Shown: piece by piece, positions 1-64,000 of the stretch
How the letters are laid out: every line of letters starts with the position of its first letter
Numbering within the stretch: the stretch's first letter is position 1
Source of the DNA: Desulfomicrobium sp. ZS1
Lineage (GTDB): Bacteria; Desulfobacterota; Desulfovibrionia; Desulfovibrionales; Desulfomicrobiaceae
DNA length: 64,000 nt
Assembly (NCBI RefSeq): GCF_024204645.1
Contig: NZ_CP100351.1
Location: forward strand, 3,064,001 to 3,128,000
Direction of reading: 5' to 3'
The notes under the pieces: generated by a model
Told to the model about the DNA's origin: nothing
The model's database searches: none
Seen by the model: the letters and a program-made list of their open reading frames with translations, nothing else
Translations under genes and position numbers: made by a program

Positions 1-2
1 GC

Positions 3-1859
3 GGCAGGTTCGATGTCTACTTCAAGGCGATCAGCAAAGGCCCCGTCATCGTGACCGACGCCCGCGAGGACCCGCGCACCCGCGATTTTGTCCCAAACTA
101 TCTTGAACCAAATGGGATCGCGTCCATGCTCGACGTGCCGGTGCTCATCGACGCAGAGCTGACCGCCGTCATCTGCTTCGAGCACGTCGGAGAGCTGCGC
201 ACCTGGCAGCCCGATGAAGTCACCTTCGCCAGCCGCATCGCCGACCAAGTGGCCCTCATCCTGGCCAGCCAGCGCCGACGCATCACGGAGGAGCAACTGC
301 AGAGCGCCCACGCAAACTTGACGCGCAACCTACGCTTCACGGAGGTGCTGCTTGATGCCATACCCATCCCGATCTTCTACAAGGACTCGGAACGACGCTA
401 TCTAGGCTGCAACCAGACCTTCGCCGACATCATGGGCATCACCTCCGCAGAAATCCGCGGCAGAAGAGCCCACGAATTCTGGCCGGACCTAGCCGAAGCC
501 TATGAAGAGAAAGACAACAGCCTGCGGCAAGACACCCGCAAGTGCACCTACGAATCCAAAATACGCAACAAGGCCGGCGAGCTGCGCGAAGTGATCTTCG
601 CCAAGCAGATTTTTTTTGACGAATTCAAGCACGCAGAGGGCATCATCGGATCCTTCGTGGATATCACGGAACGCAACCGCGCCGCCAAGGAAACGTGGCG
701 CTTGCGCACCCTGCTCGCCAACATAATCAATTCCATGCCGTCCATGCTGATCGGAGTCGATGCCGACGGTCGCATTGCGCAATGGAACCAGCAGGCAGCC
801 CTGGTGACCGGCGTGAGCGAGGCTCAGGCGCAAGGCAGCCCCCTTGTGCAGGTCGTGCCTTGGCTTGGCTCCGAGATGAAAAAGATCCGCCAGTCCATCG
901 CCAGCAAAAAACCCTTTTTCGAGGGTAAGCTGAGCAGAGTGGAGAATGGTGAAACCATATTCGAAGACGTGACCATCTACCCCTTGATCACCAACGGAGT
1001 GGAAGGGGCGGTCATCCGCATTGACGACGTGACCGACAAAGTCCGCATCGAGGAAATTCTGATCCAGTCCGAAAAAATGCTCTCCGTCGGCGGTCTGGCC
1101 GCAGGCATGGCCCACGAAATCAACAATCCCCTGGCCTCCATCATGGGCAATACCCAAGTCCTGGAAACCAGGCTCCTCTTACCGCTACCGCAGAACGTGC
1201 AGGCGGCCCGGGAAGCAGGCATCACCCTTGAAGCCCTGCATAATTACCTGGAGAGGCGGGGAATCCCGAAGATGCTGAGTTCCGTTCGCAGTTCGGGGGC
1301 ACAAGCCGCGCAGATTGTCAGCAACATGCTGAGCTTCAGCCGCAAAAGCGAACCGGCGCTGGCTCCGGAAAGCATCACGGAAATGCTCGACAAGACCCTG
1401 GATCTTGCCAGCACCGACTATGACCTGAAAAAAAACTACGACTTCAAGAAAATCCAGATCGTCCGCGAATATGAAGACAATCTCCCCAAAATCCACGGCT
1501 CGGCAAGCAAGCTGCAACAGGTTTTCCTGAATCTGCTCCGCAATGGAGCCGAGGCCATGGGCGAAAAAATCTACCCTCAAGGCCGAGGGCCGCAATTCAC
1601 ACTGCGCGTGAGAGGAAATGCGCCATGGGTACGCGTTGAAATCGAAGACAACGGACCGGGGCTTGAGGAGTCTGTGCGCAAACGCGTGTTCGAGCCGTTC
1701 TTCACCACGAAGGCCGTGGGCAAGGGCACGGGGCTTGGGCTGTCCGTCTCCTATTTCATCGTCACCGAGGAACACGCAGGCATGATGGCTGTGCAGACGG
1801 CCAGGGGAGAATGGACCAGATTCGTCATCGACCTGCCGGTCGCGACGTCGTCAGAATGA
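3..1859 (+). CDS. Sensor histidine kinase, 5'-truncated by the window (GAF-PAS-PAS-HisKA-HATPase)
   Basis: Cytoplasmic-looking sensor kinase of a two-component system. The frame is open to the left edge, so the GTG at 51 is an internal codon and the gene starts outside the window. In order: the second half of a GAF domain (to about residue 90), a PAS domain near residues 110-228 (ends DITERN), a second PAS near 235-350, a HisKA helix with the phospho-acceptor His at about residue 371 (MAHEINNP), and an ATPase domain with N box (LLRNGAEAM), G1 (DNGPG) and a G2-type GTGLGL. No transmembrane segment or receiver domain is visible in this part. The next gene is convergent, so the partner regulator is not identified here. 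The signal is unknown. Confidence 0.9.
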   Translation, partial: GRFDVYFKAISKGPVIVTDAREDPRTRDFVPNYLEPNGIASMLDVPVLIDAELTAVICFEHVGELRTWQPDEVTFASRIADQVALILASQRRRITEEQLQSAHANLTRNLRFTEVLLDAIPIPIFYKDSERRYLGCNQTFADIMGITSAEIRGRRAHEFWPDLAEAYEEKDNSLRQDTRKCTYESKIRNKAGELREVIFAKQIFFDEFKHAEGIIGSFVDITERNRAAKETWRLRTLLANIINSMPSMLIGVDADGRIAQWNQQAALVTGVSEAQAQGSPLVQVVPWLGSEMKKIRQSIASKKPFFEGKLSRVENGETIFEDVTIYPLITNGVEGAVIRIDDVTDKVRIEEILIQSEKMLSVGGLAAGMAHEINNPLASIMGNTQVLETRLLLPLPQNVQAAREAGITLEALHNYLERRGIPKMLSSVRSSGAQAAQIVSNMLSFSRKSEPALAPESITEMLDKTLDLASTDYDLKKNYDFKKIQIVREYEDNLPKIHGSASKLQQVFLNLLRNGAEAMGEKIYPQGRGPQFTLRVRGNAPWVRVEIEDNGPGLEESVRKRVFEPFFTTKAVGKGTGLGLSVSYFIVTEEHAGMMAVQTARGEWTRFVIDLPVATSSE

Positions 1860-1887
1860 AAATGGCAGGCCTGGGGGCCTGCCATTT
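1860..1887. terminator. Bidirectional hairpin terminator between the kinase and mltD
   Basis: An 11-bp perfect inverted repeat (AATGGCAGGC core) with a 6-nt loop directly follows the kinase stop codon and lies just beyond the stop of the convergent mltD. The T-tract is short on either strand, so termination strength is uncertain. Confidence 0.6.
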
Positions 1888-1900
1888 GTGTGTGAAGGGA

Positions 1901-3544
1901 TCAGCGGTAGACCTTGAGCCGGTCTCCCGGGCGGATATGGCCGTTCTTGGCCAAATTGTTCCAGGACAGCAAATCCGAGGGAGTCACTCCAAAGCGCTTG
2001 GCAATGCCCCACAGGCTATCCCCCGGCCGAACCTTGTAGTTGACCAGTTCCCTGCGCACGGCATCGGCATGCGCCTTGGCGACCTTTACATCGGCGCTGC
2101 CCGCATCGGGCACGTAGAGCTTCTGGCCAATCTTCAGCACCGAAGAACTCCTAAGGCCATTGGCTTTAAGCAGTGAAGACGGATCGGTCTTGAACTGCTT
2201 GGCAATGGACCAGAGCGTGTCGCCCTGACGGACCAGATAGTTGGCTCGCTTGGAGGCCCATTTCCTGGCATCCGCCACTGAACCCGACCCTGGCACCAAA
2301 CCCTGACCGGGTATGCGCAGCGACTGCCCAACCCTTAAGGTCTTGGTTCTGCTGCCGCTGTTGGCTTTCTGCAAGTCCGCCACCGAGACTTTATACTCTT
2401 TGGAAATCCCCCACCAGGTGTCTCCGGGCTTGACCCTGTAGGACGCGTACTGGATCTGTCTTTGAACTACGGGACGCTTCAGGAAGTCTTCGGCCTTGGC
2501 CACCAGATGGCCGGGGACGGCGACCTTGACGGAACGCGCGGGAGGAGCTTCCTGCTTGCGAAAAGAAGGGTTCAACTCCCGAAAAGACTTCCAGTCCATG
2601 CCCAGGCTCTGGGCCAAAGCCAGCAGGTCCGTTCCAGGCTTGGCTTTCAGCTGGACGGGTGCGATGAGGCGCTTCTCCAGATCCAGAGGCTCAAAACCGA
2701 GCTTCTCCAAGTTCCGGGCCACCTTGACCAGGGCCAGGAACTTGGGGACGTACAGCTTGGTTTCCTTCTTTAAATCCTCGGATGCCTCGCAAAGACTGAA
2801 AAAATCCTCAGTGCCCGTCTTTTTCAAAGCGCGGCCAATGGTGCCCTCGCCTGCATTGTAGGCGGCCAGAGCCAAGGACCAATCACCAAAATCCGCATAC
2901 AATTTTTTCAAATAGGCAATGGCAGCCTCGGTGGACTTGTGGGGATCGCGACGCTCGTCCACCCACTTGTCCACGGTCAATCCGTAATTGAGAGCGGTCC
3001 GGGGCATGAATTGCCACACACCGCAGGCTCCGGAACGGGATTGGGCAAAAGGATTGAAACCGCTCTCGGCGAAGGGCAGATAGATCAGGTCCTCGGGCAG
3101 GCCCTCAGCCAGAAACCGCTCCCGGATATGCGGCAGGTAGCGCTGGGCCCGCTTGAGCCAGCCCACCATGGTGCCACGGTGGACATGGGTGTAGTACTGA
3201 AAATAGCGCTGGACATCCGCATTTTCCTCGGTATCCAGACCGATATGAAAGGATATCTGCGTATCGAGGATTTTTTGTTCCTCGGGAGACAAAGACTCCG
3301 CCTCGGGGAGGTCATCTCCATCCTGCAGGACATCAAGCGGGTCGACATCCTCGTCCGGACCGTAGGCCTCCGGAGCGTCGTACCCGGACGCGACCGACGC
3401 ATCCTGCGTCAGTTCAGTTCCGGCGTTCCGACTCGCCGCGCTAGGCGCTCCAAGGTCCGACGGGCCTTGAGCCTTCTTGGCGGGCATACACCCGGCCAAG
3501 ACCAGCATGATAAGGAGCAGAACTCCACGTATATCAAATGTCAA
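1901..3544 (-). CDS. mltD: Membrane-bound lytic murein transglycosylase D-like lipoprotein with three LysM repeats
   Basis: Cleaves the MurNAc-GlcNAc bond of peptidoglycan from the periplasmic face. The TTG at 3544 is preferred over the upstream ATG because AGGAG lies 6 nt before it and it puts a lipobox (VLAGC) about 16 residues in, giving a 547-residue lipoprotein. The SLT domain carries the catalytic Glu in AESGFNPFAQS, followed by GVWQFMP and the AYNAGEG motif. Three C-terminal LysM modules (beginning YRVKPGDTWW, YLVRQGDTLW and YKVRPGDSLW) bind glycan. An acidic linker separates the lipobox from the SLT domain. It is divergent from the rRNA methyltransferase gene across about 120 bp. Family assignment is secure; assignment to MltD rather than a close relative rests on the LysM layout. 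Confidence 0.9.
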   Translation of the reverse strand: MTFDIRGVLLLIMLVLAGCMPAKKAQGPSDLGAPSAASRNAGTELTQDASVASGYDAPEAYGPDEDVDPLDVLQDGDDLPEAESLSPEEQKILDTQISFHIGLDTEENADVQRYFQYYTHVHRGTMVGWLKRAQRYLPHIRERFLAEGLPEDLIYLPFAESGFNPFAQSRSGACGVWQFMPRTALNYGLTVDKWVDERRDPHKSTEAAIAYLKKLYADFGDWSLALAAYNAGEGTIGRALKKTGTEDFFSLCEASEDLKKETKLYVPKFLALVKVARNLEKLGFEPLDLEKRLIAPVQLKAKPGTDLLALAQSLGMDWKSFRELNPSFRKQEAPPARSVKVAVPGHLVAKAEDFLKRPVVQRQIQYASYRVKPGDTWWGISKEYKVSVADLQKANSGSRTKTLRVGQSLRIPGQGLVPGSGSVADARKWASKRANYLVRQGDTLWSIAKQFKTDPSSLLKANGLRSSSVLKIGQKLYVPDAGSADVKVAKAHADAVRRELVNYKVRPGDSLWGIAKRFGVTPSDLLSWNNLAKNGHIRPGDRLKVYR

Positions 3545-3663
3545 AACAATCTCCTGGTCACACGTTGGCCACTGGCCCGAAAAAAATCGGGCGAGCGAGA
3601 TCGAGCATTTTGACCTGCTACAGAAAAAAAAATCAAATTGCAAACCCGAACCAGAGACTCATC

Positions 3664-4419
3664 ATGGATCACCAACACAACGAAAAGTCTGACAGCTCCC
3701 ATCTCACTCCTGGCCGCAAGCCGGTTCTCGAACTTCTCGCCGCCAGGCCGCACGCACTGGACACGGTTTTTCTCTCCGAAGACGCGACCGGCCTCGGCGA
3801 GGTGATCGGCAAATGCCGAGAACTGGGGGTGCGCTTTCGCAAGGTACGACGCCCGGATCTGGACCGCATGTTTCCCGGAAATCATCAGGGCGTGGTGGCT
3901 CGTCTGCGCGGCCGGCAGCTGATCGAACTGGACCGGCTCATCACGCAGGTCCGTCAGAGCCCCTTCCCCCTCATCCTGGCCCTGGACCAGGTCCAGGACC
4001 CGGGGAACGTAGGAACCCTGGCCCGCACCCTGCTGGCCCTCGGCGGGGCGGGCCTGCTCTTTCCCAAGGACCGCACAGCCTTCATCGGCCCCGCGGCCGC
4101 CAAGGCCGCAGCCGGGGCCCTGGACAGCCTGCCCCTGTGTCAGGTGGTCAACCTGGCCCGGGCGCTCGATACATGCGCTGAGGCCGGTCTTGCGATCTAC
4201 GGTTCAGGCACCGGACCTGAAAGTCGGAACCTCTTTCAGGCCCGCCTGAATTTTCCGGCGGTGCTGGTGCTTGGCAATGAGGACAAGGGCATGCGCCCCA
4301 ATGTGGGCAAACGCTGCACGGAGATGCTGTCCATCCCCATGCAGGGTGGTTTTGATTCGCTGAACGTGGCCCAGGCCGGAGCCATGATCATGACGGAGAT
4401 GTTGCGGCAAAGACTTTAG
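3664..4419 (+). CDS. rlmB: SpoU/TrmH-family rRNA 2'-O-methyltransferase, RlmB-like
   Basis: SAM-dependent 2'-O-ribose methylation of rRNA (RlmB acts on G2251 of 23S rRNA). Starting at the ATG at 3664 the protein is 251 residues. The N-terminal part (GRKPVLELL) matches the substrate-binding domain. The SPOUT knot shows motif 1 (DPGNVGTLART), motif 2 (VLGNEDKGM) and motif 3 (IPMQGGFDSLNVA). An in-frame ATG at 3538 lies further upstream but would add about 42 low-complexity residues before the substrate-binding domain, so it is not used. The gene is convergent with fliQ, 9 nt apart, with no clear terminator between them. TrmH or another Gm methylase remains possible. Confidence 0.85.
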   Translation: MDHQHNEKSDSSHLTPGRKPVLELLAARPHALDTVFLSEDATGLGEVIGKCRELGVRFRKVRRPDLDRMFPGNHQGVVARLRGRQLIELDRLITQVRQSPFPLILALDQVQDPGNVGTLARTLLALGGAGLLFPKDRTAFIGPAAAKAAAGALDSLPLCQVVNLARALDTCAEAGLAIYGSGTGPESRNLFQARLNFPAVLVLGNEDKGMRPNVGKRCTEMLSIPMQGGFDSLNVAQAGAMIMTEMLRQRL

Positions 4420-4428
4420 CGGGACGGA

Positions 4429-4698
4429 CTATTTGATGTATTGCGGAAAATTCAGAAAAATCTCCTGCGTGTACGTGATCATCTTATCCATGATCCAGGG
4501 GAAGGAGATGAGCAGCGCCAAAAAAACGGCGATGATCTTGGGCACAAACGTCAGGGTCATTTCCTGGATCTGTGTCGCGGCCTGCAAAATGCTGACAAAA
4601 ACGCCGACGCCCAGGCCCACGCCGAGCATGGGCAAGGCGATGATCAGGGTCAGCTCGATGGACTGCCGCGCGAAACCGATCACGAATTCAGGGGTCAT
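4429..4698 (-). CDS. fliQ: Flagellar type III export gate protein FliQ
   Basis: Small inner-membrane subunit of the flagellar export gate, assembling with FliP and FliR. The 89-residue length is usual for FliQ. Two hydrophobic hairpin segments (about residues 15-38 and 50-72) flank the conserved QAATQIQEMTLTFVPK loop. It is the last gene of the motA-to-fliQ run. fliR and flhB do not follow, because the next gene is on the other strand, so the export-gate genes are split in this genome. Confidence 0.95.
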   Translation of the reverse strand: MTPEFVIGFARQSIELTLIIALPMLGVGLGVGVFVSILQAATQIQEMTLTFVPKIIAVFLALLISFPWIMDKMITYTQEIFLNFPQYIK

Positions 4699-4718
4699 GT
4701 TCCACTCCTGGTCGAAGA

Positions 4719-5510
4719 CTAGACAAAACTGTTGACAAGAGAGCCTATTATCAGATTCCAGCCATCCACCATGACAAAGAGAAGAATCTTGAACGGCAGA
4801 GACACCATGACCGGCGGCAGCATCATCATACCCATGGATAGAAGGATACTCGCCACGACCATGTCCAAAATAAGAAACGGGATGTAAATCAAGAATCCGA
4901 TCTGAAATCCTGTCTTGAGCTCGCTGATCAAATAGGCAGGCACAAGAACCATGGTCGGCACTTCGTCCTTGTTCTGCGGCCGCTCAAGTCCGGTGATCGA
5001 AAAAAACACGGAAAGATCCTTTTCCCTGGTATGCTTGAAAAGGAACGTCCTGAGCGGCGTCTCGGCCCGCTCCAGGGCTTCTCCGTAGCCGATTTCTTCC
5101 TTCAGATACGGCTGCAGGGCCGTGTCGTTGATGGTGCGACCCGTCGGCATCATAATGACCACAGTCATAAAAATGGCCAGCGAGGCCAGCACCTGGTTGG
5201 GCGGCATCTGCTGGGTCCCCATGGCCTGACGCAGAAAGTGAAAGACGATGATTATGCGGGTGAAGGAGGTGACCGTCAGCACAAAGGCCGGAGCCATGGA
5301 CAGCATTGTGAGCAGCGCCATGATCTCAAGGGCCACGGCCACTTTTTGCGGTTCCGCCGGCCCACTGGAAAGCTGCATGGAAAGAGAAGGAAGATTGGGC
5401 CCGTCGGCGGCCATGAGCAATAACGGGAAAAAACAGAAAAACAGGCTAGGAAGGAGGATTCTCCCTAGCTTCCTGGTCCAAAGTCGTCTGAAAATCGGGG
5501 GTCGGTTCAT
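4719..5510 (-). CDS. fliP: Flagellar type III export gate protein FliP
   Basis: Inner-membrane core subunit of the flagellar export gate. The 263 residues begin with a basic stretch and a cleavable-looking signal peptide (LLPSLFFCFFPLLLMAADG), as in FliP. The conserved SFTRIIIVFHFLRQAMGTQQ segment, GRTINDTALQPY and C-terminal membrane helices (LLSMGMMMLPPVMVSLPFK) are present. It overlaps the 3' end of fliO by 65 nt, which is long. A later start is possible, but the ATG at 5510 keeps the complete signal peptide. fliQ follows after 20 nt. Confidence 0.94.
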   Translation of the reverse strand: MNRPPIFRRLWTRKLGRILLPSLFFCFFPLLLMAADGPNLPSLSMQLSSGPAEPQKVAVALEIMALLTMLSMAPAFVLTVTSFTRIIIVFHFLRQAMGTQQMPPNQVLASLAIFMTVVIMMPTGRTINDTALQPYLKEEIGYGEALERAETPLRTFLFKHTREKDLSVFFSITGLERPQNKDEVPTMVLVPAYLISELKTGFQIGFLIYIPFLILDMVVASILLSMGMMMLPPVMVSLPFKILLFVMVDGWNLIIGSLVNSFV

Positions 5511-5802
5511 TGTCTGCCTGGTGCTCCGCTATCAAGTTGATTCCGCTGTCGGTGACGCCCAACACCAGAAGCTTATTCAAGAAGCGGACCACCACCAGCT
5601 GTTTGCGCGGGCCCAGGGCGACTCGCTCCTCGACCCGCAGAGCACCTGACGTTCTGCCTTGCAGCCGGGCCGCCAGCCCGTAGCGTTTCATGAGGGCAAG
5701 CGCCAGGAAGATGAGCCCCAAAATAAGCAGCAAAGCCGCCGCCATTTTGACCGAAGCAAGACCAAGTCCCGCACCGGCACCTGTCAAAGTCGCGTTATCC
5801 AA
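5446..5802 (-). CDS. fliO: Flagellar export chaperone/assembly protein FliO
   Basis: Assists FliP assembly into the export gate. The 118-residue protein has one membrane helix (about residues 12-36) and a cytoplasmic domain with the FliO/FliZ-like signature RVEERVALGPRKQLVVVRF. It begins at a TTG (5802) lying inside the last codons of fliN, an 8-nt overlap that implies translational coupling. The family is poorly conserved, so position between fliN and fliP supports the call as much as sequence does. Confidence 0.88.
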   Translation of the reverse strand: MDNATLTGAGAGLGLASVKMAAALLLILGLIFLALALMKRYGLAARLQGRTSGALRVEERVALGPRKQLVVVRFLNKLLVLGVTDSGINLIAEHQADNEPTPDFQTTLDQEARENPPS

Positions 5803-6361
5803 GCTGCTTCACCCTCTCGATGGGGCTGATGATATCGGTCAGCCGCACCCCGAACTTTTCATTGATGACCACGGCCTCTCCTCGCGCCACGAGCTTGCCG
5901 TTGACGAGTATCTCCAGGGGCTCACCGGCCAGCTTGTTCAGTTCTATGACCGACCCCTGCCCGAGCTGCAGCAGCTCATTGATGAGCAGCTTGGTGCTTC
6001 CGAGCTGGGCCGAAACCTCAAGCGGGATGTCGAGGATGAAATCAAGATCCTTGCGCAGAGCTTCGGGCCTGGGCGCCTTGGCTTCCGCCGTCAAATCTTT
6101 GTACTCGAAATCCTTGCTCTGGGCGGCGAGCTGCTTCTGCTTTTTTTCATGCTGAATCTTGGTCTCTTCCTCGTCAGCCAACGCCTTGGCCCATTCATCG
6201 GCCAGGGCCTGATCGGAGCCGCCGGAATCCTGTTCCTGCAGCGCCGCGCTCCAGGCATCGGCCAAATCCTTCTCGCCCCCGCCGCCTTCGGCCTCTGCTT
6301 CACCTTGCTGCTCTAGGGCCGCGGCCCATTCCGCCGCCAACTTGTCCTGATCTTCGACCAT
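5795..6361 (-). CDS. fliN: Flagellar motor switch protein FliN with triplicated N-terminal WAxAL motif
   Basis: C-ring component that works with FliM and FliG in torque generation and switching and in docking the export ATPase complex. The C-terminal SpoA domain (about residues 105-186) is typical: LDFILDIPLEVSAQLGSTK, then LDxG-type LGQGSVIELNKLAGEPLEI and VNGKLVARGEAVV. At 188 residues it exceeds short FliN proteins because the acidic N-terminal tail holds three copies of LAxxWxxALxx (residues 8-19, 33-44 and 53-64). Enterobacterial FliN, from memory, has one such motif. The gene follows fliM after 9 nt and overlaps fliO. Confidence 0.94.
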   Translation of the reverse strand: MVEDQDKLAAEWAAALEQQGEAEAEGGGGEKDLADAWSAALQEQDSGGSDQALADEWAKALADEEETKIQHEKKQKQLAAQSKDFEYKDLTAEAKAPRPEALRKDLDFILDIPLEVSAQLGSTKLLINELLQLGQGSVIELNKLAGEPLEILVNGKLVARGEAVVINEKFGVRLTDIISPIERVKQLG

Positions 6362-6370
6362 ACCGTTCCC

Positions 6371-7348
6371 CTAGTAATTGAGTTCCTGTTCTTTAATGAT
6401 CTTGAACGCCTTGTTTCCCTTGACAAAACCCGGAAGTCCAAAAAATTTGAGAATCCCGTGAATGCGACCCGAAAGCATGTCGTCCTCATCCTGATCCAGC
6501 ATGAGTACGTCGCCGACCTTCATGTCGAGGAGCTGGCGTCCGGTGATCTGCGTCGTGCCGAAGGTGACGTTCATGTCAACGGGCGTCTCCATGAGCCGAT
6601 CCCGGAAACGGGAAATCCAGGCATGGTCAATTTCCAGTCGCTCGGTCTGGAAGGCGGCATAAAGCTTCGACCTGATGGGCTCTATGGTTGCATATGGCAA
6701 CGCCAGAACCATGGACCCCAAGGCGTTTTCCAGTTCCACCTCGAAAGAGATGACCACCACCACGTCGCTGGGGGGGACAATGGTGGCGAACTGGGGATTG
6801 ATCTCGGAGCGCAGCAGTTCGATGCTGACCTCGTGCACCGGACGCCAGGCGTCTTCCAGATTGGCCAGGATGATCTTGACCACCTTGACGATGATGGACT
6901 GTTCGATGGGCGTGAAATCACGGCCCTCGATTTTAGGCTGACTGCCCGCACCGCCAAAAAAATTCTCCACCAGGGAAAACACCAGCCGAGTATCGACCAC
7001 CAACAGGGCATTGCCGCGCAGAGGGTCGATCTTGAAAATATTGATACTCGTCGGCACGGGCAGGGAACGCATGAAATCACCGAACTTGGACATATCGATG
7101 GAGATCGGATTCACGTCCACCCGTTTGCGCATGGTGTTGGCCAATGCACTGGTGCAAAGTCGTGAAAAACGGTCATTTATGATCTCAAGAACCGGCATGC
7201 GGCCGCGAATGATCCGGTCCTGGTTGGCCAGATCAAAAGCCACGAAGCCTTTCGTATCAGTGGCCACCTCTTCTTCGGTCTCGATCTCCCCGCCCGAAAT
7301 TCCCCGGAGCAGGGCATCGACCTCATCCTGATTCAGGATCTTACTCAT
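6371..7348 (-). CDS. fliM: Flagellar motor switch protein FliM
   Basis: C-ring switch subunit that receives CheY-P. The 325-residue length is standard. The N terminus carries the ILNQDEVDALL motif, close to the CheY-binding LSQAEIDALL consensus. The middle CheC-like domain includes the GGAGSQPKIEGRDFTPIEQS region, and a C-terminal SpoA domain follows (VDMNVTFGTTQITGRQLLDM). It lies 18 nt after fliL and 9 nt before fliN, in the same transcript as the stator genes. Confidence 0.96.
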   Translation of the reverse strand: MSKILNQDEVDALLRGISGGEIETEEEVATDTKGFVAFDLANQDRIIRGRMPVLEIINDRFSRLCTSALANTMRKRVDVNPISIDMSKFGDFMRSLPVPTSINIFKIDPLRGNALLVVDTRLVFSLVENFFGGAGSQPKIEGRDFTPIEQSIIVKVVKIILANLEDAWRPVHEVSIELLRSEINPQFATIVPPSDVVVVISFEVELENALGSMVLALPYATIEPIRSKLYAAFQTERLEIDHAWISRFRDRLMETPVDMNVTFGTTQITGRQLLDMKVGDVLMLDQDEDDMLSGRIHGILKFFGLPGFVKGNKAFKIIKEQELNY

Positions 7349-7366
7349 ATGCTGCCCACCAGTCGC

Positions 7367-7882
7367 TTATTGGACCACGAATTCCGTAAAATAGACATTG
7401 CGCACCTTGTTCTTGCCGATAATCTGGTTCAGACGGCTGACGATGTCGTTTTTCAGCTCGATCTTCTTGTCCATGCTGCTGATATCGGCGAAAGATTTGC
7501 TGGAAAGCAGGAGCAGCAGCGTATCCTTGACCTTGGGCATGGCTGCGGTCAATTCCGCCGCTGCGGCAGCGCTCGCCACTTCCACGTCCAGCGTGGTTTT
7601 CAGATATCTGCGTCCCATGGGATCGGAAAGATTGACCACAAAAGAATCCAGAGTCACCAATTGTCCTCCGGGCTCAACCTCGGCCTTAGGCTCACCGACT
7701 CCCTCGGCAGTGGCGTTCCCGGCCGCATCGCCTGCCGTCTTCGGCTGCAAAAAAAACTTCCACGCCGCAAACCCGCCCCCACCCAGAACGCCAAGCACAA
7801 CGAGCGCTATAATAATGAGCTTGAGCTTGCCGCCCTTTTTCTTTTCTGCCTTTTCTGGTGCCGGCGCTTTTTTTTCGGCCAT
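7367..7882 (-). CDS. fliL: Flagellar basal body-associated protein FliL
   Basis: Single-pass membrane protein that encircles stator units and supports torque at high load. The 171 residues comprise a short, Lys/Ala/Pro-rich cytoplasmic tail, one transmembrane helix (LKLIIIALVVLGVLGGGGFAAWKFF), an Ala/Glu/Gly linker, and a periplasmic domain with the characteristic LDSFVVNLSDPMGRRYLK strand and a terminal YFTEFVVQ. It starts 35 nt after the second stator-B gene, with AGGAGG about 6 nt before the ATG. Confidence 0.93.
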   Translation of the reverse strand: MAEKKAPAPEKAEKKKGGKLKLIIIALVVLGVLGGGGFAAWKFFLQPKTAGDAAGNATAEGVGEPKAEVEPGGQLVTLDSFVVNLSDPMGRRYLKTTLDVEVASAAAAAELTAAMPKVKDTLLLLLSSKSFADISSMDKKIELKNDIVSRLNQIIGKNKVRNVYFTEFVVQ

Positions 7883-7917
7883 ATATTCCTCCTTTTTGAT
7901 CCATGCGAAAAACGGGC

Positions 7918-8646
7918 CTAAAGATACGTTCTTCCCGTGGTTTTCAATAAAATTTCCACTCTTCTGTTCTTGGCCCGGCCCTCAGGCGTGGCATTGTCGC
8001 CCAGGGGAAATGCCTCGCCATAAGCGGAGACGGAAAAACGCCTGGGATCAAAACCCTGCTGCAAAAAGAAGGTCAGCACGGACATGGCCCGCTCCGAGGA
8101 CAGCAGGTAGTTGTCCTTTTGACCCGCTGGGACATTGTCCGTGTACCCCGCCACATTGACCGGCATGGTCACGGAGGCCAGAAACTGGGCGAATTCCGAC
8201 AGAAGCTTGCGGCTGTCCTCCGTCAGAGCGCTTTCACCGACGCCAAAGAGCATTCCGTCGGAGAGGACAAGGGCTATGCCCTCGGGACGCACCAGGATCT
8301 GCAGGTTCTCGTCCAGGGTGCTCCTGGCCATACCCTCGGGCAAGACCTCATCCGGAAAAAGCAAATCCTTGATGCGTTGCGGATCGTGCAGCGCCTCCGC
8401 CGGATTCTCGATGATCCTATTCATAAACTCGAATTTGGTCGTCAGTCTGCCCGCCCCTTTTTTCGGAGCCAGCCCCATGTCGCCCACAAAATGGGAGACC
8501 ACATCGCGCAGGATGGACTTGTCCATGGACGACATGGACAAAAGCAGCACAAAGAAGCTCAGCAGCAGGGTCATGAGGTCCGCGAAGGTGACCATCCAGG
8601 ACGCGCCCGGCGACTCCAACCCGGCGCGTTTTTTTCTGCGGGCCAT
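7918..8646 (-). CDS. motB: Flagellar stator protein MotB (canonical copy, OmpA-like peptidoglycan-binding domain)
   Basis: Stator B subunit that anchors the MotA ring to peptidoglycan and carries the ion-binding Asp. In 242 residues: basic N terminus, one membrane helix with the Asp (SWMVTFADLMTLLLSFFVLL, Asp near residue 23), a plug/linker, and a C-terminal OmpA-like domain with GYTDN, LSSERAMSV and GRAKNRRVEILL. These match the canonical peptidoglycan-binding residues better than the neighbouring paralogue does. Its ATG overlaps the TGA of that paralogue by 1 nt (TGATG), so the two are translationally coupled. Confidence 0.9.
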   Translation of the reverse strand: MARRKKRAGLESPGASWMVTFADLMTLLLSFFVLLLSMSSMDKSILRDVVSHFVGDMGLAPKKGAGRLTTKFEFMNRIIENPAEALHDPQRIKDLLFPDEVLPEGMARSTLDENLQILVRPEGIALVLSDGMLFGVGESALTEDSRKLLSEFAQFLASVTMPVNVAGYTDNVPAGQKDNYLLSSERAMSVLTFFLQQGFDPRRFSVSAYGEAFPLGDNATPEGRAKNRRVEILLKTTGRTYL

Positions 8647-9482
8647 CAGGGTTCTCCCGGCAGGTCGAAACGAAACAGAAAATCCTTCACCCGGTAGCTG
8701 TCTCCGGGCTTTTGGGTAGATTCTTCGCGAACAGCCCGGGCCGCGACTTCGTGGCTCCAGCTGCCGACACGCCGGTCAAGGGTGATTTCAACCCGCCGAT
8801 TGGTCTGCCTCTCACCGGGGGCCTCGGTGGTCAAACGTGGCCGAAATCGTCCAAATGCCTCCAGTCGCAATTTTTCAGGCTCGACGCCTGTCTCTATGAA
8901 ATATTTATACACGGCCATGACCCGCGCCAGGGACAGCTCCCAGGAAAAATCGACCTTTATCCACGGCTTGTTCAAATAATCCGGGCCAAACTCATCCATG
9001 CCCTCAGAAGTGTGCCCCGACAACCCTAAAGGATGCGAGCTTTCCATGACCACAGGACGCAAACGGTCCAGAAGCGCCCGCCCGCCCGCCGTAAGGTCTG
9101 CGGAACCAGGGGCAAAAAGGGCATCGGCCCCAATGGACAGCCGCTGCATGAAGCGGTTGGATTCAAAGCGCAGGTCCTTGTCCGGGTCTTCCCAGAGATG
9201 GTCCCTGACCGGGGAGAGATCCTTGAAAACGTTGATGGGCCCGGGATCGACCTGAGTCCTGGTGTCCACCGTGGTCAGGTCGCTCATGCTGGGCGCACCG
9301 GTACCGAACGTGCCGGAAACGGAACCGATGGCGACTTTACGCTTATAGATGTCCGTGAGGGAGGCCATGGACACGAGCACAATGAAAAACGTCATCATCA
9401 GGGTGACCAGGTCCGAAAAGGTGATCATCCAGGACGGAAGCCCTGGTTTCGATTGTTCGATTCGTGCCCTTCTTCTGATCAC
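8646..9482 (-). CDS. Second MotB/OmpA-like stator protein, diverged copy
   Basis: MotB-like protein of 278 residues starting at GTG. The membrane helix keeps the ion-binding Asp (SWMITFSDLVTLMMTFFIVL), so it could be a working stator subunit. The periplasmic OmpA-like domain is diverged: GHTSE replaces the usual GHTDN, and a longer insert precedes the ELSLARVMAVYKYF helix, though TNRRVEITL is kept. It lies between motA (19 nt upstream) and the canonical motB (1-nt overlap). It may form a mixed or alternative stator with MotA; that is inference. Confidence 0.85.
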   Translation of the reverse strand: MIRRRARIEQSKPGLPSWMITFSDLVTLMMTFFIVLVSMASLTDIYKRKVAIGSVSGTFGTGAPSMSDLTTVDTRTQVDPGPINVFKDLSPVRDHLWEDPDKDLRFESNRFMQRLSIGADALFAPGSADLTAGGRALLDRLRPVVMESSHPLGLSGHTSEGMDEFGPDYLNKPWIKVDFSWELSLARVMAVYKYFIETGVEPEKLRLEAFGRFRPRLTTEAPGERQTNRRVEITLDRRVGSWSHEVAARAVREESTQKPGDSYRVKDFLFRFDLPGEP

Positions 9483-9501
9483 GCGTCTCCCCTTCCCAGG
9501 T

Positions 9502-10257
9502 TCAGGACCTGACCTTGCGCTCCTTGGGAGGCAGATAGCTGTTCAGCTTTTCTTCGAGAATGCGTGGGTTCTCGCCCCGGGAAATGGACATGATTCCTTC
9601 CACGATCATGGAGCGGGTCAAAACCTCCTCCCGGCTGCGCGCGCGCAGCTTGCCGGCCATGGGAATGAAAATCAGATTGGCCATGACGGCCCCGTAAAAG
9701 GTGGTCAAGAGGGCCACGGCCATGGCCGGGCCGATGGTGGAGGGGTCGTTCATGCGCTTGAGCATGAGCACAAGCCCGATGACCGTCCCGATCATGCCCA
9801 TTGCCGGAGCCAGATTTCCAAAGGTCTGCAGAATTTCGGCCCCCTTCAGATGCCGCTCCTCAAGACATGAAATCTCGGTCTCCATGATTTCCTGGATCAG
9901 TTGCGGATCAAGACCGTCCACGGTCAGCTGCAGGCCTTTGCGCAGAAAATCATCCGGGATGTTCTTCAGATGCGCTTCCAGGGACAGGATTCCCTCGCGC
10001 CGAACCCGGGTGGCGTAGTCGGAAAACTGGGCGATCAGGGCCGCAGGATCGTCCGCCTTGGACATGAACGTCTTCTTGATGATACGGGCCACGCCAAGAA
10101 CGCTCTCCAAGGGATAGGTCACCAGCACCGCGCCGATGGTTCCGCCAATGACGATGAGCAGCGAAGGAAAATCCAGAAACAAAAAGCCGTCCCCGCCCAG
10201 AGCGGCGATGACCAGCCCGAAGGCGACCAAGATTCCGATGATTGTGGCCAGATCCAT
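9502..10257 (-). CDS. motA: Flagellar stator ion channel protein MotA (PomA-like)
   Basis: Stator A subunit; five copies form the ring that turns around the MotB dimer and drives the rotor. The 251 residues show four membrane segments (about 3-22, 30-50, 150-170 and 180-202), a cytoplasmic loop between TM2 and TM3, and the conserved GMIGTVIGLVLML and AMAVALLTTFYGAVMANL segments. Length and pattern resemble the PomA/short MotA class, but the coupling ion cannot be decided from sequence alone. It is the first gene of the motility run and is followed by two B-type partners. Confidence 0.94.
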   Translation of the reverse strand: MDLATIIGILVAFGLVIAALGGDGFLFLDFPSLLIVIGGTIGAVLVTYPLESVLGVARIIKKTFMSKADDPAALIAQFSDYATRVRREGILSLEAHLKNIPDDFLRKGLQLTVDGLDPQLIQEIMETEISCLEERHLKGAEILQTFGNLAPAMGMIGTVIGLVLMLKRMNDPSTIGPAMAVALLTTFYGAVMANLIFIPMAGKLRARSREEVLTRSMIVEGIMSISRGENPRILEEKLNSYLPPKERKVRS

Positions 10258-10281
10258 AAAAACATCCGTCCCCAGTGGCCG

Positions 10282-10977
10282 TTAGTTTGAGCCGCGTTCT
10301 CCAAATATTCTGGTGCCGATGCGCACCAAGGTGGCCCCTTCCTCGATTGCCGCCTCGAAATCCCCGGTCATGCCCATGGACAATTCCGGCAAGGCAAGGC
10401 CGAAGCCTGTACGCAAGGTATCGGCAAGCTCCCGCAAGCGGGCGAAATAGGGGCGCGCCCGATCAGGATCATCAAAAAAAGGAGGCATGAGCATGAGTCC
10501 CCGCCAACGCAAAAACGAACTTCCGGCCAGAAACTCTGCCAAAGGAGGCAGGTCCGCCTCGAATATACCGCTCTTTTGTTTTTCTGCCCCCAGGTTGACC
10601 TGCACCAGCACGTCCTGCGTCAGATCCATGGCTTCGGCCTGACAATGCAACGAGCGGGCCAGTTTCAGAGAATCCACCCCGTGAATGAGGGCAAAGCGCC
10701 CGACCACGCTCTTAACCTTGTTGGTCTGCAGATGTCCGATAAGATGCCAGGATATTTCACGCGGCAGGACAGCCATCTTGCCGAGGGCCTCCTGCACGTA
10801 ATTCTCACCGAACATCGGCTGACCGGCCTCGAAAAGCGTCCGGATGTCGTGCGCCGGATGCAGCTTTGAAACGGCCAGCAGACGCGCGCTGTCCGGTGCC
10901 CGCCCGGCCCTGCGGGCAGCCGCGGCCATCTGCTCCAGGACCTTCCGCCAACGGTCGGTGATGCTTGATTGATCCAT
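10282..10977 (-). CDS. YggS/PLPBP-family pyridoxal phosphate homeostasis protein
   Basis: Small PLP-binding TIM-barrel protein, without known enzyme activity, that buffers PLP and affects amino-acid and keto-acid balance. The 231 residues carry the PLP lysine in LLAVSKLHP and the typical FGENYVQEALGKM, WHLIGHLQTNKVKSV, VLVQVNLGAEKQKSG and LSMGMTGDFEAAIEEGAT(L)VRIGTRIFG motifs. GGGAG about 5 nt before the ATG supports this start. It sits 24 nt upstream of motA and 18 nt downstream of era on the same strand, so it may share a transcript with either. Confidence 0.93.
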   Translation of the reverse strand: MDQSSITDRWRKVLEQMAAAARRAGRAPDSARLLAVSKLHPAHDIRTLFEAGQPMFGENYVQEALGKMAVLPREISWHLIGHLQTNKVKSVVGRFALIHGVDSLKLARSLHCQAEAMDLTQDVLVQVNLGAEKQKSGIFEADLPPLAEFLAGSSFLRWRGLMLMPPFFDDPDRARPYFARLRELADTLRTGFGLALPELSMGMTGDFEAAIEEGATLVRIGTRIFGERGSN

Positions 10978-10995
10978 GGACGCTCCCTTTTTTTT

Positions 10996-11922
10996 CTAGG
11001 ACCCAAGACCCAGGGAAGTCATGAACTGACCGTCCTCGGTCCATCCTTCGCGCACCTTGACCCAAAGTTCCAGATGCACCTTTGTGCCGAGCAGCGCTTT
11101 GAGTTCCTGGCGGGCCTGTTGGCCGATAACCTTCAAATTCTGCCCCTGCTTGCCCACGATCATGCCTTTGTGACTGTTTTTTGACGTGTAGATCATGGCC
11201 CCGATCATGGTCATGTTCTGCTCCGGCAATTCTTCCCAGGTCTCGATTTCGACGGCCACGTTGTAGGGCAGTTCCTGGTCCAGGGCGAGGAAAAGCTTTT
11301 CGCGAACGATCTCCGAAGCCATGAAACGCACGGAAGCCGTGCTCAGCTGATCTTCGGGAAAAAGCGCCGGGCTTAGGGGCAAGAACTCGCGGATCACGGT
11401 CAACAGGGCGTCAACGCCCACGCCGGTGCGGGCCGAGATGGGCACCAGCTCCACTCCGGGCCAACGCTCGGCGCAATCAGCCAGCAGTCCGAGCAAGCGC
11501 TCTTTGGGCTTGATCTGATCGACCTTGTTCAAGGCCACGGCCATGGGCACGCCAAGAGAACCGATGCGGCTGGCCAGAGGACGCAAGTCGCGCTCCAGGG
11601 CCTTTTCGTTGCCCGCATAACGAGAGCCGTCAAGAAACAGGATGACGCCGTTGGCCTCCTGCAAGGCACCCCAGGCGGCATCGACCAGAAAACGGTTCAG
11701 CTTGCCGCGCGCGGTATGCACGCCGGGCGTATCCAGAAAAATAATCTGCTCTTCGGCGGTGGTATGAATCCCGGTGATGCTGGTGCGGGTGGTCTGGGGC
11801 TTGGGAGAGACAATGGCGATCTTTTCGCCAAGAACCTTGTTCAGAAAAGTGGACTTTCCTGCATTGGGGGGCCCGACTAGGGCGATGAATCCTGCTCGAT
11901 AGGTAGGGGACATGGGTTCCAT
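10996..11922 (-). CDS. era: GTPase Era, 16S rRNA-binding 30S assembly factor
   Basis: Essential GTPase that binds the 3' end of 16S rRNA during 30S maturation. The 308 residues show G1 (GPPNAGKST), the switch region with TTRTSITGI, G3 (DTPGV), G4 (NKVD) and a C-terminal KH domain with GKQGQNLKVIGQQAR. The start may be residue 1 or the Met at residue 4; neither has a strong Shine-Dalgarno. It is divergent from topA across about 120 bp that should hold promoters for both. Confidence 0.96.
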   Translation of the reverse strand: MEPMSPTYRAGFIALVGPPNAGKSTFLNKVLGEKIAIVSPKPQTTRTSITGIHTTAEEQIIFLDTPGVHTARGKLNRFLVDAAWGALQEANGVILFLDGSRYAGNEKALERDLRPLASRIGSLGVPMAVALNKVDQIKPKERLLGLLADCAERWPGVELVPISARTGVGVDALLTVIREFLPLSPALFPEDQLSTASVRFMASEIVREKLFLALDQELPYNVAVEIETWEELPEQNMTMIGAMIYTSKNSHKGMIVGKQGQNLKVIGQQARQELKALLGTKVHLELWVKVREGWTEDGQFMTSLGLGS

Positions 11923-12040
11923 TATGATCTTTGTAAAAGGATACCGACGGGTTGAAAATCAGCCGCGGGAAAGCTTTCGGGATTTACGGGAATTACCCCT
12001 TGCCCTGCGCTTCGGAATCTGGATATAGCCCCCAAACATT

Positions 12041-14281
12041 ATGGGCAAGGACTTAATCATCGTCGAATCACCCGCCAAAATCAAAACCATCAAAAAGTTT
12101 CTGGGCGGCGGGTATGAAGTGGAAGCATCCGTGGGACACGTGCGTGACCTGCCGACCAAAACCTTGGGCGTGGACGAGGGCAATGATTTTGCCCCGGACT
12201 ATCAGATCATCCCCGGCAAGGCCAAGGTCGTCAGCAAACTCAAATCCGCGGCCAAGGCCGCAGACACGGTCTATCTGGCACCTGACCCGGACCGTGAAGG
12301 GGAGGCCATCGCTTGGCACGTGGCCGAAGTCATCCGGTCGTCCAATCCGAATCTGAAACGCATTCAGTTCAACGAGATCACGGCCAAGGCGGTCAAAGAA
12401 GCCTTGGCCAACCCCACGGAACTGCGCAAGCCCCTCTTCGATTCCCAGCAGGCCAGACGCATTCTGGATCGCCTGGTGGGCTACAAAATTTCTCCGCTGC
12501 TCTGGAAAAAGGTCAAACGGGGCCTGTCCGCCGGCCGGGTCCAATCCGTGGCCCTGCGTCTCATCGTGGACCGCGAACGTGAACGCCAAGCCTTTGTTTC
12601 CGAAGAGTACTGGGTTTTCAAGATCACGGTCCAGGGCGAGACTCCTCCGCCCTTTGATGCCGACCTGTGGAAAGTGGACGGGGAAAAACCCGTCATCGGC
12701 GACGAAAAGACGGCCCTGGCCCTGGAGAGCCGCGTCAACGGACAGCCCTATGTGGTCCGGGACATCGTCGAGAAGGAACGCCAGCGCCACCCCCGTCCGC
12801 CGTTCATCACCTCCACCCTGCAGCAGGATGCCAGCAACAAGCTCGGCTTCAACGCGAAACGGACCATGTCCGTGGCTCAGCGCCTCTATGAGGGCGTGGA
12901 GCTTGGCGAACGCGGAACCACGGCGCTCATCACCTACATGCGTACCGACTCGGTGCGCATTTCAGATGAGGCCAAGGACGGCGCCCGCGAGTGGATCACC
13001 CGCACCCTGGGACCGGAATTCTATCCCAAGGAGCCCCGAGTCTACAAAAGCAAGGGCAGCGCCCAGGACGCGCACGAAGCCATTCGCCCCGTCGATCCGA
13101 GCCTGACACCCGATTCCATCAAAAACAACCTGCCGCCCGAACAGTACAAGCTCTACCGGCTCATCTGGGAGCGCTTCATGGCCTCGCAGATGGCTTCCGC
13201 CCGCTTCTGGGATACCGTGGCCACCATTGAAAGCGGCCCGGCCCAATGGCGCGCCAAAGGCGAGAGGCTCGTCTTCCCCGGTTTTCTGCAGATTTGGCCG
13301 CAATCCTCGGACAACCAGAGCGCCGTGCTGCCGAAACTTGTGACCGGACAGGAACTGCGTCTGGAGAAGCTGCACAAGGAGCAGAAATTCACCCAGCCCC
13401 CGGCCCGCTTCTCCGAAGCGTCCCTGGTGCACAAACTCGAAGAGCTGGGCATCGGCCGCCCCTCGACCTATGCGGCCATCATCTCCACCCTGACCGAACG
13501 CGACTACGTCCACATCGAAGAAAAACATTTCCAGCCCACGGACCTGGGCGTCATAGTCTGCGACCTTCTGGTGGAACATTTCGCCCACCTCATGGACGCC
13601 GGCTTCACGGCGCGCATGGAAGAAAGCCTCGACCATGTCGCCGAGGGCGAAACCGACTGGGTCGCACTGCTCCGGGATTTCACCCTGGACTTCAACCCGA
13701 CCCTGGACAAGGCGCGGGAAAACATGACCCAGGTCAAGGCCGGCATGGACACGGGACTGTCCTGTCCCCAATGCGAGGATGGCAGGCTTGTGGTCAAATT
13801 CGGCAAGAACGGAACTTTTCTGGGTTGCGCCAACTATCCGGCTTGTTCCTTTACCAGCAACTACATCCGCAACAGCGCCGGAGAAATCGAGCTGGTCAAG
13901 GAAGAAGCGCCCGAAGATCTCGGGCCCTGCCCCAAATGCGAAGACGGTCGGTTGGTGGTCAAAAAAACCAAGACCGGCGGCAGATTTGTAGCCTGCTCCA
14001 ATTATCCCGCCTGCCGCCACACCAAATCCGTAAGTACCGGCGTGCCCTGCCCCAAGGAGGGCTGTGACGGCGAACTGGTCGAAAAAACCAGCCGCCGCGG
14101 GAAGCCCTTCTATTCCTGCAGCAAATATCCCAAATGCGATTATGCGGTCTGGGATTTCCCCGTGGCCAAGCCCTGTCCGCTGTGCGAATCAAAAATCCTG
14201 GTGCGCAAAGAGACCAAGGCCAGGGGAACGCACCTGGCCTGTCCGGTCAAAGATTGCGGATACTGGGAAAAATTGGACTAG
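12041..14281 (+). CDS. topA: DNA topoisomerase I (type IA)
   Basis: Relaxes negatively supercoiled DNA through a 5'-phosphotyrosine intermediate. The 746 residues contain the TOPRIM domain (IVESPAKIKTIKKFL, with the acidic DPDREGEA metal site), the GLSAGRVQSVALRL segment and the active-site Tyr in TALITYMRTDSVRIS (near residue 300). The C terminus carries four Cys4 zinc ribbons in series (from about residue 575), two ending in NYPAC, one in KYPKC and a last, divergent one ending CPVKDC. Its stop codon overlaps the stop of the convergent DUF2156 gene by 4 nt. Confidence 0.97.
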   Translation: MGKDLIIVESPAKIKTIKKFLGGGYEVEASVGHVRDLPTKTLGVDEGNDFAPDYQIIPGKAKVVSKLKSAAKAADTVYLAPDPDREGEAIAWHVAEVIRSSNPNLKRIQFNEITAKAVKEALANPTELRKPLFDSQQARRILDRLVGYKISPLLWKKVKRGLSAGRVQSVALRLIVDRERERQAFVSEEYWVFKITVQGETPPPFDADLWKVDGEKPVIGDEKTALALESRVNGQPYVVRDIVEKERQRHPRPPFITSTLQQDASNKLGFNAKRTMSVAQRLYEGVELGERGTTALITYMRTDSVRISDEAKDGAREWITRTLGPEFYPKEPRVYKSKGSAQDAHEAIRPVDPSLTPDSIKNNLPPEQYKLYRLIWERFMASQMASARFWDTVATIESGPAQWRAKGERLVFPGFLQIWPQSSDNQSAVLPKLVTGQELRLEKLHKEQKFTQPPARFSEASLVHKLEELGIGRPSTYAAIISTLTERDYVHIEEKHFQPTDLGVIVCDLLVEHFAHLMDAGFTARMEESLDHVAEGETDWVALLRDFTLDFNPTLDKARENMTQVKAGMDTGLSCPQCEDGRLVVKFGKNGTFLGCANYPACSFTSNYIRNSAGEIELVKEEAPEDLGPCPKCEDGRLVVKKTKTGGRFVACSNYPACRHTKSVSTGVPCPKEGCDGELVEKTSRRGKPFYSCSKYPKCDYAVWDFPVAKPCPLCESKILVRKETKARGTHLACPVKDCGYWEKLD

Positions 14282-15165
14282 ACCAAGCCGCCCTGCATAC
14301 AGACGCTGTATTTCTTTAGAAACGCCACGGGGTTGTAGCTGAGCTTGGCTTTGCGCAACCCTTCGTCGCCAAGATCCTGCTCACGGTTGACAATCTGAAA
14401 ACCCTGACAGCATTGCTCCAGAAAAATCTGGTTGATGGCCTGGTACACCCCCTTGAAATTGGGACACCCTTTTTCAAAATGGATCACGACGGTCGTATCG
14501 TCCAAGGCCTCCGCAATGGTGTAGGCGATCATCTTGTCATCGACCACAAGCCCCCCTCCGATAAGTCCCCTCAGCCTGGACCAGTCGTGCATGACCTTGA
14601 CGATGGCCAGGTTTTCCGCGTCCAGAGTCTGGTCGTTCTCGCTGTTGCGCCACAAAAACCAGTCCGTCTGCAAGGCCAAGGCGAATTCCACCGTTTTTTC
14701 ATCCAGAGTCACGAATTTGGCGTCATGGTCGCGCAGAAACTGATTGAGCAGATTTTTCTTGTTGTGAAATTTCCGCCCTTTCAGCTCGGTCAACTCGCCC
14801 ACGTCATAAAGATAATCCCAGTGTTCCCTGCACTCCTCGACTTCGACCCCGCTCAATCGTTGTTCCCAGATGAGCTTCAATTCTTCGGGGATGCGGATAA
14901 AGCAGGTGCTCTCAGGCAGGGTGGCCTGCAAGGCCCCCCAGTCGGCCTTTTCCCAATTCCCGACAGGAGCCCAGTACAAGGTCTGCGGAAAGGTTTGCCG
15001 AATGAGCACATAATCGTCCCTGAAGGACCACTCCAGACCGTATTCCCGACCCCAGCCCCAAAGGTTGACAAAGCTGTAATCCGACGGTTTTTGGCTGCAC
15101 TGCGCCAGGCGCCGGTTGTATTCTTCCTGCCCGTCAAGGGTGATGGGGTGAAACGTTGTTTCCAT
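14278..15165 (-). CDS. DUF2156 (phosphatidylglycerol lysyltransferase C-terminal-like, GNAT-fold) protein
   Basis: Protein of 295 residues resembling the DUF2156 family, which has tandem GNAT-like folds related to the C-terminal domain of MprF and FemX-type aminoacyl transferases. Visible family features are the N-terminal SDYSFVNLWGW, the central LKGRKFHNKKNLLNQFLRDH basic helix, IGGGLVVDDKMIAYTIAE, and the C-terminal NREQDLGDEGLRKAKLSYNP. No membrane helices are present, so it is a soluble form. The substrate is not known. It converges on topA with overlapping stop codons and is divergent from recJ. Confidence 0.8.
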   Translation of the reverse strand: METTFHPITLDGQEEYNRRLAQCSQKPSDYSFVNLWGWGREYGLEWSFRDDYVLIRQTFPQTLYWAPVGNWEKADWGALQATLPESTCFIRIPEELKLIWEQRLSGVEVEECREHWDYLYDVGELTELKGRKFHNKKNLLNQFLRDHDAKFVTLDEKTVEFALALQTDWFLWRNSENDQTLDAENLAIVKVMHDWSRLRGLIGGGLVVDDKMIAYTIAEALDDTTVVIHFEKGCPNFKGVYQAINQIFLEQCCQGFQIVNREQDLGDEGLRKAKLSYNPVAFLKKYSVCMQGGLV

Positions 15166-15240
15166 AGGCCCTTCCGATATAAGTTACGCAACAATTACGG
15201 TCAGTTTGATCAGATTTAAAAACTCAAGAAATCAAAGCTC

Positions 15241-15268
15241 TTGCAGTTGAGACAAAAACAATTATACT
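15241..15268 (+). promoter_or_regulatory. Candidate sigma70 promoter for recJ
   Basis: TTGCAG at 15241-15246, a 16-nt spacer and TATACT at 15263-15268, about 55 nt upstream of the recJ start in the divergent intergenic region. No other hexamer pair on this strand looked as good by eye. Confidence 0.5.
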
Positions 15269-15324
15269 TTGTAGCCCGTGGATGTCAAAGCACGTAACCC
15301 CATTTTTCCGGAAGCATGAACCTT

Positions 15325-17049
15325 ATGGCAGATACCCAGGCCGACTGGAAACTCAAAACTCCTGCCCCCGAAGCAGAGCTTAACGTTGCTCAGCAAAGAG
15401 GCATAGCCGAACGGCTGGAAGTGAGCCCCCTGCTGGTTCACTTGATGTCCCTGCGCGGCCTGGCCAGTGAATCCGACATGGACAAATTCCTGAGCCCCGG
15501 ACTTCGCTACCTGCATCCGCTGGACAAATGGCCCGGCATCGAAGCAGGAGCAGCCCTGATCTGCGCTGCGGTAAAAGAAAACCGCAGAATCGCGGTCTGG
15601 GGCGACTATGATGTGGACGGAATTACCGCCACAACGCTGGTCAAGGACTTCATGGCCCGCCGGGGCGTCGAGATAAGCCATTACATCCCCGACAGACTGG
15701 ACTTCGGTTACGGGCTGCATGTCGATGGCATCCGCGAACTGGCGGCTCAGGGTGTCGGGCTCCTGTTGACCGTCGATTGCGGCATCGCCAACATCGATGA
15801 GATTCGAGAAGCCAAGACGCTGGGGATGCACGTCATTGTCACCGACCATCACCTGCCCGGCCAAGACCTGCCCGAGGCCGAGGTCATCATCAACCCCAAG
15901 CTTGAGGGGTGGCCTACTCCCAACCTTGCCGGGGTCGGAGTGGCTTTTCTGCTCATGGGCGCGGTAAACCGCCTCCTCCCCGGGGCTGCGGTGGACATCC
16001 GCGACTTCCTGGATCTGGTCGCACTGGGCACTGTCGCCGATGTTGTCCCCCTGGATGAGCAGAACAGAATCTTGGTCAAAAACGGGCTTCTGCTGATCAA
16101 GGAAGGCCGCCGTCCCGGCATCCAGGCCCTCAAGGAAATCAGTGGGCTGGGACCAGACGACAACGTGGGCACAGGCTCCATCGGCTTTGCCCTTGCACCT
16201 CGCATCAATGCCGCCGGCCGCATCGGAGACCCGGACCTCGCCGTACGCATGCTCTTGGCGACAGACCCGGAGGAAGCACGGCAGCTGGCCACGAAACTCG
16301 ACAAACTCAACGCCAAACGCAAACTCGAAGAGCAGCGCATCCTGGAAGAAGCCATCACCCAGGCCGAGTCACAGCTTCACCTGCCCGGCCTCGTGCTGCA
16401 TTCCGAACACTGGCACTCAGGCATCATCGGCATCGTGGCCTCGCGCATCGTGGAGCGCTTTCATCGCCCGTGTCTGATCCTGACCAAAGAAAACGGAATC
16501 TTCAAAGGCTCGGGCCGCTCCACCCCCTCCTTCGACTTGTATCAGGCCCTCCTGTCCTGCAAACAATGCCTCTACAAATTTGGCGGCCACCGGCAGGCGG
16601 CAGGGCTGAAACTCGAACCCTTCCAACTGGCCAATTTGAAAAATCTTTTTGCCTGGGCCGTGGAAGAGCAACTGGGCGCAAACCCGGCCCCACCAGTCCT
16701 GGAACTGGACGCGGAACTGCCCTTTGCCTTGATCACGGCCACGTTGCTCAAAGAACTTGAACTCCTGCAGCCCTATGGCCAAGGAAACCCGAGACCCATT
16801 TTCCTTTCCCCGCCGCTGAGCATCCTCAAACATCGTTTTTTCAGTCAAAAGAAACACCTGGAACTGCATTTGTCCGACTCCAGCGACGGTACGAACATGC
16901 GCGCCGTGGCATGGAGGCAGGGAGAACGCTGGCAGGATGCATCTTTTACGGGCAAACAGATCAAAATCGCCTACACACCGCGACTGTCGAAATTCAATGG
17001 ACTGCAACAGATCGAACTGGCCGTGCAGGACATCCTGTCTCTGGAATAA
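15325..17049 (+). CDS. recJ: Single-stranded-DNA-specific exonuclease RecJ
   Basis: 5'-to-3' ssDNA exonuclease for recombination and mismatch repair. It shows the DHH phosphoesterase motifs: WGDYDVDGITATTLV (motif I), a central TVDCGIAN, VIVTDHHLPG (the DHH motif) and VALGTVADVVPL, then the DHHA1 part (HSGIIGIVASRIVE, KGSGRSTPSFDLY, KFGGHRQAAGL) and a C-terminal OB-like domain. The ATG at 15325 is chosen because GGAAG lies 10 nt before it; an ATG at 15316 in the same frame is only 1 nt from that site. From 15325 the protein is 574 residues, normal for RecJ. A sigma70-like promoter lies upstream. Confidence 0.95.
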   Translation: MADTQADWKLKTPAPEAELNVAQQRGIAERLEVSPLLVHLMSLRGLASESDMDKFLSPGLRYLHPLDKWPGIEAGAALICAAVKENRRIAVWGDYDVDGITATTLVKDFMARRGVEISHYIPDRLDFGYGLHVDGIRELAAQGVGLLLTVDCGIANIDEIREAKTLGMHVIVTDHHLPGQDLPEAEVIINPKLEGWPTPNLAGVGVAFLLMGAVNRLLPGAAVDIRDFLDLVALGTVADVVPLDEQNRILVKNGLLLIKEGRRPGIQALKEISGLGPDDNVGTGSIGFALAPRINAAGRIGDPDLAVRMLLATDPEEARQLATKLDKLNAKRKLEEQRILEEAITQAESQLHLPGLVLHSEHWHSGIIGIVASRIVERFHRPCLILTKENGIFKGSGRSTPSFDLYQALLSCKQCLYKFGGHRQAAGLKLEPFQLANLKNLFAWAVEEQLGANPAPPVLELDAELPFALITATLLKELELLQPYGQGNPRPIFLSPPLSILKHRFFSQKKHLELHLSDSSDGTNMRAVAWRQGERWQDASFTGKQIKIAYTPRLSKFNGLQQIELAVQDILSLE

Positions 17050-17108
17050 CCGCACTTTTCTTTATCGCTGAAATCACGTAGATAACACCGAAAATATTGG
17101 AGGAATAT

Positions 17109-17483
17109 ATGAAAAGCCTCAAGAATTTGATGATTCTTCTCGTGCTGCTCAGCACCGGATGCGCGGCGCTGGTGGTCGGAGGCGCGGCAGCGGTGGGAAC
17201 GTACACGTATGTCGCGGGGCAGCTGCAGCGAACCTACAACGCCAATCTCGACGCCACGTACCAGGCCACCCTAGCCGGATGCGAAGCCCTGGGACTGCCC
17301 GTGCAGGACAAGCAAAAACAGCTCAGCAAGGCATCGGTCAAAGTGATAGACGGGGACCGGGAAGTCTGGATATCGCTGACGGCCCAAAGCTCAACGACCA
17401 CCGAAGTCTCCATCCGGGTGGGGTATCTTGGCGACGAACTGGCATCGCGACGCATCCACGAAGCAATCCAGGCCCGGTTGTAA
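17109..17483 (+). CDS. Small DUF3568-like lipoprotein
   Basis: Predicted lipoprotein of 124 residues. A short lipoprotein signal peptide ends in the lipobox LSTGC, followed by a small, Gly/Ala-rich hydrophobic stretch (ALVVGGAAAVGTYTYVAG) and a compact alpha/beta domain with QRTYNANLDATYQAT and VEVSIRVG-like strands, as in DUF3568 proteins. GGAGGA ends 4 nt before this ATG, which decides it over the upstream TTG. It lies 59 nt after recJ and ends at a strong terminator. The function of the family is not known. Confidence 0.82.
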   Translation: MKSLKNLMILLVLLSTGCAALVVGGAAAVGTYTYVAGQLQRTYNANLDATYQATLAGCEALGLPVQDKQKQLSKASVKVIDGDREVWISLTAQSSTTTEVSIRVGYLGDELASRRIHEAIQARL

Positions 17484-17491
17484 CGGCCAAG

Positions 17492-17516
17492 GCCCCCGCG
17501 CACCGGGGGCTTTTTT
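17492..17516 (+). terminator. Rho-independent terminator of the recJ-lipoprotein unit
   Basis: GCCCCCG/CGGGGGC stem of 7 bp, a 5-nt loop and a run of six T, 8 nt after the lipoprotein stop codon. Confidence 0.9.
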
Positions 17517-17529
17517 GCTGCTGTGCCTT

Positions 17530-19029
17530 TCAAACCCAGGCAAAGCGCATGGCCTGCATGAACGCGGCGCCGAAATTCTCCTTTTCCACCAGGCTTTCCA
17601 CGACCACCCGGCGAGGCAGGTCGGCCAGCCAATCGCGGATCTCTTCCCGCTCCAGAGCCAGTAACGTTCCGGCCAGGGCGGTGTTTCCGACCACGTGTAT
17701 TTTTTCCCGCCACGCCTCGGGCAAGAAACCCAGCGTGATCAAGTCTGAAGGGTCTGCATGTTCTCCCAGCGCCCCGGCCAGATAAATCCGCATCACGTCT
17801 CCTTCCAGCAGTCCCGCACGCCGGACCAGACTTCGCAAGGCCACGTTGACCCCAGCCTTGGCTTTGAGGAACTCTTCGACATCACGTTCCGCCACAAAAA
17901 CCCCCGGTTCAAGGTCAAATATACGACCGAGCCGGTGATTGCGAATCTGCTGCGCTATCTTGCGGGCCAATGGCATCGCCACAGCCTGAAAATGCCCCGC
18001 CTCATCGAGCACGTCGAGACGACGCAACAACGCCATCAGGGAGGCATACCCTGTCCCGGAGATGCCGCTCAAAGGCGACCCGCCCCATTGCAGGCCCTTT
18101 GGCCCCAGATCGACACGGCTGAGCACCCGTTCTCCCGCCATGGCTCCGCAGCACAAACCCACGCCTTCAATGGCCGGTCCCATGGGCACGCTGCAGGCAT
18201 AAAAATGCTCTGCATCCAACGCCAGAGCAAACTCCCCATTGGTGCCCAGGTCGGCGAGAAGAAAGGGATACTCCGGCTCAAGAGTTGAAATATAGGCCAA
18301 CCCCGCGCTGATGTCGGCACCGATAAAAGGGCCGAGCAGGGGCGGAATATAGGCGTCAGGCAACCCGCTATCTATGCAGACCGTCTCGCCGCCGCCCAAG
18401 GGCAGGCTGTAGGGGGCATAAGCCAAGCCGCTCAGCGGCGCATCCAGAAGGATTGCGATCATGGTGCTGTTCCCGCAGACGGCCAGGGAAACGGCGCCGC
18501 TTTGGCGCACCAAATCCTTGAGCACCACGATGACTGATTGGCACAGATGATCACGCGCCGCATCCGAAGAAAGCGCGTATCGCAGCCTGGACATGACCTC
18601 GCTGCCAACGCCCATCTGCGGATTGACCATGGCGAATTCCGGGCTATGCCCTACACGGGAAATCAGCGACCATTTAATGCGGGTTGTGCCGATATCCACG
18701 GCCAAGCTCTCTCCACGAGCACCGGCCAACGTGCACGGGGTAAAAGCGGGCACTTCAATGCTGCACGACTGAAGCACCAGGTGCTTGCAGCCAAGCCGCC
18801 AACCGGCCGCCAATTCTTCGGAACTCAGCCTGGCCTGATCATCAGCGCACGGCGCGGGGGCATCGTCCAAAAACCGGATTCTGCATTTGCCGCACAGTCC
18901 CGTGCCTGCGCACAAGTCACGTCCCCGGCCGATACCGGCCTCAAAAAGCAGATACAGAAACGGCTGGCCAGGCCGCGCTCGGACAGTTTGCCGGGCAACC
19001 CCGGCCTGATGGATGTCGATTCTTAGCAC
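17530..19029 (-). CDS. ASKHA-domain [2Fe-2S] protein, corrinoid activation (RACo/RamA-like, DUF4445)
   Basis: Resembles ATP-dependent reductive activators of corrinoid methyltransferase proteins. The 499 residues begin with a ferredoxin-like [2Fe-2S] domain, Cys40-x5-Cys46-x2-Cys49 and Cys81 (GWRLGC). An actin/Hsp70-type ATPase domain follows, with AVDIGTTRIKWSLI, LLADLGTNGEFAL, GPAIEG and a late IYLAGALGEHADP segment. It starts at a GTG overlapping the selD stop by 7 nt, so it is translated as part of the LysR-selD operon. No corrinoid protein or methyltransferase is in the window, so its target is unknown; a link to selenium metabolism is suggested only by context. Confidence 0.85.
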   Translation of the reverse strand: MLRIDIHQAGVARQTVRARPGQPFLYLLFEAGIGRGRDLCAGTGLCGKCRIRFLDDAPAPCADDQARLSSEELAAGWRLGCKHLVLQSCSIEVPAFTPCTLAGARGESLAVDIGTTRIKWSLISRVGHSPEFAMVNPQMGVGSEVMSRLRYALSSDAARDHLCQSVIVVLKDLVRQSGAVSLAVCGNSTMIAILLDAPLSGLAYAPYSLPLGGGETVCIDSGLPDAYIPPLLGPFIGADISAGLAYISTLEPEYPFLLADLGTNGEFALALDAEHFYACSVPMGPAIEGVGLCCGAMAGERVLSRVDLGPKGLQWGGSPLSGISGTGYASLMALLRRLDVLDEAGHFQAVAMPLARKIAQQIRNHRLGRIFDLEPGVFVAERDVEEFLKAKAGVNVALRSLVRRAGLLEGDVMRIYLAGALGEHADPSDLITLGFLPEAWREKIHVVGNTALAGTLLALEREEIRDWLADLPRRVVVESLVEKENFGAAFMQAMRFAWV

Positions 19030-20069
19030 AGCAGCAGCCGTTTCCCATCAGCGCGAGGAGGCTCGACAACACCGATCTCTGCAACCATCTCGCCTCCTTC
19101 GCGCAGCCACTCCCGAACATCATCCAGCAGATCAGGCGACACGCCAAGGAGCATACCCCCGGAAGTTTGCGCGTCATACATGAGGTCCAGCAGAACAGGA
19201 TCAAGACCGGCGGAGGCCTCAACGGTTTTATTGCAAAAATGTTTGTTGGCGTGACTTCCTACGGGTAAAAGACCGATGCGGGCCAATTCGAGAGCGTGAT
19301 CCATAATGGGCACGGAAGAAACATCCAGAGATATGCAGCAATCCGAGGCTGTCGCCATTTCAAGCGCATGCCCTCCCAGGCCGAAACCCGTGATGTCCGT
19401 GGCGGCCTTGAGTCCGAATCTGGCGATAGCTTCACCCGGAATGCGGTTAAGTCGCGCGGCCCAGCGATACACATCTTCTTCAAAGGCGTCGCTCCCCTCC
19501 CACTGACCCTTGATGGCCGTTGCCAGGACGCCTGTCCCAACAGGTTTGGTCAAAAGAAGAACATCCCCAGGGCGCAAACCCGCATTCGTGGCATATCTGT
19601 CCGGGTCGATAATGCCCGATACCGACAATCCGTACTTGATCTCTTTGTCCTGAACGCTATGACCACCGACAAGCAGGGCTCCCGCCTCCTGGATTTTAAG
19701 CAAACCTCCGCGAAGGATTTCCCGCAAAACGCAGATATCCATTGTCGCGATGGGAAAGCACACAATGTTCATGGCCACAAACGGCACTCCGCCCATGGCA
19801 TAGACATCGGACAGTGAATTAGCCGCGGCGATCTGGCCGAATCTGAAGGGATCGTTGACGATGGGCGTAAAGAAATCCAGAGTCTGGACCAAAGCTTTTC
19901 CTGCGGGGAAACGCACGATTGCCGCATCCTCACTGTTTCCCATTCCTGTCAGGACGCGCTCATCATCCTCGAAATGCAGCCCAAGCAATGCCTGCTCCAA
20001 GTCCCCTGGAGCCAATTTGGCAGCTCAACCGGCAGCGCTTACCGTTTGAACCAATGGTATATTTTTCAC
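19023..20069 (-). CDS. selD: Selenophosphate synthetase SelD, selenocysteine-containing (in-frame TGA)
   Basis: Makes selenophosphate from selenide and ATP for selenocysteine tRNA and selenouridine synthesis. The apparent ORF from the TTG at 20015 lacks the catalytic N terminus. Reading further upstream gives VSAAG-(TGA)-AAKLAPGD, with the TGA at 20027-20025 at the place of E. coli Cys17 and a Lys three residues later matching Lys20. The frame begins at a GTG (20069) that overlaps the LysR stop as GTGA, with CGAGG 8 nt before it. The full protein is 348 residues, as expected for SelD. Downstream motifs are intact: GNSEDAAIV, LDFFTPIVNDPFRFGQIAA, NSLSDVYAMGG, VGGHSVQDKEIKYG and DITGFGLGGHALEM. 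Readthrough as Sec is supported by the hairpin just after the TGA. A pseudogene is unlikely because the rest of the frame is perfect. Confidence 0.93.
19994..20027 (-). promoter_or_regulatory. Candidate bacterial SECIS element in selD
   Basis: On the minus strand the UGA (20027-20025) is followed after 12 nt by a 6-bp stem GCTCCA (20012-20007) / TGGAGC (19999-19994) closing a 7-nt loop GGGGACT. Bacterial SECIS hairpins lie at this distance inside the reading frame and expose G and U in the loop for SelB. Folding was judged by eye. Confidence 0.75.
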
Positions 20070-20983
20070 GATCCAGACCTCGCAGCAATATTCTGAGCGT
20101 TGTTTTTGAAAAATTCGAGTAACTTGAGAGCCGCCGGAAAAAGGGATCGCTTCTTGTTGAAGACGATATGAAAGGATCGCTCCAGGAGCAGGCCGGGAAG
20201 ATCGACAGCCACTAATGCTCCCGTTTCAAGCTCGTGGTGGACGGTGATGGCAGAAGTGATGGACGCACCCATGCCGGCCGAAAGACACCGTGCCATGGCC
20301 CCGGCATTGCGCACCATGATGACGGTCCGCAAAGAATGGATATCGATGTCGAACCTGGACAGACTCTCGGCCATGGCTACGCGAGTTCCCGAGCCATCCT
20401 CGCGCAAAACCCATGGCAGGGCGTGTAAAAGATCTTCCACCGCCAGATGCCGATATTTTTCAAACAACTGAGGAGTCATGACAAGGACAAGTGAATCGCT
20501 TGCGATTTTCTCGTAGTGCAAATCCGGCGACTCAAAGACAGCGCCGACGACACCAAGCATAAGCTCGTTGTTACGAACCTGGGTTACGATATCCTCAGAG
20601 TCGCCTATGTGCAAATCCATAATGACTTCCGGGTACTTCTTCCAAAATTGTGCCAGGATTTCCGGCATGATATAGTTCGCGGGGATCGTACTACCGCCAA
20701 GATCGAGTTTGCCCGTAATCCGGTCCTGCAGTTTTCTGAGCTCGGAAATCGCAAGTTCCGATGCCTCAAAAATTTTCTTGGCATGCCCGTAAAGAACCTC
20801 GCCGGCCTTGGTCGGCACAACCGTCCTTCCAATGCGATCAAAAAGCTGAACTTCGAGTTCTTGCTCCAAGGACGCCACATGAGCACTGATCGTCGGCTGC
20901 GAGAGATACAGCGACTTTCCGGCTTTTGAAAAACTTGAGTGCTCATAAACTTTGGAAAACGCTTCGATCTTTCGAATATCCAT
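20066..20983 (-). CDS. LysR-family regulator, selenium metabolism-associated type
   Basis: LysR-type transcriptional regulator of 305 residues starting at the ATG at 20983 (MDIRKIEAFSKVYEHSSFSKAG). The helix-turn-helix (SLYLSQPTISAHVASLEQEL) and a full periplasmic-binding-like effector domain are present. The ATG at 21055 would add a run of 24 residues with no family match. Its TGA overlaps the selD GTG start (GTGA), so regulator, selD and the ASKHA gene form one coupled operon. A LysR subfamily next to selenium genes is known from several bacteria; its effector is not established. AGGA lies about 10 nt before the start. Confidence 0.88.
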   Translation of the reverse strand: MDIRKIEAFSKVYEHSSFSKAGKSLYLSQPTISAHVASLEQELEVQLFDRIGRTVVPTKAGEVLYGHAKKIFEASELAISELRKLQDRITGKLDLGGSTIPANYIMPEILAQFWKKYPEVIMDLHIGDSEDIVTQVRNNELMLGVVGAVFESPDLHYEKIASDSLVLVMTPQLFEKYRHLAVEDLLHALPWVLREDGSGTRVAMAESLSRFDIDIHSLRTVIMVRNAGAMARCLSAGMGASITSAITVHHELETGALVAVDLPGLLLERSFHIVFNKKRSLFPAALKLLEFFKNNAQNIAARSGS

Positions 20984-21025
20984 ATATACCCATTCCTGGT
21001 ATAGGCAAAAACAATACATTGAGAC

Positions 21026-21054
21026 AAAAAAAATGAGGCAGTCTGACTGCCTCA
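21026..21054 (-). terminator. Terminator at the end of the ribosomal super-operon, after rplQ
   Basis: TGAGGCAGT/ACTGCCTCA stem of 9 bp with a 3-nt loop, followed on the minus strand by eight T. It lies 15 nt beyond the rplQ stop and separates the ribosomal run from the LysR-selD operon. Confidence 0.93.
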
Positions 21055-21068
21055 CTTTTGCGTGCTAT

Positions 21069-21485
21069 CTATGCTTCTTCTGTAGCTTCAGGTGCTGCAG
21101 CATCAGCTGTTTCGGCAAACTTGTCGCTCAAACGGGTGAACTCGATAAGCGCCATGGAGGCACTGTCACCAACGCGAGGAATACCAAACTTGACGACTCT
21201 GGTGTACCCGCCGGGAACTTCCTTGAAGCGGGGGCCAATTTCATCAAACAATTTTTTAACGCTGTGATGGCTTCCCAGAACCGTGAAGGCCTGTCTGCGA
21301 GCATGCAGGGTATCCTGAAGCGCCATCGTGATGAGCTTGTCAGCAAAGATGCTCAGTTCCTTGGCCTTGGCTTCAGTCGTGCGGATACGCTCATGTTCGA
21401 CCAGGGAGCGAGCCATATTCTTCATCAAGGACTTGCGGTGTTCCCACGTACGCCCCAGTTTTCGACCAGCTTTTCTATGCCTCAT
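21069..21485 (-). CDS. rplQ: 50S ribosomal protein L17
   Basis: Large-subunit protein near the exit tunnel. The 138 residues begin [20 protein letters not shown] and carry [15 protein letters not shown] and the C-terminal [19 protein letters not shown], then a short Ala/Glu tail. It overlaps rpoA by 11 nt (ATGAGGCATAG), typical coupling at the end of the alpha operon, and is the last gene before a strong terminator. Confidence 0.97.
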
Positions 21486-22521
21486 CTTCTTCGTTCCTCT
21501 TTAACCAATCCTGGTACAATTCATCAAAATTATCGACTCTGATTCCGAAATCAAGTCCCATGCTCTCAAGAACCCGGCGAATGTCTTCCAGAGACTTCCG
21601 ACCAAAATTCTTGGTCTTCAGCAAGTCAGCCTCGGTCTTTTGGACCAGCTCGCCAACAATATGAATGCCAGCGCTTTTGAGGCAGTTGCTTGCTCTAACG
21701 GGAAGTTCAAGATCTTCGATGTTCTTGAAAAGATTTTCGTTGATCTTGTCCTGGGGCTTGGATTTGGCCTTTTCGATATCCGCCGAGCCTTCATCGAAAT
21801 TAATGAAGACAGTCAGCTGCTCTTTCAGAATTTTGGCACTGAAAGCCAAAGCATCGTCCGGAGTGATGGATCCGTCGGTCCAAACCTCGATGATCAATTT
21901 GTCATAATTGGTCATCTGGCCGACTCGAGCCTGCTCAACCGCATAAGCAACCTTGCGGATGGGAGAAAAGCTCGAATCCAGGGTGATAACGCCGATCTCG
22001 TTGTCTAAATCTTCGTGCATCTCGGCGGGAACATAGCCCTTGCCCATGCGAAACTCGAGATTCATGACCAAATCGATATCTTCAGAGAGAGTCGCGATAT
22101 GCAGCTCAGGATTGAGAATCTTAATATGCTGATTTTCAACAATTGCAGATGCCGTTACTTCGCCTTTGGCATTGGCGATCAACTGAACCCGCTGTGGCTC
22201 GGGAGTATTCATGGCCACGCGCAATTGCTTCAAGTTCAGAACAATGTCCGTGATATCTTCAGTGACTCCGGGGATGGTCGTAAATTCATGCTGAATGCCC
22301 TGAATATTGACCGAGACCGGTGCCGCACCCTGAAGAGATGAAAGAAGAACCCGACGCAACGCATTTCCGATCGTAGTGCCAAAACCTCTTTCCAAAGGTT
22401 CGCACACAAACCGTCCGTACATGTCATTGCACTTCGGATCTTTCTCAAGTTGTTCCGGCCTGACAAGCTCTGCCCAATTTCGGACGTAAACTTTTTTGTC
22501 TCCGCTATACGTAGAACTCAT
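21475..22521 (-). CDS. rpoA: DNA-directed RNA polymerase subunit alpha
   Basis: Alpha subunit of RNA polymerase; its N-terminal domain dimerises and scaffolds beta/beta', and its C-terminal domain contacts UP elements and activators. At 348 residues it has the expected NTD ([21 protein letters not shown]) and, after an acidic linker, the alpha-CTD with two helix-hairpin-helix motifs ([29 protein letters not shown]). It lies 12 nt after rpsD. Confidence 0.98.
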
Positions 22522-22533
22522 GTTTACCGCCCT

Positions 22534-23160
22534 TTATTTGGAGTAGAGTTCAACAATCAACTGCTCAGTCATGGGGAACGTGATATCTTCCCTGGTGGGA
22601 AGAGCCTTTACAGATCCCTTGAGGGCAGGAGCATCGATCTCGAGCCATGCAGGTACGCCGCGACGAGCGACAACTTCCAAAGCCTCGGTAATAACAAGGT
22701 TCTTCTTGGTGCGATCCCGCACCTCAAGAACGTCACCCGATTTCATCTGAATCGAAGGTACATTGACGCGACGACCATTGAGGCTGAACAGACCGTGGCG
22801 AACCATCTGACGAGCCTGGCTGCGCGAATTGGCAAAACCAAGTTTGTACGCCACGTTGTCGATGCGGGTTTCAAGCAGCATCAAAAGATTCGTGCCGGTA
22901 ATTCCCTTGCGACGTTCAGCTTCCTCGAAATATCTGCGGAACTGACCTTCAAGGATACCATACATCTTTCTTACTTTCTGCTTCTCACGAAGCTGCAAGG
23001 CGTAATCGCTGGGCTTTTTGCGAGCCTTCCCGTGATCGCCAGGCGCATACGCACGACGCTCGAAAGCACACTTATCAGTATAACATCTATCGCCTTTGAG
23101 AAAAAGCTTTCCGCCTTCTCTACGGCATATTCTGCACTTAGGGCCTGTATATCTAGCCAA
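22534..23160 (-). CDS. rpsD: 30S ribosomal protein S4, zinc-type
   Basis: Primary 16S rRNA binder that nucleates 30S assembly. The 208 residues contain a Cys-rich N terminus (Cys9, Cys12, Cys26 and Cys31) that should bind zinc, as in thermophile and deltaproteobacterial S4, and the S4 RNA-binding domain ([23 protein letters not shown]). In the alpha operon, 12 nt after rpsK. Confidence 0.98.
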
Positions 23161-23172
23161 GGTAAATTCCCC

Positions 23173-23562
23173 CTATACTCTACGACGTTTGGGCGGACGG
23201 CAGCCGTTATGCGGAATGGGTGTCACGTCGCGGATAAAAGCGACGCGCAAACCGACAGCATTGATTGCACGCATTGCGGACTCGCGTCCAGAGCCAGGTC
23301 CCTTCACAAGTATGCCTACAGAGCGCATTCCGCACTCCATCGCCTTACGGGCGGCGGTTTCCGCGGCCTTCTGAGCAGCAAAAGGGGTGTTCTTACGGGA
23401 ACCCTTGAAACCGGAAGCGCCTGAGCTCGCCCAGCTGATTACGTTACCCGTCGGATCTGTGAAGGTAATAATCGTATTATTGAAGGTGCTGTTCACATGA
23501 GCAATACCCGTGGGGATATTTCTCTTTTCCTTTTTCTTGATTACTCTCTGCGGTCTTGCCAT
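23173..23562 (-). CDS. rpsK: 30S ribosomal protein S11
   Basis: Platform protein of the small subunit, near the mRNA exit. The 129 residues show [34 protein letters not shown] and the C-terminal [18 protein letters not shown]. Located 18 nt after rpsM and 12 nt before rpsD. Confidence 0.98.
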
Positions 23563-23580
23563 TTGTCTGTCTCCACCCAG

Positions 23581-23952
23581 TTACTTTTTCTTCTTACCAA
23601 CAATGGCTCTGCGTGGGCCTTTGCGAGTGCGCGCATTAGTATGCGTACGCTGACCACGACATGGCAAGCCGCGCCTATGTCTCAAACCTCTATAGCAACC
23701 GATATCCATAAGACGCTTGATATTGGCCACGATCTCACGACGTAAATCGCCTTCGACCTTATGACTGGTTTCCAATTCTTTGCGAAGCGTGTTGATATCG
23801 TCACTAGTGAGATCGTCACTGTTTTTAGTCCAATCAATACCTGTAGCATCAAGGATTTTAAGAGCTGTAGCTCGGCCGATGCCATAAATATATGTCAATG
23901 CAATATCTAGCCTTTTGTTTCTCGGCAAATCTACACCAACTAATCTTGCCAC
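23581..23952 (-). CDS. rpsM: 30S ribosomal protein S13
   Basis: Head protein contacting the P-site tRNA and the B1 intersubunit bridges. The 123 residues include [45 protein letters not shown] and a Lys-rich tail. The first gene of the alpha group after rpmJ, with 15 nt between them. Confidence 0.98.
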
Positions 23953-23967
23953 AATATCCCCCTATCC

Positions 23968-24081
23968 TTAACCCTGTCTTTGTTTATGCCGCGTATTGTC
24001 ACAAATCACTCTAAGCACGCCTTTGCGCTTAATAACTTTGCACTTGGGACAAATTTTGCGAACTGAAGGTCTAACTTTCAT
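23968..24081 (-). CDS. rpmJ: 50S ribosomal protein L36, zinc-binding form
   Basis: 37-residue ribosomal protein beginning [20 protein letters not shown] and ending NTRHKQRQG. The Cys-x2-Cys ... Cys ... His set is complete, so this is the zinc-binding form. It lies between map and rpsM. infA, often found beside rpmJ, is absent: only 39 nt separate it from map. Confidence 0.96.
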
Positions 24082-24120
24082 TGAATCCCCCGAAGATTTT
24101 CAATTGAAACTCAAGCCAAA

Positions 24121-24885
24121 TTACATTTGGCTGAGAATAAATGGTCCGTCCTTGGTAATAGCCACCGAATGTTCAAAATGAGCAGATAGGCTTCGATCTT
24201 TGGTCACTGCGGTCCAACCGTCGGAGAGGATTTCGACCTGGTCGGTACCCATTGCAACCATTGGCTCAATGGCAATCACCATTCCCGGCTTCAAAGGCAA
24301 TCTTGAGCTATTCTTGGGCACGAAATTGGGGACTTCCGGCTTCTCATGAAGCATCCTGCCTATCCCATGACCAACAAATCGCTTGATAACGGAAAACCCT
24401 TGAGCCTCAACCCGTTCCTGTACAGCCCGTGAAACATCGTAAAGGTCATTTCCTGGAACGGCCTGCTCGATTCCCAGCTTAAGAGAATCCAAGGTGACAT
24501 CCAGTAAATGGGCCGCGCCCTGACTGATACTTCCTACAGGAAAGGTCCTTGCGGTATCTCCGTAAAAACCCTGAAACTTAACTCCAAAATCAATGGATAC
24601 TATGTCACCGTCAACCAGTTCTCGCTTGGATGGGAATCCATGCACGATCTCTTCGTTGACGGAACAGCATAGAGCATATGGAAAACCCAGGTAGCCCTTG
24701 AATGCTGGAATAACCTCAAATGAAGCGCAAAGCTTTATAGCTTTTTCTTCCAATTCCCAGGTAGTTACTCCGGGGGCAACCAAACTGCCAACTTCATTGA
24801 GAATATTGGCAGCTATACGATTGACTTCTCGCATAATGGCAATTTCCTGGGTGTTTTTCAGGAAAATGCCTCTGTGTTTTTTCAA
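24121..24885 (-). CDS. map: Methionine aminopeptidase, type I
   Basis: Removes the initiator Met from nascent proteins with a dinuclear metal site. The 254 residues hold the metal ligands in SIDFGVKFQGFYGDTART (two Asp), the GHGIGRMLHEKPEVPNF segment (His), and the C-terminal Glu residues (AIEPMVAMG and later). The TTG start (24885) overlaps the secY TGA (TTGA), so it is coupled to secY. The secY-map-rpmJ order is common; adk, which often sits between secY and map, is not present. Confidence 0.97.
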   Translation of the reverse strand: MKKHRGIFLKNTQEIAIMREVNRIAANILNEVGSLVAPGVTTWELEEKAIKLCASFEVIPAFKGYLGFPYALCCSVNEEIVHGFPSKRELVDGDIVSIDFGVKFQGFYGDTARTFPVGSISQGAAHLLDVTLDSLKLGIEQAVPGNDLYDVSRAVQERVEAQGFSVIKRFVGHGIGRMLHEKPEVPNFVPKNSSRLPLKPGMVIAIEPMVAMGTDQVEILSDGWTAVTKDRSLSAHFEHSVAITKDGPFILSQM

Positions 24886-26195
24886 CCTTGCCTGCCCTTT
24901 ATTTTCGCCTTGGCAAGCAGGCCGTCATATCTGCCGGAAATAAGATGCGACTGCACCTGGGACATGGTGTCCATGGCTACACCGACAACAATCAGCAGGG
25001 ATGTGCCTCCGTAATAAAACGGGACATTGAACTGCTTCATCAGGAGCATGGGCAAAACACAGACGAGCGAGATATACAAAGCGCCCCACAAAGTCAAACG
25101 GGTCAAAACCTTGTCAATGTACTCGTTTGTTTTGAAGCCAGGGCGGATGCCGGGGACAAAAGCCCCTTGTTTTTTTAGGTTTTCCGAAATTTCTTTGGGG
25201 TCAAAAACAATGGCCGTATAGAAAAAACAGAAAAAAACGATAAATGCCACAAAACAAATATTGTAAATAATTGAATCTGGCCTGAAATAATCAGACATCT
25301 TGTTCAATATTTCAACATTTGAAAAATTGGCTATCGTCGCAGGAAACATCAGGATCGACGATGCGAAGATAGGCGGAATGACACCGGCCGTATTTATGCG
25401 CAACGGCAGATGACTCGTCTGCCCACCATACATTTTCCGTCCGACCATACGCTTGGCATAATGGATGGGAATTCTTCGCTGAGCACGCTCCATGAAGGTG
25501 ATGCCAACCAGAACCCCCGCCATGACGACCACTACCAGCAGCACAGTGAAAATGGAAACATCGCCGGCCGTAAAAAGCCGGTAAGATTTCCCGATACCAC
25601 TGGGCAGGCCGGAAATGATACCTGCGCAGATTATCAGGCTGATACCGTTACCAATCCCTTTTTCCGTGATTTTCTCACCAAGCCACATGATAAACACGGT
25701 ACCGGCGGTGAGAGTCAGAACGGTGATGAACCGGAAGCCCCAGCCTGGCATATAGACAATGGAAGCCCCGGTGGGGCTTGTCATCGTCTCAACACCAATG
25801 GAGATCCCAAGGCCCTGGATCACGGATATCAGCACCGTTCCATATCGCGTATATTGGGTAATCTTCTTTTTTCCCGCAGCGCCTTCTTCCTTGCTCAGCC
25901 TTTTGAGTTCAGGGCTGACCACTGTCAAAAGCTGCAGGATGATCGAAGCGGAAATGTAAGGCATAATCCCAAGTGCAAAAATGGACAGATTCATCAAGCC
26001 GCCGCCCGAAAACATATCGAACAGCCCAAAAAGGGTGTTTTGTGCGTTGGCAAAAAAATCTGCTAGAGCATTCCCGTCAACACCTGGTATCGGCAGATGT
26101 ACACCTACTCGGAAAACAGCCAACAGGAGAAAAGTCCAAATAAACTTGCTTTTCAGCTCTGACATACCCGTGTTTGCGCCTTTGGATATACTCAC
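24882..26195 (-). CDS. secY: Protein translocase subunit SecY
   Basis: Channel subunit of the SecYEG translocon with ten membrane helices. The GTG at 26195 is chosen: AAGGA lies 7 nt upstream and it gives 437 residues; a longer frame would read back through rplO. The plug and lateral gate regions are normal (FRVGVHLPIPGVDGNAL, FALGIMPYISASIILQLL), with the cytosolic MERAQRRIPIHYAKRMVGRK loop and FVPGIRPGFKTNEYIDKVLTR. Only 4 nt separate the rplO stop from this start. Confidence 0.97.
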   Translation of the reverse strand: MSISKGANTGMSELKSKFIWTFLLLAVFRVGVHLPIPGVDGNALADFFANAQNTLFGLFDMFSGGGLMNLSIFALGIMPYISASIILQLLTVVSPELKRLSKEEGAAGKKKITQYTRYGTVLISVIQGLGISIGVETMTSPTGASIVYMPGWGFRFITVLTLTAGTVFIMWLGEKITEKGIGNGISLIICAGIISGLPSGIGKSYRLFTAGDVSIFTVLLVVVVMAGVLVGITFMERAQRRIPIHYAKRMVGRKMYGGQTSHLPLRINTAGVIPPIFASSILMFPATIANFSNVEILNKMSDYFRPDSIIYNICFVAFIVFFCFFYTAIVFDPKEISENLKKQGAFVPGIRPGFKTNEYIDKVLTRLTLWGALYISLVCVLPMLLMKQFNVPFYYGGTSLLIVVGVAMDTMSQVQSHLISGRYDGLLAKAKIKGRQG

Positions 26196-26199
26196 AATG

Positions 26200-26646
26200 C
26201 TATCCTTCGATCGAAATGGCTTCGCCACCCGCTGCAGTGATTTTTTCCACAGCCTGTTTGCTGAACTTGTGTGCAGTAATCTTAAGCGCCTTGACGGCTT
26301 CACCGTCGCCAAGAATCTTGATCGGCTGATCACGATCAACCAAACCGGACAGATACAAATCCTCGATCAATACTTCAGCCTTGTCAGCAAAGGCGGAATA
26401 GACGGTCGAGAGATTAAGAGTCTGGTAGGTGACGCGAAAAGGGTTCTTGAAGCCGCGCTTCGGCAGTCTGCGATAAAGGCGCATCTGGCCGCCTTCAAAC
26501 CATGCAGGTACTCCGCCGCCGCTACGAGCATTTTGGCCCTTGTGACCTTTGCCTGAAGTTCCGCCCTGACCCGATGCAGTACCGCGGCCCAGTCTTTTCA
26601 CCTTGGCGCGTTCCTCGGGATATGGATACAATTCATGCAGGTTCAT
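26200..26646 (-). CDS. rplO: 50S ribosomal protein L15
   Basis: Late-assembling large-subunit protein. The 148 residues contain the Gly-rich RNA-binding N terminus (GRGTASGQGGTSGKGHKGQNARSG is the visible region) and PAWFEGGQMRLYRRLPKRGFKNP. Its ATG overlaps the rpmD TAA (TAATG). Confidence 0.97.
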   Translation of the reverse strand: MNLHELYPYPEERAKVKRLGRGTASGQGGTSGKGHKGQNARSGGGVPAWFEGGQMRLYRRLPKRGFKNPFRVTYQTLNLSTVYSAFADKAEVLIEDLYLSGLVDRDQPIKILGDGEAVKALKITAHKFSKQAVEKITAAGGEAISIEG

Positions 26647-26816
26647 TATTGAATAACCTCTACAAGATGCTTGACTTTATTGATCATCCCTCGAACACAT
26701 TCATTGTCGGGAAGAGTGCGGACCTGGTTGAGCTTTGTAAAACCAAGAGCCTTTACAGTTCTTCTATGCACAGGACTCTGGGTAATCAGGCTCTTAGTCA
26801 GTTTGATCTTAATCAT
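26646..26816 (-). CDS. rpmD: 50S ribosomal protein L30
   Basis: 56-residue ribosomal protein, starting MIKIKLTKSLITQSPVHRRT and continuing with VKALGFTKLNQ and VRGMINKVKHLVEV, which are the L30 landmarks. It is short and lies between rpsE (8 nt upstream) and rplO (overlapping start/stop). Confidence 0.96.
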   Translation of the reverse strand: MIKIKLTKSLITQSPVHRRTVKALGFTKLNQVRTLPDNECVRGMINKVKHLVEVIQ

Positions 26817-26824
26817 AACTTCAC

Positions 26825-27316
26825 CTATTTTCTCTTGATGGTGAGAGTTTTGCCTCTCATCCGTCCGACGAGCTCGGCGCTGCGAAGGGAACGAAGTCCT
26901 GCAAATGTAGCACGAAGCACATTGTGAGGATTGTTCGTGCCGATGGCCTTGGTCAGGATGTCATGAACGCCGGCGGCTTCCATGACAGCACGGACGGGTC
27001 CGCCGGCAATGATTCCGGTACCCGCGGACGCAGGCTTGAGCATGACATGACCGGCACCGAAATTCCCCAAAACTTCGTAAGGGATAGTTCCATCGAGAAG
27101 TTCAACCTTCTGCATGTCCTTGCGAGCCCTGTCAGTGGCCTTCTTGATGGCATCAGGAACCTGATTCGCCTTACCCAGGCCAAATCCTACGGTTCCCTTT
27201 CCATCACCAACCACAACTAATGCGCTGAAGCTGAATCGACGGCCACCCTTGACAACTTTGGCGACGCGATTGAGATAGACAATTTTCTCAATGAGTTCAA
27301 ATTCGTTTTGTTGCAT
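26825..27316 (-). CDS. rpsE: 30S ribosomal protein S5
   Basis: Small-subunit protein affecting accuracy. The 163 residues have the dsRBD-like N-terminal domain ([20 protein letters not shown]), [25 protein letters not shown], and the [19 protein letters not shown] and [12 protein letters not shown] segments. Located 12 nt after rplR in the spc operon. Confidence 0.98.
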
Positions 27317-27328
27317 GGATGTCCTCGA

Positions 27329-27682
27329 TTAAAAATTTAAGCCGCCTTCTCTGGCTCCATCGGCAACGGCTTTGATCCGGCCATGGTATACGAAGCCGTT
27401 GCGATCAAAGACCACAGAAGTGATGCTCTTTTTGATCGCTTCTTCGGCAACCTTCTTTCCTACCAACTTTGCATTCTCGACAGTCAGGCGAATATTGTCA
27501 CCTTCAAGGCTCAGCGTTGATGCGGAAGCCAATGTTGCGCCAGCCAAATCGTCGATTATCTGCGCGTAAATATGCTTGCTGGAACGAAAAACAACCAGTC
27601 TTGGCCTTTCAGGCGTACCGTTGATCTTTTTACGAATCCGCATCTTGCGTTTTTTACGGGCTTCATCTCTTGATAATTTCAT
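27329..27682 (-). CDS. rplR: 50S ribosomal protein L18
   Basis: 5S rRNA-binding protein of the central protuberance. 117 residues with [30 protein letters not shown] and the C-terminal [19 protein letters not shown]. Located 8 nt after rplF. Confidence 0.98.
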
Positions 27683-27690
27683 AGCTTATC

Positions 27691-28230
27691 CTATTTCTTG
27701 CCGCCGGATTTGCCGGCCTTGCGACGGATAGTCTCATCAGTGTATTTGATTCCCTTGCCCTTGTACGGCTCAGGAGGACGTACCCGACGAATCTGAGACG
27801 CAACTTCACCCACAGCCTGCTTGTCACATCCGGAGATGGTGACCTTGTTGCCTTCGGCCTTGGCCTGGATTCCGGTGGGCAACGCAAAGTTGACCGGATG
27901 AGAAAAGCCGACGTTCAGCACAACGGTGTTGCCCTGAACGTTGACCTTGTAACCGACGCCGATGACTTCGAGAGTTTTTTCGAAGCCCTTGGTGACGCCG
28001 GCAACGGCATTGGCAAGCAGAGTCCTGCGCAAGCCGTGCTGCTGGCGTGCGATCCTGCTGTCATCAACAGGGTTTACGGAAACCGTATTGTTGTCGACAC
28101 TGACTGCGATGGCAGGATGAGTCGCAAGTGTCAGAACCCCCTTGGGTCCTTTCACTTCTATCCCGCTTTCTGCGATTTTAAGATCAACACCACTGGGGAT
28201 GCTGATCGGCATTTTTCCTACTCGAGACAT
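27691..28230 (-). CDS. rplF: 50S ribosomal protein L6
   Basis: Large-subunit protein near the factor-binding site. 179 residues with MSRVGKMPISIPSGVDL, the internal repeat structure of two L6 domains, and the C-terminal IRRVRPPEPYKGKGIKYTDE. Located 9 nt after rpsH. Confidence 0.98.
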   Translation of the reverse strand: MSRVGKMPISIPSGVDLKIAESGIEVKGPKGVLTLATHPAIAVSVDNNTVSVNPVDDSRIARQQHGLRRTLLANAVAGVTKGFEKTLEVIGVGYKVNVQGNTVVLNVGFSHPVNFALPTGIQAKAEGNKVTISGCDKQAVGEVASQIRRVRPPEPYKGKGIKYTDETIRRKAGKSGGKK

Positions 28231-28239
28231 AGCGATCTC

Positions 28240-28623
28240 CTACCAAATCTCACAAAGAAGTTCGCCGCCAACGCCGATTTCGGCAGCCTGTTTTCCCTCG
28301 AGCACACCCTTGGATGTGGACAAAATGCAAATTCCAAGACCATTTTGCACAGAAGGAATGCTCTTCGCACCCACATAAATACGACGACCTGGCTTGCTGA
28401 TTCTCTTCAAGCCGGCAACGACAGCCTTATTTTCATGGTATTTCAAATTAACCAGTAAGGCATCATTCTCAAGGGCATATCCATTGATATACCCCTCTTC
28501 GTTCAATATTTTGAGCAGCGCCTCGCGGGTGCGGCTGGGAGTAATGGAAACAGTTGAATGCATCGCTTTGTATGCATTACGAATTCGAGTCAATAAATCT
28601 GCAATAGGATCTATGACAGACAT
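28240..28623 (-). CDS. rpsH: 30S ribosomal protein S8
   Basis: Primary 16S rRNA binder and, in enterobacteria, translational repressor of the spc operon. 127 residues with DPIADLLTRIRNAYKA, ISKPGRRIYVGAKSIP and the final VGGELLCEIW. Located 13 nt after rpsN. Confidence 0.98.
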   Translation of the reverse strand: MSVIDPIADLLTRIRNAYKAMHSTVSITPSRTREALLKILNEEGYINGYALENDALLVNLKYHENKAVVAGLKRISKPGRRIYVGAKSIPSVQNGLGICILSTSKGVLEGKQAAEIGVGGELLCEIW

Positions 28624-28636
28624 GAGCGTACCTCAT

Positions 28637-28822
28637 TTACCAGCTAGATTTTCTTACGCCAGGCAGTTCACCGGCAAGGGCCATATTCCTGAAGCAGATT
28701 CTGCAAATGCCGAACTTACGCAAGAAGGCTCTGGGCCGACCGCAAATGGGGCATCTGTTGTACTGGCGTGTGGAAAATTTGGGCTTCCGCTGAGCCTTGA
28801 CCATCAAAGATGTACGAGTCAA
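28637..28822 (-). CDS. rpsN: 30S ribosomal protein S14, type Z (zinc-binding, 61 residues)
   Basis: Short zinc-ribbon S14 with two Cys-x2-Cys pairs ([20 protein letters not shown]). The TTG at 28822 is the start: GGAGGAG lies 6 nt before it and it gives the standard 61 residues beginning [15 protein letters not shown] after the initiator. Upstream in-frame codons overlap rplE and are not used. Located 13 nt after rplE. Confidence 0.96.
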
Positions 28823-28835
28823 GTTACACTCCTCC

Positions 28836-29375
28836 TTACTTCTTGAAGGGCATTCCAAGAAGCTTCAACAGCATCTTGCCTTCTTTGTCAGTCTGGGCAG
28901 TAGTTATAACAGAAATATTCATACCCACTGCTTTCTCAATCCTATCGATCTCGATTTCGGGAAAGATAGTATGTTCCTTTATGCCAAGGGTATAATTTCC
29001 GCGGCCATCAAAACCTCTGTCCGGTACGCCCCGGAAGTCGCGGACTCTGGGAAGCGCAATCGTAAGCAACTTCTCCAGAAAAGCCCACATCCTGTCTCCT
29101 CGAAGCGATACCCGGCAGCCTACAGGCATTCCCTCACGCAGCTTAAATGCGGCGATGGATTTCTTTGCCCGAGTTACAACGGCCCGCTGACCAGCAATCA
29201 GAGACAAATCGCGTACAGAATCCTGTATGATTTTGTTATTCTGGCTACCTTCACCCAGTCCCATATTCAATGAGACGCATTTGATCGACGGAATCTGCAT
29301 CACGGAAGTGTAGCTGAATTCCTTCGAGAGTTCAGGAGCGACTTTATCTTTGTAGATCTTTTCGAGACTACTCAT
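28836..29375 (-). CDS. rplE: 50S ribosomal protein L5
   Basis: 5S rRNA-binding protein contacting P-site tRNA. 179 residues with [42 protein letters not shown] and [19 protein letters not shown]. Located 9 nt after rplX. Confidence 0.98.
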
Positions 29376-29384
29376 TGCTGCACC

Positions 29385-29714
29385 TTAACTGATCGTTTCA
29401 TTGCATTTTTTGCAATAACGAACTTTCTTGTTATCGTCAGTAAACTTATAACCCACTCTTGTCGGCTTTGAGCAAGCGTTGCACACCAGCTGAACGTTAG
29501 ATACGTTCACGGGCATTTCCTTCTCAACTATTCCGCCAGGCTGGTTGTTATAAGGATTAGGCTTGGTGTGTTTTTTCACCATATTAGCCTTCTCAACAAT
29601 AACCTGCTTTTTGCTGCGAAGAATTTTGACAACCTTGCCGATCTTACCTTTGTCTTTTCCGACAAGAATCATCACATTGTCGTCTTTGTGAATTTTCCAG
29701 ACATGAGTAGACAT
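29385..29714 (-). CDS. rplX: 50S ribosomal protein L24, with C-terminal Cys4 zinc ribbon
   Basis: Assembly initiator of the 50S subunit. The 109 residues have the KOW motif ([20 protein letters not shown]) and [18 protein letters not shown], then a Cys-x2-Cys ... Cys-x2-Cys pair ([23 protein letters not shown]) that should bind zinc. Located 3 nt after rplN. Confidence 0.97.
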
Positions 29715-29717
29715 AGA

Positions 29718-30086
29718 TTACAACACCTCTGGGGCTAAAGATACAATCTTCATAAAGTTCTTTGCCCGCAATTCACGTGCAACAGGCCCAAAAATACGAG
29801 TGCCCATCGGCTCAAGGTTCTTATTCAGCATAACTGCTGAATTATTATCGAAACGGATAAAAGTTCCATCGGGCCGACCGATCTCTTTTGTTGTTCTTAC
29901 AACTACTGCCTGGAGAACATCGCCCTTTTTTACTTTACCATGAGGGATCGCTTCTTTGACGGCCACCATAATGATGTCGCCAACACGAGCATATCGTCTC
30001 TTGCTTCCGCCTAGCACCTTGATGCAGGCAACCTTCTTGGCTCCGGAATTGTCTGCGACATCCAAAGTCGTCTGCATTTGAATCAT
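29718..30086 (-). CDS. rplN: 50S ribosomal protein L14
   Basis: Intersubunit-face protein and docking site of the silencing factor RsfS. 122 residues beginning [19 protein letters not shown], with the [20 protein letters not shown] segment. Located 11 nt after rpsQ at the head of the spc group. Confidence 0.98.
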
Positions 30087-30097
30087 TTTACAATCCC

Positions 30098-30364
30098 CTA
30101 CAAAGCTCTTTCAATGATTTTCATCAGATGCCAATTTTTCCGCGCGCTCAAAGGGCGGGACTCGACGATCTGAACTTTATCCCCAATGTGACATTCATTG
30201 TTGGGGTCATGAGCCATGAATTTCTTTCTGCGGCGGATATATTTTTTAAGAACAGGATGTTTGACCAGTGTTTCGACACGCACGACAATGGTCTTGTCGT
30301 TCTTATCGCTCACTACGAAGCCAACAAGAGTTCTCTTGTTTGATGTCTTTCCGCTGTTACTCAT
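30098..30364 (-). CDS. rpsQ: 30S ribosomal protein S17
   Basis: Primary 16S rRNA binder. Starting at the ATG at 30364 (GGAG 7 nt upstream; a GTG sits one codon earlier), the protein has 88 residues with [39 protein letters not shown] and [17 protein letters not shown]. The start overlaps the rpmC end by 8 nt. Confidence 0.97.
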
Positions 30365-30560
30365 CACCTGTCTCCATGTCCTTCGCTTTCAAAATCGTCA
30401 AAATCCGAGCTATGGATTTCTTAACAAGCGGTATTCTCTGACTATTTTCAAGCTGCGCAGTTGCATGCTGAAAACGAAGATTCATCAATTCCTTACGAAA
30501 TTCACCAAGTTTCACCTGGAGCTTCTCAGGACCCAATTCCCGTAATTGTTGAGCATTCAT
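30357..30560 (-). CDS. rpmC: 50S ribosomal protein L29
   Basis: Tunnel-exit protein forming part of the docking site for trigger factor and SRP. 67 residues, mostly two helices: ELGPEKLQVKLGEFRKELMNL and NSQRIPLVKKSIARILTIL. Located 6 nt after rplP, overlapping rpsQ. Confidence 0.97.
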   Translation of the reverse strand: MNAQQLRELGPEKLQVKLGEFRKELMNLRFQHATAQLENSQRIPLVKKSIARILTILKAKDMETGDE

Positions 30561-30566
30561 CCTGTC

Positions 30567-30974
30567 TTACTCCTTTTCGACTATGGTAGTCTTTATAGGC
30601 AGCTTGTAGGCAGCTCTCTGCAATGCTTCTTTAGCCAGTTCAAAGTCAACACCCTTTATCTCGTAAAGGATACGACCTCTTTGAACCGGAGCACACCAAC
30701 CGACCGGCGAGCCCTTACCTTTACCCTGACGAACTTCCAAGGGTTTGGCCGTGATCGTCTTATCGGGAAAAATACGAATGAAAACCTTGCCACCTCTTTT
30801 AATGTGCCGCATCATCGCGATACGGGCGGCTTCAATTTGCTGACTCGTGAGTTTTCCGCATTCCATAGCCTTCAAACCGATTTCACCAAAAGCAACCGTG
30901 GTCGCGCGTCCTGCAAGACCGCGAATACGACCCTTCTGCTGCTTCCGAAATTTGACCTTTTTAGGACTCAGCAT
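30567..30974 (-). CDS. rplP: 50S ribosomal protein L16
   Basis: Protein at the A-site/peptidyl-transferase side. 135 residues, beginning [19 protein letters not shown], with [20 protein letters not shown] and [20 protein letters not shown]. Its ATG shares one base with the rpsC TGA (TGATG). Confidence 0.98.
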
Positions 30975-31612
30975 CAGCTATCTACCTCGCTCAGGATCTC
31001 TCCCTTGAACACCCAAACCTTTACGCCAATGATGCCGTAAGTGGTCTTTGCAAGCGCAACACCGTAATCAATGTCGGCACGCAGGGTATGCAGGGGCACG
31101 CGACCCTCTCTCGCCCATTCTGTACGAGCGATTTCCGCTCCACCAAGACGTCCGCCACACTGGACTTTAATACCAAGTGCGCCAAACTTCTGAGCCATGC
31201 CCAAAGTCTTCTTGATGGCTCGACGAAAAGCTACCCGACGCTCGAGCTGCTGCGCAATGGATTCCGCAACGAGCTGTGCATCTGTTTCCGGGCGGCGGAT
31301 TTCGTTTACCTCTATCACAAACTCACGAGCAAACTTGCCTTTGAGTTCGGCCCGCAGCTTTTCAATTTCAACGCCCTTTCGTCCGATAACAATACCGGGG
31401 CGTGCAGTGAAAAGAATCAAACGAACCTTATCGGCAGCTCTCTCGATTTCAATCTTGGAAATACCGGCATGGAACAGCTTTTCCTTTACATACTTCCGAA
31501 GTCTACTGTCTTCGAAAACATACTCAGCATATTTCTTGTCGCTGAACCAACGGGACTTCCAGTTTTTATTGTATCCCAGACGGAATCCGTAAGGATGAAC
31601 TTTATGACCCAA
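30974..31612 (-). CDS. rpsC: 30S ribosomal protein S3
   Basis: mRNA entry-channel protein with helicase activity. 212 residues with [20 protein letters not shown], the KH domain ([21 protein letters not shown]) and the C-terminal [20 protein letters not shown]. Located 12 nt after rplV. Confidence 0.98.
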
Positions 31613-31624
31613 AGCACTGCCCTC

Positions 31625-31957
31625 CTAGAGTTCATCGACAACCACAGTGATGTGGCTGCTGCGCTTGATAATTCTGTAAGCCCGGCCCATTGCCCTGGAC
31701 TGAATCCGCTTCCAGCTCGGGCCGCCATCAATGCGAACTTCTTTCACATAGAGGTTATCGACATTGAGCTTGGAGTTGTGTTCAGCGTTAGCAATTGCAG
31801 TCGTCAGAACCTTCTCAATCAGACGGGCAGCTTTCTTGGGGGTGAATTTCAGGACATTCAACGCATCTTCCACGTGTTTACCGGTCACGTTACGTGCGAC
31901 CAACCTGGCTTTCTGCGGGGAAACGCGTATAAACTTGGCAACTGATCTTGTTTCCAT
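31625..31957 (-). CDS. rplV: 50S ribosomal protein L22
   Basis: Exit-tunnel constriction protein. 110 residues with VAKFIRVSPQKARLVARNVTG and the extended beta-hairpin ending RAMGRAYRIIKRSSHITVVV. No deletion in the macrolide-relevant loop is evident. Located 14 nt after rpsS. Confidence 0.98.
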   Translation of the reverse strand: METRSVAKFIRVSPQKARLVARNVTGKHVEDALNVLKFTPKKAARLIEKVLTTAIANAEHNSKLNVDNLYVKEVRIDGGPSWKRIQSRAMGRAYRIIKRSSHITVVVDEL

Positions 31958-31971
31958 TTGAAACTTCCTGT

Positions 31972-32244
31972 CTATTTCTTCTTCTTATCAGCAGCGTGGC
32001 CAAAATAAGTCCTGGTGGGTGCAAATTCACCAAGTTTGTGTCCGACCATATTCTCAGAGACAAACACCGGGATAAATTTCTTTCCATTATGCACTGCAAA
32101 GGTAAGTCCGACCATCTCGGGTAAAATCGTAGACCGGCGAGACCAAGTCTTGATCACCTGACGGCTTCTATCAGCGTGGGATTTTTCCACCTTGTTAAGC
32201 AGATGGCCATCCACGAAAGGGCCTTTTTTCAGAGACCTAGGCAT
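31972..32244 (-). CDS. rpsS: 30S ribosomal protein S19
   Basis: Head protein near the A site. 90 residues with [41 protein letters not shown] and [18 protein letters not shown]. Located 8 nt after rplB. Confidence 0.98.
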
Positions 32245-32252
32245 AGAAACTC

Positions 32253-33083
32253 CTACTTACTTCCACGGCGTTTTACGATTAACTTGGACGAAGGCTTCTT
32301 CGGCGAACGAGTCTTGTATCCCTTGGTCGGCTTACCCCAAGGGGTAACGGGATGACGTCCACCAGAGCTTCTGCCTTCGCCACCACCCAACGGGTGATCG
32401 ACGGGGTTCATCGCTACGCCACGAACCTTAGGACGATTGCCCAGCCAACGGTTACGTCCGGCTTTACCGATAGAGACATTCTCGTGTTCGATATTGCCGA
32501 CCTGACCGACGGTCGCGATGTTCACGGCCAAAACCTTGCGAACTTCGCCCGAAGGCAATCTGAGCAGTGCGTACTTGTCTTCCTTGGCGATCACCTGGGC
32601 GTAAGCACCAGCAGAGCGGGCCAACTGGCCTCCGCGTCCGGGGTACAGCTCAATGTTGTGCACCAGGGTTCCAAGGGGAATGCGAGCCAACGCCAGCGCA
32701 TTGCCCGGCTTGATGTCGGCCTTGTCGCCGGCGAGAATCTGATCGCCGACATTGAGGCCGAGCGGACAGATAATGTAACGCTTCTCACCGTCTGCATAAT
32801 GCAGCAAGGCGATACGCGCACTTCGGTTCGGATCGTACTCAATAGTGGCGACCTTTGCCGGGACGTCAATTTTGTTCCGCTTAAAATCAATCAGGCGATA
32901 CAAAGACTTGTTTCCACCGCCACGGCGGCGCATGGTGACACGGCCGTTATTGTTGCGGCCGCTTTTTTTATTCAAACCCTTGGTCAGGGACTTTTCAGGA
33001 GTTGTGCAAGTGATCTCATCAAACGTGAGAACAGTCTGCGACCTGCGTCCGGCAGATGTGGGTTTAAGCTTTCGAATTGCCAT
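32253..33083 (-). CDS. rplB: 50S ribosomal protein L2
   Basis: Core large-subunit protein needed for peptidyl transfer. 276 residues with [41 protein letters not shown] and the peptidyl-transferase-proximal [20 protein letters not shown] (the conserved His is present). Located 2 nt after rplW. Confidence 0.98.
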
Positions 33084-33085
33084 GA

Positions 33086-33376
33086 TTACACCCCTTCAAA
33101 GAAATCAATCTTTTCGCCGGCGGCAAGAGATACGTACGCCTTCTTGTATCCGCTGATCTTGCCAACCACGCGACCGAACTTCTTTCTTGTACGCGGACGA
33201 TAATTGACAATGTTCACGGCGGTGACTTTCACGTTAAATACGTTCTCCACTGCACGCTGCACATCGATTTTGTTCGCGGCAGAATGAACAAAAAAAGCAA
33301 CTTGATTTCCAAGTTCCTTGAGGCCCGTAGATTTTTCAGAAATCAACGGCCTGAGTAATACCTGCGTGCTTTCCAT
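33086..33376 (-). CDS. rplW: 50S ribosomal protein L23
   Basis: Tunnel-exit protein bound by trigger factor and SRP. 96 residues with [20 protein letters not shown] and a conserved [21 protein letters not shown]. Its ATG overlaps the rplD TAA by one base. Confidence 0.98.
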
Positions 33377-33996
33377 TATTTCAACCTCTCCTGCAGGGCC
33401 AAAACAGCACCCTGGTCCAGGACCATCTGGGGATACTTGAGGATTTCATAAACATTGATCGACTGCGGATCCAACACAAGAATACCAGGAACATTCCTGG
33501 CCGAAAGAGCAAGGTTGGTATCTTTTTCAGCAACAACAATCAAGGCTTTTTTCAACCCGAGGGTATCCTTGCAGGCCACAAAGTTCTTGGTTTTGATCTC
33601 GTCGAACTGCAGCTTGTTGACAACAAGCATATTCTCAGAGGTAAACCGCGAGGAGATGGCCATCTTCAGAGCAAGCTTGCGGATCTGCTTGTTAATCTTA
33701 AAACTGTAGTCACGGGCCTGAGGACCGTGAATCACCGCGCCACTTCTCCAAAGAGGAGACCGGCTGGATCCTGCACGGGCGCGTCCAGTGCCCTTCTGAC
33801 GCCATGGCTTTTTGCCACCGCCCCGTACGAGACCGCGGGTCTTGACACCGACGGTTCCGGAGCGAAGCTTCGCCAAGTGAGACTTAACAGCCAGATGAAG
33901 CACTTCGGGTCTAACTTCGACCTGGAAGATGTCATCGGCCAGGGAAATCTCGCCGACTTCCTTCCTGTTTTGATCGTATACTTTCGCGTTTGCCAT
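33376..33996 (-). CDS. rplD: 50S ribosomal protein L4
   Basis: Tunnel protein; in enterobacteria also the S10-operon autoregulator. 206 residues with TRGLVRGGGKKPWRQKGTGR, RAGSSRSPLWRSGAVIHGP and a C-terminal LDPQSINVYEILKYPQMVLD. Located 13 nt after rplC. Confidence 0.98.
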   Translation of the reverse strand: MANAKVYDQNRKEVGEISLADDIFQVEVRPEVLHLAVKSHLAKLRSGTVGVKTRGLVRGGGKKPWRQKGTGRARAGSSRSPLWRSGAVIHGPQARDYSFKINKQIRKLALKMAISSRFTSENMLVVNKLQFDEIKTKNFVACKDTLGLKKALIVVAEKDTNLALSARNVPGILVLDPQSINVYEILKYPQMVLDQGAVLALQERLK

Positions 33997-34009
33997 TATC
34001 TATACCCCT

Positions 34010-34642
34010 TTACTTCATCTTGCTGAGGACGACGATCCCCTGCTTGGGTCCTGGAACTTGGCCGCGTACAAGCACGACATTATCTTCCGGGCGGACGTCG
34101 ACAATCTCAAGATTGAGCATTGTGGCGGTCTTGTTTCCAAGCTGACCCGGCATTTTCTTTCCCTTGAAAACCTTGCTTGGCCATGCGCACTGACCGATCG
34201 AGCCGGGCTTTCTGTGGACCTTTTCGTGTCCGTGTGAAGCAGGAGCTCCGCTGAAATTCCAGCGGCGCATAACGCCTGCGAACCCGCGACCCTTGGATGT
34301 GCCGGTAACGCGAATCTTTTCGCCGGGAGTGAACATTTCGACGGTCAGCTTCTGACCGATTTCATATTCATCAACGCTTCCAAGACGGATTTCCTTCAGC
34401 ATTTTGTAAAAGCCACAATTTGCCTTTTGCTGATGGCCCTGCTCGGGTTTGGTCAGTCGATGTGCAGCCACTTCTTCAAAACCAACCTGTAACGCAGTGT
34501 ACCCGTCTTTTTCGCTGACCTTTTTTTCAATAACTGGGCAGGGACCGGCCTGAATAACCGTTACGGGGATGACGTTTCCGTCAGCTCCGTAAATTCTGGT
34601 CATGCCGATCTTGCGCCCAACGATTCCCAAAGTCTTTTTCAT
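34010..34642 (-). CDS. rplC: 50S ribosomal protein L3
   Basis: Early-assembly protein near the peptidyl-transferase centre. 210 residues with [39 protein letters not shown] and the Gln-methylation region [20 protein letters not shown]. Located 18 nt after rpsJ. Confidence 0.98.
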
Positions 34643-34660
34643 GATAGCCTCTCGTTATCC

Positions 34661-34969
34661 CTACAGCTTGATTTCTACATCAACGCCAGCGGGAAGATTC
34701 AGCTTACCCAGTGCATCAACCGTCTGTTGGGTGGGTTCAAGAATGTCCAAAAGGCGTTTATGTACACGCATTTCAAACTGTTCCCGAGATTTCTTGTCCA
34801 CATGCACAGACTTCTGAACAGTCTGCTTGTGGATACGGGTCGGCAACGGAATAGGGCCGGCAATGGAAGCACCGGTATTACGTGCTGAATCGACAATCTC
34901 GGCTACAGCCTTATCCAAAATGCGGTAGTCGTACGCTCTCAATTTTATGCGAATTTTGTCACTGTTCAT
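34661..34969 (-). CDS. rpsJ: 30S ribosomal protein S10 (NusE)
   Basis: Head protein, also NusE in antitermination complexes with NusB and NusG. 102 residues: [40 protein letters not shown] and [20 protein letters not shown]. First gene of the S10 group; it follows tuf after only 15 nt, so the str and S10 operons appear joined. Confidence 0.98.
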
Positions 34970-34984
34970 GATGACCTAGCCTCA

Positions 34985-36178
<1,194 letters not shown>

Positions 36179-36193
36179 TCTTCATCTCCATTC

Positions 36194-38263
36194 TCATTTC
36201 TTGGTCAATTCTTCAGCAAGACTTGCAGGGACGCGATCATAATGATCAAACAACATGGTGTACGTTGCACGACCTTGAGTTTTTGAGCGCAGATCCGTTG
36301 CATAACCAAACATGCTACTTAGCGGCACGTTTGCGCGGATGATCTGCATCCCGTGTCGCATTTCAAGACTGACGATTCGACCACGACGTCCATTCAGGTC
36401 GCCCATGACATCGCCCATATAGTCGTCCGGAGTCAGCACTTCCACAAACATAATCGGTTCAAGAAGCACTGCGGCCGCTTTCTGACACGCCTCTTTCACT
36501 GCCATGGATCCGGCAATGTAAAACGCCTGTTCGGAAGAATCCACTTCATGATACGAACCATGAACCAATTCGACCTTGATATCGACCATGGGAAATCCGG
36601 CGAGAATACCATTGAGCAGAGCATCACGGATACCCTTGTCAACTGCGGGAATGTATTCCTTGGGAATAACGCCGCCGACGATGGCGTTTACAAATTCATA
36701 TCCGCCACCCGGTTCCTGAGGCGTGACCTTGATAACGATATGCGCGTACTGACCGCGACCACCCGACTGCTTGGCGTACTTAAGATCTTTTTCTGCCGGC
36801 TTGGAAATGGTTTCGCGATATGCAACCTGAGGCTTGCCAACGTTGGCGTCAACCTTGAACTCACGAGTGAGGCGGTCAACAATGATCTCAAGATGCAGTT
36901 CGCCCATTCCGGCGATAAGCGTCTGTCCGGTTTCCTCGTTTGTCTTGACCCGGAAGGAGGGATCTTCCTTGACCAACTTCTGCAGGGCCTGCCCCAGGGC
37001 GTCCCGATCGGTCTTGGTCTTGGGTTCAATCGCCACTTCGATTACAGGCTCCGGAAAATCCATTGATTCAAGCAGGATTGCCCGCTTGAGATCACACAGA
37101 GTTTCACCGGTGCTGGTCTGTTTGAGCCCGACAGCGGCAACAATGTCGCCCGCATGAGCTTCCTTGATGTCTTCACGCTTGTTGGCATGCATCTTCAGCA
37201 AACGGCCAACACGCTCCTTTTTACCGGAAGCGGCGTTCAGAACGGTCGAACCGGTGACAAGCACGCCCGAATATACTCTCAGGAAGGTCAGATGCCCAAA
37301 GAAGGGATCGGCCATGAGCTTGAACGCCAGTGCGCTCAGCGGCAGATCATCTGAACATTCACAAAGGACCTCTTCCTTGGTGTCGGGATCGACGCCAACC
37401 ATGGCCGGGACTTCCACTGGAGAAGGCAGATAATCCACCACACAATCCAGCAGTGCCTGCACGCCCTTGTTCTTGAACGCAGAACCGCAAATCACCGGGC
37501 AAATTTTCATGCCGATGGTCGCGGAACGAATTCCAGCCATGATTTCTTCAGGCTGAAGTTCTTCCCCGCCCAAATACTTTTCAAGCAGGGTCTCGTCTTC
37601 CTCAGCGATAGCTTCGACGAGATTCATGCGCCATTCGTCAACCAAATCCACCATTTCAGCAGGAATCTCGCGCTCGACAATCGTTTCGCCCTTGGAATCT
37701 GCGTCGTAGTAGAGAGCGACCTTACGCACGAGGTCGACCTGTCCCAAAAAGTTCTCCTCTGCGCCGATGGGCAGGTGCAGCGGAACAGGCTTCGCCTTGA
37801 GACGATCCTTGATCATATCGACAACCCGGTAAAAATCTGCTCCCGAGCGGTCCATCTTGTTAACAAAGGCGATCCGGGGAACCCGGTATCTGTCCGCCTG
37901 CCGCCATACAGTCTCAGACTGCGGCTCGACTCCACCAACAGCGCAAAAAACAGCAACAGCGCCATCAAGCACGCGCAGCGAACGCTCGACTTCTACGGTG
38001 AAATCAACATGGCCGGGAGTGTCAATGATGTTGATGCGACAATCACGCCAGTAACAGGTTGTCGCAGCAGAGGTGATCGTGATGCCACGCTCCTGCTCCT
38101 GCTCCATCCAGTCCATGGTCGCCTGACCATCATGAACCTCTCCAATCCTGTGGGATACACCCGTATAAAATAGAATACGTTCGGTAGTCGTGGTCTTGCC
38201 CGCATCGATGTGGGCCATGATACCGATATTGCGCTGATCTTTTATGGGAACACGTTTAGACAC
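36194..38263 (-). CDS. fusA: Elongation factor G
   Basis: Translocation GTPase that also acts in ribosome recycling. 689 residues with G1 ([19 protein letters not shown]), [18 protein letters not shown], and C-terminal domain IV/V motifs ([34 protein letters not shown]). Complete and canonical. Located 14 nt after rpsG and followed directly by tuf. Confidence 0.98.
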
Positions 38264-38277
38264 GGAAAGAACCTCTT

Positions 38278-38748
38278 TTACCAGCGGTAATGAGCAAAAG
38301 CTTTATTGGCCTCTGCCATTCGATGGGTGTCCTCACGCTTCTTGATGGCACCACCGCGATCGTTATAAGCATCCAGAAATTCAGCCGCCAAACGCAGAAC
38401 CATGCCTTTCTCGCCACGAGAACGGGCATAGTTGACCAGCCAACGGATAGCCAAGGCTTCCTGTCTTGCCGGGCGGACTTCCATGGGAACCTGGTAGGTA
38501 GCGCCACCGACACGACGGGATTTCACTTCCATCTGCGGCTTTACCTTTTCAATGAGCTGCTCGAACGCTCTGAGCGGCTCGCTGTCGGTGCGTTTTCCAA
38601 GTTCTTCAATGGCGTCATAGAATATCGTTTCGGCAACGCTTTTCTTGCCGTCATACATCATCTGGTTCACAAATTTTGTGACCACCCGGCTTCCGTACTT
38701 CGGATCCGGCAGCACTTCACGCTTTGGCGTGGCTCCCTTGCGAGGCAT
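38278..38748 (-). CDS. rpsG: 30S ribosomal protein S7
   Basis: Head-nucleating 16S rRNA binder at the mRNA exit. 156 residues with [40 protein letters not shown] and a C-terminal RWL...AFAHYRW. Located 18 nt after rpsL and 14 nt before fusA in the str operon. Confidence 0.98.
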
Positions 38749-38766
38749 ACGTCAATCTCCTTGTAC

Positions 38767-39138
38767 CTATTTAGGACGTTTGGCTCCGTACTTGGAGCGG
38801 CTCTTCCGGCGATCCTGAACACCGGCCGCATCCAACGTACCTCTGATAATCTTGTAACGGACACCGGGCAAATCCTTGACACGGCCGCCGAGGATCATGA
38901 CCACGGAGTGCTCTTGCAGATTGTGCCCTTCACCGGGAATGTACGACGTCACTTCAATTCCATTGGTCAGGCGCACTCTGGCCACCTTACGAAGAGCGGA
39001 GTTCGGCTTCTTGGGCGTTGTGGTATACACGCGCACGCAAACTCCACGACGCTGAGGGCAACCCTGCAACGCAGCTCTTTTTGTGCCTTTCACCTGGAGG
39101 ACCCGCGCTTTACGGACCAACTGATTAATTGTGGGCAT
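38767..39138 (-). CDS. rpsL: 30S ribosomal protein S12
   Basis: Decoding-centre protein. Starting [18 protein letters not shown] at 39138 (GGAG 6 nt upstream; the ATG at 39150 contains that site), it has 123 residues. [18 protein letters not shown] carries the wild-type Lys residues of the streptomycin-sensitive form, and [16 protein letters not shown] is intact. It follows rpoC after about 88 bp containing a small hairpin. Confidence 0.97.
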
Positions 39139-39213
39139 TTCAAACTCCATTAATAAACATTTTGAGAAGGGGGTTCATAATTGAACTCCCCTCCCCTGTC
39201 AACTCAACTGCCA

Positions 39214-39235
39214 GGACAATAAAAAGTTATTGTCC
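39214..39235 (-). other. Hairpin at the rpoC 3' end
   Basis: GGACAATA/TATTGTCC inverted repeat (8 bp, 6-nt loop) spanning the rpoC stop codon. No T-tract follows on the minus strand, so it may be an RNA-processing or stability element rather than a terminator. Confidence 0.45.
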
Positions 39236-42200
39236 CATGAAAAAAGGATCTTTCTCCAGATCTTCCAGGAACTTATCCGGACTTTCCGGCTGATCCGGCA
39301 CCACAATGCCATTTTCAATATACGATCTAAAACCCGTTCCGGCATTGACCAATCTACCGACAATAACATTTTCCTTGAGTCCGTAGAGATAATCTTTTTT
39401 ACCAATCAGCGCGGCTTCGGTCAGCACCTTCGTCGTCTCCTGGAAGGACGCTGCGGATATAAACGATTCCGTGGACAAGGAAGCCTGCGTAATTCCGAGC
39501 ACCAGAGGTTCTGCAACAGCCGGCTGCATGCCCGTGCCTACGCACTTGGCATTGATCCTGACGAATTTGGCCTTGTCGACCTGCTCGCCCATAAGCAGTC
39601 CGGTCTCACCAGGATCGATGACCAGCAACTTCTTGAGCATCTGGCGGACAATGATCTCGATGTGCTTGTCATTGATGTAAACACCCTGGAAACGGTACAC
39701 GTCCTGCACGCCTTCGACCAGATAGAAGGCCAGGAATTTTTCACCCTTGACCTTCAACAGGTCGTGCAGATCCGGCGTGCCTTCGGTCAAGAGCTCTCCG
39801 CTCTCCACGAAGTCACCTTCGCCGACGCTGATATGCTTTCCTTTGGGAATCAAGTAGACGCGGGCATCTCCAACTTCGGGCTCAACGATCAATTTGCGCT
39901 TGCCTTTTGAATCGGGACCAAAGCTCACGATGCCGTCGATTTCGGACAGAATCGCCTGATCCTTGGGCTTGCGCACTTCGAAGAGTTCGGCAACACGCGG
40001 CAAACCGCCGACGATGTCCTTGGTCTTCATGGTTTCGCGAGGCTTACGAGCGATAATGTCGCCCGGCTGGACCACATCACCGTCGTTGACCATGACGATG
40101 GCGCCGACAGGCAGGGCATAGGAAGTTTGGGTTCCTGTGTCCGGCTTGGTCTTGCAGACGCCATTCTCGTCACAAATGGAGATTCCGGGACGGAAGCTCG
40201 AAGATCTGAATTCAATAACCGTCAGAGTCGACTTGCCCGTGGCCTCGTCTATGCGCTCCTGAGCGGTGCGGCCTTCAATGATGTCCGTGAAATGGACCAC
40301 GCCCTCGACATCCGTGACGAAGGGCTCGTTGAAGGGATCCCATTCCGCAAGACGATCGCCTTTTTTGACCTCGGCGCCGTTTTCAAAATACAGCTTCGCC
40401 CCGGAAGGCAACGCGTATTTCTCGCGTTCGACACCCTGATCATCGACGATGCGCAGCTGGCCGCTCTTGCCGAGAACCATGCGCTCTCCGCGATTATTGG
40501 TAACCGTGCGCACGCGGGAAAGCACGATCCGCCCCTTGTTCAGAGCCTCATACCTGCTCTGCTCGATTTCCTTGGAAGCGGTACCACCGATGTGGAACGT
40601 TCTCATGGTCAACTGCGTCCCAGGCTCGCCGATGGACTGGGCGGCGATAATGCCCACAGCCTCACCGACGTTGACCAGATGGCCTCGCGCCAAGTCGCGA
40701 CCATAACACAGGGCGCACACGCCGTGCTTGGCCTTGCAGGTCAGCGCGGAGCGAATGGTGATGGTCGAGATGTTGCGTCGCTCGATCTGGGCGGCAAGTT
40801 CCTCGTTGATCATGGCATTGGCGGGGATGAAAACCTCGCCGGTTTCCGGATCAAGGATATCGTACATGGCTGTTCGGCCAAGAACGCGCTCACTCAACCG
40901 CACGGTGATTTCACCGCTCTTGGTGACGTGGGTCAGCTCAATGCCGTCTACCGTCTTGCAATCATGCTCGCTGACAATGACGTCCTGCACAACGTCGACC
41001 AGGCGGCGCGTCAGGTAGCCCGAGTTCGCGGTTTTAAGCGCGGTATCGGCCAGACCTTTACGAGCACCGTGTGTGGACGTGAAGTACTGCAGAATGGTCA
41101 ACCCTTCACGGAATGAAGAGGTGATGGGCGTCTCGATGATTTCACCGGAAGGCTTGGCCATCAGACCGCGCATGCCTGCCAACTGACGCATCTGGTCCTG
41201 ATTGCCTCGCGCGCCGGAGTTGGCCATCATGAAGACCGAGTTGAAGCTGTTGCAGCGCTCTTCCTTGAGCTTGGAAACTTCCCAGCGAAGCGCATGCTTC
41301 ACGTGCGGGGAATCGTCCTGCTTCGGATTTGGCACGGTGTCGTACTTGAGCTCCAGCATCATGGCATCGGCCACGTCATTGGTTGCCTTGGTCCAGACAT
41401 CAACGACCTTGTTGTATTTTTCCGTGCGGGTGATGATACCCTCGCGGTACTGCTGCTCGATATCGGAAACCTCGGTGTGGGAACGATCCAAAATGCCGGA
41501 CTTGGCCTGCGGGATGGTCAGATCCTTTACGCCAACGGTGATCCCGGCCTGAGTCGAGTACTCAAATCCCAAATCCTTCAGCTTGTCGCACAGAATGACC
41601 GTGGCCTTGGTGCCGGCCAGACGGTAGGCTTCGCCCACCAGACGTCCGATAACTTTCTTGCTCATCTCACGGTTATAGACCTCGAAAGGAACTTCCGTCG
41701 GCACGATCTCGCGGATGATGATTCGCCCGGGAGTGGTCTCGACCAGTTTCCCGTCGATGCGGACCTTGATCCGAGCATGCAACTCCACGTGATTTGCGTC
41801 AAAGGCGCAAATCACCTCGTCGGGGTCGGCAAAAATCATACCTTCGCCACGCTCGAAAGGACGCTCCACGGTCAGGAAGTACAGCCCCAGGACGATATCC
41901 TGCGAAGGCACGATGATCGGAGATCCGTTGGCCGGGGACAGGATGTTGTTGGTGGACATCATGAGCACGCGGCATTCAATCTGAGCCTCCACCGAGAGAG
42001 GCACGTGCACGGCCATCTGGTCACCGTCAAAGTCGGCGTTGAAAGCAGTACATACCAGGGGATGCAGCCGTATCGCCTTTCCTTCGACCAAAATGGGTTC
42101 AAAAGCCTGGATGCCCAAACGATGCAGTGTCGGCGCGCGGTTCAGCAGGATGGGATACTCGCGCACAACCTCTTCAAGGATATCCCAAACAGCGATTTCT

Positions 42201-43429
42201 TCACGCTCGACCATCTTCTTCGCGCTCTTGATGGTGCTGGCATAACCCCGCTCCTCAAGCTTGGAATAGATAAAGGGCTTGAAAAGTTCGAGCGCCATCT
42301 TCTTGGGCAAGCCGCACTGATGCAATTTCAGATACGGGCCGACCACGATTACGGAACGGCCGGAATAGTCGACTCGCTTGCCGAGAAGGTTCTGACGGAA
42401 GCGGCCCTGCTTGCCCTTGATCATGTCGGACAAGGATTTGAGCGGACGGCCGTTGGTGCCGGTTATGGCACGACCGCGCCGGCCGTTGTCAAAAAGGGCG
42501 TCCACGGACTCCTGCAGCATGCGCTTTTCGTTACGGATGATGATGTCCGGCGCGCCAAGCTCCAAAAGCCGCTTCAACCGATTGTTGCGGTTGATAACCC
42601 GGCGATAGAGGTCGTTCAGGTCGGACGTGGCGAACCGGCCGCCGTCGAGTGGAACCAGAGGACGCAGCTCGGGCGGGATGATCGGGATCACGTCCATGAC
42701 CATCCACTCGGGCTTGTTCCCGGATTCCAGGAAAGCCTCGACGATTTTCAGGCGCTTGGCCAACTTCTTTTTCTTGGTCTGGGAACGGGTGGATTGTGAC
42801 TCTTCGCGCAGTTCCACCCGCAAACTCGCCAAATCAATCTCCTGCAGCAGGATCTTGATGGATTCGGCGCCCATGCCCACCGTTATGGCGTTGTCGTTAT
42901 AGTGATCAAGAATCTGAAAATACTGTTCCTCGGAAATGACCTGCTTCTTGAGCAAGGTCGTCTCCCCTGGATCCAGTATGATATATGAATCAAAATAAAG
43001 CACCTTTTCCAGATCGGCCATGGTCATATCGAGCAAGGTACCGATCTTGGACGGCAGGGATTTCAGGAACCAGATATGAGCAACGGGGGCGGCAAGCTCA
43101 ATATGCCCCATTCTCTCGCGTCTGACCTTGGATGCGATTACTTCAACACCGCACTTTTCGCAGACAATGCCGCGATGCTTCATGCGCTTGTATTTTCCGC
43201 AGTTACACTCATAATCCTTGACCGGGCCAAAAATTTTGGCGCAGAAAAGGCCGTCCCGTTCCGGTTTGAATGTGCGATAGTTAATCGTTTCGGGTTTTTT
43301 TACTTCACCGAAAGACCATTCGCGAATCTTCTCCGGAGAAGCGACGTTGATTCCGATCGCTTTGAGATTCTGGCTATTGAAAGAGCTGGATGCACTGCCC
43401 CGTTGTGTAAAAAGATCATCAAGACTCAT
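39227..43429 (-). CDS. rpoC: DNA-directed RNA polymerase subunit beta'
   Basis: Catalytic subunit of RNA polymerase. 1400 residues with the N-terminal zinc ribbon ([20 protein letters not shown]), the Mg-binding [12 protein letters not shown] near residue 464, the bridge helix/trigger loop region ([20 protein letters not shown]), a second zinc site ([16 protein letters not shown]) and the C-terminal clamp segment ([19 protein letters not shown]). It lies 57 nt after rpoB. Complete, no inteins or insertions evident. Confidence 0.98.
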
Positions 43430-43486
43430 CGTGTATTCCTCTTGCTTTGGTCGAATTGCAATGCTGTGGCCGGTATTGCCGAGGGA

Positions 43487-47578
<4,092 letters not shown>

Positions 47579-47704
47579 CGTTTCCCCTCAGGAAATGGGA
47601 TGTTGCTGGGCAGGCAAAGCGTTCTGGGACCAAAGGGAGAGTAGCTATGGTGAAGTATCACTCAGTCGCATATGCTGACGCTTAAGGCGTGGTGTTACAC
47701 AAAA

Positions 47705-47753
47705 AGGCGTAAAGAGTGTAAGAGGTTTTTTTCCCCTTACACTCTTTACAAAA
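47705..47753 (-). terminator. Large hairpin in the rplL-rpoB gap, probable attenuator
   Basis: GTAAAGAGTGTAAG/CTTACACTCTTTAC, a 14-bp perfect stem (47709-47722 with 47736-47749) that extends by two G-C pairs past one mismatch, with a 7-nt loop. On the minus strand it is followed by GCCTTTTTG. A partial terminator here would lower rpoBC expression relative to the L7/L12 genes, as is known for enterobacterial rplL-rpoB. Confidence 0.7.
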
Positions 47754-47774
47754 AGTCAAACAGAAAGCAAAAAA

Positions 47775-48158
47775 CTACTTAATTTCAACCTTTGCACCAG
47801 CTTCTTCAAGCTGCTTCTTGGCGTCGTTGGCGGCATCCTTGGCAGCGGCTTCCAGGATCACGGAAGGAGTCTCGTCGACCTTGGCCTTGGCTTCTTTCAG
47901 GCCCAGGCTGGTCAGAGCGCGCACAACCTTGATGACGCCGATCTTGTTGGCGCCGGCTTCCGTCAGGACGACGTCGAATTCGGTCTTCTCTTCTTCAGCG
48001 GCTTCAGCAGCGGCGGCAGGGGCGGCGGCAAAAGCGGCTACAGGAGCAGCGGCGGATACGCCGAACTTCTCTTCGAGTTCCTTGATGAAGACGGAGAGTT
48101 CCAACACAGTCATGTTAGCGATGAATTCGACAACCTGTTCTTTGGTAATATCAGACAT
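47775..48158 (-). CDS. rplL: 50S ribosomal protein L7/L12
   Basis: Stalk protein that recruits translational GTPases, present in several copies per ribosome. 127 residues: N-terminal dimerisation helices, an Ala/Pro-rich hinge, and the C-terminal factor-binding domain ([20 protein letters not shown]). Located 27 nt after rplJ. Confidence 0.98.
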
Positions 48159-48185
48159 TTTATCCTCCTAAATATTAGCTTTGGC

Positions 48186-48707
48186 TCAAACTTCTTTTTT
48201 GTCTTTGAGCGCGGTCAGTACGTTGACCATGCCTCTAACAACATTGGCAAAGAGAGAAACGAAATTCTGCGGCACTGCGTTCATGGTGCCCAGAAGTGAT
48301 CCGAGCAACTGTTCGCGGCCGGGAAGTTCGGAGAGAGCCTTGATGGACGCCTCTTCAAGAAACTTGCCTTCCAGACTTGCGTAACGCACCGAAAACTTAT
48401 CGTTCTTCTTTGCAAACTCAACCAGGACCTTTGCAGCGACGACAGGGTCGTCATAACCGAAAGCCACGGCACAGTTGTACTTCAAATGTTCATTGAGTAC
48501 TACATGTGGTCCTTCCATGAAAGCTTTCCGTGCCAGAGTATTCTTCACGACCTGATAGTCGCACCCCGCTTCATGCAATTTTGCACGCAAGGGAGTAAGC
48601 TCTGCCACTTTGAGCCCATGGAAATCCGTGACAATGGCGATGCTCGCCTTGTCAGCCCTCTCCTTCAGGCCATCGATGATTTTTGCTTTTTCTGCCCTAT
48701 TCACCAC
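48186..48707 (-). CDS. rplJ: 50S ribosomal protein L10
   Basis: Stalk base that carries L7/L12 dimers, and in enterobacteria the autoregulator of its own operon. 173 residues with NRAEKAKIIDGLKERADKAS, YQVVKNTLARKAFM and a C-terminal helix for L12 binding. About 100 bp separate it from rplA, matching the usual leader position. Confidence 0.97.
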   Translation of the reverse strand: MVNRAEKAKIIDGLKERADKASIAIVTDFHGLKVAELTPLRAKLHEAGCDYQVVKNTLARKAFMEGPHVVLNEHLKYNCAVAFGYDDPVVAAKVLVEFAKKNDKFSVRYASLEGKFLEEASIKALSELPGREQLLGSLLGTMNAVPQNFVSLFANVVRGMVNVLTALKDKKEV

Positions 48708-48806
48708 ATACCTCTCTATAGCTAGGCAGACTGAGCCAAAGCAGTCTCAGCAGGATATTAAGGAAGATCCACCTGCATTCTCTGACTCATCTACTTGTTT
48801 TGAAAC
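48708..48806 (-). promoter_or_regulatory. rplA-rplJ intergenic leader, possible L10 leader RNA
   Basis: 99-nt gap upstream of rplJ in an otherwise tightly packed operon. On the minus strand it contains a small hairpin AGACTG/CAGTCT (48728-48747) near the rplJ start. L10 leaders bind the L10-L12 complex for feedback control; the position fits, but the consensus was not verified. Confidence 0.4.
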
Positions 48807-49511
48807 TTATTCGCCCGCTTTGCGCAGGGAAGCAGCGTCAACCTTGACACCCGGTCCCATGGTGGAGGACAGGGACACTGCCTTCATATACGTACCCTTG
48901 GCGGTGGAGGGTTTGAGCTTGATCAGTGCATCGATTACCGTGCGCAGGTTGCCGAGCAGCTTCTCGGAGCCGAAGGATACCTTGCCGATGGGGGCGTGGA
49001 TAACTCCAGCCTTGTCCACCCGGAACTCCACCTTGCCCGCGAGCAGTTCCTGAATGGCTTTCTCCAGATCGACGGTGACCGTCCCGGTCTTGGCATTAGG
49101 CATGAGCCCGCGGGGGCCGAGGATCTTACCGATCTTGCCGACGTGTCCCATCATATCGGGAGTGGCTACGGCATTGTCGAATTCGAGCCAGCCGCCCTTG
49201 ATCTTCTCGACCAGTTCATCGCTGCCGGCCGCAATGGCACCGGCGCTCAGAGCCTTTTCCTCGTTTTCGCCCTTACAGAAGGCAACCACGCGGACAGTCT
49301 TGCCCAGGCCGTGAGGCATGGACACGGCGCCGCGCACCATCTGATCGGAGTACTTGGGATTGACTCCAAGATTTACCGCGATATCAACGGTCTCATCAAA
49401 CTTGGCATATGAGCTTTTGAGAACCAACTCAACTGCTTCAGCCACATCGTACATCTTGAGACCATCAATGGCCTCAAATACTTTCTGAAATTTTTTACCG
49501 TGCTTGGGCAT
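48807..49511 (-). CDS. rplA: 50S ribosomal protein L1
   Basis: L1 stalk protein that assists E-site tRNA release and represses its own operon in enterobacteria. 234 residues with [36 protein letters not shown] and the final [20 protein letters not shown]. Located 15 nt after rplK. Confidence 0.98.
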
Positions 49512-49526
49512 AGCTCGCTTACTCCC

Positions 49527-49949
49527 TTATTCCACTTCAATTCCCATGCTGCTTGCAGTGCCCATAATGGTCTTACATGCCGCACTCAGATCATAAGCCG
49601 AAAGGTCGGGCATCTTGATCTTCGCAATTTCCTCAATTTGAGCCATGCTCACCTTCCCAACCTTTTTCTTGTTGGGCTCACCAGATCCTTTTTGCAATTT
49701 GGCAGCCTTGACCAAAAGCACTGCAGCCGGAGGAGTCTTGGTGACGAAGGTGAAAGAACGGTCGGAAAAGACCGTGATCTCAACCGGAATGATCGTACCC
49801 TTATCATTGAGAGTCTTGGCGTTATACGCCTTACAGAACTCCATGATATTCACACCATGCTGACCCAAGGCAGGACCAACTGGGGGTGACGGGTTCGCAG
49901 CGCCTGCGGGAAGTTGCAGTTTGATTATTGCATTAATTTTTTTGGCCAT
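49527..49949 (-). CDS. rplK: 50S ribosomal protein L11
   Basis: GTPase-centre protein and thiostrepton target; needed for RelA activation. 140 residues with [35 protein letters not shown] and the C-terminal [12 protein letters not shown]. Located 25 nt after nusG. Confidence 0.98.
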
Positions 49950-49974
49950 AACACTACCTCATATCTAAAAATTA

Positions 49975-50517
49975 TCAGCCTTTAGTCACCTGAACAAAGT
50001 CAAGCTCAACCGGCGTTTGTCTTCCAAAAATAGATACCGAGACACGCAATTTGCCTTTATCATAATTCACATCTTCAACCGTGGCATTGAAATTTGCAAA
50101 AGGCCCGTCAATTACGCGGACATCATCACCACGTTCAAAATGAAATTTCGGTCTTGGCTGCTCTTTCCTGGTTTCAATCGTGGCAAGAATTCTCTGCGCT
50201 TCCTTGTCCGTAAGCGGCACCGGACGGCTTTTCCCGCCAATGAATCCGGTAACTTTCGGAATAGACTGAATCATGTGCCAGGAATCATCCGTAAACACCA
50301 TTTTGACCATTGCATAACCAGGATAAAATTTACGCGTGGATGTACGTTTCTGGCCCTTGATCAGTTCAACAACCTTTTCCGTCGGAACAATCACTTCCTC
50401 TACCAGGCCCTTGGCCTGTCCGGTACGGATCATTTCTTTGATCGTCTGCTCCACCCGCTGTTCAAATCCAGAATATGTATGAATTATGTACCAGCGTGCC
50501 TTAGGTTCGTCGCTCAT
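49975..50517 (-). CDS. nusG: Transcription termination/antitermination factor NusG
   Basis: RNA polymerase-bound factor linking transcription to Rho and the ribosome. 180 residues with the NGN domain (ARWYIIHTYSGFEQRVEQTI, YPGYAMVKMVFTDDSWHMI) and a C-terminal KOW domain (ERGDDVRVIDGPFANFNATV). Located 12 nt after secE. Confidence 0.97.
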   Translation of the reverse strand: MSDEPKARWYIIHTYSGFEQRVEQTIKEMIRTGQAKGLVEEVIVPTEKVVELIKGQKRTSTRKFYPGYAMVKMVFTDDSWHMIQSIPKVTGFIGGKSRPVPLTDKEAQRILATIETRKEQPRPKFHFERGDDVRVIDGPFANFNATVEDVNYDKGKLRVSVSIFGRQTPVELDFVQVTKG

Positions 50518-50529
50518 GATGGCCTCGCC

Positions 50530-50772
50530 TTAGGACAGAACGGCGGCAATGATTTTGGTCAATACCAAATCCACAACGCCCAGAAAGAGTGCCATTACGA
50601 CTACCAACAACAAAACCGCCGAACTGGTACTGATGGTTTCCTGCTTGTCAGGCCAAACAACTTTCTTCAGTTCCACTTTTGCTTGGTCAAAGAATATGCG
50701 CAGATCTGTTATCTTTTGCATGATTCCATGTTTTTGCAATTCTGCTTCGGCATTCTTTTTCATTTTGTCCAT
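50530..50772 (-). CDS. secE: Preprotein translocase subunit SecE
   Basis: Clamp subunit of SecYEG. 80 residues: an amphipathic helix with KVELKKVVWPDKQETISTSS (the conserved WP element) and one membrane helix (AVLLLVVVMALFLGVVDLVL). A single-helix SecE is the usual form outside enterobacteria. Located just after tRNA-Trp. Confidence 0.95.
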   Translation of the reverse strand: MDKMKKNAEAELQKHGIMQKITDLRIFFDQAKVELKKVVWPDKQETISTSSAVLLLVVVMALFLGVVDLVLTKIIAAVLS

Positions 50773-50786
50773 CGCTAGTAAATGTA

Positions 50787-50862
50787 TGGCAGGCCAGGAG
50801 GGATTCGAACCCCCAGCCCTCGGATTTGGAGTCCGACGCTCTACCGTTAGAGCTACTGGCCT
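50787..50862 (-). tRNA. tRNA-Trp (anticodon CCA)
   Basis: 76 nt including encoded CCA. Acceptor stem AGGCCAG/CTGGCCT is perfect, the anticodon loop is CTCCAAA and the T loop TTCGAAT. It lies between rpmG and secE, a standard secE-nusG context. Confidence 0.97.
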
Positions 50863-50879
50863 GCGTGAGGGAAATTTTC

Positions 50880-50911
50880 AATGCAGATGCCGCATTGGCA
50901 GCATCTGCATT
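50880..50911 (-). other. Hairpin between rpmG and tRNA-Trp
   Basis: AATGCAGATGC/GCATCTGCATT inverted repeat, 11 bp with a 10-nt loop, in the 50-nt gap. The minus strand shows only TGAAAATTT after it, so it is a weak terminator at most, and a processing site for release of the tRNA is equally plausible. Confidence 0.55.
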
Positions 50912-50914
50912 ACA

Positions 50915-51064
50915 CTATTTAGATTCGCGATGCTTTGTGTGCTTTCCGCAAAAAGGACAAAACTTGCTCAATTCGAGCTTCGTGGTTGTGTTCTTTTTAT
51001 TTTTCTGAGTTGCGTAGTTTCTACGCTTGCATTCACCACAAGCAAGAAGAATATTAATTCGCAT
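50915..51064 (-). CDS. rpmG: 50S ribosomal protein L33, zinc-binding form
   Basis: 49 residues beginning [20 protein letters not shown] and ending [10 protein letters not shown], with Cys-x2-Cys at CGEC and CPFC, so the zinc-binding type. Two ATG codons lie in tandem; the second (51064) has GGAG 6 nt before it within the end of tuf. Confidence 0.94.
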
Positions 51065-51067
51065 CAT

Positions 51068-52261
<1,194 letters not shown>

Positions 52262-52366
52262 ACATTACCCCCTAATAAAATTACGAATTACTATATATGT
52301 ATAAGTGAGTGCTTCTTGAGACGAAGTGAGGAGAAATGGAGGCGCATGACTGCTGAGACGAGTAAA

Positions 52367-52442
52367 TGGAGCGGGAAACGGGACTCGAACCCGCAACCCT
52401 CAGCTTGGAAGGCTGATGCTCTAGCCATTGAGCTACTCCCGC
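52367..52442 (-). tRNA. tRNA-Gly (anticodon TCC)
   Basis: 76 nt with encoded CCA. Acceptor GCGGGAG/TTCCCGC (one G-T pair), anticodon loop CTTCCAA, T loop TTCGAGT. Between tRNA-Tyr and tuf, with about 105 nt to the tuf start. Confidence 0.96.
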
Positions 52443-52507
52443 ATTTCATCTCAGTAGTCAGGCGACAGCATGATCTCTGTCTCCTACTGGTTTTCACGGC
52501 TTCTTCT

Positions 52508-52593
52508 TGGTGGAGGGGGGAGGATTTGAACCTCCGAAGGCGTACGCCGACAGATTTACAGTCTGTTCCCTTTGGCCACTCGGGAACCCCTCC
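52508..52593 (-). tRNA. tRNA-Tyr (anticodon GTA)
   Basis: 86 nt with encoded CCA, long variable arm, acceptor GGAGGGG/CCCCTCC, anticodon loop CTGTAAA and T loop TTCAAAT. Confidence 0.96.
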
Positions 52594-52599
52594 ATCACC

Positions 52600-52675
52600 T
52601 GGAGCTGGCGATGGGACTTGAACCCGCAACCTGCTGATTACAAGTCAGCTGCTCTACCAGTTGAGCTACGCCAGC
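52600..52675 (-). tRNA. tRNA-Thr (anticodon TGT)
   Basis: 76 nt with encoded CCA, acceptor GCTGGCG/CGCCAGC, anticodon loop CTTGTAA, T loop TTCAAGT. First gene of the tRNA-tuf operon. Confidence 0.96.
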
Positions 52676-52691
52676 CCGTGAGAACGAAGTC

Positions 52692-52718
52692 ATTATGAGC
52701 ATTCAATCTCAAAGGCAA
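52692..52718 (-). promoter_or_regulatory. Candidate promoter of the tRNA-Thr/Tyr/Gly-tuf transcript
   Basis: TTGCCT, a 15-nt spacer and CATAAT on the minus strand, 16 nt before tRNA-Thr. The same layout recurs before both tRNA-Phe genes. The spacer is short for sigma70. Confidence 0.5.
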
Positions 52719-52737
52719 GCATTATTTTCGCGAAATT

Positions 52738-52763
52738 AAAAAAAGCGCCTTGCGGCGCTTTTG
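52738..52763 (-). terminator. Terminator after lpxC
   Basis: AAAAGCGCC/GGCGCTTTT stem (9 bp) with a 4-nt loop, followed by seven T on the minus strand, 4 nt past the lpxC stop. It isolates lpxC from the tRNA operon. Confidence 0.9.
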
Positions 52764-52765
52764 GC

Positions 52766-53689
52766 TCAAGCCCAGGCAGGCACCCCGGCAGGCAAAAGCA
52801 CAGGGTCGGGACAGGTGGAGACGCTCGCAGGCTCTTCGAGAGCGACAAAGTCCAAATACTCTGACTGGTTATCAAAAAGATACCGCATGAATTTGTTATT
52901 AAAGTCATGCCCGGAACAGGAGACTTCAAAATGGCCCCACAAGCGATGGCTGCCGACAGCGATGTCGCCCATGAAATCCAAAATTTTGTGACGCACCATT
53001 TCGTCCGTGAAACGCAACCCCTCAGGGTTGACCACACCATAGTCATCAAAAACAACTGCATTTTCAAGCGATCCGCCAAGAGCCAAACCATTTTTCTGCA
53101 ACCACTCCACATCTTTCATGAAACCAAATGTTCTGGCACGAGCGATGCGGTGCGAGAATGTAAGCGGAGTCGACTCGAAACAAAAATTCTGCGTGCCGAT
53201 CTGCGGATGCGGGAAACTTATGCGATAGTCAATCTTCAAGCCATTATAAGGCTTGGCCACGACACGCTTTCCCTCCTGCTCGAAGACGAGGGGCCGCTTG
53301 ATCCTGGCGATCTCACGCGGGCGATCGAGCACCCGGATTCCGGCGGAATTGATCAGATACACATATACGGAAGCGCTCCCGTCTAAAATGGGGACTTCTT
53401 CTCCATCAACTTCAACCAAAACATTGTCTATTTCCAAACCGACTAGGGCGGCCAGGAGGTGCTCCACCGTGGAAACCTTGGCCCTTTCGGTGCCTAACGT
53501 CGTGGCCAGCCCAGTGCCCACGACTCGTCCGGGCTCCGGCACTACGACCTGACGACCGCTCTTGGTCAACAGCGAAAAAATAACTCCTGTATCAGCGGGC
53601 GCGGGCTTGAGCACCATTTCAACCTTCTGGCCGCTATGCAAACCGACACCGGAGCATCGAACTTCTTTTCGTAGTGTAGTCTGTTTCAT
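52766..53689 (-). CDS. lpxC: UDP-3-O-acyl-N-acetylglucosamine deacetylase LpxC
   Basis: Committed zinc-dependent step of lipid A biosynthesis, which shows an outer membrane with lipopolysaccharide. From the ATG at 53689 (MKQTTLRKEVRCSGVGLHSG) the protein has 307 residues, with the zinc-site STVEHLLAAL and C-terminal MVRHKILDFMGDIAVG motifs. A GTG two codons earlier is the alternative start. It follows prmC after about 120 nt. Confidence 0.96.
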   Translation of the reverse strand: MKQTTLRKEVRCSGVGLHSGQKVEMVLKPAPADTGVIFSLLTKSGRQVVVPEPGRVVGTGLATTLGTERAKVSTVEHLLAALVGLEIDNVLVEVDGEEVPILDGSASVYVYLINSAGIRVLDRPREIARIKRPLVFEQEGKRVVAKPYNGLKIDYRISFPHPQIGTQNFCFESTPLTFSHRIARARTFGFMKDVEWLQKNGLALGGSLENAVVFDDYGVVNPEGLRFTDEMVRHKILDFMGDIAVGSHRLWGHFEVSCSGHDFNNKFMRYLFDNQSEYLDFVALEEPASVSTCPDPVLLPAGVPAWA

Positions 53690-53812
53690 GACCACCCATT
53701 ATCAAACTTCATGCCACAAACATCCTAAGTGCACACACCTGTAATTACGAGCTTTTATATCTGAAGCACAAGCCCGGCCCAAAAAAGTTTCCTTCAAACA
53801 ACATAACAATTG

Positions 53813-54655
53813 CTAAAAAACAACAACGGCTAACCGATCACGTCCTGCATAATCTTTCAAAATCCGCACATTCTGCGCAATTCCTGAAAACAGGTCGATC
53901 ATGGCCAAACCCTGGCTATGATCAATTTCGCACAGCAGCAAGGCTCCGGGCTTCATGGCTTCATAAAGCGAGTGAGCAAGCGCACGGTAACAATCAAGAC
54001 CGTCGAGCCCGGAAAAGAGCGCGCCATGCGGTTCGTGACAGAGGACTTCCCGGCTGAGCGTTTCCTTCGTGGTCAGCGGCACATAGGGCAGATTTGCCAA
54101 AACAACGTCAAAAGAATCAATGCGCAAAGATTCAAGCAGATCACCCTGCAAGAATACAATCCGGTCCTGAACATTGTGAAACAGCGCATTTTTGCGGGCG
54201 ACCTTGAGCGCCTCAAGGGATATATCCACCGCCGCTACGCGAGAATGAAGGAAAAGATTGGCGCACGATACGGCCAGAGCGCCGCTCCCGGTGCCGACAT
54301 CCAGAAACTGCAAACAAGCATCTGGGTCCAGCGTTTCGAGCAGGTGGTCGAGGATGAGCTCGGTTTCGGGCCGTGGGATGAGCACCCCGGGGCCGACGTA
54401 AAAAGTAAACCCGTAAAATTCTTTTTCACCGACAAGATAGGCTACGGGTTCGCCGTTCATCCGCCGCCTGCCGAGCGCATCCATCCGCAGAATGCAGTGC
54501 TCGTCCACAGGCGTATTGACATCAAGAAGCATGTCGAGCCGCTGCATGCCGAGGATGTGTGCAAGCAGAACCTGCGCGGAAAGGCGGGGAGAGTCGACAC
54601 CGCTTTGCTGCAGCGATCGCTCCCAGTGCTCGAGTAGTGTTTTGCGGGACGGCAT
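53813..54655 (-). CDS. prmC: Release factor glutamine methyltransferase PrmC (HemK), with NLPY motif
   Basis: N5-methylates the Gln of the GGQ motif in release factors. About 280 residues with an N-terminal helical domain, PVAYLVGEKEFYGF, FLDVGTGSGALAVS (SAM motif I) and VLANLPYVPL. The catalytic tetrapeptide is NLPY rather than the usual NPPY. The ATG at 54655 is used; a TTG two codons upstream is possible. Directly downstream of prfA, its substrate gene. Confidence 0.92.
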   Translation of the reverse strand: MPSRKTLLEHWERSLQQSGVDSPRLSAQVLLAHILGMQRLDMLLDVNTPVDEHCILRMDALGRRRMNGEPVAYLVGEKEFYGFTFYVGPGVLIPRPETELILDHLLETLDPDACLQFLDVGTGSGALAVSCANLFLHSRVAAVDISLEALKVARKNALFHNVQDRIVFLQGDLLESLRIDSFDVVLANLPYVPLTTKETLSREVLCHEPHGALFSGLDGLDCYRALAHSLYEAMKPGALLLCEIDHSQGLAMIDLFSGIAQNVRILKDYAGRDRLAVVVF

Positions 54656-54679
54656 GGACAAGAAAAAAGCCGAGTTTCC

Positions 54680-55741
54680 TCAGCTTTCTTTCATGGCTTC
54701 CGCTTGATAATGCTGGACCAAGCCATCAATGATATCATCAATGTGACCATCCATGGCCTGATCAAGACTATAAAGCGTAAGGTTGATGCGGTGGTCGGTC
54801 ACACGCCCCTGCGGGTAATTGTAGGTCCGGATACGTTCTGAGCGATCTCCGGAACCAACCTGCGACTTGCGATTATCGTCATAAATCTTTTTCGTCTCAT
54901 CCTGGGCGGCCTGCAAAAGCCTGGACCTGAGCACTTTAAGCGCCTTGGCCTTGTTCTTATGCTGCGACTTCTCATCCTGACAGATGACGACCAGACCTGT
55001 GGCGAGATGCGTGATGCGGATGGCCGAATCTGTCGTGTTGACAGACTGTCCGCCAGGACCGGACGAACGGAACACATCCACGCGAATATCGTTCGGATCG
55101 ATCTTCACATCGACCTCTTCCGCTTCCGGCAGGATCGCAACGGTGATGGCCGAAGTATGAATCCGGCCCTGGCTTTCCGTTGCCGGGACGCGCTGTACAC
55201 GATGCGCGCCGGACTCAAACTTAAGCTTGCTGTAAACGTTGGTCCCGGAAACGGAAGCGATAATTTCCTTAAAGCCGCCAGTCCCAGTATCGCTGCTGCT
55301 CAAAACTTCCACGCGCCATGAATGCAACTCCGCGTAACGGGAATACATCCTGAAAATATCGGCGACAAAGAGAGCTGCTTCTTCCCCACCAGTGCCGGCA
55401 CGGATCTCAAGGATGATGTTTTTCTCATCCAAGGGATCCTTGGGAGTCAAAAGCTGTTTGAGCACCTTCTCCTGCTCCCCGATTGCGGCTTTGAGCAGGA
55501 CGATCTCCGCCTGGGCCATCTCGCAGAGTTCCGGATCGGAGTCCTTGGCAAGTTCCTGATTTTCAGCCATCTCGCGGAGCAATGTCTTGTAAAGCTCAAA
55601 TGCCTTGACGATTTCCTCAAGCTCAGCATGCTTCTTGGCGATTTTCCGATAGCGCTCCTGATCCTGAAAGATCTCAGGAGTGCTCATCTCGCGCTCAAGT
55701 TCGCGGTACTTTGCCGCAAGACTTTCTAATTTATCGACCAT
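54680..55741 (-). CDS. prfA: Peptide chain release factor 1
   Basis: Class I release factor for UAA/UAG. 353 residues with the PxT codon-recognition tripeptide ([14 protein letters not shown]), the GGQ hydrolysis loop ([16 protein letters not shown]) and an N-terminal domain I. RF1 does not read UGA, which is consistent with the UGA in selD being used for Sec. Located 39 nt after rpmE. Confidence 0.97.
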
Positions 55742-55780
55742 TGTGATTGCTGTGCTCGACGACGGCTACATATCAGTCAA

Positions 55781-55990
55781 TTATTTTGCCACGCTGGCGT
55801 ATTTCTTTCTGAACCTGTCGATACGACCGGCCGAATCGATAAACCGCTGCTCACCAGTAAAAAAGGGATGGCAATGCGAGCAAATTTCAACACTGAGTTC
55901 CGCGCCAACAGTGGACTTCGTGGTGAACTCGTATCCGCAGGCACAACGTACCGCGGTTTCATAAACTTTGGGATGCAAATCTTTCTTCAT
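55781..55990 (-). CDS. rpmE: 50S ribosomal protein L31, zinc-binding form
   Basis: 69 residues with [20 protein letters not shown] and [20 protein letters not shown]; the four Cys (16, 18, 37 and 40) are intact. The rpmE-prfA-prmC order is common. About 97 nt separate it from rex. Confidence 0.96.
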
Positions 55991-56087
55991 GGGAAACCTC
56001 CAGTTTCAAAAGAGAGAGGACAACTAAACCACTCGCAGGCGAATGGCAAGTCGAAATTCACGCAACCTGATTTTGAAAAAAAGGGAA

Positions 56088-56732
56088 TTAGGAAAGACCC
56101 TTGGCTTGATTGATCGAAATATTGAAAGCCACGGAAAAAATATGGTGCATGAAGTCAACGTATTCGACCGCAACATTTTCCGGAACAGAAATTCTGGCTG
56201 GCGCAAAATTCACGATGCCCCGCACACCCGCTTCAATCAAATAATTGGCGGCACGCTGGGCTCGTTCGGGAGGTGTGGTGATGATGCCTATTTCAATCTC
56301 GAGTTCGCTGACTTTTTCCTTGAGCCTACGCGAACAGACAACCTCCAGACCAGCGACTTCCTCGCCAATCTTGAAGGGATCACAATCAAAGGCACCCACA
56401 AGAATAAACCCGCGGCGCCTGAAAATACCATGCCTGAGTAATGCCCGCCCCAAATTCCCGACACCAACCAATGCGACATTCCATGTCCGGTCGATACCCA
56501 GAGACTGTTTGATGGCGGTCAATAAATCCTGAACATAGTATCCGACGCCTCGCACGCCGAATTCACCAAAATAAGCCAGATCTTTTCGAATCTGCGAAGG
56601 GTTCACGCCGCAGGCACGGGCCAAGCCGTCTGAAGAAATGACGGAATCCCCCTCTTGAAGGAGCGTCTCCAGAACTTGTACGTAAACAGCCAATCGCTGA
56701 ATCGTGGCGCGAGGTATATGGGCGCTTTTCAA
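56088..56732 (-). CDS. rex: Redox-sensing transcriptional repressor Rex
   Basis: Represses energy-metabolism genes when NAD+/NADH is high and releases DNA when NADH binds. The TTG at 56732 is preferred (GGAG 5 nt upstream; gives KSAHIPRATIQRLAVYVQVL as the start, matching the family); the ATG at 56747 adds five residues. The 214 residues have a winged helix (GVNPSQIRKDLAYFGEFGVRG) and a Rossmann fold (VALVGVGNLGRALLRH). It is downstream of the Fo ATP synthase genes on the same strand, beyond a terminator. Confidence 0.95.
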   Translation of the reverse strand: MKSAHIPRATIQRLAVYVQVLETLLQEGDSVISSDGLARACGVNPSQIRKDLAYFGEFGVRGVGYYVQDLLTAIKQSLGIDRTWNVALVGVGNLGRALLRHGIFRRRGFILVGAFDCDPFKIGEEVAGLEVVCSRRLKEKVSELEIEIGIITTPPERAQRAANYLIEAGVRGIVNFAPARISVPENVAVEYVDFMHHIFSVAFNISINQAKGLS

Positions 56733-56777
56733 AATGACTCCAAACAATAACTTCTTGAGTTATTTCACTAAAATAGC

Positions 56778-56812
56778 AAAAAAAAGGGGGAGGCTGGGCC
56801 TCCCCCTTTTTT
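56778..56812. terminator. Bidirectional terminator between atpE and rex
   Basis: GGGGGAGG/CCTCCCCC stem with 5-nt loop, flanked by A8 and T6, so it terminates on both strands. It lies 10 nt after the atpE stop. Confidence 0.93.
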
Positions 56813-56822
56813 CCGATCGGAG

Positions 56823-57146
56823 TTAGCCAACGAAGGGGTTGGCGAACAGCAGGATCAGGTTAACAACCAGGGCGTAGATGGCCAGAGATTCGATCATGGC
56901 CAGACCGATCAGCATGGTCACGGTGATCTTGCCGGAAGCTTCGGGGTTGCGGGCGGTGCCTTCGCAAGCAGCCTTCAGACCAAGACCCTGAGCGATGCCA
57001 CAACCGGCAGCGGCGATAGCCATGCCCAGAGCGGCGGCCCAAGAGATGGTGGAAATGACTTCAGGAGCGGCGTCAGCGGCGAAAGCGCAAGAAGCAACGG
57101 CAACCAAAGCGACAGTGGCCAGTACGGACAGGAAACCTTTACGCAT
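56823..57146 (-). CDS. atpE: ATP synthase Fo subunit c, with signal-like N-terminus and Na+-type ligands
   Basis: Rotor-ring proteolipid. 107 residues, longer than most c subunits because of an N-terminal signal-like sequence ([24 protein letters not shown]). The hairpin has [20 protein letters not shown] in the first helix and loop, and [15 protein letters not shown] in the second. Gln, Glu-Ser and Tyr occupy the positions used for Na+ coordination in the Ilyobacter-type c ring. It follows atpB after 61 nt. Confidence 0.95.
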
Positions 57147-57207
57147 GATAAAAAATCCTCCTAAAAACGTATAATGTTAGTGGTCGAAAAGACCATTTCC
57201 CCCAGGA

Positions 57208-57912
57208 TTAGTGAGCTTCTTCAAAAGCGCCCTTCAGGTACAGCATGGACAGCATGAAGAAGACGAAGGCCTGAATGACGTCGGCCAGCAGAAACAGGAA
57301 ATACATCGGGATGGTGGACACGACGGGCGCAAGCATGAACAGCAGGGCCAAAACAATGTCCTCACCACGGATGTTTCCGAAAAGTCGCAGAGAAAGTGAC
57401 AGCATGCGCGCGAAGTGCCCGATCACTTCGATCGGGAACATGAGCGGCGCCATCCACAGCATGGGTCCGGTAAAGTGGTGAATATAATGGGCGCCATGCA
57501 ATTTCAAACCCCAGTATTGGTAATAGACGAAAACAAACACAGCCATGGACGCGGTTGTGTTGATGTTCGCGGTAGGCGCATCGCCACCTGGGATCATGCC
57601 GCCGACGTTGCAGCACAGGATGTAGATGAAAAGCGTGGCCAGGACCGGGAACACTTTGCGCCCGTCCTCGCCCATGTTGGCTACGACGAAATCCTCGAGG
57701 CCGCCGATCAGAAACTCGAAGAAATTCTGCAACCCTTTGGGCACGAGAGAAATCTTCTTGGTCGCCATCAGAGCCACCGCGATCAGAATGGCCATGATGG
57801 TCCAGGAATACAGGACGTTCACGGGAATCAAAGAATGACCGTGAGCGTCGACAAGACCGATGGCCTTTACTGCTTCTTCAACGAGAAAAATTGGATGCAA
57901 CCCCCCTGCCAT
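57208..57912 (-). CDS. atpB: ATP synthase Fo subunit a
   Basis: Stator channel subunit of Fo. From the ATG at 57912 (GGAGG 6 nt upstream) it has 234 residues; an upstream start would overlap atpI. The essential Arg is in MLSLSLRLFGNIRGEDIVLA, with a last helix VIQAFVFFMLSMLYLKGA. Only 1 nt separates the atpI stop from this start. Confidence 0.96.
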   Translation of the reverse strand: MAGGLHPIFLVEEAVKAIGLVDAHGHSLIPVNVLYSWTIMAILIAVALMATKKISLVPKGLQNFFEFLIGGLEDFVVANMGEDGRKVFPVLATLFIYILCCNVGGMIPGGDAPTANINTTASMAVFVFVYYQYWGLKLHGAHYIHHFTGPMLWMAPLMFPIEVIGHFARMLSLSLRLFGNIRGEDIVLALLFMLAPVVSTIPMYFLFLLADVIQAFVFFMLSMLYLKGAFEEAH

Positions 57913-57913
57913 T

Positions 57914-58330
57914 TTACGCCTCCTTAGAAGTTTTCCCAAAAAATTGTGACATTCCCCAAAGCAAAATATTGATCAGGACGGTGGATACCCCCAGCAACAA
58001 CCAAGGGACCGACGATCCCTTAACTGCTATCAGCAGATACAGGGCCAGGGCCGTCAGCACCAACCGCCCGTAAAAACTGAATAACTGGACTGCCACCGCG
58101 CCTTTTTGCAAATACACGACTTCCTGGATGACTTTGCCCATGGCAAGGAAGTTGATGCTTCCGAGCAGCACCCCCGCGACAAAGTCCACCCCCATGCCGC
58201 CCAGCAACAAAGCGGGCAAGGATCCCAGTAAAATGCAAATCTGGTGCAGCGCCATCTTGCGCACTTCCGGGACATGAAAGCCCCGGGCGTACAGCCCGCG
58301 CTCAATCTTTTTTTGTATTCTCTGGAGCAT
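57914..58330 (-). CDS. ATP synthase subunit I (AtpI-like)
   Basis: Four-helix membrane protein of 138 residues matching the ATP-synthase protein I family, thought to help assemble the c ring or supply Mg2+. Helices lie near residues 29-46, 50-68, 78-102 and 108-128. It overlaps the preceding atpZ gene by 29 nt and is followed by atpB after 1 nt. The family is weakly conserved; context carries the call. Confidence 0.83.
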   Translation of the reverse strand: MLQRIQKKIERGLYARGFHVPEVRKMALHQICILLGSLPALLLGGMGVDFVAGVLLGSINFLAMGKVIQEVVYLQKGAVAVQLFSFYGRLVLTALALYLLIAVKGSSVPWLLLGVSTVLINILLWGMSQFFGKTSKEA

Positions 58331-58565
58331 CCGCTTCCGCTTCTTTTTTCTGTATGCGCTTCATTTCGCGAAACATGTTCTTGTATCCGGCCACGATCCC
58401 GAAAACCAGGAAAAGCAGCATGAGCCACGGTTTGGTCCCGAAAAACTTGTCGAGATAGTACCCCATCCCCATGCCCACGATCACGCCGGACACCAAGTGT
58501 ATTCCCATCATGGACGCAAGGCCCAGCGATTCGAAATGCTTATTTTTTTTCTTGTTAAAGAACAT
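58302..58565 (-). CDS. Putative F0F1 ATPase accessory protein (AtpZ-like)
   Basis: 87 residues with two membrane helices (LASMMGIHLVSGVIVGMGMG, WLMLLFLVFGIVAGYKNMF) separated by YYLDKFFGTKP, as in the AtpZ/ATPase_gene1 family. A basic head and a Lys/Glu-rich tail are cytoplasmic. First gene of the Fo cluster, preceded by a candidate Rex box. Confidence 0.85.
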   Translation of the reverse strand: MFFNKKKNKHFESLGLASMMGIHLVSGVIVGMGMGYYLDKFFGTKPWLMLLFLVFGIVAGYKNMFREMKRIQKKEAEADAPENTKKD

Positions 58566-58602
58566 TTATCATCTCGCGGGACGAATGACCGCCCCATATG
58601 GT

Positions 58603-58620
58603 TCGTGCAATAAATCACAA
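58603..58620. promoter_or_regulatory. Candidate Rex operator before the Fo ATP synthase genes
   Basis: TCGTGCAATAAATCACAA matches the Rex palindrome TTGTGAA-N4-TTCACAA at 11 of 14 fixed positions. It lies 38-55 nt before the atpZ start. The rex gene sits at the other end of this small cluster. Confidence 0.5.
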
Positions 58621-58835
58621 ATCGAAATCGGGGCTACCATAGCCCCCAACTTCGCGTCAATCAAAGTTTTGCGCAAACGCCGATTTTCTCACCTCTCCGA
58701 GCCCTCCATCGCCTCACATGCGCAGAACCCAAGCCGGCGTCCACAGTCCCGCCAGCTTGCCAGCCCGTCGTATTCGCACTATGCCCAAACACGAAATCAA
58801 CAACCCTGGCACAACAGCCAGCAGCACGAGAATCA

Positions 58836-61271
58836 ATGAAAACCATCCCTGAACTCAAAGTCCGCCAGCTCAAGATCGAGCCGGATCCACGCAAAATCCT
58901 GCGCAGCACCGACATCCGCGACAACGTCAACGCCGTGTGCCTTTTCCAGCCCCGGGCCCGCAAGGCCCTGGAGATGGGCCTCTCCATACCTGGCATGGAA
59001 TACAATGTTTATGTTGCCGGAGAACCGGGACTCGGCCGGACTTATCTTGTTGAAAACTTTCTTCTTCCCCAGGCCCAGGCCGGCACGACGCCACCAGACC
59101 TCGTCTATCTGAACAATTTCGACAACCCCGACAAGCCGCTTCTGGTCAGCCTTACACCCGGTCGGGGGAAAATCCTCAAAGAGAACCTGCAGCGCATCGT
59201 CAAGCGTCTTCGCCGCGACCTGCCGCGTCACTTCGAGCAGGCCAGCTATCTCCGACTGCAGAACAAGCTCTTCACCAAACTGGCCCTGGTACGAGACGAC
59301 CTGATGGACAGAATGGATGAAGCCGCCCAGAAAAAGGGATTCAGCCTGAACATCGACGACTCCGGGGCGGTTTCGCTGACACCGCTGGTGGAAGGCAAAG
59401 TCCTCAGTTCGGAAGAATTCGAACGTCTTGAGTCATCCCAGAAAAAAGTCATCAAGGATCAAAGCAGCGCCGTGCTGAACACCATTGCGGACCTTTCGCG
59501 GCTGGTCAACAAAAGTGAGCAGGAATTCCGGGCCAAGGAAGTGCAGTTGGCGCAAGAACATGCCGCGAGTCTCGTGGACCGCCTGCTCATGCCGATCCAC
59601 AAAAAATTCGCCGAAAACAAAATTCTTAAGAAATATTTCGAGTCCTTCAAAGAAGACATCCTCGAAAACCTGCCCCATTACCAGGGCCGGCAGGAGCGTG
59701 AACCGCGCAACGGCCCGGAGCAGCCGGGCGAGGGCCTGTCGGACTCTTTCTTTGGGCGCTATGATGTCAACCTCTTTGTGGACAATTCCGAAGTCACCGG
59801 CGCGCCAGTGGTCAAGGAGATCAACCCCGGTTTTTTCAACCTCCTCGGCTGTGTGGAGCGTGAAACGGAATGGGGCACCTACTACACGGATTTCTCCCTG
59901 ATCAAGGCCGGGGCGATACACCGGGCCAACGGTGGGTTTCTCATACTGCGCGTGGACGACCTCTTGAACCACCCCGCCGCCTGGGAAGGCCTGCTGCGCT
60001 GCCTGCGCACCAAACAGTCGAGCCTTGACGACCCCACGGATCATTACGACATGCTGCGCACCCGCACCATCAGCCCGGACCCGATCCCGCTTTCCCTCAA
60101 GGTGCTGCTTATCGGTGACGACGAGACATACGAACTGCTCTACATGCACGACGAACGGTTCAGGAAGATATTCAAGCTCAAGGCTCATATCCAGGACACC
60201 GTGGAACGCACGCCTGAATCCATCACCGGATATGCCCAGGCCCTGGACCGCGCCGGACGCGAAACCGGCCTGCGCGGATTCACGAAAGACGCTTACGCCG
60301 AGCTTGTGAACTACTCGACCCGCATGGCCGAAGACAGGGAACGACTGTCGCTGCATTTCTCGCACTTACGCGAAATCATGATCGAATCCAATGCATTGGC
60401 CATCAGCCAGGACAAGCGCATCATCGACGCCGGCATCGTCAAGCTGGCTCTGGATGAACGAGAGTACCGGACCAATCTCTACCAAGAGGAATTCCTGCGG
60501 GAATACGACCGCAGATCCATCAAGGTCCTCACCCAGGGGCAGGGAGTCGGCGTGGCCAACGGCCTGTCCGTGACCCAGGTCGGGGATTACGTCATGGGTC
60601 TGCCCCATCAGATATCCTGTACGGTAGGCGTGGGTCACGGCGGCATCATGGACCTGGAACGGGAGGCCGAACTGGGCGGGCCCATTCATACCAAGGGCAT
60701 GATGATCCTCAAGAGCTATTTCGTGAACCTCTTTGCCCGCAACAAACCGCTCGTGCTGACCGGCAGTCTCTGCTTTGAACAAAGCTACGCCCAGGTCGAC
60801 GGAGACTCGGCATCCGGCGCGGAGCTGGCCGCCCTGCTCTCCGCCCTCTCAAACGTGCCGATCCGTCTCGACCTGGCCTTCACCGGGGCCATCTCCCAGT
60901 CGGGGGCCATCATGGCCGTGGGCGGGGTCACGCACAAGGTGGAGGGCTTTTTTGAGGTTTGCAGAAGACGCGGCCTCACCGGCCAGCAGGGAGTCCTGCT
61001 GCCCAGAGACAACATCGTGCATCTGGTGCTCAGGGACAATGTACTGCAGGCCATAAAGGACGGGCAGTTCCATATCCATCCCGTAAGCACCATCGAGGAG
61101 GCCATGGAGTTCCTGACCGGCACACGAGCGGGCGAGCGTTTGAAAGACGGCCGTTTTTCGCCGAACTCCATCTACGCGGCCGTGGATGAAAGGCTGACCG
61201 AGCTTGCGGTTCTGGCCGAAAAGAAATGCGCCATGCCCAGGCGAAAAAGCATAAAAAAAGCCGGATCCTAG
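58836..61271 (+). CDS. LonB/YcbZ-like ATP-dependent protease (AAA_32 + Lon S16 domain)
   Basis: 811-residue Lon-family protease without the usual N-terminal LAN domain. The AAA module has Walker A (GEPGLGRTYLVENF) near residue 66 and is interrupted by a long coiled, charged insertion; the second part has GGFLILRVDDLLNHP (Walker B-like). The Lon peptidase domain has the catalytic Ser in GDSASGAELAALLSALSN and the Lys in AVGGVTHKVEGFFEV. Its TAG stop lies inside the loop of the downstream terminator. It is divergent from the Fo ATP synthase genes across a 270-bp gap. Soluble; substrates unknown. Confidence 0.93.
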   Translation: MKTIPELKVRQLKIEPDPRKILRSTDIRDNVNAVCLFQPRARKALEMGLSIPGMEYNVYVAGEPGLGRTYLVENFLLPQAQAGTTPPDLVYLNNFDNPDKPLLVSLTPGRGKILKENLQRIVKRLRRDLPRHFEQASYLRLQNKLFTKLALVRDDLMDRMDEAAQKKGFSLNIDDSGAVSLTPLVEGKVLSSEEFERLESSQKKVIKDQSSAVLNTIADLSRLVNKSEQEFRAKEVQLAQEHAASLVDRLLMPIHKKFAENKILKKYFESFKEDILENLPHYQGRQEREPRNGPEQPGEGLSDSFFGRYDVNLFVDNSEVTGAPVVKEINPGFFNLLGCVERETEWGTYYTDFSLIKAGAIHRANGGFLILRVDDLLNHPAAWEGLLRCLRTKQSSLDDPTDHYDMLRTRTISPDPIPLSLKVLLIGDDETYELLYMHDERFRKIFKLKAHIQDTVERTPESITGYAQALDRAGRETGLRGFTKDAYAELVNYSTRMAEDRERLSLHFSHLREIMIESNALAISQDKRIIDAGIVKLALDEREYRTNLYQEEFLREYDRRSIKVLTQGQGVGVANGLSVTQVGDYVMGLPHQISCTVGVGHGGIMDLEREAELGGPIHTKGMMILKSYFVNLFARNKPLVLTGSLCFEQSYAQVDGDSASGAELAALLSALSNVPIRLDLAFTGAISQSGAIMAVGGVTHKVEGFFEVCRRRGLTGQQGVLLPRDNIVHLVLRDNVLQAIKDGQFHIHPVSTIEEAMEFLTGTRAGERLKDGRFSPNSIYAAVDERLTELAVLAEKKCAMPRRKSIKKAGS

Positions 61272-61291
61272 AAAGGGACCCGGCTCTTTTT
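61253..61291. terminator. Bidirectional terminator between the Lon-like protease and the TolC-family gene
   Basis: GCCGGATCC/GGGACCCGGC stem (9 bp with one mismatch), flanked by A7 and T5. The protease stop codon falls in the loop. It serves both convergent genes. Confidence 0.85.
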
Positions 61292-62598
61292 CACTGCGCC
61301 AGAAGTTCCGGATTTCTTTGGCCCATGGCCCCGTAGAGCTCAGCCACGGACCGCTCATAGTCCGATAGCGCCTCGTGCAGACTGGCTTCACTGAGCGTCT
61401 GTTTGGCCTGGGCGTCGAGCACGTCCGTATTGGTGCCCACCTGGGCCTCGTATCTGGCCACAGCCATGCGATAGCTCTCCTTGGCGGCAATCAGCCCCTG
61501 CCTGGCGGCAGAGATGCGTTTTTCGGCGGTTTCAATCTGCAGAAAGCTCTTCTTGACCTCAAATGCGGCGTCGTTCTCAAGATTCAGATATTCCTGACCC
61601 AGCCGGCTCACATTTTTTTCCGCCTGCTTTTCCCCGTAGTAGGTCTTTCCCCATTCGAAAAAAGTCCACTTCATTCCAACCTGCGCGTTCCACTGGCTGG
61701 GCGTATGATAGTCTCCACCGTGCACCAGGGGATCCTCTCCTTCCCGGATATAGTTGAAATCCGCGCCGACCTGCGGGTAATACGGCACCGCAGCCAGCAC
61801 CTTGTCCTTTTCGGCCACCATGACGGACTGCCGGGCAATGCGCAGATCCGGACGGTGCTGCCCGGCGCGCGCCAGACATTCTTCAAGGGTTAGCGGCATG
61901 GGAAAATATCGCAACTCCCCGACATACTCCACATCCGCTTCCACGCCCTTGCCAAGCAGGGTGTTGAGCTGCGCGTTCAACGTCGCTTCATTGTTTTTCG
62001 CGGACAGCATGAGCTGCTCGGCATTGGCCACATCGACCTCGGCCTGCAGCATATCGAGCTTGGGACGCAGGCCAACCTCGTAAAAAGCGGTGCTCACCTT
62101 CAACTGCGACCGCAGACGGACAAGAGAATCCTCGGCAGAGCGGACATTCTCCCGAGCCTGCAACAAGCGCAAAAACGTGTCCTGAATGGCAACGATCAGC
62201 TGCAGCTCGACATTGTCGATCTGCGATGCGGCCTGCTCCTTCTGTAAAATGGTTTTTTCATGCGTCGTCAGCAGGTTGAAACCCGTGAACAGCGGCTGAT
62301 GCACGTTGAAGACAAGCTCCCAGTTATCAAGCGTGCCTGCGGTGAACCCAAGGGACTGCGGCCGCTCATCGAGCCGGGTATAGCCATACTGGGTGCTCAG
62401 GGCTGGCCCAAAGGCGGCCTTGGCCGACTTGACGGCATAGTCCGACGCAGAAAGCGCTTCCCGGGCGGCCAGAATTGAAGGATTCGACTTGAGCCCGATC
62501 TCCACGGCCTCACGCATGGTCAAGGTCTCTGCGCCCCAGGCAGAAAGAGAACATAGACAAAAAAAGATCAGGCACAGACTGCAGTTCCATATCTTCAT
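61291..62598 (-). CDS. TolC-family outer membrane efflux protein
   Basis: Outer-membrane channel of an efflux or type I secretion system. The ATG at 62598 is chosen (CGGAG 6 nt upstream) because it begins a signal peptide (KIWNCSLCLIFFCLCSLSAWG, then AETLTM). The 435-residue protein has two OEP-type repeats of long helices, with LTMREAVEIGLKSNPSILAA and a second LTLEECLARAGQHRPDLRIA. No membrane fusion protein or inner-membrane pump follows within the window, so its partner is encoded elsewhere. Confidence 0.93.
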   Translation of the reverse strand: MKIWNCSLCLIFFCLCSLSAWGAETLTMREAVEIGLKSNPSILAAREALSASDYAVKSAKAAFGPALSTQYGYTRLDERPQSLGFTAGTLDNWELVFNVHQPLFTGFNLLTTHEKTILQKEQAASQIDNVELQLIVAIQDTFLRLLQARENVRSAEDSLVRLRSQLKVSTAFYEVGLRPKLDMLQAEVDVANAEQLMLSAKNNEATLNAQLNTLLGKGVEADVEYVGELRYFPMPLTLEECLARAGQHRPDLRIARQSVMVAEKDKVLAAVPYYPQVGADFNYIREGEDPLVHGGDYHTPSQWNAQVGMKWTFFEWGKTYYGEKQAEKNVSRLGQEYLNLENDAAFEVKKSFLQIETAEKRISAARQGLIAAKESYRMAVARYEAQVGTNTDVLDAQAKQTLSEASLHEALSDYERSVAELYGAMGQRNPELLAQ

Positions 62599-62718
62599 AA
62601 AACACTCCGAAGCCGGTTGTTTGGATAGTTTTCCAGGCAATGAGGGCCGCATACTCTTCCCCGCCTCAAAAGGCCACCCCGCCTCCACGCCCGGCCCTTA
62701 ACTTGTGAAGAAAAGAAC

Positions 62719-62747
62719 TTGAACTCAAGCAGGATCTCGCTTATAAT
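62719..62747 (+). promoter_or_regulatory. Near-consensus sigma70 promoter of the small membrane-peptide gene
   Basis: TTGAAC, 17-nt spacer, TATAAT (62742-62747), 34 nt before the small ORF start. It is the best promoter match noticed in the window. It probably also serves tRNA-Arg, which begins 9 nt after the ORF. Confidence 0.85.
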
Positions 62748-62781
62748 TTTTGACTAGATCATAATCAAGAGGAGGCATCCC

Positions 62782-62880
62782 ATGTTTTCTGGACTTATTC
62801 TTGCCCTGGGTCTTTGCTGCATCGGCCTGATCGTTTATTCCTTGAACAAGGAACACGGCCCCGACAAACATCATCATTAA
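62782..62880 (+). CDS. 32-residue single-pass membrane peptide with His-rich tail
   Basis: Small unrecognised ORF, MFSGLILALGLCCIGLIVYS and then a short polar tail ending DKHHH. One membrane helix (residues 3-20) includes a Cys-Cys pair; the C-terminal His cluster could bind metal. It is supported by a perfect GGAGG 6 nt upstream of the ATG and a near-consensus promoter. Below usual gene-calling length. The function is unknown. Confidence 0.75.
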   Translation: MFSGLILALGLCCIGLIVYSLNKEHGPDKHHH

Positions 62881-62889
62881 TCCCCTGTT

Positions 62890-62966
62890 CCGCCCTTAGC
62901 TCAGCTGGATAGAGTAGCGGACTTCGAATCCGTTGGTCGCATGTTCGAATCATGCAGGGCGGGCCA
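62890..62966 (+). tRNA. tRNA-Arg (anticodon TCG)
   Basis: 77 nt with encoded CCA. Acceptor CCGCCCT/AGGGCGG is perfect, anticodon loop CTTCGAA, T loop TTCGAAT. It begins 9 nt after the small ORF stop. Confidence 0.95.
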
Positions 62967-63085
62967 TTCAGGCGGATAACGATGCGGAGTGAAGGGTTGC
63001 CTCTCCGGTGACAACGGGTTTGCCGGGCGCGGACTCGATCACGATGAAGGAAATTCGGAAAGTGTAAAATTCCCTCTTGCCTTCG

Positions 63086-63103
63086 TCCCACCCTTTGCAT
63101 AAA
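63086..63103 (+). promoter_or_regulatory. Candidate promoter of the first tRNA-Phe
   Basis: A CATAAA -10 (63098-63103) is preceded by a 15-nt spacer and TTGCCT, whose hexamer begins at 63077. About 20 nt remain to the tRNA. Confidence 0.45.
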
Positions 63104-63123
63104 AGCACCTCTCACCACACGAT

Positions 63124-63199
63124 GCCGGGGTAGCTCAGTCGGTAGAGCAGGGGACTGAAAATCCCCGTGTCGGCAGTTCAACTCTGTCCCCCGGCACCA
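63124..63199 (+). tRNA. tRNA-Phe (anticodon GAA), copy 1
   Basis: 76 nt with encoded CCA. Acceptor GCCGGGG/CCCCGGC, anticodon loop CTGAAAA, T loop TTCAACT. Followed by its own terminator. Confidence 0.97.
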
Positions 63200-63206
63200 T
63201 GAAATC

Positions 63207-63233
63207 AAGGTCGCACTACGCGGCCTTTTTTTT
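63207..63233 (+). terminator. Terminator of tRNA-Phe copy 1
   Basis: AAGGTCGC/GCGGCCTT stem (8 bp, one T-G pair), 5-nt loop, then an eight-T run. Confidence 0.9.
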
Positions 63234-63351
63234 GTGCCCCGTCCGCTTCATATCACAGACAACATGCGATCCGGGAGCACCTGCGAACCGCCGCGGCTGA
63301 CGTTGGGGGAACCGAACATGGCACGTAATTTCATAAACTTCATTTTTGGAC

Positions 63352-63378
63352 TTGCCAAAGCAGGCCGATTTCCATAGT
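63352..63378 (+). promoter_or_regulatory. Candidate promoter of the second tRNA-Phe
   Basis: TTGCCA, 15-nt spacer and CATAGT (63373-63378), 16 nt before the tRNA. Same layout as at tRNA-Phe copy 1 and at tRNA-Thr. Confidence 0.45.
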
Positions 63379-63394
63379 AACGGTCTTCCGTTGA

Positions 63395-63470
63395 GCCGGG
63401 GTAGCTCAGTCGGTAGAGCAGGGGACTGAAAATCCCCGTGTCGGCAGTTCAACTCTGTCCCCCGGCACCA
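63395..63470 (+). tRNA. tRNA-Phe (anticodon GAA), copy 2
   Basis: Identical in all 76 nt to copy 1, including the encoded CCA. Confidence 0.97.
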
Positions 63471-63477
63471 TGAAATC

Positions 63478-63502
63478 AAGGTCGCGCTATGCGGCCTTTT
63501 TT
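63478..63502 (+). terminator. Terminator of tRNA-Phe copy 2
   Basis: Same AAGGTCGC/GCGGCCTT stem as after copy 1; two loop bases differ, and the T-tract is interrupted by one C. Confidence 0.88.
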
Positions 63503-63692
63503 CTTTTCAAAAAGCGTGCAGAGCCTCCCGCGTTCCCGGACACCAGGCCCCCGCCAGCCGCACGGATATTGTCACGCATGCTACCTGCAGGCGATGCCCG
63601 GCTTCACGTTTCCGCCACAAATCTTGACGAAACCGGCCCGGAGCACCTAACCCGTGCTGATGCACCGGTCTTGAATCAGGAGAATTCCGCCC

Positions 63693-64000
63693 ATGCTTAT
63701 CACCCAACGACGCTTTTCAAACACCTTCACGTTCACGTTCGAGCCGGACACCCTGACCTACTCCAGGACCGACGCCTATGGTTCGCATTCCTTCGAACTG
63801 CCCTACGGCTCCATAGGCATGGACCCGCACCGGACCACGGAACGAAACGCGACCCTGTTCAACGGAGGGATTCTCCTTTCGGCCTGGGGACTGGCCCAGG
63901 CGGGATACGCAATGGCGCACGGCGACCTTCTCGGGATCATCTTCCTCTTCCCGGGTATCGCGTGCTTCCTGCTCCATGTTCTGGCCAAAATCGAGTTAAC
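63693..64000 (+). CDS. Unrecognised membrane protein, 3'-truncated by the window
   Basis: Open frame running off the right edge, at least 102 residues. It starts at an ATG with AGGAG about 10 nt upstream. An N-terminal beta-rich, polar part (RRFSNTFTFTFEPDTLTYSR, SFELPYGSIGMD) is followed by two hydrophobic segments (GILLSAWGLAQAGYAMA, LLGIIFLFPGIACFLLHVLA). This resembles small two-helix membrane proteins with a PH-like or beta domain, but no family was recognised. Confidence 0.6.
   Translation, partial: MLITQRRFSNTFTFTFEPDTLTYSRTDAYGSHSFELPYGSIGMDPHRTTERNATLFNGGILLSAWGLAQAGYAMAHGDLLGIIFLFPGIACFLLHVLAKIEL

Follow-up and report, generated by a model that had tools for sequence, protein, structure and literature searches.

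A candidate Rex operator behind the promoter-like element of the Fo ATP synthase operon in Desulfomicrobium and much of the Desulfovibrionales

Introduction

For Desulfovibrio vulgaris Hildenborough, control of sat by Rex was reportedly described by Christensen in 2015. A study in this organism gives a rise of the sat transcript of approximately 11-fold in a rex deletion strain, and of approximately 4.6-fold in a mutant without the Rex site (PMC7531388). This system resembles the one proposed here in having a Rex from the same order, in working by repression and in the kind of boxes found at sat, but its target is sat itself, whereas the target considered here is the Fo operon of the ATP synthase, on which we found no experiment.

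Repression of an ATP synthase by Rex is as such already known from Streptomyces avermitilis, where direct repression of atpIBEFHAGDC is proven (PMC5355995). The footprinted box reported there, TTGTGATACGGTTCACGA, is close to the Fo box described below (PMC5355995). The setting differs, as S. avermitilis is an aerobic actinomycete with one complete atp operon and a box lying over the -35 region (PMC5355995), whereas here the Fo and F1 genes are separate and the -10 precedes the box. For sulfate reducers, a narrow literature search, covering parts of papers and lacking the regulon reconstructions for the Desulfovibrionales, returned no statement on Rex control of ATP synthase, and the passages on Rex in PMC4215793 name Rnf and sulfate-reduction genes; the sulfate-reducer case may, on this slender basis, be new.

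A nearly identical palindrome was first predicted as the signal of a different regulator, with sat and apsAB as its targets, in an account of the HcpR regulon of Desulfovibrio (PMC545781). HcpR is described there as a CRP/FNR factor tied to hcp (PMC545781).

Results

The window analysed here is a stretch of 64,000 nucleotides from the genome of Desulfomicrobium sp. ZS1, which is a single contig of 3.87 Mb. On its minus strand the window carries, in the order atpZ, atpI, atpB, atpE, rex, a cluster of Fo genes together with the regulator gene. These are atpZ (58302..58565; ATPase_gene1, PF09527), an atpI-like gene (57914..58330) that falls under the cut-off for PF03899 and was named from its position in the cluster, atpB for Fo subunit a (57208..57912; PF00119), atpE for Fo subunit c (56823..57146; PF00137) and rex (56088..56732), for which the TTG at 56732 is a likelier start than the TTG at 56747. 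Open reading frames and family searches agreed with the earlier note that rex lies just past atpE. The gene after rex is, as read from its frame, that of a peptide-release-factor, and a gene for a LonB-like protease runs divergently from a start at 58836. Elsewhere in the window, a tRNA-Arg (TCG) gene at 62890-62966 precedes two tRNA-Phe (GAA) genes (63124-63199 and 63395-63470) of equal length and with similar flanks.

The product of rex has the N-terminal DNA-binding domain (PF06971) and the Rossmann domain (PF02629, CoA_binding) of a Rex protein, and scored 333 bits against the NCBIfam equivalog NF003993 (cut-off 217). Seven of the eight PDB sequences that match it are named Rex and the eighth AT-rich DNA-binding protein, with the stretches QIRKDL, YFGEFG and RGVGY alike in the window's Rex and these PDB relatives; among the named relatives, the Rex of a Desulfomicrobium is 96% identical. 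The same genome also encodes a second, divergent Rex-like protein with 36% identity (G000:C1:842467-843036; L002), and similar proteins (31-41%) occur in eight more of the 41 genomes searched.

The candidate Rex operator, TTGTGATTTATTGCACGA, occupies 58603..58620 of the minus strand, 38-55 nt upstream of the atpZ start at 58565 and separated by a 10-nt gap from the proposed -10 hexamer that precedes it. It agrees with the consensus TTGTGAANNNNTTCACAA at 11 of 14 specified positions, one arm being imperfect (TGCACGA against TTCACAA), and the strand, sequence, distance and score are all as the earlier note had given them. Taken alone, the score of 11/14 is worthless as evidence, since the window holds 3 consensus matches of 11/14 or better against a mean of 2.98 in 100 shuffles. 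The counting of consensus matches was rejected as evidence for a Rex box at this chance level. A consensus scan of the whole genome, allowing up to 3 mismatches, gave 127 matches per strand against 61 for a backwards control, and its use for deriving a regulon was given up as too noisy.

A symmetric matrix was built from 24 distinct sat, aprB and F1-operon boxes of relatives, with no Fo site among them; these training sites score 14.5-24.3 bits. By this matrix the Fo box scored 16.6 bits and ranked first of 63,983 window positions (runner-up 12.7 bits), although the independence of the matrix is only partial because the training boxes were selected by their likeness to the consensus. The box kept rank 1 when either the apr or the F1 training sites were dropped; with the sat sites dropped it came second at 14.2 bits, position 30076 being first at 14.9. 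In the matrix scan that the earlier note had proposed as a check, therefore, the score of the site was not low and its rank was 1, or 2 without the sat sites. The footprint pattern TTGTGANNNNNTGCACGA has its single mismatch-free occurrence in the genome at the Fo site, the pattern itself being derived from the footprint at that site.

The Fo box is conserved across much of the order. Rex orthologues were found in 39 of the 41 genomes searched (G004 gave no match and G009 a distant match only), and 35 of the 39 loci were readable, with atpZ adjoining rex, the remaining four comprising one contig edge and three genomes of Desulfovibrio type. Within the 260 nt before atpZ, the best match was at least 11/14 in 33 of the 35 readable loci and 10/14 in the other two; in one locus (L057) an 11/14 match lies elsewhere upstream of atpZ and the promoter-associated match is 10/14. 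In the three Desulfovibrio-type genomes atpZ lies away from rex, with an upstream match of 9/14 at most. With 80 loci added from other genome contigs, in part from overlapping genomes, 119 Rex sequences were clustered at 90% identity into 54 clusters, 47 of which had a testable region upstream of atpZ. Matches of at least 11/14 were present before atpZ in 29 of these 47 dereplicated clusters, where 0.91 were expected from shuffles, and matches of at least 12/14 in 15 (0.05 expected), so that the conservation in relatives to which the earlier note had looked was found. Outside the genus a common form of the box is TTGTGAA-N4-TGCACGA. The Fo site thus stands above chance by its position and conservation, not by consensus count.

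Among the 18 clusters without an 11/14 match, three (L059, L158 and L162) have a 10/14 match or lose part of the box to a start set in the wrong place. The remaining 15, with titles of Desulfovibrio, Bilophila, uncultured Desulfovibrionaceae and, in one case, Betaproteobacteria, have rex near atp genes but no clear box; absence of the box in these 15 is provisional, because atpZ and its start were placed there by weak matches. No credible atpZ was found in either G004 or G009, perhaps owing to assembly gaps, and the use of these two genomes as a natural control without Rex was dropped for this reason.

Upstream of the box lies a promoter-like element, for which we propose TTGACG (58655..58660, minus strand) as the -35 hexamer, with its conserved TTGAC at a fixed spacing, and TAGCCC (58631..58636, minus strand), with TGG ahead of it, as the -10 hexamer, the TGnTAG block being invariant in five genera. 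The alignment of these five genera, from four families, has as its invariant blocks TTGAC, TnTGnTAG, TTGTGA and TG-AC, together with one lone G. The pattern TTGA[CG]-N16-20-TGnTA was found in 23 of 48 sequences and was absent from 25; all 23 pattern-matching sequences have a TTGTGA or ATGTGAA half-site 11-14 nt downstream of the TA, a distance at which the box would fall close to the start of transcription. A generic sigma-70 promoter scan did not report the element before atpZ, because that scan demands a T which is missing from TAGCCC. An inverted repeat, GGGGCTA-TGG-TAGCCCC, spans the proposed -10 (58630-58646).

Similar boxes were found at other operons. The F1 operon, the first gene of which carries PF00430, lies elsewhere on the chromosome and has in this genome the box TTGAACAAAAATTCACAA, 14 nt past the TA of a promoter-like element with TTGACA. 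Of 39 loci, 36 carry an F1 box of 9-12/14, and its distance past the TA is 13-15 nt in 33 loci and 34 nt in three; in the three Desulfovibrio-type genomes no F1 box follows the TA, and an 11/14 match lies directly before the -35. Upstream of sat, a box of at least 11/14 was present within 300 nt in all 30 of 30 loci. Among 9 further loci, 7 have such a box no more than 200 nt away, and in five of the 9 the sat match has only 27-33% identity and hence an uncertain start. In the window's genome the box at aprB (PF12139) scored 21.2 bits, being itself one of the training sites of the matrix, and that at adk (PF00406) 18.8 bits, from outside the training set. The adk box lies directly upstream of the adenylate kinase gene (L103, about 1501-1518; G000:C1:890630). 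The three Desulfovibrio-type genomes G030, G034 and G038 (L262-L264; L122, L126, L128) have a sat box of 12/14 but a match of 9/14 before atpZ, and appear to have a rewired Rex regulon.

Between atpE and rex lies a terminator-like hairpin (56777..56815, minus strand; -26.5 kcal/mol) followed by a T run. A hairpin before at least four T was present in this gap in 32 of 38 loci, a count that stands without a shuffle control, three of the hairpins being weaker than -10 kcal/mol; in a regional scan, which gave 8 terminator-like sites against 3.7 expected, the atpE-rex hairpin had the longest stem. A box of at least 11/14 directly before rex was found in 21 of 51 clusters (0.43 expected from shuffles). 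In the window's genome the match at this place, TAGTGAAATAACTCAAGA (56753..56770, minus strand), is weak, at 10/14, 0.8 bits and rank 86, and a Rex box before rex is by itself unsupported there. Between the hairpin and rex, a strong Rex-like box is frequent in families other than that of the window's genome and suggests a separate autoregulation of rex there.

The earlier note had seen in the cluster a local redox feedback, a reading that calls for two corrections. The hairpin makes feedback through a single atp-rex transcript doubtful and, with the boxes before rex, indicates that rex is probably expressed partly apart from atp, so that feedback through the atp transcript would be partial at best. 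Nor would the control be local, given the boxes at F1, sat, aprB and adk. What stands of the claim is its core, the predicted Rex box for the Fo genes, which is well supported.

Discussion

We consider it highly probable that 58603-58620 is the operator for repression of the atpZIBE (Fo) operon by Rex. As the box lies directly behind the promoter-like element, a bound dimer would be expected to block RNA polymerase. NADH-free Rex would thus occupy the Fo operator and keep atpZIBE repressed, and a rise in NADH would release Rex and allow atpZIBE to be expressed. The promoter, the binding of Rex, the repression and the release by NADH are steps that we infer from the sequence and its conservation.

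The main rival to Rex at this site is HcpR, because its signal in Desulfovibrio, TTGTGANNNNNNTCACAA, is nearly the same palindrome. HcpR or another CRP/FNR regulator would then bind the site, and the signal sensed would be, for example, nitrosative stress and not NADH. Three CRP/FNR regulators of this genome were examined, one 798-aa cNMP-binding protein being left out. Two of the three have Pro or Gln (GTTPETISRVL, GTSQETLSRVL) in place of the Arg that is linked to the signal. In E. coli CRP a Glu and a second Arg stand beside this signal-linked Arg; the helix of the third regulator, L300 (GVHRVTLNKCL), is without both in a by-eye alignment. L300 does retain the Arg that Rodionov tied to the signal (PMC545781), and the region upstream of its own gene has TTGTCATTTTTTTCACGA, at 12.3 bits (G000:C1:953551-953568; L101, L300). 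As a group, however, the recognition helices examined here fit the published signal poorly (PMC545781). A similar match, TTGTGAATGATTGCTCTA, lies near hcp in the window's genome, but the region upstream of hcp holds in addition an FNR-type palindrome, TTTGACTCAGATCAAA (both in L095, about 1448-1518; G000:C1:708306 region). Rodionov 2004 assigned the sites at sat and apsAB to HcpR (PMC545781), and a later paper describes low-affinity binding of HcpR1 at the sat promoter, with Rex said to bind identical sites (PMC5701242); against this, sat is shown to be controlled by Rex in D. vulgaris (PMC7531388). The linkage in the cluster is, moreover, to rex, with no CRP/FNR gene. Control of the Fo site by an HcpR-like regulator is weakened by these observations, and we regard it as improbable.

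Still less likely, in our view, is that the conserved element serves the 5' leader, through RNA structure or ribosome access, and is not a repressor site. The element does fall inside the proposed leader and lies in some relatives approximately 20 nt or less from the start codon, but both of its arms are like the Rex dimer motif, similar boxes are found in the unrelated leaders of F1 and aprB, and at sat one box lies upstream of a TTGACA. That the match arose by chance next to a conserved but unrelated promoter is a reading for which the equality of 11/14 matches in the window with shuffle expectation could be cited; it has next to no probability against 29 of 47 clusters with 0.91 expected and a fixed distance to the promoter-like element.

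Under the preferred reading, in which Rex represses the Fo operon from this operator, the further boxes at F1, sat, aprB and adk point to a joint switching of the ATP synthase and of sulfate activation. Rex probably co-represses both of the split halves of the ATP synthase along with sulfate activation, and the NADH/NAD+ ratio would probably switch the production of ATP synthase and the ATP-consuming activation of sulfate together. More tentatively, and with less than even confidence, we suggest that in the Desulfovibrionales Rex could be a common switch of ATP supply and demand in sulfate respiration (Fo, F1, sat, apr and adenylate kinase), that the imperfect arm of the Fo box could give a weaker, graded response, and that the Desulfovibrio-type lineages could have rewired this control, with loss of the Fo box and retention of both rex and the box at sat.

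If the preferred reading is true, the level of ATP synthase in these sulfate reducers would track the NADH/NAD+ ratio, as would that of the ATP-spending enzymes of sulfate activation, and a change of atp mRNA is predicted in rex deletion strains of organisms that possess the box. It would also give a reason for rex adjoining the Fo genes in many genomes of the order.
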